Source: Pseudovibrio sp. Alg231-02 (lineage in GTDB: Bacteria; Pseudomonadota; Alphaproteobacteria; Rhizobiales; Stappiaceae). From it: a stretch of DNA of 64,000 nucleotides. The translations under genes were made by a program, and so were the position numbers. The first letter of the stretch is position 1; every line of letters begins with the position of its first letter. Location: the NCBI RefSeq assembly GCF_900143565.1, contig NZ_FREX01000001.1, positions 1,007,068 to 1,071,067 on the forward strand. The letters are read 5' to 3'. Under the pieces are notes generated by a model. That model saw nothing but the letters and a program-made list of their open reading frames with translations, searched no databases and had not been told where the DNA came from. Below are positions 1-64,000 of this stretch, one piece after another.

Positions 1-846
1 TATGACATGGAAGTCGGCGCGGGCACATCCCATCCATCAACAACACTGCGTTCGCTCGGACCTCGTCCATGGAAAGTGGCGTATGTCCAGCCATCTCGCC
101 GTCCTACCGATGGTCGCTATGGCGAAAATCCAATGCGCTTGCAGCACTACTATCAGTTTCAGGTTATGCTGAAGCCTTCTCCTGCGAACCTTCAGGAGCT
201 GTATCTGGCTTCCTTGCGTGCAATCGGCATTGATACAGAAATCCATGACATTCGCTTCGTTGAGGATGATTGGGAGAACCCGACACTTGGCGCATGGGGT
301 CTTGGTTGGGAATGCTGGTGTGACGGCATGGAAGTTTCTCAGTTCACATACTTCCAACAAGTAGCTGGTTTTGAATGTAAGCCAGTTGCTGGTGAGTTGA
401 CTTACGGTCTTGAGCGCATTGCCATGTATGTTCAGGGTGTCGACAATGTTTACGACTTGAACTTCAATGGCCTTGAAGGCGACGAGAAGGTCACGTATGG
501 CGATGTGTTCTTGCAGGCCGAGCAGGAATATTCCCGTCATAACTTCGAGCATTCCGACACTGAAATGCTGTTCCGCCACTTTGCGGATCATGAGCGCGAG
601 TGTAAGCGCCTGCTGGTAGCAAGCGCAGAAGCGATGGAGAAAGCTGGCGATGGCCTGCAGAAGGTTGTTATGCCTGCTTATGACCAAGCGCTTAAATGTT
701 CCCACGTGTTCAACCTGCTTGATGCGCGCGGTGTCATTTCCGTAACTGAGCGGCAGAGCTATATTCTGCGTGTGCGTGAACTTTCCAAAGCTTGTGGTGC
801 AGCCTTCCTGCAGACCGAAGCTGGTGGTGTGGGCTACAAAGGCTAG
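1..846 (+). CDS. glyQ: Glycine--tRNA ligase alpha subunit, 5'-truncated by window edge
   Basis: This is the alpha subunit of the bacterial alpha2beta2 glycyl-tRNA synthetase, which charges tRNA-Gly in the cytosol. The reading frame is open from base 1, and the first codons (Tyr-Asp-Met-Glu-Val-Gly-Ala-Gly) match the internal PYDMEVGAG motif of GlyQ. The true start therefore lies about 30 codons left of the window and the Met at base 7 is internal. The 281 visible residues contain family motifs such as [35 protein letters not shown] and [14 protein letters not shown]. The end ([18 protein letters not shown]) is a normal-looking C-terminus. A hairpin terminator follows directly, so glyQ seems to be transcribed apart from glyS, which is 2.7 kb downstream. 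Identification is near certain. Confidence 0.97.
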
Positions 847-872
847 TCCCAGTCAACATGATGAATTCTTAG

Positions 873-904
873 TGCCGGGGCAGAAATGCCTCGGCATTTT
901 TTGT
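873..904 (+). terminator. Intrinsic terminator after glyQ
   Basis: Arms TGCCGGGGCA and TGCCTCGGCA pair with one G-U step around a GAAA loop and are followed by six T. It lies 30 bp past the glyQ stop and separates glyQ from the downstream GH3 gene. Confidence 0.85.
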
Positions 905-972
905 TGTCACTTCTCTGCCCTACGACTCCTTGAAAGATGCCTGCTGATAATCAGTAGGTTTTCAGGACTGCA

Positions 973-1009
973 ATCAAACGGATATTTTTAAAGCGATATC
1001 CTGTTTGAT
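973..1009. repeat. Imperfect inverted repeat upstream of the GH3 gene
   Basis: ATCAAACGGATAT is mirrored by ATATCCTGTTTGAT with one extra base in the second arm. It lies about 85 bp before the glycosidase start. It could be an operator for a local regulator or a 5' UTR hairpin; there is no T-run, so it is not a terminator. Confidence 0.4.
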
Positions 1010-1093
1010 TTGCAAATCACTCCCCCATTGCCAGCTGCCTGCGTATCTATGCGCTGATCCAAATTGGGGTGCATTCGCGGAGTTCTCTGTTCC

Positions 1094-3370
1094 ATGACTG
1101 TCGAAAGTACCGAAGCGCATGAAGATGGCACTGCAGCAGCCTCTTCCGTCCCTCCACCTGAGATGACTGCTCAACCTTCCTCCACGCAAAACCTGAGTGA
1201 TGAGCAGATCGCCAATGCGATTGTTTCGCGGTTGAGCCGTGATGACAAACTGGCCATGCGAGACGGTGATCAGGCCTTCTGGCCGGGCGTTCGGGAGATG
1301 ATGAAGAGCGGCTCTCAATCAGGTCCGTGGGCAGCGGGGGCGTTGCCAGAGCATCACTTGCCGGGTGTTCATTACACAGAAGGCTCACGCGGGATCGTGC
1401 TGAAGGGCGCCACAACGTTTCCTACAGTGATAGCAAGAGCGGCAACCTTTGACCCTGAGTTGGAAGAACGGATTGGCGCAATCATTGGATATGAGATGCG
1501 CGCCTTTGGTGGCACGTTGTTTGGGGGCGTGCCACTTAACCTGATGCGCCATCCGGCATGGGGACGAGCACAGGAATCTTATGGTGAAGACAGCTTCCTG
1601 ATCGGCGCAATGGGCTCAGCCCTCGTTCGCGGTGTTCAGCAACATGGCATGGCATGCATCAAAAACTTTGCTCTGGCATCCATGGAACACTCCAAGCTTT
1701 CCCTCAATGTTACAGTGGGACAGCGAGCACTCTATGAGGTGTATCTTCCTCACTTCAGGAAGGCGGTTGAGGCAGGTGCTGCGGCTGTCATGACGTCCTA
1801 CAGCTCCATCAATGGCGAGCTTTGCGGACACAACAAAGAGCTTCTCACCCAACTGCTGAAAACAGATTGGGGGTTTAAGGGGTTTGTGCTGAGTGACTTC
1901 CTGTTCGGCATACGCAATGCGAGGGAGGCTGCTCTTGCCGGCATGGATCTGGAGATGCCGTTCCAACTGCACTTTCACCAGCACCTGTCAGAGCTGATCG
2001 ATGATGGAGAGATCTCCGAGGCAGCATTGGATGACGCCTGTTACAGGCTTATTCTGCAACAGCTCAGAGTGCTGCGGAAAGGCCGTTATGAGAAGACCCG
2101 CGTTGGCTGCGCTGAATTTAGATCTGTTGCGCAGGAGGCCGCTGAGAAGTCGACTGTGCTCCTGAAGAACGAAGGTGGATTTCTACCTCTTAAGGACATT
2201 CAAAGTATTGGTGTTATTGGGCGTTTGGCGAGTGTCGCCAATACAGGCGACAAAGGAACGAGTGATACACAGCCGACACATATAACCACGCCGCTCGCAG
2301 GCCTTCGTTCCTACTACAAACACAAGATCGACATCTGGCAGGACAGAGGCCAGAACATCAATCGTGCCCTCCAGATCGCAAAACGAGCAGATGCAATTGT
2401 GCTGGTGGTTGGGAATGACCACAGCCGTGAAGGTGAATGGGTTTCCGCTGATCTGGCAGCACGCTTTCATGAAGTTCTTCCTCAACCTCGGAACCGCGAA
2501 GAAGCGAAGATTGCCTCTCAGTTTTTACGCGCATTTGGTGGTGGAGGTTCTGCGGGCAAACCTCAAGAGTCCGGAGGAGTTGAAGACGGTTATGGTTCCG
2601 GCGACAGGCAGAGCCTTCGTCTGCCTCCGCACGATGTCGAATTGATCAAGCAGGTCTGTGCCGCAAATTCCAACTGTGTCGTGGTTGTTATGGGGGGCGG
2701 CACTATTTTGATGAACGAATGGCAGGATAAGCCTGCTGCCATCTTGCTGCATTGGTATCCAGGGATGGAGGGAGGAACTGCACTTGCCCGCATTCTATCC
2801 GGCGAAGTCTCCCCCAGTGGCAAGCTGCCGTTTGTCATCCCAAGGCGAGAGAGTGACCTGCCTGACTTTGATCGCAATGCGCGTAAAGTGATCTATGACC
2901 TTTGGCATGGATACAGAAAACTGGACAAAGATGATGTTACACCAGCGTATCCATTCGGGTTTGGTCTGAGCTACTCTCAATTCCATTATTCGGAACTTGT
3001 TGTTACACCTCCTGATGAGCTCCTTACTGGTAGCATTGACGTTCAGTTCTCCATCGCCAATATCGGGCAGGTTGAGGCGGAAGACGTTTCGCAAGTTTAT
3101 ATTGCCCCTAAAGGGTCCGCAGTAGAACGCGCTAAACAGGAGCTGAAGGGCTTCCAGCGTCTTCGTATTCCAGCAGGTGAAAGCAGGCAGGTGACTGTCT
3201 CCATCCCGATTGAGGAGCTTGCGATATTTGATAGTGAACGCAACCAGATGGTGGTTGAGCGCATCGTCTACGAAGTGGTTGTGGGCAGCTCTAGTCAGGA
3301 TCCCAACAGCCTGCGACTGGAACTCGACCTGTTTGGTGAACTCAATGAAACTACTGAGGAACCTGCGTAG
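1094..3370 (+). CDS. Glycoside hydrolase family 3 protein (beta-glucosidase-like)
   Basis: This looks like a GH3 exo-acting beta-glycosidase of the BglX/beta-glucosidase type, 758 residues. The N-terminal TIM-barrel region contains the nucleophile context GFVLSDF, with Asp268 as the predicted nucleophile. The family KHFA motif is altered to KNFALAS. The C-terminal GH3 domain begins around AEKSTVLLKNEGGFLPL, and a fibronectin-III-like domain occupies roughly the last 120 residues. No signal peptide is visible, so a cytosolic enzyme acting on imported oligosaccharides is likely. The ATG at 1094 is preferred over an in-frame TTG at 1064 because GCGGAG lies upstream of it. The gene sits between glyQ and glyS, which are normally adjacent, so it looks like an insertion into that operon. 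The substrate cannot be told from sequence. Confidence 0.85.
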   Translation: MTVESTEAHEDGTAAASSVPPPEMTAQPSSTQNLSDEQIANAIVSRLSRDDKLAMRDGDQAFWPGVREMMKSGSQSGPWAAGALPEHHLPGVHYTEGSRGIVLKGATTFPTVIARAATFDPELEERIGAIIGYEMRAFGGTLFGGVPLNLMRHPAWGRAQESYGEDSFLIGAMGSALVRGVQQHGMACIKNFALASMEHSKLSLNVTVGQRALYEVYLPHFRKAVEAGAAAVMTSYSSINGELCGHNKELLTQLLKTDWGFKGFVLSDFLFGIRNAREAALAGMDLEMPFQLHFHQHLSELIDDGEISEAALDDACYRLILQQLRVLRKGRYEKTRVGCAEFRSVAQEAAEKSTVLLKNEGGFLPLKDIQSIGVIGRLASVANTGDKGTSDTQPTHITTPLAGLRSYYKHKIDIWQDRGQNINRALQIAKRADAIVLVVGNDHSREGEWVSADLAARFHEVLPQPRNREEAKIASQFLRAFGGGGSAGKPQESGGVEDGYGSGDRQSLRLPPHDVELIKQVCAANSNCVVVVMGGGTILMNEWQDKPAAILLHWYPGMEGGTALARILSGEVSPSGKLPFVIPRRESDLPDFDRNARKVIYDLWHGYRKLDKDDVTPAYPFGFGLSYSQFHYSELVVTPPDELLTGSIDVQFSIANIGQVEAEDVSQVYIAPKGSAVERAKQELKGFQRLRIPAGESRQVTVSIPIEELAIFDSERNQMVVERIVYEVVVGSSSQDPNSLRLELDLFGELNETTEEPA

Positions 3371-3575
3371 ACGGGCTTAGATTATCTCAGCACTACAAAG
3401 TCTGATGCAAGGCAGCTGTTCACACCCCTGTTGATTGGTTGTGCCCGGCTGATGTTTTTTGCTCAATTACGGTTCCGCGCTGCCTATTGGGGGTGACAAT
3501 GCCCTTGAGTATTGCTAGGCACTATCCACCTTAGAAATTCGCGATTGATTGACCAGTTAAAGGCGTCGTTCACCA

Positions 3576-5813
3576 ATGCCAGATCTTCTCCTCGAACTCT
3601 TTAGCGAGGAAATTCCTGCCCGCATGCAGCGTCGTGCGGCTGAGGATTTGAAATCCCTCCTGACCAATGCTCTTGTTGATGCAGGTGTAACCTATGAAGG
3701 CGCGAAGGCTTATGCCACTCCACGCCGCCTGACACTGCACATTGCTGGCTTGCTTGCAGGCTCCAAAGCAACCCGTGAAGAGCGGAAGGGCCCTCGCGTT
3801 GGCTCGCCTGAGAAAGCATTGGCCGGATTCCTGCGTGGCGCAGGCCTTTCTTCTATTGACGACGCTGAAATTCAAAATGACCCGAAAAAGGGTGATTTTT
3901 ACGTCGCTGTTATCGAAAAGCCAGGTCGGAAGACCGAGGATATTGTTGCTGACGTGATGCCAGACATCATTCGCAACTTCCCTTGGCCGAAATCTCAGCG
4001 CTGGGGTTCTGGCAGCTTGCGCTGGGTTCGCCCGCTGCACTCAATCGTTTGTACCTTTGGCCCAGAGACTGAAGAGCCAGAAGTTATTCCGTTTGAAGTT
4101 GATGGTATCAAATCAGGCCAGACCACCTATGGTCACCGCTTTATGGCACCTGAGGCAATCGAAGTGCGCCGTCTGGAAGACTATATGTCCAAGCTGGAAG
4201 CTGCCAAGGTTGTGCTTGATGCGGACCGCCGCAAAGACATCATCGATGTAGATGCGAAAAACGCGGCTATGGCGCTTGGTCTTGAACTGGTTGAAGATGC
4301 TGGCCTTCTTGACGAAGTATCCGGCCTCAACGAGTGGCCGACCGTGCTTATCGGTTCCTACGATGAGAGCTTCCTTCAGCTGCCTGACGAAGTCATTCAG
4401 CTCACCATTAAGGTGAACCAGAAGAACTTCGTGCTGAGCGATCCAGCAACATCTCGCCTCTCCAACAAGTTTGCATTGACTACAAATATCGTTGCAAAGG
4501 ATGGTGGTACCAAGATTATTGCTGGTAACGAAAAGGTTGTTTCTGCACGCCTTTCCGACGCCAAATTCTTTTGGGAAACGGACCTTAAGACCAAGCTGGA
4601 GAGCAACGTCTCCAAGCTGCAGGACATCGTGTTCCACGAGAAGCTCGGTACTGTAGCTGCCCGTGTTGATCGCCTTGAGCGTCTTGCTGCGGAAATCGCT
4701 CCACTTGTTGGTGCTGATATCGAGCAGACCAAGCGTGCTGCACGTCTTGCGAAAGCTGACCTCGTTTCTGCAATGGTTTTCGAGTTCCCTGAGCTGCAAG
4801 GCTTGATGGGTCGCTACTATGCAGAAGCACAGGGCGAAGATGCTGCTGTTTCTCAGGCGATTGAAGATCACTACAAGCCAGCTGGCGCGTCTGATGATGT
4901 ACCAGTATCACCTGTTTCCATCGCTGTTGCTTTGGCAGACAAACTGGACATTCTTGCTGGCTTCTGGGCAGTCGACGAGAAGCCAACTGGATCCAAAGAT
5001 CCATTTGCGCTGCGCCGTGCTGCTTTGGGTGTTATCCGCCTAGTGTTGGAGAACGACCTGCGCCTGCCACTGCGTGATGTTCTGGTTCAGAGCCTGCGCC
5101 GCAACCTTGCAGACATTGCAGCTGCACGCGGTGAAAGTGCGCTCTCCGATCTTCCATTCATCGGCAAAGGCAAAACCGGCGAAGGCGTTGTTAAAGACAT
5201 CTTCTCCATGGTTTCCAAAGCAGCTGACGTGGTGCTGGCAAACGTTTCCGACAAGATCCCTGAGACCTCTCTGGAATCAGGTCTGATTGATGATCTGCTC
5301 AGCTTCTTCGCAGACCGCATGAAGGTGGTTCTGAAAGACAAAGGCGTGCGTCATGATCTGGTTGACGCGGTTCTGGCTCGTGGTGGTCAGGATGATATCA
5401 ATCTGATCGTGAAGCAGGCAGAAGCTCTTGCTGGATTGCTGGGCAGCGAAGACGGCGTCAACCTGCTGGCAGGTTACAAGCGTGCTGCAAACATTCTGCG
5501 TGCGGAAGAGAAGAAGGACGGCAAGGCCTTTACGGGCAAGCCTGATGCTGCTCTGCTGGAAGAACAGGCAGAAAAAGACCTGGCAGCTGCGCTGGATAGC
5601 GTTCTGGTTGAAATCAAACCGTTGCTTGATGCTGCTGACTTCTCCGCTGCAATGGCTGCTCTTGCCAAACTGCGCGGCCCAGTTGACGGCTTCTTTGACG
5701 ACATCCACGTGAATGCTGAAAAGCCGGAGGTTCGCGAGAACCGACTGAAGATCCTGTCTGAAATTCGTGCAGCTGTTCATCAGGTCGCTGATTTCTCAAA
5801 GATCGCTGGCTAA
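3576..5813 (+). CDS. glyS: Glycine--tRNA ligase beta subunit
   Basis: This is the beta subunit of tetrameric glycyl-tRNA synthetase, 745 residues, which supplies tRNA-binding and structural domains to GlyQ. The N-terminus [18 protein letters not shown] and the segments [22 protein letters not shown] and FFWETDL are characteristic. The C-terminal part has an HD-like region ([29 protein letters not shown]) and an anticodon-binding-type domain rich in Ala and Leu. Length is slightly above the usual 690-700 because of an Ala/Lys/Asp-rich insertion near residues 630-670. The start is the ATG at 3576; the preceding Shine-Dalgarno is weak. It is separated from glyQ by the GH3 gene and is followed by a strong terminator. 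Confidence 0.97.
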
Positions 5814-5835
5814 GCTAACACCATAAGACACTTTA

Positions 5836-5870
5836 AAGCCCGGAACTTTGCTGAGTTTCCGGGCTTTTTA
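5836..5870 (+). terminator. Intrinsic terminator after glyS
   Basis: AAGCCCGGAA and TTCCGGGCTT form a perfect stem followed by TTTTT. It lies 23 bp past glyS and immediately before the convergent end of the LysR gene. Confidence 0.9.
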
Positions 5871-5875
5871 TTTGA

Positions 5876-6787
5876 TTAGACTTTGACAGCTTTTTCGTAT
5901 TCAACCGCTGTTTGTGCGATTTCTTCTTTCAGCCAATCCCGAAGCTTGCGAACACTAGGACTGCGCAAGGCCCCTTCCCTGCAGATGAACCAGTAGGATC
6001 GCCCTGTTGAACAGCGGTGACCGAACGGAATCTTCAACTGACCCTGCTTCACAGCATTGGCGACCAGCGTATCCCAGCCCAAGAACACGCCGTGGCCTGC
6101 AATTGCAGCATCCATGCAGAGCGATGCGTTGGAGAAGCCATGACCTCTTGGAAGCTGGCTTTCTTTGAGACCAAACGGGGCCAGCCAGTCGCTCCAACGG
6201 TAATAGGAGTTATAGTCGCGGATGATCACTTCATTCAGAAGATCCCGTGGCTCTTTGAGGCGTTCCGCGATCTCAGGAGAGCAGACCGGATAGATGAAGT
6301 GCTCACACAGGCGCTCTGAGTAAACATCATCAGGTGCTCGTTTATGGACGCGGACACAGGCGTCTACATCGGAGTGATTGAGGTTTACCAACTGGTCGTT
6401 GGCATCCAGCCTGAGGTTGATGTCCGGATTGGCTTTCATGAAGCTGCTCAGGCGCCAGACCAGCCATTTCTCAGCCAACAGCGGAGCTACAGATAGAAAG
6501 AGGCTTTCTTCTCTGTCCCGGTCTGCCAATGCGACAGCCTCTGAGATTTGCTTCAGGCCCGATGTGAGCTCGTGACAAATCTCGGCACCAAGGCTTGTCA
6601 GCTTCAATCCGCCTGTCTCTCGAGTGAACAGCGGGCGGCCCAGCTGATGCTCGGTTTTGTGCAGTTGCTGGCTGACGGCGCCGGACGTAATGCCCAACTC
6701 TTCAGCCGCATTTTTCAGGGAGCCCAGGCGCCCGACAGCTTCAACAACGCGAAGGCCAGCGAGGCTGACTTGATTGAGATTTTTCAT
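5876..6787 (-). CDS. LysR-family transcriptional regulator (GcvA-like)
   Basis: A 303-residue LysR-type DNA-binding regulator. The N-terminal winged helix-turn-helix covers about residues 5-65 (LAGLRVVEAVGRLGSLKNAAEELGITSGAVSQQLHKTEHQLGRPLFTR) and is followed by a periplasmic-binding-protein-like effector domain to the end. The HTH and the ending resemble GcvA-type regulators, but the target is unknown. It is divergent from a 56-codon ORF, and the 16-bp palindrome CTAAACCGGGGTTTAG lies between them. This suggests the regulator controls that small gene, itself, or both. It is not next to the gcv operon, which in this window carries its own riboswitch. Confidence 0.92.
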   Translation of the reverse strand: MKNLNQVSLAGLRVVEAVGRLGSLKNAAEELGITSGAVSQQLHKTEHQLGRPLFTRETGGLKLTSLGAEICHELTSGLKQISEAVALADRDREESLFLSVAPLLAEKWLVWRLSSFMKANPDINLRLDANDQLVNLNHSDVDACVRVHKRAPDDVYSERLCEHFIYPVCSPEIAERLKEPRDLLNEVIIRDYNSYYRWSDWLAPFGLKESQLPRGHGFSNASLCMDAAIAGHGVFLGWDTLVANAVKQGQLKIPFGHRCSTGRSYWFICREGALRSPSVRKLRDWLKEEIAQTAVEYEKAVKV

Positions 6788-6811
6788 CGAGGACAGTTCC
6801 GAGCAGTAAAT

Positions 6812-6827
6812 CTAAACCGGGGTTTAG
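6812..6827. promoter_or_regulatory. Palindromic operator candidate between LysR gene and small ORF
   Basis: CTAAACCGGGGTTTAG is a perfect 7-bp inverted repeat around GG and contains a T-N11-A core as expected for LysR-type sites. It is 25 bp upstream of the LysR start and about 70 bp upstream of the divergent small ORF. Function is inferred from position and symmetry. Confidence 0.6.
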
Positions 6828-6895
6828 TTATTCCAGATAGCACTTGCAATGCAATTGACGCATTGTCGCTCCATCAAGTCACAAAGGAAATGACA

Positions 6896-7066
6896 ATGAA
6901 AAATCTTTTTAAAGATCTGTTGCGCGGCAAATCCCCCAGAAAGACCAAAGCAGCTGCAGGCTCAAAGCCTTATTGTGCTGACCCACTTTCACACCCTGCT
7001 CTTCAGCGGATGGATACGCGCGAAATTGGTGATGTTTACATCAACCCAGAAAAAACGCTGCCTTAA
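6896..7066 (+). CDS. Small conserved-looking protein (56 aa), divergent from LysR gene
   Basis: A 56-residue ORF starting MKNLFKDLLRGK, with a basic N-terminal third and a C-terminal segment DPLSHPALQRMDTREIGDVYI. The second half recalls short alphaproteobacterial proteins found beside LysR genes, with a DUF1127-like flavour, but I cannot assign a family firmly. Start 6896 is chosen because AAGGAAA precedes it at a suitable distance; an in-frame ATG at 6890 is too close to that site. The stop codon falls in the loop of an intrinsic terminator, which supports a real short transcript. The lone Cys and absence of a signal peptide suggest a cytosolic protein. Function is unknown. Confidence 0.65.
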   Translation: MKNLFKDLLRGKSPRKTKAAAGSKPYCADPLSHPALQRMDTREIGDVYINPEKTLP

Positions 7067-7080
7067 GAGCAGCGTTTTTT
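7051..7080. terminator. Terminator overlapping the end of the small ORF, possibly bidirectional
   Basis: AAAAACGCTGC and GCAGCGTTTTTT form a perfect stem around a 7-nt loop that contains the small ORF's stop codon. A-runs and T-runs on both sides allow termination of the convergent Mpo1-like gene as well. Confidence 0.85.
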
Positions 7081-7090
7081 ATTTTGTCCC

Positions 7091-7585
7091 TCAATACGGG
7101 ATGCCAATCTTTTTAAAAATGAAATGCATGAGCCAGGCAGGTCCAACCAACAGGAACTGCAGATCTTTAAAGAAAGACGGCTTTTTCCCCTCAATATGAT
7201 GGCCGATAAACTGGCCGACCCAAGCAATCACAAACACTGCCAATGCTGTCTGCCAGAGTGGGATGCCAAGCCCAAACTGCTGATAAGTCATGTTAATCCA
7301 GATCATCAATGCTGAGAAAACGGCCATGCCGATTGCCAGCGTGATGGACAATGACAGGTAGTAGATGATCGATAGCCCCAGGCCGATCGTGCACCAGTTC
7401 AGCCACGGTGAGATGTTCGACAACCCGATCGGTGTTGGAACAGACCACAGCAGTGCGGTTACCGTCCAGAAAATGACCGGCACACAGATCCAGTGAATGG
7501 CTTTGTTTTTGTGATTTTGGTGGCTTTCGCCGTACTCGCCCAGCAGGCGATCAATGCGACGCCCGGTTGCTTCTGAAAAGCTCAT
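7091..7585 (-). CDS. Mpo1-like (DUF962) integral membrane protein
   Basis: A 164-residue protein of the DUF962/Mpo1 family. In yeast, Mpo1 is an Fe(II)-dependent dioxygenase acting in alpha-oxidation of 2-hydroxy fatty acids from phytosphingosine; bacterial members are mostly uncharacterised. About four hydrophobic segments are visible (near residues 32-50, 65-85, 85-105 and 113-130). The conserved His positions lie in SHQNHKNKAIHW near the N-terminus and QFIGHHIEGKKPSF near the C-terminus. Length is normal for the family. It sits alone between convergent genes, 120 bp downstream of maeB in the same orientation but beyond the maeB terminator. Family assignment is fairly sure; the bacterial substrate is unknown. 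Confidence 0.85.
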   Translation of the reverse strand: MSFSEATGRRIDRLLGEYGESHQNHKNKAIHWICVPVIFWTVTALLWSVPTPIGLSNISPWLNWCTIGLGLSIIYYLSLSITLAIGMAVFSALMIWINMTYQQFGLGIPLWQTALAVFVIAWVGQFIGHHIEGKKPSFFKDLQFLLVGPAWLMHFIFKKIGIPY

Positions 7586-7663
7586 ACTACCCTCCCCGTA
7601 ATATCAAGCGGTATCAATGCAATCAGCATGCCGTAAGGGGAAGGTATTTTCAAGCTGACAAAA

Positions 7664-7697
7664 CTTCGGCGGGCATATTAACCAGTGCCCGCCGAAG
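7664..7697 (-). terminator. Intrinsic terminator after maeB
   Basis: CTTCGGCGGGCA and TGCCCGCCGAAG form a perfect 12-bp stem with a 10-nt loop. On the minus strand it is followed by TTTTG. It lies 9 bp beyond the maeB stop codon. Confidence 0.9.
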
Positions 7698-7705
7698 GAG
7701 TTGTT

Positions 7706-10030
7706 TTAGCTATGTGGTGCCAGGCAAACGCCTGCATTCTGCTTACGACATTGTGCATCAACAGCTGAAAGTGCTGTCATATTTACGATGCCGCGTGAGG
7801 TCACGGATGGCGTGATGATGTGAGCGGTTTTCTTCGCGCCCAGCAAAATTGGACCAACATGAAGCGCGTCTGTCATTGCCTTGATGAGGTTCAATGCGAT
7901 GTTGGAGGCGTCCAGAGTTGGGAACACCAGCAGGTTGGCAGGACCGGAGATATGCGCATCTGGCATGTAGCGTTTCAGGATTTCCGGCTTCAACGCAGCA
8001 TCACCATGCATTTCACCTTCAGCTTCCAGCTCTGGCAGCTGTTTCCAAACCATCTGCAGGGCTTCCCGCATCTTGTTGGAGGTTTCTGACGGACGGGAGC
8101 CGAAGTTGGAGTGGGACAGCAGCGCAACACGCGGTGTGATGCCGAAGCGCTTGATCTGCTCAGACGCCAGATGTGTTATCTCTGCGATCTCTTCAGCAGA
8201 TGGACACTCAGTGACATAAGTATCTGCAAGGAAGTACGCGCCGCTGGAGTTGATCAGCAGTGAGAGCGTTGAGAAATCCGTTACACCTTCGGAACAACCA
8301 ATGATGTTGTTGATGTCACGCAGATGCTTGTCAAAGCGGCCTTCGAGGCCTGTGATCAGCGCATCAGCTTCTTCTCTATGCAACGCCAGTGCACCAATGA
8401 CAGTGGAGTTTGTACGCACCATCGTTCTGGCAGCTTCCGGCGTTACGCCTTTACGGCCAACCAGTTGCACCAGTGTATCAACATAGGAACGGTAGCGTGG
8501 ATCGTCTTCCGGGTTCACAAACTCAAAATCTGTGCCCGGGCGAATGCGCAGGCCGAAGCGCTCACAGCGGTTTTCCAGAACCTGCGGACGACCAATGAGG
8601 ATTGGTGTTGCGAGGCCCTCTTCCAGCACCACCTGAGCGGCGCGCAGCACACGTTCGTCTTCACCATCAGCGTAGATAACGCGCTGCTTATCTGCCTTTG
8701 CCTGTGCAATGATTGGCTTCATCACCATACCGGAGCGGAACACGAAGCGGTTCAGCTTATCCATGTAGGCGTCGAAGTCTTCGATCGGGCGGGTTGCGAT
8801 GCCAGTTTCCATGGCAGCTTTTGCAACAGCAGGAGCAATGCGCAGGATCAAGCGGTTATCGAACGGGGATGGAATGAGGTAGTTCGGGCCGAATGTGTGG
8901 GTGACACCGCCGTAGGCTTTGGCCACCACATCGGTTGGTTCTTCCCGTGCCAGAGCAGCAATTGCCTCAACAGCAGCCAGCTTCATTTCTTCGTTGATGG
9001 CCGTTGCTCCAACATCCAGAGCACCGCGGAAGATGTATGGGAAGCAGAGGACGTTATTCACCTGGTTCGGGTAATCCGAACGGCCTGTACACATGACCAC
9101 ATCGTCACGAACAGCCAGTGCATCTTCCGGCATAATTTCCGGGTTCGGGTTGGCAAGGCCCATCACCAAGGGGCGTTTTGCCATCTTGGCGACCATCTCC
9201 GGCTTCAGCACACCAGCTGCTGACAAGCCGATGAAGACGTCAGCGCCTTCGATGATATCATCCAGCGTGCGCTTGTCGGTTTTCTGCGCGAACACGGATT
9301 TCCATTCATCCATAAGGGCTTCGCGGCCCTCATAAACAACGCCCTCAATGTCAGAAACCCAGATATTCTCACGCTTTACACCGGAGGACACCAGCAGGTT
9401 AAGACAGGCCAGCGCTGCAGCGCCCGCACCGGAAGCAACGACTTTAATCTCATCCAGCTTTTTACCGGAGAGCTCCATGCCATTGCGCACCGCAGCTGAC
9501 ACGATGATCGCGGTACCGTGCTGATCATCATGGAAAACCGGGATATTCATTCTTTCGCGCAGGCGTTTCTCGATCTGGAAACACTCTGGCGCTTTAATGT
9601 CTTCCAGGTTGATGCCGCCGAAGGTTGGCTCCAAAACGCCAACTGCATCAACGAACTTATCAACGTTGGTCTCGTCGACTTCGATGTCGAATACATCAAT
9701 GCCAGCGAACTTTTTGAAGAGGACAGCCTTACCTTCCATCACCGGCTTGGATGCCAGAGGACCAATCGCGCCTAAACCCAGAACCGCGGTACCATTGGAG
9801 ATGACACCAACAAGGTTTTGACGTGCGGTATAGTCAGCCGCTTTTGACTCATCCTTATGGATTGCCAAACACGGAGCTGCCACGCCCGGAGAATAGGCAA
9901 GCGCCAAATCTCGCTGGTTCCCCAATGGCTTAGTTGCCTGAATTTCCAATTTACCCGCGCGCGGATACTCATGGTAAAAGAGCGCTTGTTCATCGAGTTC
10001 GCCGGAGGTAGGGCGTTTTTTGTCCGTCAT
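7706..10030 (-). CDS. maeB: NADP-dependent malic enzyme, MaeB type
   Basis: A 774-residue hybrid malic enzyme that decarboxylates malate to pyruvate with NADP reduction, linking the TCA cycle to pyruvate and NADPH supply. The N-terminal half (to about residue 430) is the malic enzyme domain, with [17 protein letters not shown], the dinucleotide-binding region [17 protein letters not shown], and the metal/substrate segment [11 protein letters not shown]. The C-terminal 330 residues are the phosphotransacetylase-like domain, usually regulatory and not catalytic, typical of MaeB. The start [23 protein letters not shown] matches the family N-terminus. The gene is monocistronic, with a strong terminator after it and a separate unit upstream. 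Confidence 0.96.
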
Positions 10031-10111
10031 CGTCTATTCTTGCCTGACCGAGTGAATGAGCGGCTCGCCACCGGGAATCACTATGACTTCCGGTTCAGAT
10101 GTCGCAGTTTT

Positions 10112-10142
10112 GCAAAACCTAGACCATCGCCTAGGATTTTGC
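10112..10142. repeat. Inverted repeat between the ceramidase-like gene and maeB
   Basis: GCAAAACCTAG is mirrored by CTAGGATTTTGC with one unpaired base and an 8-nt loop. It lies just past the ceramidase-like stop codon and 82 bp upstream of maeB. It may end the upstream transcript or serve as a maeB operator; there is no clear T-run. Confidence 0.4.
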
Positions 10143-10148
10143 AGTATC

Positions 10149-10829
10149 TCAATACGTCTTAAAGCGTATAAATGCGCGAATTAGAATAAGCAAAACAATT
10201 GCATTCAAAATATGCCACAAGGAATGTGTTCCAACTGGCAAAATCGAGCAAATTGGTTCGTCCAAAATCCGGAAACTCATAGAAAGTGCGAAGACCACGC
10301 CTGCGGCTAACAGAGCGTTGGATGTTTGCCTGTTTTTGCTACGGGTCAGGCATGCAAAAAGCAGGATTGCGAGGAGTGCCGGGGAGTAGCCAGCGGTGGA
10401 TCCGAGTATCCCCTCAAACAGCCTTGGGCCAAATGCCATTGCCCCAAAGAAGAGCAGCGTTGCGCTCAGTGATATCAAGAGGTTGGCACCCATATATCGA
10501 CGCGTGGCAAGGTAGAAGTAAACCAGCATGAAGATCGCAATCGGGATGACATCAGCCAGCATAGACCAGAAGGTTGCGAAGGTGTGGAACAGGAACGACC
10601 CGATCCCAATTATGGTCAACAGAGCAATGAGAACCAAAGCTGCGTTATCTTGTGCGTTGGTTTGCGTTGAATGCGTTTTTTTTGCGTTGCTACGTGCGTT
10701 CAACCAGAATTGAAGAGCAATCAGCGCTGCAATGATAAAAGCAGCGTTGCTCACTGCATTGAGTGGCTCAGACCAGAATGCAGCGGAGGTGCGCTCGCAG
10801 TATTGGTTCAGGTGTCGATTCCAATCCAT
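10149..10829 (-). CDS. Ceramidase-family (CREST superfamily) membrane protein
   Basis: A 226-residue integral membrane protein resembling alkaline ceramidases, which are zinc-dependent amide hydrolases in the bilayer. Seven or so hydrophobic segments are visible. Conserved family residues appear in SEPLNAVSNAAFII near the N-terminus, FLFHTFATFWSMLADVIP in the middle and HSLWHILNAIVLLILIR at the end, which supply the expected Ser, Asp and His residues. The ATG at 10829 is chosen over an upstream in-frame start because GGAGGG lies 3-9 bases before it, and this leaves a 23-bp gap to the upstream GT2 gene. The two genes probably form an operon. The substrate in this bacterium is not known. Confidence 0.8.
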   Translation of the reverse strand: MDWNRHLNQYCERTSAAFWSEPLNAVSNAAFIIAALIALQFWLNARSNAKKTHSTQTNAQDNAALVLIALLTIIGIGSFLFHTFATFWSMLADVIPIAIFMLVYFYLATRRYMGANLLISLSATLLFFGAMAFGPRLFEGILGSTAGYSPALLAILLFACLTRSKNRQTSNALLAAGVVFALSMSFRILDEPICSILPVGTHSLWHILNAIVLLILIRAFIRFKTY

Positions 10830-10852
10830 GAGCCCTCCAAGCTGGTACCGCG

Positions 10853-11446
10853 TTATCTCGCCGTATGTTGAAAGATCACTGTACCGTTCAACCAATGGAC
10901 CCGGCTAGCCCTCAAAACCTTCTGGAGCTGAGCCTGCCGGTTCACTCCTGACTCGTTCGCCAGAGCTTGTTGCAGGTGGTCTTTGTAGATCAGCATGGGG
11001 AGCTGGTGGCATGACGCTTTCAGCAAGCGATGCCTGAGGGTGATAAGTTTCTGCTTGAATTGTGCCACAGTGCCGAATTCTTCTGTTCGACTGGGAAACA
11101 CACCGACCAGATTCTGCTCAGTTCCGACCCGCTCCGCGCGCTCTATGAAGGATGCGGCTTCTGCCTGCCAGCCCGCTTGCAGAATAGCGCCGGGTTGGAT
11201 GAGCAAAACCCAGTTGGAACGGGTGCACCGTTTGAGCCCTTCGGCCAGAGCGGAGCCAGATTTTGTGGTGGTGCTGACGAAATCCGCACCGCTGGCATCC
11301 GCGACGATCTCTGTCCCATCAGATGAGCCTTCGTCGGTGATAATAACTTCTTTCAGGATGCCTTCTGCGGAAGCCGGGACCAGAGCGGACAGGGTGAGCA
11401 CCAGCCGGTGCTCGCTGTTATAGGTGGGAATAAGTGCGCTAATCAT
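10853..11446 (-). CDS. Small family-2-like glycosyltransferase
   Basis: A 197-residue protein with a GT-A-type nucleotide-binding start (MISALIPTYNSEHRLVLTLSAL, then EVIITDEGSSDGTEIVAD). It resembles the short GT2 proteins of the TIGR04283 type. The place where an acidic DxD motif is expected reads WVLLIQPGAILQAGW, with no Asp, so metal-dependent transfer may be impaired or the sugar-nucleotide site altered. No membrane segment is visible. It lies 23 bp upstream of the ceramidase-like gene, so a role in membrane lipid or glycan modification is possible but unproven. Family membership is likely; activity is uncertain. Confidence 0.7.
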   Translation of the reverse strand: MISALIPTYNSEHRLVLTLSALVPASAEGILKEVIITDEGSSDGTEIVADASGADFVSTTTKSGSALAEGLKRCTRSNWVLLIQPGAILQAGWQAEAASFIERAERVGTEQNLVGVFPSRTEEFGTVAQFKQKLITLRHRLLKASCHQLPMLIYKDHLQQALANESGVNRQAQLQKVLRASRVHWLNGTVIFQHTAR

Positions 11447-11517
11447 TCCAACAGCTTACAGTGATTTGCCTTAGCTTTGGAAAGTAAAGGCTTGCAAATC
11501 CAGATATTTTGAGCAAT

Positions 11518-11532
11518 GTTCCACTTATGTTC
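11518..11532 (+). promoter_or_regulatory. LexA (SOS) box of alphaproteobacterial type
   Basis: GTTCCACTTATGTTC matches the direct-repeat consensus GTTC-N7-GTTC exactly. It is 27 bp upstream of the radical SAM gene start, where LexA would block its promoter. LexA sites of this form are established for alphaproteobacteria; use at this gene is inference. Confidence 0.75.
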
Positions 11533-11559
11533 TCATAAGAAGATGAAAGTGCATGCCCC

Positions 11560-12687
11560 ATGTCAACTGCACAAAATCACAGGGCCGAAACTGAGGCCAC
11601 TGATCCTTTGGGATCTTCGCTTCCGGTCAACATGACAGGTCGGGGCCGTGCGGCACATTCCAACAAGGCTGGCCGGTTTGAGGCGGAAAGCCGGGAACTG
11701 ATGGATGACGGCTGGGGAACAATTGATGAACTTCCTCCGATCAAGACAGAAGTGCAGATTGAAACTGCACGGCATGTGATAACCAAGAACAGCTCTCCTG
11801 ACCTACCTTTTGATCGCTCAATCAATCCGTATCGGGGCTGTGAGCATGGCTGCATCTACTGCTTTGCGCGGCCAACCCATGCGTATATGGGCCTGTCGCC
11901 AGGGCTGGATTTTGAAAGCCGCTTGTTTGCCAAGCCCAATGCAGCACAGGTGCTCGAGCGGGAGCTGGGTGCATCCTCTTATCAACCCAAACCCATAGCG
12001 ATTGGCACCAACACTGATCCCTATCAGCCGATTGAACGTACGCACAAAATCATGCGCGATGTTCTGGAGGTTTTGAACAAGACGGGCCATCCGGTGACCA
12101 TTGTCACCAAGTCCGCGCTGGTCATGCGGGACATCGATATTCTCAGCGAAATGGCAGAGCGTAATCTGGCAAAGGTTGCAATTTCTGTGACCACGCTGGA
12201 CCGGAAGATCGCGCGGAGCCTTGAACCGCGCGCGTCAACGCCGCCTCGCCGTTTGCAAGCGATCAAGGCACTGTCTGATGCGGGTATTCCAACCGCTGTG
12301 CTGGCAGCTCCGATCATTCCTGGACTGACGGATCATGAACTTGAGAGCATTCTTGAGGTTTGTAAGGAGCATGGTGCGACAGAGGCCAGTTACATTTTGC
12401 TGCGTCTTCCTCGCGAGGTTTCTGAACTCTTCAAGGAATGGCTTTTGCGGGAAGCTCCGGGCAGTTACCGGCGTGTGCTGAGCCTTTTGCGTTCCATGCG
12501 TGATGGAAAAGACTATGACGCTCAGTGGACGCAGCGCTTCAAGGGTAAAGGTCCTTACGCTGACCAGCTGGCAAAGCGCTTTCAGCTGGCGTGCAAGAGC
12601 AAGGGTTTATCCTCGCGCTCAATGAAGTTGTCCTGTGACCATTTCATCAAACCAACTTGCGGCGGTGTGCAGCTTTCATTGCTGTAG
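11560..12687 (+). CDS. Radical SAM protein, PA0069 / spore photoproduct lyase-like family
   Basis: A 375-residue radical SAM enzyme with the cluster motif CEHGCIYC (CxxxCxxC) near residue 95. It sits in NPYRGCEHGCIYCFARPTHAY, the signature of the PA0069 family, which is related to spore photoproduct lyase SplB. The mid part (TNTDPYQPIERTHKIMRDVLE) is also typical. The family is often found next to rnhB in alphaproteobacteria, as here (39 bp gap). A perfect GTTC-N7-GTTC LexA box lies just upstream, so a DNA damage role is plausible. The precise reaction is not established for this family. The ATG at 11560 gives the expected N-terminus, with a variable leader of about 60 residues. Confidence 0.88.
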   Translation: MSTAQNHRAETEATDPLGSSLPVNMTGRGRAAHSNKAGRFEAESRELMDDGWGTIDELPPIKTEVQIETARHVITKNSSPDLPFDRSINPYRGCEHGCIYCFARPTHAYMGLSPGLDFESRLFAKPNAAQVLERELGASSYQPKPIAIGTNTDPYQPIERTHKIMRDVLEVLNKTGHPVTIVTKSALVMRDIDILSEMAERNLAKVAISVTTLDRKIARSLEPRASTPPRRLQAIKALSDAGIPTAVLAAPIIPGLTDHELESILEVCKEHGATEASYILLRLPREVSELFKEWLLREAPGSYRRVLSLLRSMRDGKDYDAQWTQRFKGKGPYADQLAKRFQLACKSKGLSSRSMKLSCDHFIKPTCGGVQLSLL

Positions 12688-12725
12688 ACGAGGCGTGTTT
12701 TGATGCTTGAAAGCTGCTGGGCTGC

Positions 12726-13394
12726 ATGGCAATGAGGGGCATGTCGTATTTTGCAAACTCCCTCTTTGATATCGCCTTTCCTGATGCTCCTGACCTGCGC
12801 TTTGAGCGCTCTGTTGAGCAAGACCTGCAAGGGCGGTTTGCCGGTATTGATGAAGCCGGGCGCGGACCATGGGCTGGCCCTGTGGTGGTTGCTGCTGCCA
12901 GCCTTGACTACGACAACCTGCCAGAGGGACTGAACGATTCCAAGAAGTTGACCGAGGCCAAGCGCGAGGAGCTCTTTGAGCAGATCCTTGAGATGGCTGA
13001 TGTGAGTGTGTGCGTGCAAAGCGCGCGGACCGTTGACCGGATCAACATTCGAGAAGCAACGCTGCAAGGTATGCGCACTTGCGCCCGCTCGCTGAATGTT
13101 CCGGTGAAACGGTTCTTCATTGATGGCAAAGATGTGCCCCATCACCTGCCGCAGGAAGGGCAAGCGCTGATCAAGGGTGATGGCCGCTGCCTCGCCATCT
13201 CAGCTGCTTCCATCGTTGCCAAGGTGACGAGAGACCGTCTGATGGTGAAGATGGACAGGTACTTCCCGGAGTACGGCTTTGCCAAACACAAAGGCTACGG
13301 CACCAAACAGCATCAGGAAGCACTGGCAGCACACGGCGTAACCCCGCTTCACCGCTGTTCCTTCCGACCTATTCGGGAGATGATTGAGGGGTAA
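12726..13394 (+). CDS. rnhB: Ribonuclease HII
   Basis: RNase HII removes ribonucleotides embedded in DNA and RNA from RNA-DNA hybrids. The 222 residues include GIDEAGRGPWAGPVVVAA with the first catalytic Asp-Glu pair, LNDSKKLTEAKRE, the central acidic region FIDGKD, and AISAASIVAKVTRDRLM with another catalytic Asp, followed by HKGYGTKQHQEAL. Length is normal. The start is uncertain: ATG codons at 12726, 12732 and 12741 are all in frame and only the last has GAGGGG nearby, but too close. It follows the radical SAM gene closely, so co-transcription and SOS input are possible. In many relatives ccrM follows rnhB; here it is 16 kb away. Confidence 0.95.
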   Translation: MAMRGMSYFANSLFDIAFPDAPDLRFERSVEQDLQGRFAGIDEAGRGPWAGPVVVAAASLDYDNLPEGLNDSKKLTEAKREELFEQILEMADVSVCVQSARTVDRINIREATLQGMRTCARSLNVPVKRFFIDGKDVPHHLPQEGQALIKGDGRCLAISAASIVAKVTRDRLMVKMDRYFPEYGFAKHKGYGTKQHQEALAAHGVTPLHRCSFRPIREMIEG

Positions 13395-13438
13395 GAAAAG
13401 ACATCATATTATTGTACTTAAAGAAGCAGGTCTTTTTC

Positions 13439-14500
13439 ATGAAATCTGATCTTAAATCTATTGTCCGTACTCAACCAACCCTTACTGCTCAAGAATTTTA
13501 CGATTATCTCATCAAACGTCAGACTGCAGATCCAGACCAAGAAGGTCGTTTACTTTTTAGAGGACATAAAGACGCCTCTTTCAAACTTATTCCATCTGCT
13601 TTACGCCCTGATGCTATGCCGTGGTTTGACAACGTAAAACCATTTCGTGGCAACAAAGAACTAGCAATCCTTATTGAATTCTATCGTAGGGCGACAGAGT
13701 TGGGGTTAGATCTGCCTAGAGTTCCTAGTGAAGTTCATCGCAGCCTTATGGAGGCTGACGAGAACTCTTGTACGAACTTATCGCCTTGGTTTCCAAATGA
13801 AAATCTACGCGAATTGATTGCCTTAGCACAGCATTACGGGATGAAAACCAGGCTACTAGATTGGACACGCTCTTCTGGAGCTGCCATGACGTTTGCCGCT
13901 TCAGGCGCGTTAAATATACTTAATGAGCTGCTAAGAGAAGGGCAGCCTAGAGCAAGAGCCGATGACAACTTTTTAAAAGAACTATCATTTCAACAAATTC
14001 ATGTTTGGGTACTGAACAGAGACCGAGCTAAGTCGATTTCTAAAAATGCAATGGCTTGTCTAAAGAATGAATACTCACGTAAAGCGATGCCATTTGATAT
14101 CGACTTTGTTGAACCTCCGACACAAAGTAACAAAAATATCGTCGCGCAGCTCGGTGCATTTACATTACACCAACCACACATCATGAATGAAAAATGGGCA
14201 CACTTAGACAAAGTAAACCTGCCTCTTGATGAAGCAATACTCTGCTGCCATCGTTTCTTGGAAGTGCATAAGGATCTTAGCAATGCAGATCGCCTCCAAA
14301 TGATTTTGGAGTGTGTGACTCTCCCCATTTTGGAAGTTCCAAAGCTACTTCGTATTTTGAAGCAGCATAATATGGATTCTGCAAAGCTGTTTCCTGGCTT
14401 TGAAGGTTGCGTTCAAGCTGTAAACGACACCATCACATTGAAGCACGTACAAAGCAAACTCGACAGCCTCGCAGTAGGGGTAAACTTGGAGACAATTTAG
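13439..14500 (+). CDS. FRG-domain protein
   Basis: A 353-residue protein with an N-terminal FRG domain, named for its Phe-Arg-Gly motif. Visible pieces are RLLFRGHKDASFKLIPSALRP near residue 45 and ELIALAQHYGMKTRLLDWTRSSGAAMTFAA near residue 135, both typical. The biochemical role of FRG domains is not settled; they are frequent in mobile and defence-type gene neighbourhoods. The ATG at 13439 is preferred because GCAGG lies upstream; an in-frame TTG at 13412 would extend it by nine residues. The gene is visibly more AT-rich than its neighbours and uses AT-ending codons, consistent with recent transfer. It separates rnhB from the rest of the conserved core. Confidence 0.8.
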   Translation: MKSDLKSIVRTQPTLTAQEFYDYLIKRQTADPDQEGRLLFRGHKDASFKLIPSALRPDAMPWFDNVKPFRGNKELAILIEFYRRATELGLDLPRVPSEVHRSLMEADENSCTNLSPWFPNENLRELIALAQHYGMKTRLLDWTRSSGAAMTFAASGALNILNELLREGQPRARADDNFLKELSFQQIHVWVLNRDRAKSISKNAMACLKNEYSRKAMPFDIDFVEPPTQSNKNIVAQLGAFTLHQPHIMNEKWAHLDKVNLPLDEAILCCHRFLEVHKDLSNADRLQMILECVTLPILEVPKLLRILKQHNMDSAKLFPGFEGCVQAVNDTITLKHVQSKLDSLAVGVNLETI

Positions 14501-14576
14501 CCACGCATCTCTCCGAAGTCAGAAAGAGTGCGACATGACTTAGCTGAACTAAAAGGATTTCAGAGCTGTCCGCAGC

Positions 14577-14840
14577 TTATCCAAAGTGCTTTTGCCAAGT
14601 TTCCTGCGTTTGCAGAAGTAAACGCTGTATGTCGATCATCTCCGCCGATGATCCGCTCGTGGATATTTTGATTGGTGCGCCCTTCGTGTAGAATTTATCT
14701 ATCTCCGCATTTGCCAACCTAATAAAACTGCGCGCTTCTTCGGCGTTGACTTGCCTTCCTTCATCAACCTCAATGCGAACAGAAGTGAGTGGTTTGGCGA
14801 GTGAAAAATTAGCGTGGCTCATCATTTGGTCAAAACTCAT
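14577..14840 (-). CDS. Hypothetical protein (87 aa)
   Basis: An 87-residue ORF with no recognised domain. It begins MSFDQMMSHANFSLAK and has an acidic-charged middle (RIEVDEGRQVNAEEARSFIRLANAEIDKFY) likely to be helical, then ends QETWQKHFG. No signal peptide or membrane segment is visible, and no convincing Shine-Dalgarno precedes the start. It is convergent with the FRG gene across 76 bp and shares its AT-rich background. It may be a passenger of the same acquired segment. Coding status is moderately supported by length and composition only. Confidence 0.45.
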   Translation of the reverse strand: MSFDQMMSHANFSLAKPLTSVRIEVDEGRQVNAEEARSFIRLANAEIDKFYTKGAPIKISTSGSSAEMIDIQRLLLQTQETWQKHFG

Positions 14841-15258
14841 AAATTAAGCAAAATTCAGAATTCAATAAAGCAATATATATGCCACTAAAAAGTGCAGGAA
14901 ACTGGCGTTCTTAAAGTACTCATTTAGCCCTCGCGGCAGAATTTTCCGCAATTCGTGGGAGGTCGGCACTTCTTTTAGGGACGCCACTATTGGTGTTCAT
15001 GTGATCGCTTAGAATTGTGCATGGAAATGTGTGTTTCGTACTGTCAGCGATGATATCGACTAGCCGTCAGAGCTAATTAAAAAGAGGAGTTCTTGCGTTG
15101 AACTCAAGCACACAGGCTTTTCCAATGCTCTCGCATTATAACGCAGAGTTGAATGACCTAGCGGCACTTACTCGCCTCTGAGTGCATTTTAACACAACCC
15201 AGAGGCGTAACAGCTCACATCATGGCGGCATTGCAACTCTAAATTCAGGAGCATTGAA
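14841..15258. other. 418-bp non-coding stretch before the 328-aa gene
   Basis: No ORF or RNA gene is recognised here. The only clear structure is the inverted repeat at 15173-15207. An AGAGGAG at about 15083 looks like a ribosome-binding site but leads to a TTG codon followed at once by a stop. Confidence 0.5.
15173..15207 (+). repeat. Inverted repeat upstream of the 328-aa gene
   Basis: CGCCTCTG and CAGAGGCG form a perfect 8-bp stem with a 19-nt loop. It ends 51 bp before the downstream start codon. It may be a leader hairpin or operator. Confidence 0.5.
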
Positions 15259-16245
15259 ATGCCAGCTATCACAGGTGCCGTGCGGAACGAGACCCTCCCA
15301 GTCCAACCACAGGCGGTTCAAAACACTGCCAAGCTTGCTGATCTGCAAGAGACGTATAAGGAACGTCATCTTGGAGATCTTGGTATCAACGTAAAATACA
15401 ATCCTGCTATTCCGGAGCGGCAAGTGGATTCCAGTCTTGCTGCGGTCTCTGTGCATCGCATGGTGAATGACAAACTCGGAATGACGACAAACGCGCTTCA
15501 CAACGTCGTGGAAGGCGGCAGAGATGCAGTGTTGTCTGCTAAAGCCCCGTTCCTAACCAGCGCCTCACCAGCTCAGGAAACAGCCGGAACACACAAGTCA
15601 GTTACTGCCTCCCCTGCTGACATCGCGAATTTGCCGGATGGATCATATCTGCAAACGCAGGGCAGATGGCTGGATGCTTCAACCGTGCAGGTGCCTGCGC
15701 CTGGAAATGTGTTTGGCGCAAGCGGGTTGTTTGCCTCTGCTGAGACGAGCCTCGATATTCCACTTGTGACGCCAATCAGTCCAAACAGGGATGACATCGC
15801 AGCGGCCTTTGGTGTCAAAATCTTTGATGAGGGACAGACTGTTCCGCTGAAGTTTGATGGAAACCTCAATGCCGTTGAGTATGAGTTCGGCAAGGCCTAC
15901 CCACAATACCGGCTGGATGTTGCGAATGGCTTCTTTATTGAAACGCACGACTTCCCGCATGTGTTCATGCCAGCTTCTGAACAGAGTGAGATTGTGATCA
16001 CTGTAGGGACGCAGCTTGAAGAAGATCAGTTTGCTCTCACAAACTTCCTTGTTCCACATGGCAGCGGTATTCTGGTGCCCGGGAACACCATACACGCTGA
16101 TGCGTTCAGCTCAGGCAGCATCATTGCATTGTTGACGCACTGCACGGAAGCGGACGTTGTTTTGATGCACCAGCCGGATGACAGCCCATTGCCAATTAAA
16201 ATCGACACCTCAGAGCGGTTGGGACTTGCTGAATGGCATGTCTAG
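15259..16245 (+). CDS. Uncharacterised protein with possible C-terminal cupin-like domain (328 aa)
   Basis: A 328-residue protein of unknown function. It starts at ATG 15259, seven bases after AGGAG. The first 120 residues look flexible or helical and are rich in Gln, Ala, Val and Thr. The next part (LPDGSYLQTQGRWLDAST) introduces a folded region. Residues from about 200 on suggest a beta-barrel: ETHDFPHVFMPASEQ, VPHGSGILVPGNTIHADAF and IALLTHCTEADVVLMHQ have the Gly-Pro-His spacing of cupins, but the metal-binding set is not clear enough to name a subfamily. There is no signal peptide or membrane segment. It is monocistronic, with a leader inverted repeat and a strong shared terminator. Function is not inferred. 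Confidence 0.7.
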   Translation: MPAITGAVRNETLPVQPQAVQNTAKLADLQETYKERHLGDLGINVKYNPAIPERQVDSSLAAVSVHRMVNDKLGMTTNALHNVVEGGRDAVLSAKAPFLTSASPAQETAGTHKSVTASPADIANLPDGSYLQTQGRWLDASTVQVPAPGNVFGASGLFASAETSLDIPLVTPISPNRDDIAAAFGVKIFDEGQTVPLKFDGNLNAVEYEFGKAYPQYRLDVANGFFIETHDFPHVFMPASEQSEIVITVGTQLEEDQFALTNFLVPHGSGILVPGNTIHADAFSSGSIIALLTHCTEADVVLMHQPDDSPLPIKIDTSERLGLAEWHV

Positions 16246-16285
16246 TTTGTTATCAGGACGCTGAAGCCAAGTAATGTTTAGACAA

Positions 16286-16319
16286 AGAAAAAGGCTCCCG
16301 AAATTCGGGAGCCTTTTTT
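16286..16319. terminator. Bidirectional terminator
   Basis: AAAAAGGCTCCCGAA and TTCGGGAGCCTTTTTT form a perfect stem with A-runs and T-runs on both sides. It ends the 328-aa gene on the plus strand and the atp operon on the minus strand. Confidence 0.9.
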
Positions 16320-16345
16320 GATATTCTTGTCAGAAATTCTGAGGA

Positions 16346-16831
16346 TCAATTCAGGTTTTCAGAAACCTGTTTGATGCTCTGCTTGAGCACTTTATCCTGA
16401 ATTTCTTCTTTGGCAGTGCTGGAAGCGACGATGGTTTCAGCTGCCTGAACTGCAACATCTGCAGCACGGGAGCGAACCTGTGCAATCGCATTTGCTTCAG
16501 CCTGAGCGATTTTCGCTTCGGCTGCTTTGGTGCGACGTGCAATCATCTCTTCGAGAGCTGCCTTGGCTTCTTCAGCCAGACGATCAGCTTCAACTTTTGC
16601 GTCAGCAACAATCTGATCTGCTTCCGCTTCAGCCTCTTTACGCTTGCGCTGGTACTCGGCCATCAGAGCCTGAGCTTCTTCACGCAGCTTACGGGCGCCT
16701 TCAAGCTCTTGCTTGATGTTGTCCGCTTGCTGGTCAAGCATTGCACCAACCTTGCCAGGTACTTTCAGGTACCACAGCAGGGCAAAGAAGAGGATGAGAC
16801 CAACGAGTGCCCAAAGGCTTGCATCGAACAT
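16346..16831 (-). CDS. atpF: ATP synthase F0 subunit b
   Basis: Subunit b (161 residues) is one of the two peripheral-stalk subunits of F0 in alphaproteobacteria. It has a single N-terminal membrane helix (ALVGLILFFALLWYLKVPGKV) followed by a long charged coiled coil rich in Ala, Glu and Lys (EGARKLREEAQALMAEYQRKRKEAEAEAD). It is the last gene of the atpI-atpB-atpE-atpF'-atpF cluster, 11 bp after atpF'. The F1 genes are not in this window, as is normal for this class, where F0 and F1 operons are separate. A bidirectional terminator follows. Confidence 0.95.
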   Translation of the reverse strand: MFDASLWALVGLILFFALLWYLKVPGKVGAMLDQQADNIKQELEGARKLREEAQALMAEYQRKRKEAEAEADQIVADAKVEADRLAEEAKAALEEMIARRTKAAEAKIAQAEANAIAQVRSRAADVAVQAAETIVASSTAKEEIQDKVLKQSIKQVSENLN

Positions 16832-16842
16832 TCTGTCACCCC

Positions 16843-17394
16843 TTACTTAAGTGCAGCATCAACGGCTTTGGCAACTTCAGCTTTCGCTGGAGCACGGCCA
16901 CCGATAAGTGCCTTTACAAGCTCGCCTGTTGTCTCGGCGGCGATTTCGCCAACATGAGACAGGCTTTCAGCTGTGATCTTGGAAATGCTCTGTTCAGATT
17001 CGGAAAGCTTGGCTGCCAGCTGCTCTTCAGCCGCTGCGCGGGCGCTTTCTGTTTCTGCTTTCACCTTAGAACGTGCATCATGAGCCATGGTAGTGGCTTT
17101 TTTGCGCGCTTCAGCTAGAGCACTTTCGTAGGATGCAATGGCTTCATCTGTCTCTTGTTTGAGACGGGATGCTTCTGCCATATCACCTGCGATGCGATCG
17201 CGACGATCTTCAAGGATACCGCCGATGCGTGGGAGGACCACTTTCGACATTACCCAGTAGAAAACGCCGAAGGAAAGAACCAACCACAACAGCTGAGACG
17301 GGTAAGTCGTGCTGTCGAACGGAGGAAAGCTACCGCCCTCCTCTACAATGCCAACTTCGGCAGTTGTATTCAGGTTGCCTTGAGTATTCGACAT
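16843..17394 (-). CDS. ATP synthase F0 subunit b'
   Basis: Subunit b' (183 residues) pairs with subunit b to form the heterodimeric peripheral stalk seen in alphaproteobacteria and photosynthetic lineages. After about 30 soluble residues ([20 protein letters not shown]) comes the membrane helix, then [23 protein letters not shown] and a long helical stalk. The ATG at 17394 is preferred over TTG at 17397; GGAGAAG lies just upstream. It is separated from atpE by a 100-bp spacer carrying a long hairpin, and from atpF by 11 bp. Often annotated atpG or atpF2. Confidence 0.94.
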
Positions 17395-17421
17395 CAACTT
17401 CTCCGTGAACGCTCTTCGTAA

Positions 17422-17475
17422 CGTTTTATGATTTTAGAGACGGTCCCTACCATGAGGAACCGTCATCATAAAACG
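17422..17475 (-). repeat. Long intercistronic hairpin between atpE and the b' gene
   Basis: CGTTTTATGAT (17422-17432) and ATCATAAAACG (17465-17475) are perfectly complementary. Inside them GACGGT (17439-17444) pairs with ACCGTC (17459-17464). There is no T-run. Such hairpins after the c-subunit gene can stabilise the upstream message, whose product is needed in high copy; that role is inferred here. Confidence 0.75.
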
Positions 17476-17494
17476 CTCTAATCGTTGTCGTCGA

Positions 17495-17722
17495 TTATAC
17501 TGCGAACAGCAGCAGAAGTGCGACGAGAAGGGAGAAGATGCCGAGAGCTTCGGTCACAGCAAAGCCGAGGATGAGGCGGCCAAACTGTCCATCTGCAGCA
17601 GATGGGTTGCGCAGTGCGCCGGCAAGGAAGTTGCCGAAGATGTTACCAAGACCGAGAGCTGCACCACCCATACCAAGGCATGCGATACCGGCACCGATGT
17701 ATTTTGCTGCTTCTGCTTCCAT
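17495..17722 (-). CDS. atpE: ATP synthase F0 subunit c
   Basis: The 75-residue c-ring subunit: two membrane helices in a hairpin. Helix one is Gly-rich ([24 protein letters not shown]), the polar loop is [12 protein letters not shown], and helix two contains the proton-binding Glu in [18 protein letters not shown]. Length and motif are standard for H+-driven alphaproteobacterial c subunits. It lies between atpB and the b' gene and is followed by a long hairpin. Confidence 0.97.
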
Positions 17723-17795
17723 GACAAGTGCTCCTAAACTAGCAAATTCGTCTATGACTTTGTTTTGGGTTTGAAACCCGGATTCTACACGTTAC

Positions 17796-18563
17796 TTAGT
17801 GGCTCGGATGGAGCGCATCTGCAAGATACATGCACGTAAGAACGGTAAAGACGTAGGCCTGAAGGAATGCCACGAGGAACTCAAGAGCCGTGATGGCAAC
17901 TGTGAGTATCAGAGGCAGGATCGCAGATGCGATGCCAACTGCACCGAAGCCGGTGAGCATGACAACAAAACCTGCAAAAACCTTCAGAGTGATGTGACCA
18001 GCAAGCATGTTTGCGAACAAACGAACGGACAAGCTAACTGGACGTGAAAGGAAAGAGATAACTTCAATCGCGGAGACCAGAGGAATAACCCCAGCAGGAA
18101 CGCCACTTGGGACGAACAGCTTAAGGAAGCCTGCACCGTGCTTGAAGAAACCGTAGATCGTTACAGTGCCAATCACGAGAATTGCGAGTGCAAATGTCAC
18201 GATGATCTGACTTGTAACGGTGAAGAAGTATGGGAACATCCCGAGCATGTTTGCAACGAATACGAACATGAACAGGGAGAAGACGAGCGGGAAGAACCGC
18301 ATTCCGTCATTGCCTGCTGATCCTCGCAATGTGGCAGCAACAAACTCGTAGGACATTTCCGCCATGAGTTGAGCGCGGCTTGGGACCAGACCACGTCTGT
18401 TGGTAGACAGAACGAGGAACAAGGTCGCTACAGCGACGGTGACAACCATGAACAAGGAAGCGTTGGTAAAGGAGAAATCAACACCGCCAATCTCCACAGG
18501 AAAGATCTTGGAGATATGAAACTGGTGGATCGGATCGATCGCGTTGCCTGAATTTCCAGCCAC
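17796..18563 (-). CDS. atpB: ATP synthase F0 subunit a
   Basis: Subunit a (255 residues) forms the proton half-channels next to the c-ring. It contains several membrane helices and the essential Arg in [24 protein letters not shown]. The N-terminus ([32 protein letters not shown]) and ending ([22 protein letters not shown]) are typical. It lies 52 bp downstream of atpI and 73 bp upstream of atpE in one operon. Confidence 0.96.
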
Positions 18564-18615
18564 AGGTAGTACCCCTGAAGTGCCAATTTACGAGCGCAAG
18601 AGCGCGATGAATTAG

Positions 18616-18990
18616 TTAGTCCTGCTTCTTGCCGGAATTCATCCGTCTTTCAGGACCGGCGACTTTGCCCGCCTCCCGAAGGACGTTTAATATTCCCGCA
18701 ACAAAGCCAAGCATAAGGAGAATTATCATCCCCCACGGCTTGGTCCCGATCCAGCTATCCGCCATCCAGCCGAGTGCCCCCCCGACAAAGATAGCGGCAA
18801 TAAACTCGGAAGACATCTTCCAAGCCTGTGACAAGCCTGACATCGCGCTGGTCTTGTTCGGTTCCTCTTTAGCAGAGGCTTCGTCCAAGCGTGTATCCAA
18901 CGTTTTGCCGAGCTTTTCTAGCCGCTCAGACAGGTGACGATCAGTTTCTTTCATGTCTTTTTCACTCTGCTTATTCTCATCGGGAGACAT
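18616..18990 (-). CDS. atpI: AtpI-family F0 assembly protein
   Basis: A 124-residue AtpI/YtxG-type protein, first in the F0 operon, thought to help c-ring assembly or supply Mg2+. The N-terminal half is hydrophilic and charged (KQSEKDMKETDRHLSERLEKL). It is followed by two membrane helices around WKMSSEFIAAIFVGGALGWMADSWIGTKPWGMIILLMLGFVAGILNVLREA. The Gly-rich first helix and the WG pair before the second are typical. The ATG at 18990 is favoured because AGGA lies nine bases upstream; the ATG at 18996 is too close to it. Single-gene role in this organism is not shown. Confidence 0.88.
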   Translation of the reverse strand: MSPDENKQSEKDMKETDRHLSERLEKLGKTLDTRLDEASAKEEPNKTSAMSGLSQAWKMSSEFIAAIFVGGALGWMADSWIGTKPWGMIILLMLGFVAGILNVLREAGKVAGPERRMNSGKKQD

Positions 18991-19186
18991 GTTCATTCTT
19001 CCTAGATACCGGCAGATAGTTCAAAGACATGGATGCCCCTGAAAGTCGGGGGCACCATAATGCTCGTGATCTGCACTGTCAAGGTTAGAGCTACTTAAGC
19101 TAAATAACTGATATCTAAAGGGTTTCCAGAGTTTCTAACAGAGAATACGTATAAAGGATACTTTCAAGGCCGTATTGTACCCTATT

Positions 19187-22100
19187 TTAGGCCGGTTCGG
19201 TGAATCGTTCAGCCGTCTCAAGATCTACCGAAACGAGCTGTGAGACCCCTCTTTCAGCCATGGTTACACCGAACAATCTGGACATGCGCGCCATGGTAAT
19301 CGGGTTGTGTGTGATGACGGTGAAACGCGTTGCCGTGTTCTGCGCCATATCCTCCAGCAAAGCACAATAACGCTCAACATTGGCATCGTCCAACGGAGCG
19401 TCAACCTCATCCAGAACACAGATTGGGGCAGGATTTGTAAGGAAAACTGCGAATATGAGCGCCATGGCGGTGAGGGCCTGCTCACCACCTGAAAGCAGTG
19501 TCATGGTCTGGGGCTTCTTGCCCGGAGGGCGTGCAAAGATCTCCAAACCAGCATCGAGAGGGTCTTCCGCATCCACCAGTTTCAGCTCTGCCGTTCCGCC
19601 GCCGAACAAGTGTGTGAATAAACGCTTGAAGTGGTCGTTGACCTGATCAAAAGAGCTCAAGAGCCGCTCTCGCGCTTCCTTGTTCAGGTTCATGATTCCT
19701 GTGCGCAACTTCCTGATGGCCTCAATCAGGTCGTCTCTTTCGGTGATCAGCGTGTCTCGCTGCTCCGTAATTTCCTGCATTTCCTCATCGGCACGCAGGT
19801 TTACGCCTCCAAGACGTTCCCGCTCAGCCTTCAAACGATCAAGCTTGCGTTCGGCGCCTTCGGCATCCGGCAAAGGCGCATCTGGTGACAGGCCGGCCAT
19901 CTCATGCAGACGAGAGACATTGACTTCCAGCACCTCATCCACGCGGCGCTCAATTTCCAGGCGGCGCTCTTTGGCTGCTTCAAGGCGCTCTTCGGCACGG
20001 ACCTTGCGCTCGCGAGCGCCAGATAAGCCTTCCATGGCTTCACGGGCCTTCTGGTCGGCTATCAGCTGGCGCTTTTCACCTTCCGCGAGTTTGTCATCAG
20101 CTGCTTTGCGTGCACTCTCTGCAGATGTGAGGCCATTCATCAGGTCCTGACGTTTGAGCTCGATCTCCTCCGGGCTCTCCAACAGAATGAGACGTTCTTC
20201 TGCGGCATCATCGCGGCGCTGGCGCAGGACGGAGATTTGCTTGTCTGCGTTTTGCGCGCGCTGAACCCAATTCTGTCTGTCGCGTTCGATGGTTTCAAGG
20301 CGCCGCGCACGCAGCTCCCCTTCCCGCTTCAGCGCATCGGTGGCTCCTTTGGCCTCTGCCAGTTTGCTGCGGCAGGTGGAAACATCTTTGGACGCGCTTT
20401 CCAGTTCAGCTGTTACGCCTGCAATATCCGGCAGCTCTTCCAGAGCGCTCTCGGCTTCTTCGAGCGAGGCTGCAGTCTCTTCATAATCTTCATTTGCGCG
20501 GCGGAGCTGTTCTTCAAGCGTTGTTTTACGAACAGACAATTCTGTTAAGGCACGCTCAGCAGTCGCGAGCTCTTCCCGCAAGGCGACAATGCGAGATTGC
20601 TCCAGACGCAGTTTCTGACGCATATCCTGCTCAGTAACTTCGGCTTGACGTCGATGCTCGGTCGCGGTTTCCAGCGCTTCTTTCTTTTCTTCCACCAGAT
20701 CCCTCGTCTGTTCGACAAGGTCTTCCAGTTCCGCCAAGCGGTTTCTTTGTGCAAGACGTTGTGCAGCTGGTGTTGGTGCGTCTGCTGCGATGATCAAACC
20801 ATCCCAGCGCCACAGATCCCCTTGCTTGCTGACCAGTCGCTGGCCAACTTTCAGCTCTTTGCGCAAAGCTGAGCCGTGTTCAGCCTCAATCAGCCCAACC
20901 TGAGCAAGACGGCGTGCCAGCTCATTGGGCGCCTGCACATATTCGGAAAGTGGTGCTGCACCTGCTGGAAGGGCAGGATCACTGCCCGCCCCCGCATTCA
21001 GGCTCCAATGAACGGGAGCATCTTCTTCCATTGCAGCATCAAGGTCTTCGCCCAAGGCGGCACCCAGCGCTGTTTCCAATCCCGGGTTTACGCTCATGCG
21101 GTCTACAGCGGGTGTCCAGTCTCCGCTTTGGCCAGCAGAGAGGACGGCCTGCAGTGTCTTGGCTTCTGTCTCATATCTGGAAAGAGCTGAATGTGCTTCA
21201 TTCAATGGAGTGCGGCAGTTGTTTTCCGTTTCGCGCGCCGTTGCCAGTGTCTCTTCAGCTTCGACTGCGGTTTCTTCTGCTTCTGCCAGTTCTTCCAGAG
21301 CCATTTCCAGCTCTTCGCGCTTATCGCTTGGGCCACTGGCCGCTTTAATATCTGCCTCAACAGCTTCAAGCTGGCCTTTGAAGCGGTCTGCCTCTTCTTT
21401 AAAGCGGGCGCTCTTCTGGCGAATGCCTGAGATCTGATTGTCGAGCTGGGTGTGCTTGGCGAGAAGGCTGGCGTGATCCTGTGTGATCCGCGAGTGTTTC
21501 ATCTCGCTGGCATCGAGATTGTCTTCTGCGATCAACACCAGTTCTTCGGCTTCAGCCGCCCGCTCGTCCAAAGTCTCGGCAGCTTCGAGGAGTTCTTGTT
21601 TTTCCTCTTCCAGCTCTTCCAGATGACTGGTGTTTTCGCTGGCAAGCTGGGCTTCACGGTCGATGTCCTGCTCCATCTGAGCAAGACGCGCCTGAAGGTC
21701 CAACAGCTTTTCCTTAATCCGGCGGTCTTCTGACTCAAGATCGTTTTTCGCGATAATCAGATGCTGGAGCGCGGCAGCGGCGCCGCCTGCGGCTTCTCTG
21801 AGCTTTGGAATTTCATGGGCGGCAAGTGCTTGCTCTTTCGCTGTAGACGCCTGCAGGCCTGCGATGTCCCGCATTCCGATCTCAGCATCCGCATATTGCT
21901 TGCGGGCTGCGTCCAGCGCGGCTGTTGTTTCCTGCCAGCGCAGATACAGGATCGTTGCTTCGGCTTTGCGAATTTCTGAAGAGAGGTTGCGGTAGCGGGT
22001 GGCTTGTCTTGCCTGCCGCTTCAGGCCGTCGAGTTGCCCCTCAATCTGAACAACCACATCTTCCAATCGCTCCAGATTGGTTTCAGCAGCCCGCAGGCGG

Positions 22101-22645
22101 ATTTCTGCTTCTTTCCGGCGGCTGTGTAGACCGGAGATACCTGCGGCTTCTTCCAGAATCTTTCTACGCGAGGTTGGTTTGGACGAAATCAGCTCGCCGA
22201 TTTGCCCCTGTCGCACCATTGCCGGTGAGCGCGCACCAGTGGAGGCGTCGGCAAACAGCAACTGTACGTCTCTTGCACGAGCGTCTTTGCCGTTGATCTT
22301 ATAGACAGAGCCAGCTTCACGCTCGATACGGCGGGTGACTTCCAGCGTGTCACTGTCGTTATATCCAGTGGGTGCTGTTCGATCTTGGTTGTCGAGAAAG
22401 AGCGTCACTTCGGCTGTGTTACGCGCCGGGCGGTTGAGGCTGCCCGAGAAAATTACATCATCCATTCCGGAGGCGCGCATGTTCTTATAGGAGCTCTCTC
22501 CCATAACCCAGCGCAGCGCTTCTACAAGATTGGACTTTCCGCAGCCATTGGGCCCGACAACGCCTGTCAGGCCGTCTTCAATGACAAACTCCATAGGTTC
22601 AACAAAAGATTTGAACCCAAGGACACGGAGGCGCTGAAACTTCAT
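19187..22645 (-). CDS. smc: Chromosome segregation protein SMC
   Basis: A 1152-residue SMC ATPase that organises and segregates the chromosome as a homodimer with ScpA and ScpB. The N-terminus has the Walker A motif GPNGCGKSNLVEALRWVMG. Two long heptad-rich coiled coils flank a hinge around residues 500-620 (GAALGEDLDAAMEED to VSKQGDLWRWDGLIIAA). The C-terminal head has the ABC signature LLSGGEQALTAMALIFA and Walker B/D-loop VLDEVDAPLDDANVERY. The length fits alphaproteobacterial SMC. It lies 93 bp downstream of dsbA in the same direction; dsbA-smc adjacency is common in this class. Confidence 0.97.
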   Translation of the reverse strand: MKFQRLRVLGFKSFVEPMEFVIEDGLTGVVGPNGCGKSNLVEALRWVMGESSYKNMRASGMDDVIFSGSLNRPARNTAEVTLFLDNQDRTAPTGYNDSDTLEVTRRIEREAGSVYKINGKDARARDVQLLFADASTGARSPAMVRQGQIGELISSKPTSRRKILEEAAGISGLHSRRKEAEIRLRAAETNLERLEDVVVQIEGQLDGLKRQARQATRYRNLSSEIRKAEATILYLRWQETTAALDAARKQYADAEIGMRDIAGLQASTAKEQALAAHEIPKLREAAGGAAAALQHLIIAKNDLESEDRRIKEKLLDLQARLAQMEQDIDREAQLASENTSHLEELEEEKQELLEAAETLDERAAEAEELVLIAEDNLDASEMKHSRITQDHASLLAKHTQLDNQISGIRQKSARFKEEADRFKGQLEAVEADIKAASGPSDKREELEMALEELAEAEETAVEAEETLATARETENNCRTPLNEAHSALSRYETEAKTLQAVLSAGQSGDWTPAVDRMSVNPGLETALGAALGEDLDAAMEEDAPVHWSLNAGAGSDPALPAGAAPLSEYVQAPNELARRLAQVGLIEAEHGSALRKELKVGQRLVSKQGDLWRWDGLIIAADAPTPAAQRLAQRNRLAELEDLVEQTRDLVEEKKEALETATEHRRQAEVTEQDMRQKLRLEQSRIVALREELATAERALTELSVRKTTLEEQLRRANEDYEETAASLEEAESALEELPDIAGVTAELESASKDVSTCRSKLAEAKGATDALKREGELRARRLETIERDRQNWVQRAQNADKQISVLRQRRDDAAEERLILLESPEEIELKRQDLMNGLTSAESARKAADDKLAEGEKRQLIADQKAREAMEGLSGARERKVRAEERLEAAKERRLEIERRVDEVLEVNVSRLHEMAGLSPDAPLPDAEGAERKLDRLKAERERLGGVNLRADEEMQEITEQRDTLITERDDLIEAIRKLRTGIMNLNKEARERLLSSFDQVNDHFKRLFTHLFGGGTAELKLVDAEDPLDAGLEIFARPPGKKPQTMTLLSGGEQALTAMALIFAVFLTNPAPICVLDEVDAPLDDANVERYCALLEDMAQNTATRFTVITHNPITMARMSRLFGVTMAERGVSQLVSVDLETAERFTEPA

Positions 22646-22738
22646 GGAGCGCCCCCTACTCTTACAACAGGGTGTAAGCGATCATACGCGCATAGATCTG
22701 CGAGCAGGAGATTCAGCCCTGAGGGCTGCCCGCTTGTC

Positions 22739-23380
22739 TTACAGATTCTTATCCACGTACTTGCTGAACTCCTCAAGAGAGAGCGCTCCGCTTACTTTTT
22801 CACCGTTGATAAAGAAGGTCGGTGTTGAATCTACACCCAGCGTGTCTGAGCCGTAGTCACGAACTTCGGTTACTCCGTCTAGTATTTCCTGATTCGTCAA
22901 GCAAGCCTTTACAGCTTCTTCAGTGAAACCGAGCTGCTTGCCCATATTCAACAGGGCGCTGTATGGATCATTGGTGAATGCCCAGCTGCGCTGCTGTTCG
23001 AACATCAGAGACATAATGTCGAAGTATTTGTCTTCCGGTGCACAGCGCGCAAGCATAAAGCCAGCTGCGGCGACTGTATCCAGCGGGAATTCACGGAAGA
23101 TGAAACGCACTTTGCCGGTGTCGATGTATTTCTTCTTCAGCTCTTTATATGTGGTGTTGTGGAAGTTGGCGCAGTGACCACATGTCAAAGAGGCATATTC
23201 AATGACAGTGACGGGAGCGTCTGCCTGGCCGATAACCTTATCACCCAACGGGCCAACCTTATTCAGGTCTGCCTCGGAATAGGTCTGTGCAGAGGCAACA
23301 GTTGGCATAGCGGCAAAGGCAAGAGAAGCGGCTGTAAGAGCACTGGTGCGCTCAAGAAACTTACGGCGAGAGAGTGTCAC
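22739..23380 (-). CDS. Periplasmic DsbA-family thiol oxidoreductase with Tat-like signal
   Basis: A 213-residue thioredoxin-fold protein of the DsbA/DsbG type, with the active site CGHC in YASLTCGHCANFH. A twin-Arg leader (LSRRKFLERTSALTAASLAFAAMPTVASAQ) suggests Tat export. The cis-Pro segment is GVDSTPTFFINGEKVSG. The start is GTG at 23380. The gene precedes smc. Likely an oxidant of periplasmic thiols or a disulfide isomerase, but the exact partner is unknown. Confidence 0.9.
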   Translation of the reverse strand: MTLSRRKFLERTSALTAASLAFAAMPTVASAQTYSEADLNKVGPLGDKVIGQADAPVTVIEYASLTCGHCANFHNTTYKELKKKYIDTGKVRFIFREFPLDTVAAAGFMLARCAPEDKYFDIMSLMFEQQRSWAFTNDPYSALLNMGKQLGFTEEAVKACLTNQEILDGVTEVRDYGSDTLGVDSTPTFFINGEKVSGALSLEEFSKYVDKNL

Positions 23381-23889
23381 GTTTTTCTATCCCAAGTTAA
23401 AATGTGTTGCCCTGTTGGCTGACCCGGCGCGTTTATCGCCATAAAGACAGCCAGCATCTGGTCTGGAGTATAACCACTCCAACCCAAGAGCCATTGATCA
23501 CAAACTGGTGAACATCCGCAGAATACAGCCATGCCCACAGCTCGCTTTCCAGCAACAATTGGTTTTCAGGAAACTATGGCAAATACTTGTCGGATGCTAC
23601 CGAATATCCTGAGTAGTCATATTAAATTTTGGTAAGGCAGCCGGATTGACGCATACGTTAGGCGAGAAAACGATTTTCTTCGTTTAAAACAAAGGGGTTC
23701 TGCCATTTCGCGGTAAACGGGCAGAGAGCGTTCCAAGATATTCACTATGATTAAATTTGCACTGCTAATACATACCCACAGAATTTATGCATGGAAAACA
23801 ACAATAATTTCTCGTGTTGTTTTGTTTTTGCCTCATTAATGAGTTATTAAATATTTATAGAACTCTCTAACAAGATATACGGATACATT
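23381..23889. other. 509-bp intergenic region between dsbA and a lipoprotein gene
   Basis: No gene is recognised. It must hold the dsbA-smc promoter and that of the divergent lipoprotein gene. It is AT-rich toward the right and contains the perfect palindrome CTCATTAATGAG at 23832-23843, 46 bp before the lipoprotein start, and a small AAAACGA/TCGTTTT stem near 23667. Either could be an operator. Confidence 0.5.
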
Positions 23890-24381
23890 ATGAAGCGCTT
23901 GACTACCTTAATGCTTCTCATCACACCACTGATTGCCTGCCAAGCCTCTGTATCTGAAGATTTCGTCGAAGCTATACCTACAACTACTCAAGAAACGACG
24001 ATTGAAACGACTGCTATACCTGCAACATCCAATACAATTTATACAGGCACGGCAGATTTGGGCGCACTTACCTCTACGAACTGGGTCGTCAGCGAGGGCA
24101 GCGGAAACAGCTCAGCTCCTTGTCGGGTTCAGTTTAGCAAGACCCCGTCAGGCGCCGCTGTTGTGACACCAGCGGTGACCAGCAGTTTTCCAAACGGACA
24201 TGCAGCAACAAGCGGCTGCACCAATGAAGAGCTGAGCAGCGTGACGGCGTGGGCGGTGAATGGTGATACCATTGAGCTGCGGAATGCGCAGGAAACAACG
24301 ACAGCCTATCTTTTGATGGAGCGCCCTGACCTTTTGCTAGGATATACCGCAAAGGGGCATGATCTGGTGGTCAGCCAGTAA
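23890..24381 (+). CDS. Lipoprotein with AprI/Inh (Omp19-like) protease inhibitor-type domain
   Basis: A 163-residue predicted lipoprotein. The signal ends in LLITPLIAC with Cys17 as the lipidation site. A Thr-rich linker follows (TTTQETTIETTAIPATS). From about residue 57 the segment LTSTNWVVSEGSGNSSAPCRVQF, then SGCTNEELSSVTAWAVNGDTIELRN and AYLLMERPDLLLGY, resembles the AprI/Inh beta-barrel inhibitor fold: a Trp, two Cys and a W-xx-G-xx-L pattern. Related lipoproteins include Brucella Omp19. It is divergent from dsbA and convergent with dciA. In relatives the dsbA and dciA genes are usually close, so this may be an insertion. The domain call is tentative. Confidence 0.6.
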   Translation: MKRLTTLMLLITPLIACQASVSEDFVEAIPTTTQETTIETTAIPATSNTIYTGTADLGALTSTNWVVSEGSGNSSAPCRVQFSKTPSGAAVVTPAVTSSFPNGHAATSGCTNEELSSVTAWAVNGDTIELRNAQETTTAYLLMERPDLLLGYTAKGHDLVVSQ

Positions 24382-24416
24382 TCACTCATTCAGAACTGCA
24401 GGTCTTTAAGGATGGA

Positions 24417-24953
24417 TCAGGAGTTGCTTGCAGGTGTGCGGGCAATGAGGTTCTTGCCGAGCTTTTCCAGCGCATTCTTCAGCCGCTCATCAGAGACTGA
24501 CGCAACCTTTTGCTCAATGCGGCGGTTTTCAATTTCTGACAGCTCACGAAGCGGTTTTGGTGTGATCTTTTTGGTTCTGAGCGCCGGACGCTGCACAACC
24601 TTGATGCGGCCAACCGCATTCCAGCCTAAAAAGGCGTTTATCCGATCTCGCAGTTGTGGAGCTTCATGCGTGAAGAACAAAGCAGTGGAGCCATCCGCAT
24701 GAACAAGAAGTGTTGCAGGTTCTGCAACCGGCTCTCCCTCAGAGCTTTTGGCTCTTGGCCAAACAAGCCTACCGGGCTGTACTTTTCCGTGATACTTCTT
24801 CCCGACAAGTTCTGGCCAGGCGGTGAGAAGGTCGGCACTGGCAAATCCGCGCTTGCGCGCGACAGGGTGCATGGTCTTACCAATCAGCTCGTTTAGCTGA
24901 TGGCTTGATCTCCTGGAAACCCGATTTTGCGCAGTTGCTTTCATCGTCTTCAT
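24417..24953 (-). CDS. dciA: DciA-type DUF721 protein (replicative helicase loader)
   Basis: A 178-residue DUF721 protein. DciA proteins interact with DnaB and help load it at the origin in bacteria lacking DnaC/DnaI. The N-terminal DUF721 domain is visible in RRSSHQLNELIGKTMHPVARKRGFASADLLTAWPELVGKKYHGKVQPGRLVWP and LLVHADGSTALFFTHEAPQLRDRINAFLGWNAVGRIKVVQ. The C-terminus is basic and extended. Start ATG 24953 or GTG 24956; no strong Shine-Dalgarno. It is divergent from mutY, a conserved alphaproteobacterial arrangement. Confidence 0.85.
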   Translation of the reverse strand: MKTMKATAQNRVSRRSSHQLNELIGKTMHPVARKRGFASADLLTAWPELVGKKYHGKVQPGRLVWPRAKSSEGEPVAEPATLLVHADGSTALFFTHEAPQLRDRINAFLGWNAVGRIKVVQRPALRTKKITPKPLRELSEIENRRIEQKVASVSDERLKNALEKLGKNLIARTPASNS

Positions 24954-25090
24954 CACGCCATTAGATTAAGGCACATATATGACCATTGCTTTATATTAGT
25001 CTTAATTCAGTCCCGTTTTCCGCGGTACCATGAATTACCAAGGGAACCCCAATTATTTAGGGATCAAAACCAAGGTTAACCCACAAAACC

Positions 25091-26143
25091 ATGCAAGATA
25101 ATCTAGTTGTTCTTTACTGGTATGACAGAAATTCTCGCCAACTGCCATGGCGAACAGCTCCTGCTGATATACTTTCCGGTGTAAAACCAGACCCTTACCA
25201 TGTCTGGCTCTCAGAAATCATGCTTCAGCAGACTACTGTTGCGGCAGTGAAAAACTACTTCAATCTCTTCATAAAGACATGGCCAACACTTGCTGATATG
25301 GCCAATGCGGAGGAAGAAGACATCCTAAAAGCGTGGGCTGGGCTTGGTTATTATTCCCGTGCAAGAAATCTGTATAAGTGTGCAAAATTTGTCCAATTGC
25401 ATCACAATGGGCGTTTTCCTGAGGAAGAAGAGCGGCTTTTAAAGCTCCCCGGCATCGGTCCTTACACGGCAGCTGCAATCTCCACGATAGCCTTTGGGCG
25501 CCATGCTGCTGTGGTTGATGGCAATGTGGAGAGGGTTCTATCCCGCCGCCATGCATTGCTGACCGAGCTCCCTGCTCTCAAAGCTGAAGTGAAGCCGTTG
25601 ATGGCTGAAGTGACTCCACATGACCGGCCCGGCGACTTTGCGCAGGCCATCATGGACCTTGGCGCCACGATCTGCACGCCGAAGTCTCCGGCCTGTGGCA
25701 TCTGCCCGTGGATGGATGTTTGTGAGGGTCGCAAGCAAGGCATTGCGGACACGCTGCCACGCAAAGCCCCTAAGAAGGTGAAACCGACACGACGTGGCAT
25801 GGCCTTTCTGCTCAGCGATGCACGTGGCCGCGTTCTTCTGCGCAAACGCGAAGATAAAGGACTGCTTGCAGGCATGAGTGAGCCCATCACCACCCACTGG
25901 GCGGATGATGCAGCGATGGAAGACCTCTCACATGCTCCGATCACTGCGGATTGGGTGCGTACGCCGAAGGATGTGAAGCACACCTTCACGCACTTCCATC
26001 TAGAAATGAGCGTCTGGCAGGCACAGGCGCCCGCTCATTACGATGAACCTGATGGATATTGGTGGTCAGCACCAGATGAGCTTGAGGGGGAGGCCCTGCC
26101 AACGGTGATGATGAAAGCGCTGAAGGCCGGCGGTGTGATTTAA
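25091..26143 (+). CDS. mutY: A/G-specific adenine glycosylase
   Basis: MutY (350 residues) removes adenine mispaired with 8-oxoguanine in base excision repair. Residues include WLSEIMLQQTTVAAV with the catalytic Glu, the helix-hairpin-helix LPGIGPYTAAAISTIAFG, the catalytic Asp region AAVVDGNVERVLSR, and the four-Cys iron-sulfur motif in CTPKSPACGICPWMDVC. The C-terminal third is the NUDIX-like domain that recognises 8-oxoG (MAFLLSDARGRVLLRKREDKGLLAGM). Length is normal. Divergent from dciA; followed by an intrinsic terminator. Confidence 0.97.
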   Translation: MQDNLVVLYWYDRNSRQLPWRTAPADILSGVKPDPYHVWLSEIMLQQTTVAAVKNYFNLFIKTWPTLADMANAEEEDILKAWAGLGYYSRARNLYKCAKFVQLHHNGRFPEEEERLLKLPGIGPYTAAAISTIAFGRHAAVVDGNVERVLSRRHALLTELPALKAEVKPLMAEVTPHDRPGDFAQAIMDLGATICTPKSPACGICPWMDVCEGRKQGIADTLPRKAPKKVKPTRRGMAFLLSDARGRVLLRKREDKGLLAGMSEPITTHWADDAAMEDLSHAPITADWVRTPKDVKHTFTHFHLEMSVWQAQAPAHYDEPDGYWWSAPDELEGEALPTVMMKALKAGGVI

Positions 26144-26155
26144 GTGCGCAGCAAA

Positions 26156-26182
26156 AAGCCGAGTCTGGAGCCCGGCTTTTCT
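26156..26182 (+). terminator. Terminator after mutY
   Basis: AAGCCGAG and CCCGGCTT pair with one mismatch and are followed by TTCTTG. It lies between the convergent ends of mutY and amn; an A-run on the left could also serve the minus strand. Confidence 0.65.
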
Positions 26183-26207
26183 TGTTTCTACAAATGCTGA
26201 TTGGTGC

Positions 26208-27716
26208 TTATTGGAATGCGGTTTCCATGAAGCTGCGGAGTTTGCGAGAGTGGAGCCGTTCCAACGGCATTTCCCTAAGGACCTCCATGGTCTTCACACC
26301 AATTTCCAGATGCTGGTTCACTTGCGTCCGGTAGAAGTCTGTCGCCATGCCGGGCAGCTTCAACTCCCCATGCAGCGGCTTGTCTGATACGCAGAGCAAG
26401 GTTCCATAGGGAACGCGGAAGCGGAAGCCGTTGGCAGCAATGGTTGCGGATTCCATATCCAGCGCGATCGCACGGGACTGGGAGAAACGCTGCACTGGCT
26501 CGCGGTGGTCGCGCAGTTCCCAGTTGCGGTTATCGATGGAGGCTACGGTTCCTGTGCGCATTACACGCTTCAGGTCATAGCCGCTGTAACCGGTGGTCTT
26601 TTCAACGGCATCTTCCAGCGCGACCTGTACTTCTGCCAGAGGCGGGATGGGAACCCATGTTGGCAGGTCGGCATCCAGCACCTTGTCTTCACGCACATAA
26701 CCATGAGCCAGTACGTAATCACCGAGCTGCTGGCTGCTTCTGAGCCCAGCGCAGTGGCCGAGCATCAACCAGGCATGTGGACGAAGCACTGCAATGTGGT
26801 CGGTGATGGTTTTTGCATTGGACGGGCCAACACCGATGTTCACCATGGTGATGCCGGAGTTGTCCTCCCGCAGCAGGTGATAGGCTGGCATTTGTGGCAG
26901 GCGCGGCGGGGCCACACCTTCGCGCGGTTCTTTATCACCTGCATAGGTGATGAGATTGCCCGGCTCGACAAAGGCCACATAACCGCTCTCCGGATCATTG
27001 ATCAGCTCTTTTGCCATCTGCGCAAAGCCATCAATATAGAACTGATAGTTTGTGAAGAGCACGAAGTTTTGGAAATAGCGCGGCGCGGTTGCAGTGTAGT
27101 GCTGCAAGCGATGCAGGGAATAATCCACGCGCGGAGCCGTAAACGGCGCCAGCGGCTCAAAGCCATCTTTTGAACGGTAGGTGCCATTGGAGATGGCATC
27201 ATCCATGACGGCAAGATCCGGCACATCAAACACATCACGCAGCGGGCGCTCTTCGCTGGATGGCAAAGCGCCTTCCACGTGTGCGCCATCATAAAATGCA
27301 AAATGCAACGGGATCGGCTGATCACTTTCAGCGATCACCACTTCAAGGCCGTGGTTTTTGATCAGGAGATCAATCTGATGTTCCAGGTAGTTCTTAAAAA
27401 GATCTGGCCGGGTGACTGTGGTCTTATATTTGCCAGGCCTTGCCACAAAGCCATAGGACAGGCGCGTATCAACGCGGATGTGGCTGGAAACTTCAAATCG
27501 CAGTTCCGGGTAAAATGCTCTGACCCGGGTTTCCGACATGCTGCCCTGTGCAGCCTCTTTAAAATTCTCACGTAGAAAGTCAGTCGCCCGATCAAACAGA
27601 TAGATCAGGTGCGCAACAGCTTCACTGGCATCTTTAAAGGATTGTGGGGGAATTGTCTCAGGCGTACGGATGGAACGGCTTTCCATCACAACGTCGCTAT
27701 CGGATATAGTCGACAC
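26208..27716 (-). CDS. amn: AMP nucleosidase
   Basis: AMP nucleosidase (502 residues) splits AMP into adenine and ribose 5-phosphate, taking part in purine salvage and adenylate control. The N-terminal specific domain is followed by a nucleoside phosphorylase-like domain; visible pieces include HHYTATAPRYFQ-like LQHYTATAPRYFQNFVLFTNYQFY, MVNIGVGPSNAKTITDHIAVLRPHAWLMLGHCAGLR and ALDMESATIAANGFRFRVPYGTLLCVSDKPLHGELK. The GTG at 27716 is chosen because AGAGGAG lies nine bases before it; an upstream in-frame Met at 27791 has no such site. Length is close to the E. coli enzyme (484). Confidence 0.93.
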   Translation of the reverse strand: MSTISDSDVVMESRSIRTPETIPPQSFKDASEAVAHLIYLFDRATDFLRENFKEAAQGSMSETRVRAFYPELRFEVSSHIRVDTRLSYGFVARPGKYKTTVTRPDLFKNYLEHQIDLLIKNHGLEVVIAESDQPIPLHFAFYDGAHVEGALPSSEERPLRDVFDVPDLAVMDDAISNGTYRSKDGFEPLAPFTAPRVDYSLHRLQHYTATAPRYFQNFVLFTNYQFYIDGFAQMAKELINDPESGYVAFVEPGNLITYAGDKEPREGVAPPRLPQMPAYHLLREDNSGITMVNIGVGPSNAKTITDHIAVLRPHAWLMLGHCAGLRSSQQLGDYVLAHGYVREDKVLDADLPTWVPIPPLAEVQVALEDAVEKTTGYSGYDLKRVMRTGTVASIDNRNWELRDHREPVQRFSQSRAIALDMESATIAANGFRFRVPYGTLLCVSDKPLHGELKLPGMATDFYRTQVNQHLEIGVKTMEVLREMPLERLHSRKLRSFMETAFQ

Positions 27717-27990
27717 GTTCGGTTTCTCCTCTTTCGTGTCACTATATATCTGAGGGATGTTTACGACAGGGTCAAGACAAACTGCGGACAAATATGGTTT
27801 ATTTTTTAGTGAGTGAGGATATTTTCACGCAGCGTCAGATTCAGCTCTGCACACAGAATTGAGATTCATAGCTACATATTTACCCTTATCTCCTTCAGTT
27901 TATTCTGTAAAACTATCCCGAAAATTGCATGGGCGAGTTCTAGAGGCACTTTGCAGGACTACGCTTCAGATGATCGGGAGGGATCTTTTT

Positions 27991-29211
27991 ATGCACTTTG
28001 TTCGTACTGCTGCGCTTGGTTTGGTGGCTGGCACCTGCCTTACTGTGAGCGCACAAGCTGCCCAGTTGGGGCCGCGGCCTGCTTTTCTCGTTGAGCAGAT
28101 GCAAGAGAGCCCGTTGAAGGATAAGTTGCGCGCCTGTATCGGCAATCCTGCAAAGGCTTCCAGTTTCACGATCGGGCACCGTGGGGCTCCCCTGCAGTTT
28201 CCTGAGCATACGTTAGAGTCTTATCAAGCTGCAGCTGTGATGGGTGCGGGGGTGCAGGAATGCGATGTCACCTTCACCAAGGATAAGGAGCTGGTCTGCC
28301 GTCATTCTCAAAATGATCTGGCGACAACGACAGATATCCTCGCGACTGACCTGGCAAGCACGTGTGTTGCTCCGTTTACTGCTGCTGCCAATGGCGAGAA
28401 GGCAGCGGCGGAGTGCAGAACCTCTGAGATCACATTGGCAGAGTTCCAAGGTATCACTGGCAAGATGGACGCCTCTAATCCAGCTGCAACAACGGTTGAG
28501 GACTTCCTGAAAGGCACAGCTGACTGGCGCACGGACCTTTATGCGGCAGCTGGCGCTGGTGGCACTTTGATGACCCATGCTCAATCCATTGAGCTCTTCA
28601 AAAAACAGGGCGTTAAATTTACGCCGGAGTTGAAGCACCCGAGCGTGAAGATGCCGTTTGACGGGTTCACTCAGGAAGATTTCGCTCAGAAGCTGATTGA
28701 AGAGTATAAAGCAGCAGGTATTCCGGCTTCTGACGTTTATCCGCAGTCCTTCTTTTTGGATGACGTGCTGTACTGGATCAAGAATGAGCCTGAGTTTGGC
28801 AAGCAGGCCGTGTTCCTTGATGGTCGCTTCCGTATGCAGGGCTTTGACACATCTGATCCAACCAGCTTCAAGCCGTCCATGGCTGAGCTGAAAGAGATGG
28901 GTGTGAACTATATCTCCCCTCCTCTTTGGATGCTTGTCACTCTGGATAACGGGAAGATCGTGCCGTCGGCTTATGCAAAGGCTGCGAATGAGGCTGGCAT
29001 CAAGATCTTCACTTGGACGCTGGAGCGCTCTGGCCTGCTCTCTCACAACAAAGGCGGCTGGTACTATCGCAGCATCAATAATGCGATCACCAGCGAAGGC
29101 AGCGTTTATGAGCTGCTGGATGTGCTGGCACAGGACGTGAAGGTCAGCGGTGTGTTTTCTGACTGGCCAGCAACAGTGACATTTTACGCCAACTGCATGG
29201 GGATTGAGTAA
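27991..29211 (+). CDS. Periplasmic glycerophosphodiester phosphodiesterase
   Basis: A 406-residue GDPD-family enzyme that hydrolyses glycerophosphodiesters to glycerol 3-phosphate and an alcohol. A Sec signal ([25 protein letters not shown]) directs it to the periplasm. The catalytic motifs are [46 protein letters not shown] and FTPELKHPS, supplying the metal and acid-base residues. An insertion typical of GlpQ-like long forms covers the cysteine-containing part. The ATG at 27991 is set by a strong GGGAGG eight bases upstream; earlier in-frame Met codons (27859, 27970) lack one. It is monocistronic with a strong terminator. Confidence 0.9.
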
Positions 29212-29241
29212 GCCCCTCTCCTGCACTGATTTGCAGTTTGG

Positions 29242-29271
29242 AAGCGCGCCTTACATGGCGCGCTTTTTTTT
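29242..29271 (+). terminator. Terminator after the glycerophosphodiesterase gene
   Basis: AAGCGCGCC and GGCGCGCTT form a perfect 9-bp stem with a 6-nt loop followed by T8. Confidence 0.93.
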
Positions 29272-29487
29272 GCGCTGTCCGCAGCGTAAGCCCTGCCACA
29301 CTCGTTAACCGATTTGCCCGCTGTCCCCGCAGTGCGTTTACCTTGTTCTCTTTAGCCAGCAAAAAAGCTTGACTCTCAAAAAAATATTTAGGGTCTCTAT
29401 TTTCGCCATTTTAACTCCTCATAAACCTCTACCCCAAGGGAATCCGCGGTCGAATATTAATGGGAGTTAACTTCGAGACGAATATTC

Positions 29488-29512
29488 GAATCTGTAAATA
29501 AAGCGTTGATTC
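29488..29512 (+). promoter_or_regulatory. Two GANTC (CcrM) sites upstream of ccrM
   Basis: GAATC at 29488-29492 and GATTC at 29508-29512 are 20 bp apart, 124-148 bp before the ccrM start. In Caulobacter, methylation of paired GANTC sites in the ccrM leader tunes its own transcription; here the role is inferred from position. Confidence 0.6.
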
Positions 29513-29536
29513 TAAAAGAATAAAAGATATCCACTA

Positions 29537-29553
29537 TTAACCTCTGGTTTACC
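29537..29553 (+). promoter_or_regulatory. CtrA-like box upstream of ccrM
   Basis: TTAACCTCTGGTTTACC resembles the CtrA consensus TTAA-N7-TTAAC with one substitution in the second half. A GGTAACCAT element follows 13 bp later. It is 83 bp before the ccrM start. CtrA control of ccrM is established in Caulobacter and Rhizobiales; this site is a candidate. Confidence 0.5.
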
Positions 29554-29557
29554 ATAG

Positions 29558-30733
<1,176 letters not shown>

Positions 30734-30809
30734 CGTCTTACACAGTTCGTGTGGCGACCTCGCCCCACGGTTTACAGGGTTTGTCCCTGCTTCATATCCA
30801 TATGACTTG

Positions 30810-30840
30810 GCCCTTGCCTTTCTAGGCGGGGGCTTTTTTT
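30810..30840 (+). terminator. Terminator after ccrM
   Basis: GCCCTTGCC and GGCGGGGGC pair with two G-U steps around a 6-nt loop and are followed by T7. Confidence 0.85.
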
Positions 30841-30988
30841 GTTTCACGAGTTTCTGAATGCTGCGTCTACTGAAGGTGAGCAATTAAGGGCTTTAAGCGT
30901 GATGAAGCTGCAACTTCTGCTAATCAGCCTCGCCCTACTTAAAGCCCACGCCCGCATGTCCAGTGAAATAATTAGAAGGTCAGCAAAT

Positions 30989-31861
30989 ATGCCCGTAAAT
31001 ACCCCGATCCCGTTGATAGCAGAGGATCACCTCATTTTCGGTACTATCCGTATCAAAAATGAGCGTTTTGCTTTGCCACAGCTTCCAAGTTCCTATTTCA
31101 TGAATGGGGACAATGAGTTCATTCGTCTGCGCTTGATGCATGCTAACGGCTTCAAGATTATGCCTAGAGAAACAACCACTGTGGTTGCATTTTCGGGGGA
31201 CTGGAACTCACGAGCTTCAATTACAGGTAATACTGAGCCTTATCAGCAGGTCACAAACCAGAGAACACACGCTACTTATTCTGACCAAACCGTAAACTAC
31301 CAGCACGATTACGACTACACTCAGACATTCCGCTATACCGACGACATAATTTTCGCCCCGTTAGGTCACACCAAGACTAATATGCTCACCACAATTGACC
31401 ACCTGAAAAAAAATGAAATCTCACTGAACAATCTGAGGTACAACAATCGAATAAAACAATACCTGCCCGATGGTATTTACTACATGTCTGAAGGCCCGCT
31501 AAGAGGTGCGTTTTTTGGGTGTCATTCCGAAATAACCAACGGCTTACTGACCCCGTTAAATATCGCAGATGCACGAACAGCTTATAGCTCTGTTCATACT
31601 GGTCATACGCTGATTACTCGAGAAGCAATGGTCGCCTTCGTCAACTCACTGCCTCAAGGTTTCTCCAATGCACCCTCGCTTTATCAGGCGGTTTTGCTTC
31701 TTGGTTCCAAGGAACAGAGTTTCCGCGTTTCTCAAAACGGGTTGTTGGGGCCCCTTATGACTGTCGCAACCAACACAAACTATTTTCCAGAGAATATGTT
31801 CAGCAGTCGAGATGAACAGTTCAATGTGGTGAAAAGCTTCATTAATAACTTTGAGGCTTAA
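30989..31861 (+). CDS. Uncharacterised protein (290 aa)
   Basis: A 290-residue protein I do not recognise. The start MPVNTPIPLIAEDHLIFG at 30989 is chosen because GAAGG lies nine bases upstream; in-frame Met codons at 30902 and 30839 would add a hydrophobic stretch that is probably untranslated. The body has aromatic and Asn/Thr-rich segments (YSDQTVNYQHDYDYTQTFRYTDDIIFAPLGHTK) suggesting beta structure, and a C-terminal part with LYQAVLLLGSKEQSF. There is no membrane segment, signal peptide or cysteine pair. It is AT-richer than its neighbours ccrM and tyrS and convergent with tyrS. It may be an acquired gene. No function is proposed. Confidence 0.65.
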   Translation: MPVNTPIPLIAEDHLIFGTIRIKNERFALPQLPSSYFMNGDNEFIRLRLMHANGFKIMPRETTTVVAFSGDWNSRASITGNTEPYQQVTNQRTHATYSDQTVNYQHDYDYTQTFRYTDDIIFAPLGHTKTNMLTTIDHLKKNEISLNNLRYNNRIKQYLPDGIYYMSEGPLRGAFFGCHSEITNGLLTPLNIADARTAYSSVHTGHTLITREAMVAFVNSLPQGFSNAPSLYQAVLLLGSKEQSFRVSQNGLLGPLMTVATNTNYFPENMFSSRDEQFNVVKSFINNFEA

Positions 31862-31878
31862 GCGACAGGTGTCTATGG

Positions 31879-31907
31879 AAGATGGCCAGCAGCAAGCTGA
31901 CCATCTT
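31879..31907. terminator. Hairpin between convergent genes (possible terminator)
   Basis: AAGATGGCCAGC and GCTGACCATCTT pair over 12 positions with one mismatch and a 5-nt loop between the unknown gene and tyrS. It lacks a T-run, so intrinsic termination is uncertain. Confidence 0.4.
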
Positions 31908-31915
31908 GATCCACT

Positions 31916-33187
31916 TTAACCGAACTCCACCAGCGCCTTACGGCGCTTGCCAACCGCTAGGGTCAGCCTTTCACCCGGTTTCAGGTCGCCTTCTGAAATC
32001 ACCCGGGTTTCTTCCAGGACGATGGATGTATTCAGACGAACACCGCCGCCGCGGATGAGGTGGCGGGCTTCGCTGTTGGTGGTGGCGAAGCCGGTTTTTA
32101 CCAGCAGGTCCAGGAGACCGAGTGGTTTGGCGAGGAGGGAGAGAGGTAGCTCGTGGGTTGGCTGAGAGAGGTCTTCCTGACCGCTGAACAGAGCTTCTCC
32201 CTGCTGAAGCGCTGCTTCTGCTGCGGCCAGACCGTGGACGATGCCGGTGACTTGTGTTGCCAGTATCTTTTTGGCCTCATTCAGCTCCTGCCCTTGTAAG
32301 GAAGACAGGCGGTCGATTTCGCCCAGTGGTAGATCGGTGAAGAGTTTCAGTAGCCGAGGTACATCAGCATCATCCGCATTGCGCCAGAACTGCCAGAAGC
32401 CGAAGCTGGACAGGCGGGATGGGTTGAGCCACACCGCGCCTTCTGCGGTTTTGCCCATTTTGCTGCCCGAGGCTGTTGTCAGCAATGGCAGTGTGAAGCC
32501 AAAGAGCTGACTGCCTGAGCGGCGTCCAAGGTCCACACCATTGACGATGTTGCCCCATTGATCAGAACCGCCGATCTGCAATGTGCAGTCGAAACGTTGG
32601 TTGAGCTCAACAAAATCAACAGCTTGCAACATCATGTAGCAGAACTCGAGCACGGAGAGTGGTTGTTGTGCCTCAAGGCGGGAGCGGACGCTGTCGAAGG
32701 TCATCATGCGGTTGACGGTGAAGTGCGTGCCGAAGTCCCGCAGGAACTCGAGGAAGCGGAATTCATCCAACCATTCAGCGTTGTTGACGATTTGGCCCTG
32801 TCCTTCAGACAAGTCGAAGAGGCGTTCTACGGTTGCGCGGATACCTACGAGATTGTGTTCTATCTGCGTATCATCCAGCAGTGGTCGGCTTTCGGAGCGG
32901 AAGCTTGGGTCGCCTACGCGCGTGGTACCGCCGCCCACCAACAGGATTGGTTTGTGTCCGGTTTTCTGCAACCAGCGCATGGCCATTAATGGCAGCAGGT
33001 GGCCGACATGCAGGCTGTCAGCCGTTGCATCAAATCCAGCGTATGCTGTGATGGGGCCTGCTTGGAGTTTTTCGTCCAGCGCTTCCAAATCCGTGCATTG
33101 ATGCAGGAAACCGCGATCGATCAGCAGTTGAAGGGCTTCAGATTTGGGACGGAAGCAGCGCGTTGTATCTACCATTGTATGTTTCAT
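31916..33187 (-). CDS. tyrS: Tyrosine--tRNA ligase
   Basis: Tyrosyl-tRNA synthetase (423 residues), a class I enzyme charging tRNA-Tyr. The HIGH-type signature is DSLHVGHLLPLMAM, the tyrosine-binding region includes YAGFDATADSLHVG and CYMMLQAVDFVELN, QIGGSDQWGNIVNG is characteristic, and the KMSKS-type loop is SKMGKTAEG. The C-terminal 60 residues form an S4 RNA-binding domain (EARHLIRGGGVRLN). The ATG at 33187 follows AAGGAG, but that site is locked in an 8-bp hairpin. Upstream lie an intrinsic terminator and a short ORF with three Tyr codons, so attenuation by charged tRNA-Tyr is predicted. Confidence 0.97.
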   Translation of the reverse strand: MKHTMVDTTRCFRPKSEALQLLIDRGFLHQCTDLEALDEKLQAGPITAYAGFDATADSLHVGHLLPLMAMRWLQKTGHKPILLVGGGTTRVGDPSFRSESRPLLDDTQIEHNLVGIRATVERLFDLSEGQGQIVNNAEWLDEFRFLEFLRDFGTHFTVNRMMTFDSVRSRLEAQQPLSVLEFCYMMLQAVDFVELNQRFDCTLQIGGSDQWGNIVNGVDLGRRSGSQLFGFTLPLLTTASGSKMGKTAEGAVWLNPSRLSSFGFWQFWRNADDADVPRLLKLFTDLPLGEIDRLSSLQGQELNEAKKILATQVTGIVHGLAAAEAALQQGEALFSGQEDLSQPTHELPLSLLAKPLGLLDLLVKTGFATTNSEARHLIRGGGVRLNTSIVLEETRVISEGDLKPGERLTLAVGKRRKALVEFG

Positions 33188-33190
33188 AAT

Positions 33191-33215
33191 GCTCTCCTTC
33201 GCCGCGCAGGAGAGC
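33191..33215 (-). promoter_or_regulatory. Hairpin sequestering the tyrS Shine-Dalgarno
   Basis: On the minus strand GCTCTCCT and AGGAGAGC form a perfect 8-bp stem with a 9-nt loop. The 3' arm contains the AAGGAG of tyrS and ends three bases before the ATG. This would limit translation initiation unless the stem is opened; effect is inferred. Confidence 0.7.
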
Positions 33216-33216
33216 T

Positions 33217-33248
33217 AAAACACAAAAGCCGCCTACGCGGCGGCTTTT
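33217..33248 (-). terminator. Intrinsic terminator in the tyrS leader (attenuator)
   Basis: On the minus strand AAAAGCCGCC and GGCGGCTTTT form a perfect 10-bp stem with a GCGTA loop, followed by GTGTTTT. It lies between a Tyr-rich leader ORF and tyrS. A GC-only 7-nt segment at 33288-33294, inside the leader ORF, is complementary to its first arm (33238-33244) and could form a competing antiterminator. Confidence 0.8.
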
Positions 33249-33274
33249 GGTTCTGACCTCAATTTTACATGAGT

Positions 33275-33349
33275 TTATAGGAACGCGGCCGCCGATATGT
33301 CGGGCGCATAATAATAAACCGCAGAAATGATGGTCAGGCTATTGTTCAT
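33275..33349 (-). CDS. Tyr-rich leader peptide of tyrS (24 aa)
   Basis: A 24-codon ORF on the minus strand beginning MNNSLTIISAV, followed by three consecutive TAT Tyr codons (codons 12-14, 33316-33308), then APDIS and ending AAAFL before TAA. It lies 26 bp upstream of the terminator hairpin and 87 bp upstream of tyrS. The codons just after the Tyr run contain CGGCGGC, able to pair with the terminator's ascending arm. A small CCGA/TCGG stem overlaps codons 15-19. It is the expected geometry for ribosome-stalling attenuation. No good Shine-Dalgarno is visible, and the promoter-like elements place transcription start near its ATG, so it may be translated leaderless, as reported for the trp leader of Sinorhizobium. 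Coding function is inferred. Confidence 0.7.
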   Translation of the reverse strand: MNNSLTIISAVYYYAPDISAAAFL

Positions 33350-33354
33350 GCCCA

Positions 33355-33386
33355 AGTGTATGACCGCAACGGCCCTGCCCTGTCAA
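33355..33386 (-). promoter_or_regulatory. Predicted promoter of the tyrS leader
   Basis: On the minus strand a perfect TTGACA (33386-33381) is followed 18-20 bp later by CATACACT as a weak -10. The predicted start is within a few bases of the leader ORF's ATG at 33349. Confidence 0.55.
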
Positions 33387-33420
33387 GAAAGTTTTGGCAG
33401 TTTGTGCTACTCGGCGCTCC

Positions 33421-34119
33421 TCAAGCCGTACTTTTGAGCATATTCAGCTTTTTGATGAGACCGGCTAACTCTTTCATATCATTAAAGATTGCCATAGGGT
33501 TTTGCTGTTCAAGGCGGCTGTGTAAATCTGCGTTGCCGTGGGAGGCTCCGGTGAAGCCGAGGGCGGTCATGCCTGCTGCCCGGGCTGCTTGCAAGCCGAG
33601 GTGGCTGTCTTCAACAACAATACATTTTTCGGGAGCGACGCCCATCTCGCTTGCTGCTTTCAGGAACACATCTGGCGCTGGCTTGCCCTTTTCAACCAGA
33701 TCAGCCGAGAAATATTTATTCTCAAACCGATCATATAGATTTGTGAGCTTGAGGGTATGTTCCAGGCGGTCCATGGAACTGCCAGAGGCGATGCACATTT
33801 GCAAATTCGGGAATGAGTTGTCCAACTCATGCAATGCTTCATGGATGCCAGCGATTGGCTTGAGATGCTGCTCAAAGGCTGCCTTTAGCGCCTCATCCTG
33901 ATTTACGATCGCCTCGTGGTGGCGAATGTTGACGCCAATTTCCGCTTCAACCTGGCTGAATACTTCTGCAGATGACACACCGCAGAAGCGGGCGATCATT
34001 TCTTCCGTGCTGATCGGGTATCCAGCTTTGGTGAAGCCTTCGGCCTCGACCTGACAGCCAATCCACTCGCTGTCAATCAAACAGCCGTCGCAATCCCAAA
34101 TGAGTAAATCGTAGTTCAT
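33421..34119 (-). CDS. HAD-superfamily phosphatase (beta-phosphoglucomutase-like)
   Basis: A 232-residue HAD-IA hydrolase. Motif I is LLIWDCDGCLIDSEW with the nucleophile Asp; motif II is CIASGSS; motif III/IV is KPAPDVFLKAASEMGVAPEKCIVVEDSHLGLQAARAAGM. The four-helix cap lies at residues 15-85. It resembles phosphoglycolate, sugar-phosphate or beta-phosphoglucomutase-like enzymes, and the substrate cannot be read from sequence. The ATG at 34119 is preferred over an in-frame TTG at 34131. It is upstream of tyrS on the same strand but separated by the tyrS promoter and leader. Confidence 0.87.
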   Translation of the reverse strand: MNYDLLIWDCDGCLIDSEWIGCQVEAEGFTKAGYPISTEEMIARFCGVSSAEVFSQVEAEIGVNIRHHEAIVNQDEALKAAFEQHLKPIAGIHEALHELDNSFPNLQMCIASGSSMDRLEHTLKLTNLYDRFENKYFSADLVEKGKPAPDVFLKAASEMGVAPEKCIVVEDSHLGLQAARAAGMTALGFTGASHGNADLHSRLEQQNPMAIFNDMKELAGLIKKLNMLKSTA

Positions 34120-34213
34120 AAGCAAATCCAATTGGTTATATCAGGCACAGTGTTGTCAGCAAGAATGGCATTTTCATGATACCGCGGGGGTTCATTACAA
34201 CTTATCCTCGCAG

Positions 34214-34263
34214 ACCTAGCACAGTTTCAGCTCGACCTAGGAGATTTACTCCCAAAAACCTAG
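34214..34263 (+). repeat. Three ACCTAG direct repeats upstream of the GT11 gene
   Basis: ACCTAG occurs at 34214, 34235 and 34258, spaced 21 and 23 bp (about two helical turns) apart, roughly 70-115 bp before the fucosyltransferase start. The same-face spacing suggests an activator or repressor array; this is a candidate only. Confidence 0.4.
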
Positions 34264-34330
34264 TAGTGAGCCTTTGCCAAAGCTCCGGTAGGCTGAGGGG
34301 TAAACACGCTGATTTGTGTACGGGGGACGT

Positions 34331-35260
34331 ATGTCAGTTGCTTCTCAGGTGCGAAAGTCTGGTGCTGCGCGACGGCGCAAGCTCAAAACAACATTGATTG
34401 TCCGTATCCGTGGCGGCATTGGCAATCAGCTTTTTCAGTATGCTTTTGGGCGGAAAATCGCGCTTGAAACGGGGATGAAACTTCGTTTCGACCACAGTGA
34501 GTACGCGCAGTACTTCAACCGCTCCTATTGCCTCAACCTTTTCAAAACGCAAGGCTTATCTGCTACTGAATCTGAAATGTCTGCAGTGCTTTGGCCAGCG
34601 CAGGGGTTTGGGCAAACCGTCAAGATATGCCGCAAGTTCTATCCCTTCTACCAGCGCCGCTACATCCGCGAGGATGAGTTGCTGCGAGATGGAGATACTC
34701 CCGTCTTCAAGCAAAGCGCTTATCTGGACGGGTATTGGCAAAAGTGGGAGATGCCATTCTCCATCATGGAGCAGTTGCGAGAAGAGATCACGCTCAAGAA
34801 ACCAATGGTGCTTGAGCGGCTGAAACTGCTGCAACGAATTAACTCCGGGCCATCCGTTGCCTTGCATGTGCGCTATGGCGATTATAGTCAGGCGCACAAT
34901 CTGCAGAATTTTGGACTGTGCTCTGCTGGCTATTACAAGGGTGCGATGGATTTCCTCTCAGAGCGCATTCCCGGCCTGACCTTCTATGTCTTCTCCGACA
35001 GTCCTGAACGAGCGCGCGAAGTGGTTCCGCAGCAAAACAATGTGTTTTTTGCGGATCCGATGCAGGATGGAAAAGACTATGAAGATCTGTTGGTTATGTC
35101 ATCTTGCGATCACATCGTCACCGCCAACAGCACCTTCAGCTGGTGGGCTGCTTTTTTGAACGGGAATGAAGAGAAACACGTGATAGCGCCGCTTAAGTGG
35201 TTCAAGAACCCCAATCTGGATGACAGTTTGATCGTTCCGCCGCACTGGCAGCGATTATAG
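34331..35260 (+). CDS. Alpha-1,2-fucosyltransferase-like glycosyltransferase, family GT11
   Basis: A 309-residue GT11 enzyme. The start VRIRGGIGNQLFQYAFGRKIALETG is the family signature for GDP-fucose binding. Motif I reads VALHVRYGDY, with Tyr where Arg is common in HxRRGD. The C-terminal motif is HIVTANSTFSWWAAFLNG. Family members add fucose in alpha-1,2 linkage to surface glycans. The ATG at 34331 follows GGGGGA; a GTG at 34316 is less likely. It is convergent with a GT61 gene, so a surface polysaccharide decoration pair is plausible. Confidence 0.88.
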   Translation: MSVASQVRKSGAARRRKLKTTLIVRIRGGIGNQLFQYAFGRKIALETGMKLRFDHSEYAQYFNRSYCLNLFKTQGLSATESEMSAVLWPAQGFGQTVKICRKFYPFYQRRYIREDELLRDGDTPVFKQSAYLDGYWQKWEMPFSIMEQLREEITLKKPMVLERLKLLQRINSGPSVALHVRYGDYSQAHNLQNFGLCSAGYYKGAMDFLSERIPGLTFYVFSDSPERAREVVPQQNNVFFADPMQDGKDYEDLLVMSSCDHIVTANSTFSWWAAFLNGNEEKHVIAPLKWFKNPNLDDSLIVPPHWQRL

Positions 35261-35282
35261 TGCCTGCAATGCCCAAGTCGGT

Positions 35283-36479
35283 TTAAGCGAGTTCCAAAGC
35301 ATCAACTTCGTGCAGGATCTGTCCGATTGCGTTTTGAGACAGAGAGAAGTGTTGGTGCGCGCCGCTCTTTTCTCCGATAACCGGCGCGTATCTTAGCCCC
35401 CGTACATGTGCGAGCCATGCATAAGCGCTCTGGACGTAATCTGCAGGGAAGATCTCAATCAGCTTGCCGCCTGCTTGTGTGAACAGCAGGTTTGTCAGGC
35501 CTGCGCCGTGGGTTCCAACGATGATTCTGGCGTTGTTGAAGAGTTCCACCTGCTCTTTGTGGCTTAGTTTGCCGGGAATGACGCTTTGAAAACCCCGTGC
35601 CTCCAACTGCTCTTTGAGTGACTTCTCGTTCACTATTCGGCGTGTTTTTGCATCATCTCGCGCGATATAGATCCTTGTGGCTGGCGTCTTGTGCATATCA
35701 AGTTGGTATGCTGCCAAATAATGCGTCGCAACCATAGATGCTGCCTGCTCGCTGGCTGGGACTCTGTATTCGCAGTTCATTGCTGGCGTGCAGTGAAACA
35801 ACGTCTTGCAATGGATGCGTTCGTTCGCTTTGCACTCTTCCAGGCTGAGAAGAGGCGTCTCCTGAGCCAGATGCTCGTAAAACTCTTTCTGAAACTCTGG
35901 GATATTTTCCCGAAGCAGTATTTTCAGCGGGAATGTCAGCGGCCCCAGTTGCTCTAGCAGAAACAGAAGCGGGAAGGCTACATCGCACAGGAAGTGGTAG
36001 TAGTGGCGATGACCAGCGGCCATGCCCAGCATGTTGATGGCTGCAGTCTGGATCGTCCTGTCCTTTAACCGCGCAAACCGCATGGTGTTGGGTGCTGCGG
36101 CTTCTATCTGGCGATGTTGCGCCTTTAAGACGGTTGCTCCGGTGCTGCCGAGGACCAGTGCATCAACGAGCTTATACATCCTGAGCTGCGTGTGACCGGC
36201 GGGGGTGATTGGCAAAGGATAGCGGCTTTGCTCCAATGCGCCGTGTTCTTCAAAAAACGCCTGCATCTCTTGCGGCAGCGCACGAGAGCTGCGCTCATCA
36301 ACGGTTAGCAAGTGTTCATTTGGTGCAAGCCTTGGGTTTGCATTGTCTGGAAAAAAGTTGTTTCGATCACCGATGGACGGGAAGGTTCTGGCAAGGGTCG
36401 ATTGCACCCGGAACCGAAGTTGCCGACTTGTTGGCAGCCAACTGCGCCATTTAGGTGCCTTACGCATCCCCCACCTCAC
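35283..36479 (-). CDS. Glycosyltransferase family 61 (DUF563) protein
   Basis: A 398-residue GT61-type protein. The characteristic C-terminal region is RIYIARDDAKTRRIVNEKSLKEQLEARGFQSVIPGKLSHKEQVELFNNARIIVGTHGAGLTNLLF, with HGAGLTN as the family hallmark, and the middle includes HYYHFLCDVAFPLLFLL. GT61 enzymes transfer xylose or related sugars in plants and act on capsule or LPS-type glycans in bacteria. No signal peptide is evident; the basic N-terminus (MRKAPKWRSWLPTS) could associate with the membrane. It is convergent with the GT11 gene across 22 bp. The acceptor is unknown. Confidence 0.85.
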   Translation of the reverse strand: MRWGMRKAPKWRSWLPTSRQLRFRVQSTLARTFPSIGDRNNFFPDNANPRLAPNEHLLTVDERSSRALPQEMQAFFEEHGALEQSRYPLPITPAGHTQLRMYKLVDALVLGSTGATVLKAQHRQIEAAAPNTMRFARLKDRTIQTAAINMLGMAAGHRHYYHFLCDVAFPLLFLLEQLGPLTFPLKILLRENIPEFQKEFYEHLAQETPLLSLEECKANERIHCKTLFHCTPAMNCEYRVPASEQAASMVATHYLAAYQLDMHKTPATRIYIARDDAKTRRIVNEKSLKEQLEARGFQSVIPGKLSHKEQVELFNNARIIVGTHGAGLTNLLFTQAGGKLIEIFPADYVQSAYAWLAHVRGLRYAPVIGEKSGAHQHFSLSQNAIGQILHEVDALELA

Positions 36480-36595
36480 CCGTTTTATCTGCTAAGCACG
36501 AATGACCGTATACCGGGCAGGACACTGCCAGTATCCGCATATTCTGATCAATCAATATCCATGGGCATCGGTATGGGCATGGATTGGGCCGCACA

Positions 36596-36631
36596 GAAAA
36601 AAGCCCGGCGTCTTTTTCAAGAGCCGGGCTA
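36596..36631 (-). terminator. Terminator after gcvPB
   Basis: On the minus strand AGCCCGGC and GCCGGGCT form a perfect stem with a 13-nt loop, followed by TTTTTTC. It ends the gcv operon. Confidence 0.88.
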
Positions 36632-36655
36632 TAAGTTTTTACAGAAAGCTCGTTG

Positions 36656-38245
36656 TTACGCGAGTTCTGGTTCCACCTTGGTTGGTTCTGGAGCCACCCA
36701 TTTTAGGATTGGTTTACGCGCAGCCGCTGTTTCATCCAGACGACGGCGCGGAGCCAGGAACGGAGCACCTTCGAAGCGGTCTTTTTCGCCTGCTTTTGCA
36801 CTCATCACCAGATCGCGCATGGTTGCAACGAACAGGTCCAGAGAAGCGCGGCTTTCGCTTTCGGTTGGTTCGATCAACATTGCACCACTTACGACCAGTG
36901 GGAAGTACATGGTCATTGGGTGGTAGCCTTCGTCGATCATCGCTTTTGCGAAGTCGAGCGTGGATACGCCAGTGTCATTCAGGAAGCTGTCGTCAAACAG
37001 AACTTCATGCATGCATGGCTTTACACCGAATGGCAAGGTCATCAGGTCCTGCAGGCCAACGCGGACGTAGTTGGCGTTCAGTACAGCATCTTCAGATGCC
37101 TGCTTGAGGCCATCGGAACCGTGAGACTGCATGTAAGACAGCGCACGTACATACATGCCCATCTGACCGAAGAATGCGGTCATACGGCCAAATGGCTGTT
37201 CTCCGTCCTTCAGCTGATCGGTTGTTTCAACAATTTCCAGCTCATCGCCATTTTTGCGGATGAATGGAAGCGGAGCGTATGGTGCCAGACGATCAGACAG
37301 AACAACCGGACCAGAACCTGGGCCACCACCGCCGTGCGGCGTGGAGAAGGTTTTGTGCAGGTTGATGTGCATGGCGTCGATGCCAAGATCACCCGGTTTT
37401 GCCTTGCCAACAATCGCGTTGAAGTTTGCGCCATCACAGTAGAAGTAGCCACCAGCTTCATGGATTGCGTTTGCAATCTCAATCACTTCTGGCTCAAACA
37501 GACCACAGGTGTTCGGGTTGGTGAGCATAAGCGCTGCCACCTGACCTGCGTGGGCTTCGATCTTTTCGATCACAGCTTCCACGGCCACTGTGCCGTCTTC
37601 GCGTGCCGGGATGGACACAACCTTGTAGCCAACCAGTGCAGCGGTTGCCGGGTTGGTGCCGTGAGCACTTTCCGGAACCAGAACGATGGAGCGTTCTTCA
37701 CCTTTGGCTGCAATTGCGTGCTTGATAGACATCATGCCGCACTGTTCACCGTGAGCACCAGCTTTCGGGCTCATGGCCACAGCGTTGGTGCCGGTGAGTT
37801 CCATCAGCCAGTCAGCCAGTTCAGAGATTAGCTCGAAAGCACCCGGAACTGTGGAGATTGGCTGCAGTGGGTGAATGTCAGCAAAGCCCGGCAGACGCGC
37901 CATTTTTTCGTTAAGGCGCGGGTTATGCTTCATGGTGCAGGAACCCAGCGGGTACAGGCCTGAATCAATCGCATAGTTGTTGCGGGACATGCGGACGTAG
38001 TGACGCATGGTTTCTGGCTCGGACAGAGCTGGAAGCTCTACCGGCTCAGAACGCATGTGGTTGCCGAGGCGTGGAACGAAGTCCATTGGCTCGTCAAGGT
38101 CTACACCACAGTTGTCCATGTGGCCGATCTCAAAGATGAGCGGCTCTTCCATGTCCAATGCTTTGTTGCCCGTAAAGGTCTGGTGCGGCATTGGGGGGCC
38201 AGCTTCACCAGCACGTGTTGGACGTCCCTGATGGTTCATAGTCAT
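36656..38245 (-). CDS. gcvPB: Glycine dehydrogenase (decarboxylating) subunit 2
   Basis: The C-terminal-type half of the P-protein as a separate 529-residue subunit. With GcvPA it decarboxylates glycine and passes the aminomethyl group to lipoyl-GcvH. The PLP-binding Lys lies in [53 protein letters not shown] near residue 95 is typical. The start ATG overlaps the gcvPA stop by 4 bp (ATGA), indicating coupling. It is the last gene of gcvT-gcvH-gcvPA-gcvPB and is followed by a terminator. The split-subunit form is common in many bacteria though single-chain GcvP is more usual in Rhizobiales. Confidence 0.96.
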
Positions 38246-39591
38246 GCCAGCACCTCCTTCAGAGCCTGCGCGTAGGCTGCACGGTCCTCATCGGTGTTCA
38301 CTTCTGTGCTTGCAACAACGATCAGGTTGTCGATATCACCACCGGATTTGTCCAGACGGCAAACAGGAACACCGCCCAGAACGCCCTTTACAGCAAGAGC
38401 TTCAATCACGTCATGTGCATTCTTTGGCGTGCGAATTGTGAACTCGTTGAAGTACGCGGAGTTCAGCACTTCAACCCCCTCAACCGCAGAAAGAGCATCT
38501 GCCAGTGCAACTGCGCTCATGTGGTTGATGCGGGCAAGGCGTGCGAGGCCTTTGCCGCCCAACAAGGTCATGTGGATGGTGAACGCCAAGGAGCACAGAC
38601 CGGAGTTGGTGCAGATGTTGGAAGTCGCTTTGTCACGACGAATGTGCTGCTCACGGGTGGAGAGGGTCAACACGAAACCGCGCTTGCCTTCTGCATCCGT
38701 TGTTTCACCACAAACACGACCCGGCATGTTGCGGATGTACTTCTGGCGGGTTGCAAACAGACCAACGTAAGGGCCACCGAAGGTGAGCGGGTTACCGATG
38801 GACTGGCCTTCGCCAACCACGATGTCCGCGCCCTGAGCACCTGGGCTTTCCAGAAGGCCGAGGGAAACAACTTCAGTGAACACTGCGATCAACAGAGCTT
38901 TGTGCTTGTGCGCTTTTTCTGCAATCGGCTTCAGATCGATCAACTGGCCGTAGAAGGACGGAGACTGAACCACCACACAGGAGGTTTCGTCGTCGATCTG
39001 TGCCAGAATATCTTCTGTACCAGTTGGGTCTGCCGGCAGTGCCGCAACAGATGCACCAGGCAGTTTTGCAGAAACACCTTCAACCACTTCACGGTACTGC
39101 GGATGCAAGCCACCGGAAAGAACCGCTTTTTTCTTGCGGGTTACACGGTGCGCCATCAACACAGCTTCAGCTGTGCCGGTAGATCCATCGTACATGGACG
39201 CGTTGGCGACTTCCATTCCGGTCAGGTTTGCCACCTGTGTCTGGAACTCGAAGAGTGCCTGAAGCGTGCCCTGTGTGATTTCTGGCTGATACGGAGTGTA
39301 GCTTGTCAGAAATTCAGAACGCTGGATCAGATGATCAACCGTTGCTGGCACGTGGTGTTTGTACGCCCCTGCCCCAACGAAGAACGGTAGAGATCCAGCA
39401 CTGACATTCTTGTTCGCCATTGCGCTGAGCTGACGCTCAACTTGCATTTCTGTCTTGCGACGCGGCAAAGTTGTCAGTTCTTCAAGGCGAACGGCCTCTG
39501 GGATATCGGCAAACAGCTCATCGATTGAGTCTACGCCGATACGCGCCAGCATGTCGGCGCGGTCGTTGTCTGAAAGCGGAAGATACCGCAT
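38242..39591 (-). CDS. gcvPA: Glycine dehydrogenase (decarboxylating) subunit 1
   Basis: The N-terminal-type half of the split P-protein (449 residues). It begins [31 protein letters not shown] and contains [68 protein letters not shown], all typical. It lacks the PLP Lys, which is supplied by GcvPB. It overlaps gcvPB by 4 bp. GGAGAGAAC precedes the start, and a perfect CATCAGA/TCTGATG hairpin sits directly upstream of that Shine-Dalgarno. Confidence 0.96.
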
Positions 39592-39601
39592 GTTCTCTCT
39601 C

Positions 39602-39684
39602 CATCAGATTGTCTGATGCACATTGCAGCAAAAGCGAACAGGGCTTCTGCCATTTCCTGCCATGCGGCTGTCGTGCATGGCAGG
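39602..39684 (-). repeat. Two perfect hairpins in the gcvH-gcvPA spacer
   Basis: CATCAGA/TCTGATG with a 3-nt loop occupies 39602-39618, directly before the gcvPA ribosome-binding site. CCTGCCATGC/GCATGGCAGG with a 9-nt loop occupies 39656-39684. Neither has a T-run. They may set the GcvH to GcvP ratio through RNA stability or partial pausing; this is inference. Confidence 0.55.
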
Positions 39685-39758
39685 TGATGAACGGCTTTTG
39701 GCTTATTGCGTATTCTTATTCCGAAAACCGGTCGGGCTTTTCGGGAGTACGCTTTGCC

Positions 39759-40130
39759 TTAAAGCGTTTCTACAAATGCTTTGTAGTCAGCTTCGCTCAT
39801 CAGGGCTTCTAGCTGTGCAGCATTCCCGAGCTTCATTTTGAAGAACCATGCAGCGCCTTCTGGGTCTTCATTCACTTTTGCAGGCTCATCAACGAGCAGT
39901 TCGTTGCCCTCAACGATCTCACCATCGAGCGGCGCATATACTTCAGATGCAGCTTTCACGGATTCCACAACAGCAACTTCATCGTCCTGATCGACGGTTT
40001 TGCCGTTTTCTGGCAGTTCGACGAACACAACATCGCCCAGCTGGCTCTGTGCGAACTCAGTGATACCGACGGTTACTACGTCTCCCTCAACCTTCAGCCA
40101 CTCGTGGTCTTTTGTGAAATATGTGCTCAT
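39759..40130 (-). CDS. gcvH: Glycine cleavage system H protein
   Basis: The 123-residue lipoyl carrier of the glycine cleavage system. The lipoylated Lys lies in [25 protein letters not shown]. The N-terminus [43 protein letters not shown] is the standard H-protein fold. Length is normal. It is second in the operon, 69 bp after gcvT and 167 bp before gcvPA. Confidence 0.98.
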
Positions 40131-40199
40131 TTAAGCGTTCCCTACACTGTCGTTTGTCGATTGAAATGTGATTGGGGCAGCCCGCTGCCCTCACCGGAA

Positions 40200-41342
40200 T
40201 TATTTTGGTTTGCGGTAGTAGCGCTGCGCTACAAACGGCATCTCAGCAACCTTGGCAGGAAGCGCGCGGCCACGGACCACAAGCTCTAATTCTGTACCAA
40301 TTTCCGCCAGATTGGACGGGACATAGCCCATCGCAACTGGTGCGCCGAGAGTTGGCCCATAACCGCCAGATGTGACGCGGCCAATAATTTCTTCTGTACC
40401 CGGGACGCGGATTTCCGCGCCTTCACGTGCTGGTGCACGGCCTTCAAGCAGCAAGCCTACACGGAGATTTTCGGTGCCTTCAGCCAGCTGTTTCAGCACA
40501 CGTTCACCACCTGGGAAATCACCTGCTTCTTTACGGCGCTTCTGCATGCAGAAGGTGATATTGCCTTCAACAGGCGTGGTGTTTTCGTCGATGTCGTGAC
40601 CATAAAGGCAAAGACCTGCTTCAAGACGCAGGCTGTCACGAGCGCCAAGCCCGATGGATTCTACGCGCTCATCTGCGAGCAGCGCTTTTGCAACTGCTTC
40701 AGCAGCGCCAGCCGGAATGGAAATCTCATAGCCATCTTCGCCAGTGTACCCTGAGCGGGAGGCAATAACGGAGATGCCGTCAAATTCCAGAGGACGCGCT
40801 TCCATGAAGCCCATTTCTGCAGCTTCTGGTGCGTGCAGCGCCATCACTTCAGCGGCTTTTGGACCTTGGATTGCGATCAATGCGCGATCTTCAACGATCT
40901 CAAGCTTTACGTTTTCTGGAAGGGCTGCTGCGATGATTTTATAGTCGTTGTCTTTACATGCAGCATTTACGACGAGCATGAGGCGACCATCATCTTCGCT
41001 CGCCAGAGGGCGAGAGACCATGAGGTCATCAATGATGCAGCCGTTGTCGTTGAGCAGAACGGTGTAACGCTGTTTGCCCGGCTTCAGTTCCTTCATGTTG
41101 GAAGGAACAAGTGTTTCCAGAGCAGCAGCAGTGGTTGCATGGTCTGGGCCTACGAGCCAAGCCTGCCCCATGTGAGACACATCAAAGAGGCCTGCGCTTT
41201 CACGTGTGAAGAGGTGTTCTTTCATCACGCCAAGCGGGAACTGCACTGGCATATCATAACCAGCGAACGGCACCATTTTAGCGCCAAGCTCTACATGAAG
41301 ATCGAAAAGCGGTGTTTTTAGCAGGTCTGCAGCTTCAGCCAT
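40200..41342 (-). CDS. gcvT: Aminomethyltransferase (glycine cleavage T protein)
   Basis: GcvT (380 residues) releases ammonia from aminomethyl-lipoyl-GcvH and transfers the carbon to tetrahydrofolate. Typical pieces are TPLFDLHVELGAKMVPFAGYDMPVQFPLGVMKEHLFTRESAGLFDVSHMGQ, SRSGYTGEDGYEISIP with the folate-region Asp neighbourhood, and GLGARDSLRLEAGLCLYGHDI. It is the first gene after the tandem glycine riboswitch; its GAGGGG Shine-Dalgarno lies just beyond the expression-platform stem. Confidence 0.97.
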   Translation of the reverse strand: MAEAADLLKTPLFDLHVELGAKMVPFAGYDMPVQFPLGVMKEHLFTRESAGLFDVSHMGQAWLVGPDHATTAAALETLVPSNMKELKPGKQRYTVLLNDNGCIIDDLMVSRPLASEDDGRLMLVVNAACKDNDYKIIAAALPENVKLEIVEDRALIAIQGPKAAEVMALHAPEAAEMGFMEARPLEFDGISVIASRSGYTGEDGYEISIPAGAAEAVAKALLADERVESIGLGARDSLRLEAGLCLYGHDIDENTTPVEGNITFCMQKRRKEAGDFPGGERVLKQLAEGTENLRVGLLLEGRAPAREGAEIRVPGTEEIIGRVTSGGYGPTLGAPVAMGYVPSNLAEIGTELELVVRGRALPAKVAEMPFVAQRYYRKPK

Positions 41343-41353
41343 ATGGTCCCCTC

Positions 41354-41420
41354 AGACAGTGGCGTACACATCAACGACCATTCCAAAGTCGCGGAATGAT
41401 CGAGTACGCCCCCTCTGTCT
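41354..41420 (-). promoter_or_regulatory. Expression-platform stem of the glycine riboswitch
   Basis: On the minus strand AGACAG and GGCGTAC (41404-41420) pair with GTACGCC and CTGTCT (41354-41367), enclosing a CATTCC/GGAATG hairpin. The 5' arm overlaps the 3' edge of aptamer 2 and the 3' arm ends next to the gcvT Shine-Dalgarno. There is no T-run, so control is probably translational. Confidence 0.55.
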
Positions 41421-41635
41421 CGAGAACCTGAGAGATTTCCCACGCTGGCAGCTACAAAAACCAGAATGGTTACTCCTTCGGTGAGAGCCTTAACATGCGA
41501 TCCAACAGGATTGCGTGCTCGGCACTGCTTTCCAGAGTGTTGCTTACTGTGCGGTCCTTTTGCCTGAGAGTTTCCGGGGCGGTTGCTCCTTCGGCGATAA
41601 CCCAATGGGTGGCTTATTCTCTCCCGCACAGCTCT
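41405..41635 (-). ncRNA. Tandem glycine riboswitch
   Basis: On the minus strand, reading from about 41630: GGGAGAGA, then CGCCGAAGGAGCAA, then AAACTCTCAGGCAAAAGGACC make the first aptamer. A short linker follows, then CACCGAAGGAGTAACC and AAATCTCTCAGG make the second. These are the conserved cores of the gcvT-type riboswitch, and the doubled arrangement is typical of cooperative glycine switches, here 60 bp before gcvT. Glycine binding would turn on the cleavage operon. Confidence 0.95.
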
Positions 41636-41756
41636 ATCACGCGCCAGCCCTCCTCAGACCGGCGAATGTATTCCCCCTGAATGACTGCAACGTGTCATTC
41701 AAGAAGGCTGGCGCGACACTATGACGCCAAGCTGTAATCACTTACTAACCTATTTT

Positions 41757-42344
41757 TTACTTTTCGTCGAATCCAAAGACAACATTTTGTCCCGGTTCAT
41801 TCGGAAGGATAATATTTTCTTCCACAAATGCCCATGTTGCAGACGGCGATCCGGCCCCTAAAGTGACAGGAACGCTGAAGAGTTTGGAGTAGATTGTTTT
41901 TTCTCCGCCATCCACACCTTGTGTGACTGCTACACGCACAGGAAGCAAAATTTCGCCGCCTTTCCAGGTTGGACCGGGTGTAATGTTGCCTGCGATGCCC
42001 AATTTCATCGCGGAATTCTGACCGGACTTTTTACAAGTACGCGCCCAATCCCTGATGATGGCCTGATAGCTCAGATTCTCAGGCGTCTTTTCTTTTCCGC
42101 GCGGGTACACCGTCAGGATGGTTGTTCCTGAAAGCTCCTGCAAAGCGGGGCATAAGGCTGGCGCCTGAAGAACGGACAGATCAAAGGTCTTCTCAGTTGC
42201 AGGCGGGTTTGTAGAGGAAGCTTCCAGCTCGTTGTCCGATGACATAAAGCTGCCGCATCCTGCCAGTGAAGCACCAAGTGCTGCCAGAAGAATTGCCCGG
42301 CCTGTGTTTTTGAGCAGTGATTTTGCCAATAAATTGCCCACCAT
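41757..42344 (-). CDS. Putative lipoprotein (195 aa)
   Basis: A 195-residue predicted lipoprotein with signal MVGNLLAKSLLKNTGRAILLAALGASLAGC, Cys30 being the lipidation site. The mature part (LSVLQAPALCPALQELSGTTILTVYPRG, then SYQAIIRDWARTCKKSG and WKGGEILLPVRVAVTQG) resembles conserved alphaproteobacterial envelope lipoproteins without a named function. Two Cys in the mature part may form a disulfide. The ATG at 42344 gives a proper lipoprotein signal; the GTG at 42389 would add 15 unlikely residues. It ends at the ispH-divergent region and lies downstream of the riboswitch region in the gcv direction but is an independent unit. Confidence 0.75.
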   Translation of the reverse strand: MVGNLLAKSLLKNTGRAILLAALGASLAGCGSFMSSDNELEASSTNPPATEKTFDLSVLQAPALCPALQELSGTTILTVYPRGKEKTPENLSYQAIIRDWARTCKKSGQNSAMKLGIAGNITPGPTWKGGEILLPVRVAVTQGVDGGEKTIYSKLFSVPVTLGAGSPSATWAFVEENIILPNEPGQNVVFGFDEK

Positions 42345-42554
42345 ACGAATCCCAAATTTACCTGCAGTTTTTGTTTCTATATCAGCCACAAACGCAAATG
42401 GCGAGATACATCAGGCACCTGAAACACAGTAGAGGAAGCTGACAGGCTGAATATTGGAGAAAATCAGCCCTTGATGCCCGATTAAAAACTCTTTTTCTTG
42501 ACAGAGGCAGTCAACATCCTTCAATTGCTCAAAGTCAAAACTCAGGAATACATC

Positions 42555-43550
42555 ATGCAGGTTACGCCGACCACAAAGGCACCGATCAAAATTCTTCTTT
42601 GCGCTCCACGTGGCTTTTGTGCCGGTGTTGATCGCGCGATCCAGATCGTCGACCTCGCTCTCGAGAAATACGGTGCTCCTGTTTATGTGCGCCACGAGAT
42701 CGTTCACAATAAGTATGTGGTTGAATCTCTGCGCAACAAAGGTGCTGTTTTTGTTGAGGAATTAGATGAGATACCGGCAGACGACCGTCCTGTTATTTTT
42801 TCTGCACACGGTGTACCAAAATCTGTGCCAGAGGCTGCGCGACTGCGTAATCTGTTCTTCCTTGATGCCACTTGTCCGCTGGTTTCCAAGGTGCACAAAG
42901 AAGCTATTTTGCATGACAGGCGCGAGCGCGAAATTCTGCTGATCGGCCATAAAGGCCATCCAGAAGTTGTTGGCACCATGGGTCAGCTACCGCGAGGACG
43001 TGTCTCGCTTATTGAGACAGCAGAGGATGCTCGCCAGTTTAAACCGAAGACCGACCGGCAATTGGCGTGGATTTCTCAAACGACTCTTTCTGTTGATGAC
43101 ACAGAAGAGATTGTCAAAATTCTTGAAGAACGCTTCCCAACCATTGCGAAGCCGCACAAGGATGACATCTGCTATGCAACAACCAACCGCCAGCATGCTG
43201 TGAAGGAAATTGCACCGAAGTGCGATGCCATGATTGTTGTTGGTGCACCAAACTCCTCCAACTCCAAGCGCCTGCGCGAAGTTGGTGAGAGAGCAGGTTG
43301 TGACAAGGCTTTCCTCATTCAGCGAGCCTCCGAGATCTTCTGGGATGATTTTGAAGGTGCAAAAACAATCGGTATCACCGCCGGTGCGTCTGCCCCTGAA
43401 ATCCTTGTTGAAGAAATTGTTGAATCCTTCCGTGAGCATTATGATGTGACACTGGAAACCGTTACAACTGCTGAAGAAGACATTTCATTCAATCTACCGA
43501 AAGAGTTACGGACCGCTGCCGCGCCTAGCGGAACAAGTCCGGCTGAATAG
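42555..43550 (+). CDS. ispH: 4-Hydroxy-3-methylbut-2-enyl diphosphate reductase
   Basis: IspH (331 residues) performs the last step of the MEP isoprenoid pathway, reducing HMBPP to IPP and DMAPP. The three iron-sulfur Cys are in [28 protein letters not shown] and [11 protein letters not shown]. Further typical segments are [24 protein letters not shown] and ITAGASAPE. The ATG at 42555 follows CAGGAA at a good distance; the in-frame TTG at 42498 is not needed. It is 2 bp from thrB, and ispH-thrB-rnhA is a conserved alphaproteobacterial unit. Confidence 0.97.
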
Positions 43551-43552
43551 TT

Positions 43553-44518
43553 ATGGCTGTATATACCGATGTTTCCGATGAAGAGCTGGGCGCTTTCATC
43601 GACCGTTTCAACATTGGCAATTTGCTCTCTTACAAGGGCATTGCTGAAGGTGTCGAAAACTCCAACTATCTGGTTCATACGGAGACGGGCTATTACATCC
43701 TGACGCTCTACGAAAAACGCGTTAATCCTGATGATTTGCCGTTTTTTCTGGGGCTGATGCAGCATCTTGCCAATAATGGCCTGAACTGCCCTACTCCGCT
43801 TATTGACCGTGACGGGCAGATGCTTGGCGAGCTTGCGGGACGTCCTGCAGCCATGGTTACCTTCCTTGATGGTATGTGGGTTCGTAAGCCTCAGCTGGTG
43901 CATTGCGCTGAGCTGGGTAAAGGCATGGCGCGGATGCATCTGGCAGGCGCCGACTTTGAGATCAAACGACCAAACTCTCTGAGCGTTGATGGTTGGGCTC
44001 CTTTACTAGATGCCAGCCGTGGGCGTGCGCATGAAGTGAAGGTTGGCCTTGCAGAAGAGCTGACTGCGGAACTGGATGAGCTACAGGCACTGTGGCCGCA
44101 AGAACTGCCAAACGGTGTTATTCATGCTGACCTATTCCCGGACAATGTGTTTTATCTGGGCAAAGAACTTTCCGGTCTGATCGACTTCTACTTTGCTTGT
44201 AATGATGCCTTTGCCTATGACGTGGCAATCTGCATCAATGCCTGGTGCTTTGAACCGGATGGCATGTTCAACGTCACGAAAGCGCGGGCATTGCTGGAAG
44301 GTTATCGCAGTGTGCGTCCGTTCAGCGAGCTTGAATTCGACAACCTGCCTTTGTTGTGTCGTGGTGCAGCGCTGCGCTTCCTGCTGACCCGTCTTTACGA
44401 CTGGCTGTCGGTGCCGGAAGGTGCGCTTGTTGTTCCAAAAGATCCACTTGAATACCTGCATAAACTCAGGTTCCATCGTGGCGTATCCAATGCGAGTGCA
44501 TACGGGCTGGATAAATGA
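43553..44518 (+). CDS. thrB: Homoserine kinase (aminoglycoside phosphotransferase-like type)
   Basis: ThrB (321 residues) phosphorylates homoserine on the path to threonine. This is the APH-fold type found in alphaproteobacteria, not the GHMP type. The start [41 protein letters not shown] and the kinase motif [17 protein letters not shown], followed by [28 protein letters not shown], are diagnostic. The ATG is 2 bp after ispH and the stop overlaps rnhA by 4 bp (ATGA), so translational coupling is likely. ThrC is 8 kb away on the other strand. Confidence 0.96.
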
Positions 44519-44967
44519 CCGATACCAAACGTGTTGAGACATGGACTGATGGAGCTTGCTCCGGCAACCCGGGACCTGGCGGCTGGGGCGTGCTGCTGCG
44601 CTTTGGCGAGCATGAGAAAGAATTGTGCGGCGGCGAGCCTGATACAACCAACAACCGCATGGAGTTGATGGCAGCCATTCAGGCTCTTGATTCCCTGAAG
44701 CGCTCTTGTGCCGTCGATCTTTATACCGACAGTTCCTATGTGAAAAACGGCATTACGCAGTGGATGCATAACTGGAAGCGCAAGGGCTGGCGGACTGCTT
44801 CCAACTCACCCGTTAAAAACGCTGATTTATGGCAACTGCTGGATACGGCAGCACAACGGCATGATGTTGCGTGGCACTGGATCAAAGGTCATGCCGGGCA
44901 CGAAGAAAACGAACGTGCTGATGAGCTTGCCCGCAAGGGTATGAAACCCTTTCAGAAATCCAAGTAA
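44515..44967 (+). CDS. rnhA: Ribonuclease HI
   Basis: RNase HI (150 residues) degrades RNA in RNA-DNA hybrids. The four acidic active-site positions are visible in [19 protein letters not shown] (Asp), [11 protein letters not shown] (Glu), [14 protein letters not shown] (Asp) and [15 protein letters not shown] (Asp). Length and ending are normal. It overlaps thrB by 4 bp. With rnhB the window encodes both RNases H. Confidence 0.97.
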
Positions 44968-44990
44968 GTCGGGAAGGCAAGGTCAGGTTT

Positions 44991-45920
44991 ATGGAAAACC
45001 AGCTTCCCCACTCTCGGCCGGAAGAGGCGAAAAAGAAATCACGCAAAGCCAAGCGTGTGCTGATTCTTGCTAATCCGACCGCGACATCTTTCCGTTTTCA
45101 AAACATCACAGAGATTGTGCAATGCCTTGAAGACGCCGGGATGAAGGTGGAGCTGAAACTCACCAGCCGTGCAAGCGAGATCGCTGAGACTTGCACGGAC
45201 CCTGACCTAAGCACAGATATTCTGGCTGTTGCTGGTGGGGATGCCTCTGTGAGTGAGGCTGCTTCTGCTTTGCTGGGGCGTGGAATGAAACCGCATCTGG
45301 CGATTATTCCGTTGGGCACCGCAAATGTACTTGCTCATGAACTGGGCGTACCGAGTACGCCGCAAGAGATTGCCAAGACCATCATCGCAGGCAAGACGAA
45401 GAAACTGCACAATGGTTTTGCCAATGGACGCCCGTTCTTCCTATCCACGTCAACCGGCTTTGATGCAGAAGTGGTGCATGTTGTACCTCTGCGTCTGAAG
45501 CGACGTTACGGTCGGTTTGCTTATCTCTTCATTGCGGCTCAGCTGGCATTTTCGCGCCGCAAAGGCAGCTTTAAAGTGCGGGCAGACGATGAAGAGCTGC
45601 AGTGCGCGATGGCTTTGATCACCAATGGCCGCTACTACGCTGGTAAACACCTCGTGGTGCCTGATGCGTCCATTCTGGAGAAGAAACTGCATCTACTGGT
45701 CTTTAAAGAGGACGGGGTGTGGGCGCTCTTCAAATACGCATGCCGCTTACTTACTGGCAGCGTCGCAAAATCCCGTAATGTTGAGTGCAAGGCAATCAGA
45801 ACTGCCCGCATAGATGCCTATCGCGCAGCGGCAGTTCAAATCGACGGAGAGCCATTTGGCGGCACACCGCTTGAGGTTTCTGTTGGCGACTGTGAATTGA
45901 CGATTATTTCTGGAAAATAG
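44991..45920 (+). CDS. Diacylglycerol/lipid kinase-family protein
   Basis: A 309-residue protein of the DAGK/YegS family, which phosphorylates lipids such as diacylglycerol or sphingoid-like acceptors at the inner membrane. The nucleotide-binding start is RVLILANPTATSFRF. The usual GGDGT motif reads GGDASVSEAASAL, and the following PLGTANVLAHELG is intact. The C-terminal half contains ISTSTGFDAEVV-like LSTSTGFDAEVVHVVP and a GGTPLEV ending. The GGDAS change may alter ATP binding. It follows rnhA by 23 bp and may be the last gene of that operon. Substrate is unknown. Confidence 0.82.
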   Translation: MENQLPHSRPEEAKKKSRKAKRVLILANPTATSFRFQNITEIVQCLEDAGMKVELKLTSRASEIAETCTDPDLSTDILAVAGGDASVSEAASALLGRGMKPHLAIIPLGTANVLAHELGVPSTPQEIAKTIIAGKTKKLHNGFANGRPFFLSTSTGFDAEVVHVVPLRLKRRYGRFAYLFIAAQLAFSRRKGSFKVRADDEELQCAMALITNGRYYAGKHLVVPDASILEKKLHLLVFKEDGVWALFKYACRLLTGSVAKSRNVECKAIRTARIDAYRAAAVQIDGEPFGGTPLEVSVGDCELTIISGK

Positions 45921-46184
45921 AACAGCCCTTCCCTTTCACAATCCACTTGATGGTTACAGCCTCAAATTTACGTAGTGCTTCCGGCAGGTTACAGACAACC
46001 TGTACGCTCAGCATATTTAGAGCCGAAATTTTCTAAATTTCCTTCATGATATGAATAACTTAGGCTGAGACGATAGGCCGCTCGCACGTTAACATCTGCG
46101 CAATATATAATTGATAATGCGTATATCAGTTTTCCAAACTAATGATTCTAGTTATCGCATATTGATGTAAGGGCCGGCGGTCTC

Positions 46185-46469
46185 ATGATACCTCGTCCGA
46201 AACTTTTAGAAATAGAAAACCGGGACTATAAACGGCATGCCTGTCATTGGCCTGCTGTTCTGCTTACGGATAATTTCAACCGATCCTGCGTGATTGAGGA
46301 CATCAGCAACGGTGGTTGTCGGCTGCTGATCAATACCGGAAAGCTCGTGTCCGGTGACATGGTGAAAATTCAGGTGCCAGCCCGCAAACTTTCCTTCAGC
46401 GGCAAGGTCGTCTGGCTGCATTGCGAAGAAGCCGGTATCAAGTTCACTTCCAAACCTGCCAAACTCTGA
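46185..46469 (+). CDS. PilZ-domain protein
   Basis: A 94-residue single PilZ domain, a receptor for cyclic di-GMP. Both ligand motifs are present: RDYKR (RxxxR) near residue 13 and DISNGG (DxSxxG) near residue 42. There is no other domain. It lies close to a large GGDEF/EAL protein gene (47.7-50.6 kb) with a carboxypeptidase gene between them, so local c-di-GMP signalling to the envelope is possible. The Shine-Dalgarno is weak. Confidence 0.87.
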   Translation: MIPRPKLLEIENRDYKRHACHWPAVLLTDNFNRSCVIEDISNGGCRLLINTGKLVSGDMVKIQVPARKLSFSGKVVWLHCEEAGIKFTSKPAKL

Positions 46470-46492
46470 CATGTGGCAGGAATTGCAACAAG

Positions 46493-47551
46493 TTACTTTG
46501 GCTTTGGATAGGGTAGCGGGCCGCTAAAACCCACAGCAGCCTTCCAAGTGCGGATGCTATAGCTTTTGTGCTTCACCGCCGCCTTCAGATAACTCTTGTT
46601 CCTGCCGATGCCCATCGGATAACGCTTGTTTTGCTGCGCCTCATAGGCTGCACTTTGGCTGCTACACACCCGTTTGCGCATATTTTCAGGTTGACGATGC
46701 AGATCGTTAGCAATTTCATTCAGCTGCAGACCAGTGGGTGTCAGTTCACCAGTCATTGCCTCAGTCAGGAGTTTAGCTGCTCTTTCGCTGCGCTCCCGCC
46801 CTGTCGTTGCACCAAGAACAACAGCCATAAAGCGCTGCCCACCACGATCTGTAAGTGCAACGATATTGCGGCCAGATGAACAGACAAAACCTGTCTTCAT
46901 GCCGACTGTGCCCGGCAGTCGTGTCAGCAACTCATTGTAAGATTTGATTTCGGCACCATCAATGAACACTTTTGATGTGGCGAACACATCCCGGTATTGA
47001 GGGTAGCGCAGATAGACTTCGCTCGCCAGAATGGCCAGATCTCGTGCGGTTGTTTGCTGAGAGCGTTCGAACAAGCCGTTGGCGTTAACAAAATGGCTTG
47101 CGGTCATTCCAAGACGTTGCGCGGTGGCATTCATGCGTTGCGCGAATGCATCTTCACTCCCCGCAACACTTTCAGCCAGTGCCACTGCGACATCATTGGC
47201 TGATCCAACGAGCACTGCAAAAAGCGCATCCTGCAGTGTCATGACGCTTCCAACCTTCAGGCCGGACTTCAATGAGTCCTGCCTCATCGCCCAAGGGGAC
47301 ATCACCACTGACGTTTCAAGGTCGACCTCTCTGTTGGCAAGAGCCTCAAAGGTTACGAGTGCGGTCATCAACTTGGTTGTTGAAGCGGGATACCATGGAT
47401 CGCCGGCATCCTCAGCGTACAGGACTTTTTGAGTGTCGAGGTTCAACACCAGCGATGGCGTGGCACTTGCCGGTGTTAGGGTACTGGATGTAACCAGAAT
47501 CAAGCCCAAAGCGACGTGTAGTTTTCGACACGCATTACCAAAACAAAACAT
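46493..47551 (-). CDS. D-alanyl-D-alanine carboxypeptidase, DacA type
   Basis: A 352-residue penicillin-binding protein of the low-molecular-weight DD-carboxypeptidase family (peptidase S11), which trims peptidoglycan stem peptides in the periplasm. A signal segment (LHVALGLILVTSSTLTPASA) starts the protein. The catalytic triad motifs are ASTTKLMT (SxxK), VGSANDVAVA (SxN) and GMKTGFVC (KTG). The C-terminal region is basic and short and lacks a clear amphipathic anchor. It converges with the PilZ gene. Confidence 0.92.
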   Translation of the reverse strand: MFCFGNACRKLHVALGLILVTSSTLTPASATPSLVLNLDTQKVLYAEDAGDPWYPASTTKLMTALVTFEALANREVDLETSVVMSPWAMRQDSLKSGLKVGSVMTLQDALFAVLVGSANDVAVALAESVAGSEDAFAQRMNATAQRLGMTASHFVNANGLFERSQQTTARDLAILASEVYLRYPQYRDVFATSKVFIDGAEIKSYNELLTRLPGTVGMKTGFVCSSGRNIVALTDRGGQRFMAVVLGATTGRERSERAAKLLTEAMTGELTPTGLQLNEIANDLHRQPENMRKRVCSSQSAAYEAQQNKRYPMGIGRNKSYLKAAVKHKSYSIRTWKAAVGFSGPLPYPKPK

Positions 47552-47749
47552 GCAGCTAATAATCTCAGATAGGGAAAAGAGAGCCCGAACAGATGCTCTT
47601 AGAAAATTGCCTCGAGTATGTCATCGCAGGAGTTATTCAGAGGAAACTTGGTGGAGATAGATCAATTTTTCTCCAGCTCTACTGCGAAGGCCACATGGTT
47701 ACAATTTTCCATTGCAACCATGCAGAGCCTTTCTAACTTACCTGCCGTA

Positions 47750-50638
47750 TCAGCTTTGGTTGTTGCGGCCCTGCTGGGCGAACTGCTCTTTGAGCATGCG
47801 GCCTGCTTCGGCAGCACGCATTGGCTGGCCGAAGTGGAAGCCCTGCACGTATTCGCAGCCAAGCTGGAACAGCTCCAGTGCATCTGACTCAGTCTCAGCG
47901 CCTTCCGCAACCACTTCCATACCAAGGTCATGCCCCAGCGCTACGATGGTACGCAGGATGACCGGACGAGCGCTTTGGCCGTTAGGACGGACGAAGGACT
48001 GATCGATCTTGATGGTGTCGAACTGGAAGCGCTGGAGGTAGCTCAGAGATGAGTAGCCAGTGCCGAAATCATCCAAAGACAGACCAGCGCCCAGACCCTT
48101 CAGACGTTCAAGAACCTGCACGGAGAATTCCGGATTCTGCATGACCAGAGATTCAGTCAGCTCCAGTTTCAAAGAGCCCGGCGTCAGCGCTGTGCGTGCC
48201 AGAACTGCTTTCACATCGTTAATGAGGTCCGGCTTCAACAGCTGACGAGAAGAGATGTTGACGGAAACAAACAACGGTAGTGCGTGTTTGAACTCGCGCT
48301 GCCATTGTGCAAGCTGACGAGCCCCCTTCTCCATCACACGCAGGCCAAGCTCGTTGATCAGGCCGCTTTGTTCAGCAACCGGAATGAACTCAGATGGTGG
48401 GATCAGGCCGCGGCTTGGATGTTCCCAGCGCGCCAGTGCTTCGAAGCCCGCAGTCGTCTTGTCAGACAGACGTACGATTGGCTGGAAGAAAACCTTGATC
48501 TCGTCTTTTTCAAGAGCGGAGCGCAGGTCGTTGTCCAGCACGAGCGTGTTACTTGCCACTGGCTTCAGCGTTGGGCGGAAGATCTCAATGCGATCACCGC
48601 CGAGGCGCTTGGCGTGGTTGAGTGCGATCTCCGCGTCGCGCATCAAGTCGGTTGCCTTTTCAGGACCACCATCAAAGATGGAAGCGCCGATGGATGCCGT
48701 CAGGAACACTTCCTGATCACCGAAGGTGACTGGTGTGCGCAGAGATTTGCGGAGCTCATCTGCAAAGGATGCGATGCGTGTTGCGTCCTGCTCGGAGATC
48801 ATCAGCACTGCGAAGGTATCCGCTGAAATGCGAGACAGAGAGTCCTGCGGTTTGATCAGACGAGAGAGACGGCGTGCAGCGGTGAGCAGCATGGAATCGC
48901 CAGCTGTCTGACCGATACTGTCGTTGACTTGCTTGAAGCGGTCGAGATCGATCAGGATAACAGTCGGGTTGCCATTGCCTTCTGCTCTGGAACGAGCGAG
49001 CGCAGCAACAAGGCGGTCCATAAACAGTTCGCGGTTTGGCAGGCCGGTCAGGTTGTCGTGCACGGCATCATGCATCAGACGCTCTTCAGCGGTTTTCTGA
49101 GAGGTGATGTCCAGCAGCGTACCAACGCAGCGGATCACTTCACCATCAGAGCCGAGCACTGGACGGGCACGCATTTTGAACCAGCGGTAATGGCCATCTT
49201 CACCACGGAGGCGGAAAGCCTGATTAACGCGGCCACGACGATGATCAATCACGGCGTCCAATGTGCCACGGAACAAGTCACGGTCCTGCGGGTGCAGAAT
49301 TTCGAGCCAGAGGCGGGCTGGACCATCCAGAAGACCTGGCTTGATGCCCAGAGCTTCTTCAAGACCACCGCTGGTGTGGATCTTGTCGCGGTCGACGTCC
49401 CAGTCCCAGATGATGTCGCCGGAGCCTGTCAGAGCCAGCGCTCGGCGTTCGACATCGCTCATCACACTGTGGGAGAGACCAGACCCCGCAAAGGCGTGCT
49501 GCATGACGGTAAAACCGAGCAGCAGAACGAAGAGAACAAGACCGCCTGCCAGCGCTGGCTGCACCAGATCACTTTGCAACATGCCAGTCGTTGCCATCCA
49601 CGCAGCGAACAGCCATGCGAGGAACAGGAACCATGTCGGCAGCAGCATAATCGCGCGCTCGAACCCACGAACGGTGAGCATCAGGATGACACCGAAGCCA
49701 GCGATTGCCACACCACCCATCAGGATACGGGAGATACCAGCTGCAATGGTTGGATCCCAAAGCGCTAAGCCAAACAAGCTGAGCACAGTGATGAACAAGC
49801 CGATTGCGAGGTGCGTATAATGGATGTGCCAGCGGCTGAGGCCGAGATAGGCGTAAAGGAAGACCACAAGCGCGGCTGTGAGACTGATTTCCGCCACCGC
49901 TCGATAGAGCTGATCATCCCCCAGCGTTCGCCCGAAGACGAGATTCCAAAAGCCGAAGTCGATACATAAATAAACAAGAACAGCCCACGCCAGAGCCGCA
50001 GTTGCCGGGAAGAGAACCGTTCCCTTCACCACAAACAAGATAGTGAGGAACAGCGCCAAGAGGCCCGCAATGCCAAGCACGATGCCGCGGTAAAGCGTGT
50101 AAGCGTTGATGTTGTCTTTGTAAGCTTCTGGCTTCCAGAGGCGGAGTTCCGGTAGGCTTGGGGTGTTGACCTCCGCGATGAAGGTCACATTCGCACCCGG
50201 ATCTAGCGTGATACGGTAAATATCTGCTTCTGTGCTGCGCTCGCGAATTGGTGGGATGCCCTGACTAGGCGTCAGAGATACGATGCGGCGCTGACCAAGG
50301 TCCGGCACCAGTACACCACCGCCAGTCATCTTGTAGTAAGGTGCAACAAGCAGGCGGTCGATCTGCTCCTCCCCCGGATTGGAGAGCGCGAACACGGCCC
50401 AAGAGCTGGCAGTATCGTCAATGGAACGCACTTCGATGCGTCTGACGATGCCATCCGAGTCTGGAGCGGTGGAAACCTGAATGCTTTTGCTGGTGTTGGG
50501 GTAGATATCGACGGAGCTGGTCAGATCGAGTGCATCAACATCCTTGGGGACGACAATCGCCTCCAAAGCCAAGGCTTGTGACGCAACCACAATGAGCAGG
50601 AGAGCGCTTAACAGAACAGCCTGAATAACGTTCTGCAT
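47750..50638 (-). CDS. Membrane c-di-GMP phosphodiesterase with degenerate GGDEF and intact EAL
   Basis: A 962-residue sensory protein. After a signal-like start ([24 protein letters not shown]) come a periplasmic domain to about residue 190, six to eight membrane helices to about 400 (7TM-DISM-like), a PAS domain ([24 protein letters not shown], ...[20 protein letters not shown]), a GGDEF-type domain and an EAL domain. The GGDEF motif is degenerate ([10 protein letters not shown]), so cyclase activity is unlikely. The EAL domain keeps [52 protein letters not shown] and QGFHFGQPM, so it is probably an active phosphodiesterase. The start is uncertain: ATG 50638, or GTG at 50662 or 50674. Confidence 0.9.
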
Positions 50639-50740
50639 GCGCTGACAATAAGTCCCTGACACCGGCTTCTCCACGATAACGAAAAATTAACTGAATTCCT
50701 TGCCAAGATCATTACATCGTCAAGGCGCCAGTTTCATGGT

Positions 50741-51388
50741 TCAAGCATGTGTTACAGGCAATTTATCCCCATCTGCCTCTGATTGTGGCAGGACTTTGGC
50801 TGGTATAGGCGCGGAATCCCGGATTTTGCCAAACAAAATATGGTCTTGCCACATTCCGTTTATGAATAAATACGAGGGTGCAAAGCCCAGTTCAGAGAAT
50901 CCAACCTTCATTAAGAGCGCTCTGGAGACCTCATTTGAAGGCAGACAGGCTGCTTCGATCCGGTGCAGGTGCAAATCATTGAAGCAGAAACAACAGACGC
51001 GCTGAACGGCCTCTTTCATAAAGCCATTGCCGGCAAAGGAAGCTCCCATCCAATACCCAAGCGAGGTTGCCTGTGCGACACCACGACGGACGTTGGAAAG
51101 GTTCAAACCACCTATCAACTCGTCGGTATCCCGGTTGAACAGAAAAAACGGGTAGTGAGAGCCTTCGCGGATGTTGCGATTGTAACGCCGGATGCGTTTT
51201 CGGAAGGCAGCTTTTGTCAGATCATCTGCCGGCCACGTGGGTTCCCACGGCTGCAGGAAAGCTCTGCTTTGAGCTCGCAGATCAGACCACTGCGCGTAAT
51301 CCGCCATGGATGGCGCACGTAAATACAGTCGGCCTGTGGTCAATGTCGCAAGAGATTGGGGAGATGTGCTTGTTTTGAAAAATGACAC
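50741..51388 (-). CDS. GNAT-family N-acetyltransferase (RimJ-like)
   Basis: A 215-residue acetyltransferase resembling RimJ/RimL enzymes, which acetylate N-termini of ribosomal proteins or amino groups of small molecules. The region LGYWMGASFAGNGFMKEAVQRVCCFCFNDLHLHRIEAACLPSNEVSRALLMKVGFSELG contains the acetyl-CoA site (the GNGFMKEA pattern) and the usual NxxSxxxxxK-G-F ending. The start is GTG at 51388 with GGGGAGAGAAG upstream. It is downstream of thrC and the M16 peptidase on the same strand, a conserved alphaproteobacterial order. Confidence 0.9.
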   Translation of the reverse strand: MSFFKTSTSPQSLATLTTGRLYLRAPSMADYAQWSDLRAQSRAFLQPWEPTWPADDLTKAAFRKRIRRYNRNIREGSHYPFFLFNRDTDELIGGLNLSNVRRGVAQATSLGYWMGASFAGNGFMKEAVQRVCCFCFNDLHLHRIEAACLPSNEVSRALLMKVGFSELGFAPSYLFINGMWQDHILFGKIRDSAPIPAKVLPQSEADGDKLPVTHA

Positions 51389-51452
51389 AGCTTCTCTCCC
51401 CTCTTAATCAGAGCTCCATTATGCAAAAAGCATTACCTGAATTGCAATAGGC

Positions 51453-52724
51453 TTATGCTTTGATCCCTGCCAAACGCTCTTTTAGCTCAGCATAATTTAG
51501 CATAGGTGCCTTTGGTCCAACCTTCACATATGTAGGGTTGTCAGAGGCAAACAGCCTTTCTGCCAAGATCTGCACACGGTCAGCGGACACAACATTGAGG
51601 CGGCGTTCCAGTTCTTCCAGCGCGACGGGATGACCGTAGATCATCACCTGACGGGCGATCTGGCCTGCACGTGCTGCTGGGCTTTCCAATGCCATCAGCA
51701 ATCCGGATCGCAGCTGCGCTTTGGCGCGGGACACTTCCTTTTCAGTCACGCCCTTGGCAATTTCTTTCAGCTGTTCCACCAGCACTTCAGTCAGTTCTGC
51801 GGCATCTTCTGGTCCGGTTGCGGCATGAACACCAAAGAAGCCGGTATCCGCGAACGCCCAATGGAAGGCATAGACAGAATAGCATAGACCGCGCTTTTCG
51901 CGCACTTCCTGGAAGAGGCGCGATGACATGCCGCCGCCGAGGATCGAGGCAAGCACCTGCACAGCATAGTAGTCTTCATGTTCGTAGGGCAGGCCTTCGA
52001 AACCAAGGATGACCTGCAATTCCTGCAGTTCACGCTCAATGGAGCCTTCACCGCCGACATACTTTGCCACATAGTCTTCATCCGGCGCTGCGTTCGACAG
52101 CTTTGAGAAGCTGGCTTCAGCCAAGTCTACGAGCGCTTCATGATCGACGGCACCAGCAGCAGCAAGCACCATATCGGATGCTGTGTACTTGCGCGCGACG
52201 TACTGACGGATGGCATCCGCAGAAAAGCCGGTGACAGTTTCAGGCGTACCAAGAATTGGGCGACCGAGTGGCTGGTCCGGCCATGCGGTTTCCAGAAGCA
52301 CATCAAATACCTGATCATCAGGCATGTCTTGTGCTGCGCCAATTTCTTGAAGGATTACGTGCTTTTCGCGAGCAAGCTCTTCAGGGTCGATGATGGAATC
52401 CTGAAGGATGTCGGAGAGAATATCCAAACCCAAAGGTGCATCATCTGCCAAGGTGCGCACATAGTAATTTGTATGCTCAACACTTGTGGAGGCATTCATC
52501 TCGCCGCCAACGGCTTCGATTTCCTCTGCAATTTCGCGGGCATTGCGCTTGCTGGTACCCTTGAATGCCATGTGCTCCAGAAGGTGAGTGATGCCGTTTT
52601 CATGCTCGCCTTCAGAGCGAGAACCAGCTTTCACCCATACCCCAAGAGCTGTTGTCTTGAGGTATTCCATTTGATCAGTAACTACAGTCAGGCCATTTTC
52701 TAATTTTGTTAGTTTGACCGCCAT
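51453..52724 (-). CDS. M16-family zinc peptidase (mitochondrial processing peptidase-like)
   Basis: A 423-residue M16B peptidase. The inverted zinc motif is ITHLLEHMAFKGTSKRNAREIAEEIEAVGGEMNAST, with HLLEH and a downstream Glu. The C-terminal homologous domain has GGGMSSRLFQEVREKRGLCYSVYAFHW. This is the bacterial relative of the beta subunit of mitochondrial processing peptidase. The start ATG overlaps the thrC stop (TAATG), so the two are coupled. Substrates are unknown. Confidence 0.94.
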   Translation of the reverse strand: MAVKLTKLENGLTVVTDQMEYLKTTALGVWVKAGSRSEGEHENGITHLLEHMAFKGTSKRNAREIAEEIEAVGGEMNASTSVEHTNYYVRTLADDAPLGLDILSDILQDSIIDPEELAREKHVILQEIGAAQDMPDDQVFDVLLETAWPDQPLGRPILGTPETVTGFSADAIRQYVARKYTASDMVLAAAGAVDHEALVDLAEASFSKLSNAAPDEDYVAKYVGGEGSIERELQELQVILGFEGLPYEHEDYYAVQVLASILGGGMSSRLFQEVREKRGLCYSVYAFHWAFADTGFFGVHAATGPEDAAELTEVLVEQLKEIAKGVTEKEVSRAKAQLRSGLLMALESPAARAGQIARQVMIYGHPVALEELERRLNVVSADRVQILAERLFASDNPTYVKVGPKAPMLNYAELKERLAGIKA

Positions 52725-54130
52725 TAAACGCCTGCTTTCACGGCACGTGCATTGCCTTCAACGAATTTCGCAATTTCCTGCGCATCTGCTGGCAGAACGG
52801 AAAACTTCTCTTCACGTTCCATCAGGTCAGCAAGATGAGCTGGCAGGTCAGGATGAATACCTGATGCACTTTCCACTGCCGCTGGGAATTTTGCCGGGTG
52901 TGCTGTCGACAGCACGATCATCGGGGTAACACCATCATTGTGCTCTTTGGAGACATGGATCGCGACCGCAGTATGCGGGTCAAGCAGATAACCACTCTCC
53001 TTAAGAGTATCAGTGATGGTCTGAGCTGTCTCTTCTTCGCTTGCGCGGCCTGCTGAGAACTTCTCTTTGATAAAACCTAGGGCTTTTTCTGAGAGAGTGA
53101 AGCCACCGGACTGTTTGAGGCTGTCCATCTGAGCTTTAACAGTTGCACTGTCTTCGCCATTTGCAGCAAACAGCAGACGCTCGAAGTTGGACGACACCTG
53201 AATGTCCATGGACGGTGCAGTGGTCGCCACAACGCCGCGCATTTCATAGCGGCCTGTGTCCAGAGTACGGGCCAGAATATCGTTGGTGTTGGTCGCGATC
53301 ACCAGCTTCTCAATTGGCAGCCCCATCTGAGCTGCCACATAACCTGCAAACACGTCACCAAAGTTGCCAGTCGGCACTGTGAAGGACACTTTGCGATGTG
53401 GAGCACCCAGAGACACTGCGGAGGTGAAGTAATACACCACCTGAGCCACAATGCGTGCCCAGTTAATGGAGTTTACACCAGACAAGCCCACGCGCTCGCG
53501 GAAGGAGAAGTCGTTGAAGAGGTCTTTCAGGATGCCCTGACAATCATCAAAGTTGCCTTCGACTGCGAGAGCATGAATGTTGTCTTCCTTGGAGGTGGTC
53601 ATCTGGCGTTGTTGAACAGGAGAGACACGCCCCTCAGGGAATAGAATAAAGACGTCTGTGCGCTCACGACCACGGAATGCTTCAATTGCAGCGCCGCCCG
53701 TGTCGCCTGAAGTGGCGCCAACGATGGTTGCACGTGCACCTTTTTGAGCCAGCACATAATCCATCAAACGACCGAGTAGCTGCATTGCAACATCTTTGAA
53801 TGCAAGGGTCGGGCCGTGGAAAAGTTCCAGTACGTAGGTGTTGGGAGCAGTTTGGATGAGCGGCGTGACAGCCTTATGCGAGAAGCTGGCATAGGCTTCG
53901 TCGATCATTTTTTTCAGGTCGCCATGCGGAATGGAGTCGCCAACGAATGGGGCGATGACCTTGAGAGCGACTTCGCTGTAAGGCTTTCCAGCAAATCCTG
54001 AAATTTCCTCAGTAGATAATTGCGGGAACTCTTTTGGTAGATACAAACCGCCGTCGCGTGCCAACCCCGTGAGCAGCACCTCAGAAAAGTTGAGTTCTGG
54101 TGCATCGCCGCGCGTACTTACATATCTCAC
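52724..54130 (-). CDS. thrC: Threonine synthase
   Basis: ThrC (468 residues) converts O-phosphohomoserine to threonine. The PLP-binding Lys lies in GPTLAFKDVAMQLLG. The N-terminus MRYVSTRGDAPELNFSEVLLTGLARDGGLYLPKEFP and ATSGDTGGAAIEAFRGRERTDVFILFPEGRVSPVQQRQMTT are typical of the long (ThrC class 2) form. The start is GTG at 54130, preceded by AAGGGA. It is first in a thrC-M16-GNAT unit. A hairpin with two GANTC sites lies 80-100 bp upstream. Confidence 0.97.
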   Translation of the reverse strand: MRYVSTRGDAPELNFSEVLLTGLARDGGLYLPKEFPQLSTEEISGFAGKPYSEVALKVIAPFVGDSIPHGDLKKMIDEAYASFSHKAVTPLIQTAPNTYVLELFHGPTLAFKDVAMQLLGRLMDYVLAQKGARATIVGATSGDTGGAAIEAFRGRERTDVFILFPEGRVSPVQQRQMTTSKEDNIHALAVEGNFDDCQGILKDLFNDFSFRERVGLSGVNSINWARIVAQVVYYFTSAVSLGAPHRKVSFTVPTGNFGDVFAGYVAAQMGLPIEKLVIATNTNDILARTLDTGRYEMRGVVATTAPSMDIQVSSNFERLLFAANGEDSATVKAQMDSLKQSGGFTLSEKALGFIKEKFSAGRASEEETAQTITDTLKESGYLLDPHTAVAIHVSKEHNDGVTPMIVLSTAHPAKFPAAVESASGIHPDLPAHLADLMEREEKFSVLPADAQEIAKFVEGNARAVKAGV

Positions 54131-54208
54131 CGTTACATCCCTTCTCGCTCAACCTGAATCAGGGCATTTTAGTGCCATACCCCATTGGTATTTATCAGGT
54201 TTTTAGCT

Positions 54209-54228
54209 GGAATCTGAAATTAGATTCC
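54209..54228. repeat. Inverted repeat with two GANTC sites upstream of thrC
   Basis: GGAATCT and AGATTCC form a perfect 7-bp stem with a 6-nt loop. Each arm contains a GANTC methylation site. No T-run follows on either strand. It is 79 bp upstream of thrC and 93 bp past the YqgE stop would-be leader, so it could be an operator. Confidence 0.45.
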
Positions 54229-54320
54229 CAAAACTGTCGCATTTGCGTTTCAAGTGCGCACAGGGAAATAGCAGAAATTGTAGGAAGTTGCACGGCGAAA
54301 TCTCGTTTAGGCACGTAAGA

Positions 54321-54914
54321 TCATGCGTGGCCAATGTCGCTGGACAACATCCCGGGATCAATACCAAGAATATCAAGCGCGTTGTGCCACTTCTGATCGC
54401 CCTCTCCCTCAAAGATCAATGAGGGATCTGTTTGACACGTCAGCCAACCATTTGCCTGTAATTCCGTTTCAAGCTGCCCGGGTGCCCAGCCAGCATAACC
54501 CAATGCCAACAATGACTTCTTAGGGCCTTTGCCTGCTGCAATGGCGCGCAAAACTTCGACCGTGGCGGTTAGGACAACGCCGTCTTCAATCTTGAGGCTC
54601 GTCTCCTCCAGAAAATAATCGTCTGAATGAAGGACAAAACCGCGACCGGCATCAACTGGCCCACCGCGATAGACTTTGCGTTCAGAAATATCGATTGCCA
54701 GCGGATCTTCATTTTCGTCTTCGACGATATTCAGTTGACCCAAAAGTTGCCCAAATGTGATGTTAGGGGCCGGCTGATTGAGCACAATCCCCATCGCTCC
54801 CTCTTCGGAGTGAGCACACACGTAGATGACGGAATGGGCAAAACGGCCATCCTCCATAGTGGGCATGGCAATGAGATATTGTCCGTCAATGTAACCCGGT
54901 TTTTCACCAGACAT
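54321..54914 (-). CDS. YqgE/AlgH-family protein
   Basis: A 197-residue DUF179 (YqgE/AlgH) protein. Typical pieces are YLIAMPTMEDGRFAHSVIYVCAHSEEGAMGIVLNQP near the start and YRGGPVDAGRGFVLHS and LALGYAGWAPGQLETELQANGWL later. The family is widespread and its function is unclear; AlgH is a putative transcription-related protein. The ATG at 54914 follows GAGGAG. The upstream in-frame codon at 54941 is TTG and unlikely to be the start. It lies upstream of thrC in the same direction. Confidence 0.9.
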   Translation of the reverse strand: MSGEKPGYIDGQYLIAMPTMEDGRFAHSVIYVCAHSEEGAMGIVLNQPAPNITFGQLLGQLNIVEDENEDPLAIDISERKVYRGGPVDAGRGFVLHSDDYFLEETSLKIEDGVVLTATVEVLRAIAAGKGPKKSLLALGYAGWAPGQLETELQANGWLTCQTDPSLIFEGEGDQKWHNALDILGIDPGMLSSDIGHA

Positions 54915-55106
54915 GTTGGGGGCGCTCTCCTCATGCTTCAAACGGATTGCCTCAGTTCAGTGTAGAGGCAATTATATTATAGGTACTCACGGATTTTTCC
55001 GGTGATCAATGATCAGTGGAAAAAAGGTGAGATTGTTCACGGATCATTGATTGTCTGAGAGGCAATCTTAATGGGAATTTGAAAAGGGACCGTTTAAATA
55101 GACTCT

Positions 55107-55964
55107 ATGATTTCTAGATTCTTCAAATCGACCCTCATCGCTGCTGCGGTGCTCTCCGCCTCTGTTTCAAGCGCCTTGTCATCAAGTGTGTCTGAATGGG
55201 TTATTGTTCAAGGCGGTGCAGTTCGCCTTTTACGTGCGAGCGAGCCTAACACCGATGGCCTCTATCGCGGCGGGATTGAATTTCGCCTTGAAGAAGGCTG
55301 GCACACATACTGGAGATATCCAGGTGAAGCCGGTATTCCGACAGAAGCCAGCTTTGTTAATTCAGTCAATATAGCTAGCGCGGAGCTGATGTTCCCTGCG
55401 CCGAAGGCTTACTCTGACGGATTTTCCACATCTCTGATATATTCAGACAAGGTGGTGCTGCCTTTGCTGATTAAGCGCATGGATGACGGACGCCCGGCCA
55501 TTTTGAATGCAAACCTGACCTTTGGCATCTGCAAAGACATTTGTATCCCAGGACAGGCCGAGGTCTCTCTCGTCTTTCCTGCGGCCACGATGAAAGATGA
55601 TGTTGCTGACAAACTGGTCAATGATGCCTTTGCGCAGGTTCCAATTACGCAAGGCGACATGCCGAGCTTGTTTCCAGAGATAAAAATCACCGGAGAAGGC
55701 AAGGACCGCACTGTAAACATCAGCGCGAAAGTCTCCTCCAAGGACAAATCGCCGGAGCTCTTCATTGAAGGCCCTGCAGGTTCTTATCATGGAGTGCCCA
55801 AGCTGGCCTCTGTGAAAAAAGGTAGGGCACACTGGACTATGTCCTATATTGGACTGCCAGAAGATGTGAGCGACATTGAGCTCCGCCTTACACTGGTGAC
55901 CAAGGATGGTGCTTTTGAGGAAACGCAAAGTGTTTCAGTTCCTCAGGCCAGCGCTTCGAAATAA
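55107..55964 (+). CDS. Periplasmic DsbD alpha-like (ScsB/DsbD N-terminal type) protein
   Basis: A 285-residue exported protein with a Sec signal (STLIAAAVLSASVSSALSS). The body resembles the N-terminal periplasmic domain of DsbD/ScsB-type thiol reductases: GGIEFRLEEGWHTYWRYPGEAGIPTEASF, then NLTFGICKDICIPGQAEVSLVFPAA with the CxxxC-type Cys pair that relays electrons. No membrane domain or thioredoxin domain follows, so it would rely on a separate partner. It is divergent from the YqgE gene and is followed by a strong terminator, then a peroxiredoxin. A reductive thiol relay is the likely theme. Confidence 0.82.
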   Translation: MISRFFKSTLIAAAVLSASVSSALSSSVSEWVIVQGGAVRLLRASEPNTDGLYRGGIEFRLEEGWHTYWRYPGEAGIPTEASFVNSVNIASAELMFPAPKAYSDGFSTSLIYSDKVVLPLLIKRMDDGRPAILNANLTFGICKDICIPGQAEVSLVFPAATMKDDVADKLVNDAFAQVPITQGDMPSLFPEIKITGEGKDRTVNISAKVSSKDKSPELFIEGPAGSYHGVPKLASVKKGRAHWTMSYIGLPEDVSDIELRLTLVTKDGAFEETQSVSVPQASASK

Positions 55965-55972
55965 GCTTGTTT

Positions 55973-56036
55973 ACGGGCTTTAGTTGTATTTGCGAAATAG
56001 AGAGCTCGCAGCTACAACTGAAGCCCGTTTCTTTTT
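55973..56036 (+). terminator. Long-stem terminator
   Basis: ACGGGCTTTAGTTGTA and TACAACTGAAGCCCGT pair with one mismatch around a 24-nt loop, followed by TTCTTTTT. It ends the DsbD-like gene transcript. Confidence 0.85.
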
Positions 56037-56104
56037 AGATGCAGACCTCTGATTGAGATGTCTGTTATGTTGTGATCAGCAAAAGCAAATTGGGGGAACT
56101 TTCC

Positions 56105-56590
56105 ATGGTCATTCAAGTAGGCGAAAAGCTGCCAAGCGTTACATTCAAAACCATGAGTGCAGACGGGCCAGTGGATGCGACCAGTGAAGAGCTGTTTGCC
56201 GGCAAAACCGTAGTTCTGTTCGCAGTTCCTGGCGCTTTCACGCCAACCTGCCACCTGAACCACCTGCCGGGTTTCATCGACAATGCAGAAGCCATCAAGG
56301 CAAAAGGCGTTGAAACAATTGCTGTTGTTTCCGTGAACGACGCGTTTGTCATGGGGGCCTGGGCACGTGACACGCGCGCTGATGACAAGATCCTCTTCCT
56401 CGCTGATGGCAGCGCTGATTTCACCAAGGCAGTTGGCCTTGAGCTTGACGCAAGCGCCTTTGGAATGGGCATCCGCTCCAAGCGCTATTCCATGATCGTG
56501 AAAGATGGTGTGCTGGCTTCTCTGAATATTGAAGAAGCTCCGGGAGAAGCAACGATCTCCTCTGCTGAAAACATTCTTTCTCAGCTATAA
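56105..56590 (+). CDS. Peroxiredoxin, Prx5 type
   Basis: A 161-residue peroxiredoxin of the Prx5 (PMP20/hybrid) subfamily, which reduces peroxides with glutathione or thioredoxin. The peroxidatic Cys is in VPGAFTPTCHLNHLPGFI and the substrate-positioning Arg follows later (GIRSKRYSMIVKDG). The ending IEEAPGEATISSAENILSQL is typical. The ATG at 56105 follows GGGGGA; an upstream in-frame ATG at 56072 has no such site. It has its own terminator. Confidence 0.94.
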   Translation: MVIQVGEKLPSVTFKTMSADGPVDATSEELFAGKTVVLFAVPGAFTPTCHLNHLPGFIDNAEAIKAKGVETIAVVSVNDAFVMGAWARDTRADDKILFLADGSADFTKAVGLELDASAFGMGIRSKRYSMIVKDGVLASLNIEEAPGEATISSAENILSQL

Positions 56591-56612
56591 AGCAAGTTGT
56601 CCAAGAACGTTT

Positions 56613-56637
56613 AAGGGGAGCCATGCTCCCCTTTTTT
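56613..56637 (+). terminator. Terminator after the peroxiredoxin gene
   Basis: AAGGGGAG and CTCCCCTT pair around CCATG and are followed by T6. It lies between convergent peroxiredoxin and SURF1 genes. Confidence 0.85.
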
Positions 56638-56642
56638 GTGGT

Positions 56643-57725
56643 CTATCGCTGAAATTTATTTCGCTTGCGCCGTGCCGCGTCAGATATCATCCGGAAGCGA
56701 TCAGCCTTCCGTTTTTCCTCTTCTGCATCAAAGTCTTCGTCGTCTTCATCATCATCTTCATTCTCAGAAGAGACCTTGCCTCGATCCAGCCATGCCTTGA
56801 TCAGGAACGCAAAGTAGACGCCGACCAGAGTGAGTGCGAGACCTGCCCATGTGAAGGCATATTGCAGGTGATTGTTCGAGAACGTCATACGGGTCTCACC
56901 CGCTTGCGGCAGGTCACCAGCAACGCTCACTGTCTCCTGAAGGTCAATCGTGTAGGGTGCGGTCTGATCCGGCAGCAATCCCATAGCTTCAGCCATCGCC
57001 TTTGGCTCGCGCACATACCACACATTGGTCTTCTGGTTTGGTTCTGCGGAGAACATGCTCGCCACCTCGGCTCTGCGAGCAAGGCCGGTGATGGTTAATT
57101 GCCCACGCGGTGGAGCGGAGCCCAAACGTGTGCTGAACTCTTTACGATCAATTGGAACAAAGCCACGATTGACCAAAACGTTCCAGCCGTCATTCGTGAT
57201 GAAGGGTGCGTAGACAAAATACCCCTGCCCGCCCAGTGGGCCTTTCGGCTTGGTTAGAGTATCAAAGTAGTACAGCTCGCCGATAATGAACTGGCCAGAC
57301 AGCTCAACAGGCATATAGTCGATTTCGTCGCTCGACATATCCTCCCAGGTTGCCGGGCCGGGCGCTGCAACAGCAGGTTCAGTCGCCCGCACTTCAGCGC
57401 GCGCAATCAACGCCACCTTTTCATCCAGACGATTGAACTGCCACAAACTCAGATTGGCTAGAATAGCTAGCCCAACTGCAGCACACAGGTGCAAGATCCA
57501 ATAGCGCTTGAGAAATGCAACGAACCCAGGCTTTGCTACTGCATCCTCAGCATCAGTGTCGTCATGTTCCATTTGATCATCTGTCACGGTGTTATCTTTG
57601 TTTTTTCTCGTGTTGCGATGAGTGTGTTCAGGAACCGGTTCAGGTTCCTCATGCCAGGCGACATCGTTTTTTCGCGCAGGCTTTGAATCAGATGAAGCAT
57701 CGCCAATCTCCCTTTCAGCGATCAT
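56643..57725 (-). CDS. SURF1-family cytochrome oxidase assembly protein
   Basis: SURF1 (360 residues) helps insert heme a into CtaD. Two membrane helices flank a large periplasmic loop: WILHLCAAVGLAILANLSLWQFNRLDEKVALI near residue 90 and LQYAFTWAGLALTLVGVYFAFLIKA near the end. The family GYFVYAPFI and NVLVNRGFVP motifs are present. It carries long charged extensions: about 75 acidic, His-rich residues before the first helix and an Asp/Glu stretch followed by a basic tail after the last. The ATG at 57725 follows AAGGA and overlaps DUF983 by 11 bp. Unextended SURF1 proteins are about 250 residues. Confidence 0.9.
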   Translation of the reverse strand: MIAEREIGDASSDSKPARKNDVAWHEEPEPVPEHTHRNTRKNKDNTVTDDQMEHDDTDAEDAVAKPGFVAFLKRYWILHLCAAVGLAILANLSLWQFNRLDEKVALIARAEVRATEPAVAAPGPATWEDMSSDEIDYMPVELSGQFIIGELYYFDTLTKPKGPLGGQGYFVYAPFITNDGWNVLVNRGFVPIDRKEFSTRLGSAPPRGQLTITGLARRAEVASMFSAEPNQKTNVWYVREPKAMAEAMGLLPDQTAPYTIDLQETVSVAGDLPQAGETRMTFSNNHLQYAFTWAGLALTLVGVYFAFLIKAWLDRGKVSSENEDDDEDDEDFDAEEEKRKADRFRMISDAARRKRNKFQR

Positions 57726-58110
57726 CAAGCTTTCCTTCCGCTGCATTGTTCTTGTACTGCAATGCAATCAACAGGCCTTTGAGTATGCGCAGAAGCGTCA
57801 CACTCAACACCACAGTCACGGGTGCCCAGATAATCAAATGCAGCCAGAGTGGAGGTTCGTACGCAAACTCAACGAACAAAACACCACCAACAAGAATAAA
57901 CCCCAGAATGAGAATGACAAAGACTGCAGGTCCGTCTCCAGAATCTGCAAAGTCATAGGAAAGACCGCATCTGGAACAAGACGCACGCAGGTTTAGCAGG
58001 CCCTGAAACAATGGCCCTTCCCCACACCGTGGACATTTTCCGCGAAGACCAGCTGAAAATGGATTGGCAGGAAGGCCAAGATAAGCCTTTGTCTTCTTCC
58101 TCTCACTCAT
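57715..58110 (-). CDS. DUF983 membrane protein
   Basis: A 131-residue protein found in the oxidase operons of alphaproteobacteria. Two zinc-ribbon-like Cys pairs (GKCPRCGEGPLF and ASCSRCGLSYDF) precede two membrane helices (AVFVILILGFILVGGVLFVEF and LIIWAPVTVVLSVTLLRILKGLLIAL). Function is unknown but linked to cytochrome oxidase assembly by location. The ATG at 58110 gives the usual start and has GAGG upstream. It overlaps the SURF1 gene and follows ctaE across a hairpin terminator. Confidence 0.88.
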   Translation of the reverse strand: MSERKKTKAYLGLPANPFSAGLRGKCPRCGEGPLFQGLLNLRASCSRCGLSYDFADSGDGPAVFVILILGFILVGGVLFVEFAYEPPLWLHLIIWAPVTVVLSVTLLRILKGLLIALQYKNNAAEGKLDDR

Positions 58111-58173
58111 GTGAAGCCTCGGATACACAGGTGACTTTGAACGCTCGTAAGGCACCTAGGTCATATACATATA

Positions 58174-58196
58174 GAAAAGGCGGCTTGCGCCGCCCT
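58174..58196 (-). terminator. Terminator after ctaE
   Basis: On the minus strand GGCGGC and GCCGCC pair around GCAA and are followed by TTTTC. It separates ctaE from DUF983 and SURF1, so those genes may be expressed at a lower level or from a second promoter. Confidence 0.65.
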
Positions 58197-58253
58197 TATC
58201 TTTTTTCGTTTTTCGTCTGAATTCCAGACCCACTCTTGGCTAATGCCGCAAGC

Positions 58254-59132
58254 TTAGCCGCCCCAGATGTAAACGGATGCAAACAGGAACAGCCAAACCA
58301 CATCCACAAAGTGCCAGTACCAGGCTGCTGCCTCGAAGCCGAAGTGCTTGGTGGTGGAGAAGTGTCCAGCCAGTGCACGGAACAAACACACAGCGAGGAA
58401 GATGGTGCCCACGATCACGTGGAAGCCATGGAACCCTGTCGCCATGAAGAAGGTTGCGCCGTAGATGTTCTCGGAGAAGCCGAAGGCTGCATGAGAGTAT
58501 TCGTAGGCCTGACAGATGGTGAAGATCACACCCAGAACGACGGTCGCGATCAGACCCCATTTCAGGCCATCACGGTCCCCATGAACCAGTGCATGATGTG
58601 CCCAGGTGACTGTTGTACCAGACAGAAGCAGGATCAATGTGTTCAACAGTGGCAGGTGCCACGGATCGAAGGTTTCGATACCTTGTGGAGGCCAAACACC
58701 GCCAGTGTGCTCAACACGACCAAACTGCGCGGCTTCACCCGCGAACAGGGATGCATCAAAGAATGCCCAGAACCATGCAACAAAGAACATAACTTCGGAC
58801 AGGATGAACAGCAGCATGCCGTAACGCAGGTGCAAAGATACAACGCGTGTGTGGTGCCCTTCGCGAGATTCCTTAACCGTGTCACGCCACCACATAAACA
58901 TGGTGTAAAGAACGATACCAAGACCAATTGCAAACAGGCCCCAACCGTTCAGCGTAAAGCCAACGGTTGTTTCGCCATCAGCGTTGCTCAGAAATGAGAA
59001 GCTTACGCCGCCCTCACTCATGCGCATGAATACAATCGCGCCGATTGCCATAACCAGCGCCCCAACTGACCCAACAAATGGCCATGGGCTTGGCTCGATA
59101 ATGTGATAATCGTGGTTTTTAACACCAGCCAT
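58254..59132 (-). CDS. ctaE: Cytochrome c oxidase subunit III
   Basis: CoxC/CtaE (292 residues), a seven-helix subunit of aa3 oxidase that stabilises the enzyme and aids proton uptake. Characteristic pieces are [38 protein letters not shown] and [23 protein letters not shown], with the ending [32 protein letters not shown] precedes the ATG. It is the last core gene of the operon before a terminator. Confidence 0.97.
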
Positions 59133-59190
59133 ATCTTTCTCCCCATTTCAAAAAAGGTCGCTTCTGCAAAAGGCAGATCCGTCTCGCAAC

Positions 59191-59814
59191 CTAAAGCTTG
59201 TCAGTGGCCGCGTCGCTTGGAGAAGCCACTGCAGCTGTTTCTTCCTCGCCGTCTTTCGGCAATTCAAAGAATGTGTAGGACAAGGTGATTTCCTTGATAT
59301 TCTTCAGGCCCTCGTCCTTGTCCAGTTCCGGATCGATGAAGAACACGACCGGCATATCGATCGATTCTCCTGCTTCAAGCGGTTGCTCGGTAAAGCAGAA
59401 GCAATCAATTTTGTTGAAGTAGCCCCCGACTTCGAAAGGCGCCACGTTAAACGTGGAAGTTCCGGTAGAAACCTGCTGCGCGAGGCTTTGGGCCTCGTAC
59501 ATAATCTCGGTCATCTGACCCAGTTTCACGCGGACTTTCTTTTGTTTTGGTTTGAAATCCCAATCCAGACCCGGAGCGACGTTGGCGTCAAAGCTCACGA
59601 TGATCTCACGATCAAGGATCGTATCGGATGCCTCTTCTGCTCGCTGTGTGGTGCCGCCATAGCCCGTCACTTGACAGAAGAGCTGATAAAGCGGGACAGC
59701 TGCAAAGGACAAACCAACCATTCCAAAGAACACGCCCCCGCAAATCACAGCGACGGTAGCGTTGCTGCGGTTTACTTTGGCCTGTTCTGCTGTTTTTGGT
59801 TTTTGATCAGTCAT
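59191..59814 (-). CDS. ctaG: Cytochrome c oxidase assembly protein CtaG (Cox11 type)
   Basis: CtaG/Cox11 (207 residues) delivers copper to the CuB site of CtaD. One N-terminal membrane helix (ATVAVICGGVFFGMVGLSFAAVPLYQLFCQVTGYGG) anchors it. The copper-binding motif CFCFTEQPLEAGESIDMPVVFFIDP is present. The ending is acidic. It follows the small oxidase ORF by 9 bp and precedes ctaE by 58 bp. Confidence 0.95.
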   Translation of the reverse strand: MTDQKPKTAEQAKVNRSNATVAVICGGVFFGMVGLSFAAVPLYQLFCQVTGYGGTTQRAEEASDTILDREIIVSFDANVAPGLDWDFKPKQKKVRVKLGQMTEIMYEAQSLAQQVSTGTSTFNVAPFEVGGYFNKIDCFCFTEQPLEAGESIDMPVVFFIDPELDKDEGLKNIKEITLSYTFFELPKDGEEETAAVASPSDAATDKL

Positions 59815-59823
59815 TTGCGTCTC

Positions 59824-59979
59824 TTACAGTGGACGATCCATGATGCCCGGACCGAGCTTCACGATGGTGATCACATAAAACATTGCAACAAGAACGCCGA
59901 GTGTGACTGCAAGAGCCACTGAACGTCCGCGGCGGGTCTTGGCTTGCTCTTCAGAAAGAACTGCTTTTTGTTTGCTCAT
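59824..59979 (-). CDS. Small CoxF-like membrane protein (51 aa)
   Basis: A 51-residue ORF in the usual place between ctaB and ctaG. It starts MSKQKAVLSEEQAKTRRGR, has one membrane helix (SVALAVTLGVLVAMFYVITIV) and ends KLGPGIMDRPL. Such small one-helix proteins are regularly present in alphaproteobacterial oxidase operons and called CoxF. GAAAGAGAA lies just upstream of the ATG. It is short but conserved in place and pattern. Confidence 0.8.
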   Translation of the reverse strand: MSKQKAVLSEEQAKTRRGRSVALAVTLGVLVAMFYVITIVKLGPGIMDRPL

Positions 59980-60002
59980 TTTCTTCTCTTTCCAGTTATG
60001 CG

Positions 60003-60935
60003 TTAGACCAGACCAATCATGTTCTCAGCGAGCAACCCAGCAAAAATCAGCATGAGATAGAACAAAGAGAACTTGAAGAGAGACATTGCTGTTTTCTTAG
60101 CTGCATCACCCTCGCGCACTCTCCAGACACGGATTGCATAACCGAGGAACACCAAGCCAAGGATGGCAGAACCAACACCATAAAACACCGAGGCAAAGCC
60201 TAGGAAGTACGGTGCCATGCCAACTGGTAGCAACAGCAAAGAATACAAAACGATTTGGTGACGGGTCGCGGTTTCGCCTGCGACGACCGGCAACATTGGG
60301 ACGCCAGCAGCCTGATAGTCGCCGTTTTTAACCAGCGCCAAGGCCCAGAAGTGTGGAGGTGTCCAGGTGAAGGTGATCATGAACAGTGCGATGCTGACCA
60401 GTGTTACGTCACCTGTAACAGCTGCCCAGCCGACCATTGGCGGAAGCGCGCCAGCTGCACCACCGATAACGATGTTTTGCGGCGTGCTGCGCTTGAGCCA
60501 CATTGTGTAGATGACCACGTAAAAGAAGATCGTGAACGCCAACAGACCAGCGGCCATCCAGTTTGCCACCAGACCGAGGGTCAGGACAGAACCGAAGGAC
60601 AGAACCATGCCAAAAGCAAAGGCTTCCTGACGTGTGATTTTGCCTGCCGGGATCGGGCGCTTTTTAGTGCGGGACATGACAGCATCAATGTCTGCATCCC
60701 ACCACATGTTCAGCGCACCAGATGCACCACCACCAATGGCGATGCAAAGAATAGAAATGAAGCTGAGGACCGGGTGTTGATTGCCCGGAGCCATGACAAG
60801 ACCAACAGCTGCTGTGAACACAACAAGAGACATTACCCGCGGCTTGAGCAGCGCGATGTAATCAGAAACGCTTCCACGACCACCAAGATCGGTTGCGTCC
60901 TCGTGAAGTCCCTGTGTCTGTTCCAGCATTGTCAT
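60003..60935 (-). CDS. ctaB: Protoheme IX farnesyltransferase (heme O synthase)
   Basis: CtaB/CyoE (310 residues) attaches a farnesyl group to heme b, the first step to heme a. It is a UbiA-type enzyme with nine or so membrane helices and the Asp-rich motif [23 protein letters not shown], and a second acidic loop near [13 protein letters not shown]. The start [35 protein letters not shown] is typical. It lies 141 bp after ctaD; that spacer has two hairpins. Confidence 0.96.
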
Positions 60936-60995
60936 GCCTGTACCTCTGTCGCGATATTGAAACCTGTGCCGTTTTTCAGCGTTCTAGACTTCATC

Positions 60996-61062
60996 CCCGG
61001 AACATTGGAGCACTTCCGGGCTTGTGCTTTACCTAGAACCGAGGGCGCTGACACGCCCCCGG
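60996..61062 (-). repeat. Two hairpins in the ctaD-ctaB spacer
   Basis: CCCGGAA/TTCCGGG with an 11-nt loop occupies 60996-61020 and CCGAGGGCG/CGCCCCCGG, one mismatch, occupies 61039-61062. Neither has a T-run. They may lower expression of the assembly genes relative to ctaC and ctaD. Confidence 0.45.
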
Positions 61063-61076
61063 CAATTTCGGTGCAG

Positions 61077-62669
61077 TTACTTGATCTTTGGAAGGATCTC
61101 GAACTGGTGGAATGGAGGAGGTGAAGACAGTGTCCATTCCAGAGTAGTTGCGCCTTTGCCCCATGGGTTATCGCCAGCCACACGCTTCTTGATGAATGCG
61201 TCAAGGACACACCACAAGAAGATGAGCACTGCAAAACCGGTGAGATAGGAACCGTAGGAGGAAACCATGTTCCAGCCAGCGTATGCGTCCGGGTAGTCGG
61301 CATAACGGCGTGGCATACCAGCAAGACCCAAGAAGTGCTGCGGGAAGAACACGAGGTTCACACCGATGAACATGAGGGTGAAGTGCAGGTTGCCGAGGAA
61401 CTCGGAGTACATGTAACCGGAGATCTTAGGGAACCAGTAGTACCAGGCTGCAAAGATCGCGAACACAGCACCCAGAGACAGAACGTAGTGGAAGTGAGCC
61501 ACAACGTAGTAAGTGTCATGCAGTGCGCGGTCGAGACCTGCGTTTGCCAGCTGAACGCCGGTTACACCGCCAACGGTGAACAGGAACACAAAGCCGATCG
61601 CCCAGATCATTGGCGTGCGGAATTCGATGGAACCGCCCCACATGGTCGCAATCCATGAGAAGATCTTAATGCCAGTCGGCACTGCAATCACCATGGTGGC
61701 GAACAGGAAGTACGCCTGCGTATCTGCAGACAGACCAACAGTGAACATGTGGTGCGCCCAAACAACAAACCCAACAACACCAATCGCAACCATCGCGTAG
61801 GCCATGCCGATATAACCGAACACAGGCTTGTGCGAGAAGGTGGAGATGATGTGGGAGATGATGCCGAATGCAGGCAGGATCAGGATGTACACTTCAGGGT
61901 GACCGAAGAACCAGAACAAGTGCTGGAACAAGATTGGGTCACCGCCACCAGCAGCTTCAAAGAAGGTGGTGCCGAAGTTACGGTCTGTCAGCAACATGGT
62001 GATCGCGCCAGCCAAAACAGGCAGAGAGATCAACAGCAGGAAGACTGTTACCAGCACGGACCAAACGAACAGCGGCATCTTGTGCATGGTCATGCCAGGC
62101 GCGCGCATGTTGAAGATGGTGGTGATGAAGTTGATGGCACCCAGAATGGAAGATGCACCAGCAACGTGCAGTGCCAGAATTGCAAAGTCCATTGCAGGAC
62201 CAGGCTGACCGGAGGTGGACAGCGGAGGATAGATCGTCCAGCCACCGCCGACACCGTTTGCACCTGGTGGACCTGGCACGAAGAGTGACAGGAGCAGCAG
62301 GATAAATGCTGGTGGCAGAAGCCAGAAGGAGATGTTGTTCATGCGTGGGAACGCCATGTCAGGCGCACCGATCATGATCGGAACGAAATAGTTCGCGAAG
62401 CCACCGATAAGCGCTGGCATAACCATGAAGAAGATCATGATCAGCGCGTGCGCTGTGGTGAACACGTTGAACAAGTGTGGATCGGAGAAGTACTGCATCC
62501 CCGGCTCCTGAAGTTCCATACGCATTGCGATGGACAGAAGACCGCCGATGATACCAGCCATGATCGCGAAGATCAGGTAAAGGATACCGATATCCTTGTG
62601 GTTGGTGGAGTAGACCCACCGCACCCATCCAGTTGGATGGTCATGTGCATGCGTTTCAGACGCAGACAT
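61077..62669 (-). CDS. ctaD: Cytochrome c oxidase subunit I
   Basis: CtaD/CoxA (530 residues), the catalytic subunit of aa3-type oxidase with heme a, heme a3 and CuB. Twelve membrane helices; key segments are [17 protein letters not shown] with the CuB His and cross-linked Tyr, [20 protein letters not shown] with two CuB His, and [22 protein letters not shown] with the heme His. [21 protein letters not shown] gives the D- and K-channel region. The ATG at 62669 follows GGGAG; a longer start at 62738 lacks one. It is 82 bp after ctaC. Confidence 0.97.
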
Positions 62670-62751
62670 AGTTGTGCTCCCTCGTAAAGTTCTTGCTCGT
62701 ATGCGCAGCAGCCCTTGACGCGCGCATACTCGGCTCAATCAGTGGCCCCGA

Positions 62752-63675
62752 TTAACGGGACGCAACCTTCACGTCGGTGGCTGCGGTGGCAGCAACCTTC
62801 TTCTCATCAGCAATCAGCTTTGCGAGAAGTGTGTTTGCTTCGTCGACGTCGGACTTCGCAGCTTCGGCCCAAGCCTGATACTGCTCTTTGGTCACGACTT
62901 GCACGGCGATTGGCATGAACGCGTGGTCTTTACCGCAAAGCTCTGAACACTGGCCGTAGAACATGCCGGTGTTATCAGCACGGAACCAGGTTTCGTTGAG
63001 ACGGTATGGAACAGCGTCGATCTTGATGCCGAATGCAGGAACAGCAAATGAGTGGATCACGTCTGCTGCGGTTACCTGAACACGCACTGTGGTGTCGACT
63101 GGAACAACAATGTTGTAGTCCGTCGCAAGAAGGCGAGGAAGCTCAGCGTTTGTCAGGCCTTTTTCAGCCATGATGTCTGCACGCTCATCGTCCTGAATCA
63201 TCAAGGCGTCGAATGAGACATCTTCCATGCCTTCATCCGCGTACTCATAACCCCAATACCACTGGTAACCAGTTGCCTTGATGGTCATTTCGTATTCAGG
63301 GATATCAAGCTGTTTGAAGAGCAAACGGAAAGACGGAACTGAGATCATCACCAAAATGAGGATTGGGACAACCGTCCAAACAACCTCGATCATAGTGTTG
63401 TGTGAAGTGCGAGATGGCGTTGGGTTCGCCTTCTTGCGGAATCTGATGATCACAACAAGCAGCAGGAGTGCTACGAAAACCGTCACGCCGGCCATAATGA
63501 TCAGGGTAAAATCGTTAAACCAGCGAATGTCTTCCATCACTGTCGTCGCCGCAGGCTGCATGCCCATCTGCCACGGCGTTGGCTGTGCTGCATTGGCTGC
63601 ACCTGCCATAAAACCCGTCAATCCGATTGCCATAGTTGCGGCAATGGTCGCCAGGTGATGCTTCAAGAGCTTCAT
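62752..63675 (-). CDS. ctaC: Cytochrome c oxidase subunit II
   Basis: CtaC/CoxB (307 residues) accepts electrons from cytochrome c at its CuA centre. An exported N-terminus (TIAATMAIGLTGFMAGAANAAQ) is followed by two membrane helices and a cupredoxin domain. The CuA motif is MFYGQCSELCGKDHAFMP. The C-terminal tail is Ala/Asp-rich. Start ATG 63675 or GTG 63678; GGGAG precedes both. It is the first gene of the oxidase operon. An FNR/FixK-type box lies about 195 bp upstream. Confidence 0.96.
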   Translation of the reverse strand: MKLLKHHLATIAATMAIGLTGFMAGAANAAQPTPWQMGMQPAATTVMEDIRWFNDFTLIIMAGVTVFVALLLLVVIIRFRKKANPTPSRTSHNTMIEVVWTVVPILILVMISVPSFRLLFKQLDIPEYEMTIKATGYQWYWGYEYADEGMEDVSFDALMIQDDERADIMAEKGLTNAELPRLLATDYNIVVPVDTTVRVQVTAADVIHSFAVPAFGIKIDAVPYRLNETWFRADNTGMFYGQCSELCGKDHAFMPIAVQVVTKEQYQAWAEAAKSDVDEANTLLAKLIADEKKVAATAATDVKVASR

Positions 63676-63845
63676 CACGTCTTGCGCTCCCTGTCCCTCT
63701 TAAATGCCGCCGAAACGGCAATCCTCTTCTTGTCCACACATGTGGGGTGCCCACTTTGGCCCGTCCGACCAGTCCTCACACCTGCGTGAATATCTGCGAC
63801 ATAATAACCCAATAAGGGTTTCTACGCGATTCCCCTAAGGTTATA

Positions 63846-63860
63846 GCGACTATAAGTCGC
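63846..63860. repeat. Perfect palindromic repeat upstream of ctaC
   Basis: GCGACTATAAGTCGC, a 5-bp arm inverted repeat around TATAA, lies 171 bp before the ctaC start and beside the FNR/FixK-type box. It could overlap a promoter or be a second regulator site. Confidence 0.4.
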
Positions 63861-63868
63861 AGTATCAT

Positions 63869-63882
63869 TTGACTTGAATCAA
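63869..63882. promoter_or_regulatory. FNR/FixK-type box upstream of ctaC
   Basis: TTGACTTGAATCAA matches TTGAY-N4-RTCAA exactly. It lies 194 bp before ctaC, 9 bp beyond a palindrome. FnrL/FixK proteins control oxidase genes in alphaproteobacteria in response to oxygen; direction of control is not shown here. Confidence 0.6.
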
Positions 63883-64000
63883 TGAGTTGGACAAAAAACA
63901 TAAGAAATCCGCAGATGCAATTGGATTTTGAACGATCTCCGCTGTTTTCACCTAGTTACTTTTCCCTATATCGAAAATCGATCATTTCTATCCATGCGTC

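Follow-up and report, generated by a model that had tools for sequence, protein, structure and literature searches.

What controls the tyrosyl-tRNA synthetase gene tyrS2 of Pseudovibrio sp. Alg231-02, which is preceded by a short ORF with three consecutive Tyr codons and by an intrinsic terminator? The question was addressed in a 64,000-nt stretch of contig NZ_FREX01000001.1 (hereafter "the window"; features are on its minus strand unless otherwise noted), where a first-pass annotation made from the letters alone had proposed a leader-peptide attenuator. On the strength of sequence comparisons and folding models, we put the probability at about 0.9 that a ribosome-mediated transcription attenuator controls this gene, whose product is an auxiliary synthetase (TyrRS2).

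The putative leader promoter consists of a -35 box, TTGACA (33381..33386), and, after a 17-nt spacer, a weak -10 element, TCATAC (33358..33363). It was not called by a generic promoter scan, and is supported because the position of the TTGAC box is conserved in relatives. The leader ORF (MNNSLTIISAVYYYAPDISAAAFL; 33275..33349) comprises 24 codons plus a stop and runs from an ATG at 33349 to a TAA at 33277-33275. Its transcript is probably leaderless, with a predicted start at the ATG or a few nucleotides from it. The three Tyr codons, TAT TAT TAT (33308..33316), are the candidate control codons. From the last of these a hairpin is predicted (regions 1:2; 33283..33309) that contains region 2, CGGCGGC (33288..33294), the complement of the 5′ arm of the terminator. 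The terminator itself (regions 3:4; 33217..33249) has an 11-bp stem at 33249-33223 and a T-rich tail. A predicted long-range helix spans 33253..33337 and pairs the 5′ part of the ORF (33337-33314) with a segment that begins at the stop codon and ends shortly before the terminator (33278-33253). A further hairpin (33191..33215) pairs the Shine-Dalgarno sequence of tyrS2, AGGAG, with CTCCT, and tyrS2 (31916..33187; 423 aa) follows with an ATG at 33187. Converging with tyrS2 is a 340-aa ORF on the plus strand (30839-31861), which had no Pfam or NCBIfam match. Direct reading of the minus strand placed the -35 box, the leader ORF, the Tyr codons and region 2 exactly where the first-pass annotation had put them, and the 10-bp terminator it had reported at 33248-33217 is contained in the 11-bp stem. 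The leader, its Tyr codons, region 2 and the terminator are confirmed as real.

Tyr makes up 2.3% of codons in the long ORFs of the window (some of which may be spurious), and the chance of three consecutive Tyr codons within 24 codons is about 3e-4. Four terminator-like sites were counted in 400 nt, where shuffled sequences averaged 0.5, three of the four being one hairpin counted on both strands or in part. The leader fold had a z of -5.7 relative to shuffles. A HAD-family gene on the same strand ends at 33421, 72 nt ahead of the leader ATG, and the terminator might merely end that gene, with the short ORF arising by chance. However, the leader persists in relatives where the upstream sequence differs (L034 and L039, compared by eye), and its frame and codons are kept in 50/50 loci, which argues against a chance ORF; we give this explanation next to no credence.

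These relatives were drawn from 80 loci, of which 50 carry a tyrS of the window type and 30 are other alphaproteobacterial loci. The 50 are named as Pseudovibrio, Roseibium or Labrenzia, Pannonibacter, one Stappia and three broader groups. The named loci nearest to the window tyrS are from Pseudovibrio, of the family Stappiaceae (99% protein identity). TTGAC[A/T] was found 34-38 nt upstream of the leader ATG in 50/50 named loci, a range partly imposed by the search, which looked for an ATG 33-42 nt away from the TTGAC box. This distance suggests a leaderless or nearly leaderless transcript. Conserved Tyr codons and a conserved terminator were what the annotation had expected to find in relatives, and both are there: an in-frame Tyr/Phe run, counted from the promoter-anchored ATG, was present in 50/50 loci with at least two Tyr in each, and so was a terminator in all 50. 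Runs were counted as YFYY (33), YYY (11), FYY (2), YYF (2), FYYY (1) and FF (1); the single FF is a counting artefact, the script having met an earlier FF ahead of that leader's YFYY. Trp occurred in no leader. The C-terminal residues of the leader peptides are alike in most, and the N-termini vary. The other 30 alphaproteobacterial loci showed no such ORF in the 330 nt upstream, or in as much of that stretch as the locus contained.

T-boxes control tyrS in Gram-positive bacteria, and a tRNA-binding element of this kind, or a metabolite riboswitch, could be imagined to control tyrS2 as well. An Rfam scan of the window leader gave no family at its gathering score and ten weak matches up to E = 10, none of them a T-box; Phe_leader reached 21.4 bits on the leader strand against a cut-off of 55. 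We regard an element of either kind as exceedingly improbable.

In all 51 leaders examined (the 50 loci plus the window), region 2 lies 17 nt from the first base of the run's last codon. The complementarity of CGGCGGC to the first terminator arm, noted in the window by the annotation, is retained throughout, with 6-9 uninterrupted base pairs in 51/51 leaders. The stop codon is less fixed relative to region 2, lying at -2 (4 leaders), +10 (36), +16 (8) or +25 nt (3).

Ribosome positions were modelled with a footprint reaching 18 nt upstream and 13 nt downstream of the A-site codon, and antiterminator pairing was assessed at the point before the 3′ arm of the terminator is made. (An earlier model that masked all RNA upstream of the ribosome was dropped in favor of the footprint model, as it made the stop-codon outcome trivial.) With the ribosome placed on the final codon of the run, modelled antiterminator pairing exceeded 0.5 in 49/51 leaders, the exceptions being L066 and L079; a looser choice of codon for the stall site gave 47/51. 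With the ribosome at the stop codon, pairing exceeded 0.5 in only two of the 51 (L041 and L042); their stop lies 25 nt beyond region 2, which in the model stays unblocked by a ribosome at that position. Thus, the annotation's proposal that a stalled ribosome frees region 2 and a ribosome at the stop codon covers it is borne out by the model in 49/51 leaders for each half. For the window leader, modelled antiterminator pairing was 0.99 when stalled, 0.0 at the stop and 0.0 without a ribosome; in the last case the 1:2 hairpin is predicted to form. Ribosome-free models favored the antiterminator (above 0.5 before the 3′ arm) in 33/51 leaders, and the 1:2 hairpin is therefore probably not dominant in most relatives.

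Applied to the 51 leaders, RNAalifold recovered the terminator, a 3-bp helix and nothing else, and no base pair had changed at both of its positions. Because of this, a swap test was adopted, which used 10 mutually dissimilar leaders out of the 50, treated as independent, so that its counts are not calibrated probabilities. A column-pair covariation list was set aside since it mostly reflected the division between two clades. Compensatory changes in the antiterminator, which the annotation had hoped to see in relatives, did not appear: 0/10 consensus pairs were altered on both sides, and 1728/5000 permutations scored as low in the swap test. Antiterminator and terminator are both nearly invariant, and so covariation cannot support the antiterminator. 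The long-range helix passed the swap test (5/5000, and 1/5000 in a rerun, with reversed controls at 1142 and 1673 of 5000), as did the core of the 1:2 hairpin (23/5000, with a reversed control of 710/5000, and 55 for a wider version). The annotation's CCGA/TCGG stem next to the Tyr codons, suggested as regions 1:2, stands in part. It is present in the window and a 1:2 stem at this place is predicted with swap-test support, but the stem is larger than CCGA/TCGG and starts from the last Tyr codon, and CCGA/TCGG itself is broken or shortened in several relatives (by eye). In several relatives the long-range helix is predicted to cover the start codon of the leader or bases immediately past it. 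It may hide the leader start after one round of translation; a comparable start-hiding idea exists for trpL.

The hairpin over the tyrS2 ribosome-binding site was absent from the first-pass annotation. The Shine-Dalgarno sequence is paired in 46/50 loci as opposed to 45% of shuffled controls, in which single bases were shuffled and only in the stretch ahead of the Shine-Dalgarno. This would be expected if control were mainly translational, with the hairpin setting tyrS2 expression and the terminator secondary. Upstream of that hairpin, however, the terminator, the control codons and their fixed spacing are all conserved. Mainly translational control is rated as quite unlikely.

The product of the window gene is a TyrRS by profile (TIGR00234, NCBIfam tyrS; 366.8 bits, cut-off 113.8) and aligns with solved TyrRSs over nearly all of its own length. 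Two full TyrRS genes occur in the source genome, that of the window and another on contig C24, and they are 49% identical; a third PF00579 match is presumably a TrpRS. Neither a covariance model of the leader nor an upstream scan found a leader at the C24 copy, and the covariance model gave one strong match in the whole genome (111 bits; next 20 bits). Hence the window tyrS is an auxiliary second TyrRS gene and the housekeeping copy is without a leader. The auxiliary status of the gene, and the wider set of aromatic leaders given below, were both absent from the first-pass annotation.

The same association holds through the family. Full TyrRS2 was found in 66 of 87 family genomes and leader-model matches in 67, and by coordinates the leader adjoins tyrS2 in 66/66 genomes with full TyrRS2. 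Among family genomes with one TyrRS there were no leader-model matches (0/20). The 67th match comes from a genome of the same genus (G016) in which tyrS2 has been reduced to a C-terminal remnant; at this relic (L195, C1 3417956-3419055) the leader is degraded (YVYF) and the terminator is still there. Since tyrS2 has been lost in G016 but for that remnant, it appears to be dispensable there. In the upstream scan of TyrRS genes, one housekeeping locus (that of G012) had a leader-like ORF with a terminator, which was taken to be the end of the upstream gene.

This association also bears on whether the leader acts at a distance. It might also, or mainly, yield a trans-acting product, either the terminated RNA or the peptide, as is reported for rnTrpL and peTrpL in Sinorhizobium. 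The trpL gene of S. meliloti is described with the same layout, a short leaderless ORF followed by a terminator (PMC10117765), and the C-terminal residues are alike in most leaders. Yet these residues overlap region 2 and are explicable by RNA pairing, the peptide N-termini vary, and the leader keeps to full TyrRS2 genes and is degraded in the sole genome that lost TyrRS2. We consider a trans-acting role unlikely and retain control of the adjoining gene as the preferred reading.

Outside the family, leaders were sought with the same model in samples of the order and the class. Matches were judged real or chance by eye from the ORF, the promoter and the downstream gene; profile models then served to check the downstream families. 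In the order sample, 12/285 genomes outside the family had matches, 11 judged real aromatic leaders and one (L150) chance. Two of the leaders precede tyrS (G349 and G286), each in a genome with two full TyrRSs and the leader on one. At 28 further TyrRS loci of the order (27 non-family loci together with L183, from the single-TyrRS family member G004), none had an aromatic ORF and a terminator together. In the class sample, 30/385 genomes had matches; setting the window aside, 29 remained, of which 11 were accepted as real and 18 put down to chance. A single new tyrS leader was among them, in G580, which likewise has two TyrRSs. When 30 TyrRS loci were scanned, the ORF and terminator occurred only at the auxiliary copy of G580; among the genomes listed with two TyrRS matches, the analysis covered G000 and G580, with G480, G488, G497, G543 and G664 lying outside it.

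In a tree of 82 TyrRSs, the 16 leader-bearing proteins (13 from the family, 3 from as many lineages outside it) all lie to the same side of a branch supported at 97/92; the tree is unrooted, includes no outgroup from another class, has some long branches and omits L104 and L111 (incomplete genes). A quick tree of 79 TyrRSs gave the same branch a support of 90, not starred.

Related aromatic leaders precede other genes. Two trpS genes have WW leaders (L207 of G553, IWWRSF, and L248:1309-1359 of G286, VWWRSF), with a hairpin directly after the Trp codons; G286 thus has leaders of this type at a tyrS and at a trpS. G553 and G286 each have further PF00579 genes, and the leader-bearing trpS genes are putative second copies. 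A prephenate/arogenate dehydrogenase gene in G552 (L204) has a GTG-started leader with tandem Tyr codons (YY) and a terminator. Mixed F/W/Y leaders precede class I DAHP synthase at six loci (L142, L143, L145, L146, L149 and L202), and mixed Phe/Trp/Tyr leaders precede class II DAHP synthase at three (L210, L216 and L217). These DAHP synthase genes belong to other Alphaproteobacteria and also have a terminator, and their leaders look as if they sense all three aromatic amino acids. GNAT acetyltransferases of several lineages have Y/W/F leaders at seven loci (L147, L148, L151, L153, L198, L200 and L205) and show no obvious match between codons and gene. An Rfam scan of 13 related loci, including L142, L146, L202 and L210, returned no family. 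Elsewhere in the set, a WYF leader (L201) precedes a 116-aa protein that had no Pfam or NCBIfam match and that, compared by eye, looks like the S4 portion at the C-terminus of TyrRS. Except for the GNAT genes and L201, the predicted control codons fit the amino acid of the gene, and this fit is the strongest indirect argument for the mechanism.

From the observed parts, their conservation, their spacing and the link to TyrRS2, we infer translation of the leader, stalling and a response to tyrosine, as follows. A near-leaderless transcript would begin at the leader ATG. When Tyr-tRNA is scarce, a ribosome would stall on the Tyr codons and occupy region 1, leaving region 2 exposed; free region 2 (CGGCGGC) would then pair with the 5′ arm of the terminator and polymerase would continue into tyrS2. 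When Tyr-tRNA is ample, the ribosome would reach the stop codon and cover region 2, the terminator would fold, and termination would release a leader RNA of about 130 nt. Phe shortage could act as well, given the Phe codons in most runs.

A literature search, which covered few subscription papers, found no leader-peptide attenuator described for tyrS. Attenuation of synthetase genes is already known or predicted, and tyrS is an addition to it; the main survey of proteobacterial attenuators is said to be that of Vitreschak in 2004. Vecchione and Sello in 2010 reportedly described trpS1, an auxiliary, antibiotic-resistant TrpRS gene, as being under ribosome-mediated attenuation. The organism was Streptomyces coelicolor. 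Like tyrS2, trpS1 is a second synthetase gene under its own leader; unlike it, trpS1 is actinobacterial and encodes a TrpRS, and the antibiotic resistance belongs to trpS1. Bacillus subtilis resembles the window genome in having two TyrRS genes, tyrS and tyrZ, with tRNA-dependent control, which unlike that of tyrS2 is reportedly by T-box together with a MarR regulator. The pheST leader differs from that of tyrS2 in its Phe codons, and we know of no second synthetase copy involved there.

The gamma-proteobacterial pheST operon is given as a synthetase operon under leader-peptide attenuation, and Streptomyces trpS and leuS as known or predicted cases, in the passages concerned of PMC1262725; bacilli hisS is given likewise in the corresponding part of PMC2965389. 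B. subtilis tyrZ guards against D-Tyr, according to the relevant portion of PMC9437257. The uORFC-8-2 motif before cysS of Rhodobacterales is a predicted ribosome-mediated attenuator and resembles the tyrS2 leader in its alphaproteobacterial synthetase gene, tandem cognate codons and terminator; it differs in its Cys codons and in its gene, cysS, and neither a second copy nor a leaderless start is reported in the section describing it (PMC8632094). A putative translated leader CDS was seen by ribosome profiling ahead of Caulobacter crescentus trpS, likewise an alphaproteobacterial synthetase gene although trpS rather than tyrS (PMC4117421). S. meliloti trpL shares with the tyrS2 leader a leaderless alphaproteobacterial ORF plus attenuator, and differs in that Trp and a biosynthesis gene, trpE, are involved and that RNA and peptide also act in trans (as set out in the part of PMC10117765 on trpL).

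Because a housekeeping TyrRS lacking a leader of this kind is also present, TyrRS2 is likely a reserve enzyme, induced when the housekeeping enzyme cannot keep tRNA-Tyr charged. More tentatively, and with somewhat less than even confidence, we suggest that Alphaproteobacteria hold a separate auxiliary lineage, TyrRS2, and a parallel TrpRS2 with WW leaders, each with its own leaderless attenuator, as inducible reserves, probably as a defence when natural inhibitors or toxic analogues act on the housekeeping TyrRS and TrpRS. The locus would extend leader-peptide attenuation to tyrosine, to tyrS and to a spare synthetase that can be lost. In the related leaders the codons mostly agree with the amino acid of the gene, be it Tyr, Trp or, at the DAHP step common to the aromatic pathways, all three; the set thus offers a natural experiment in deducing what a gene does from the codons of its leader, in which the acetyltransferases are a puzzle. 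Should TyrRS2 be such a reserve, there may be TyrRS inhibitors, not yet known, that marine Stappiaceae encounter.
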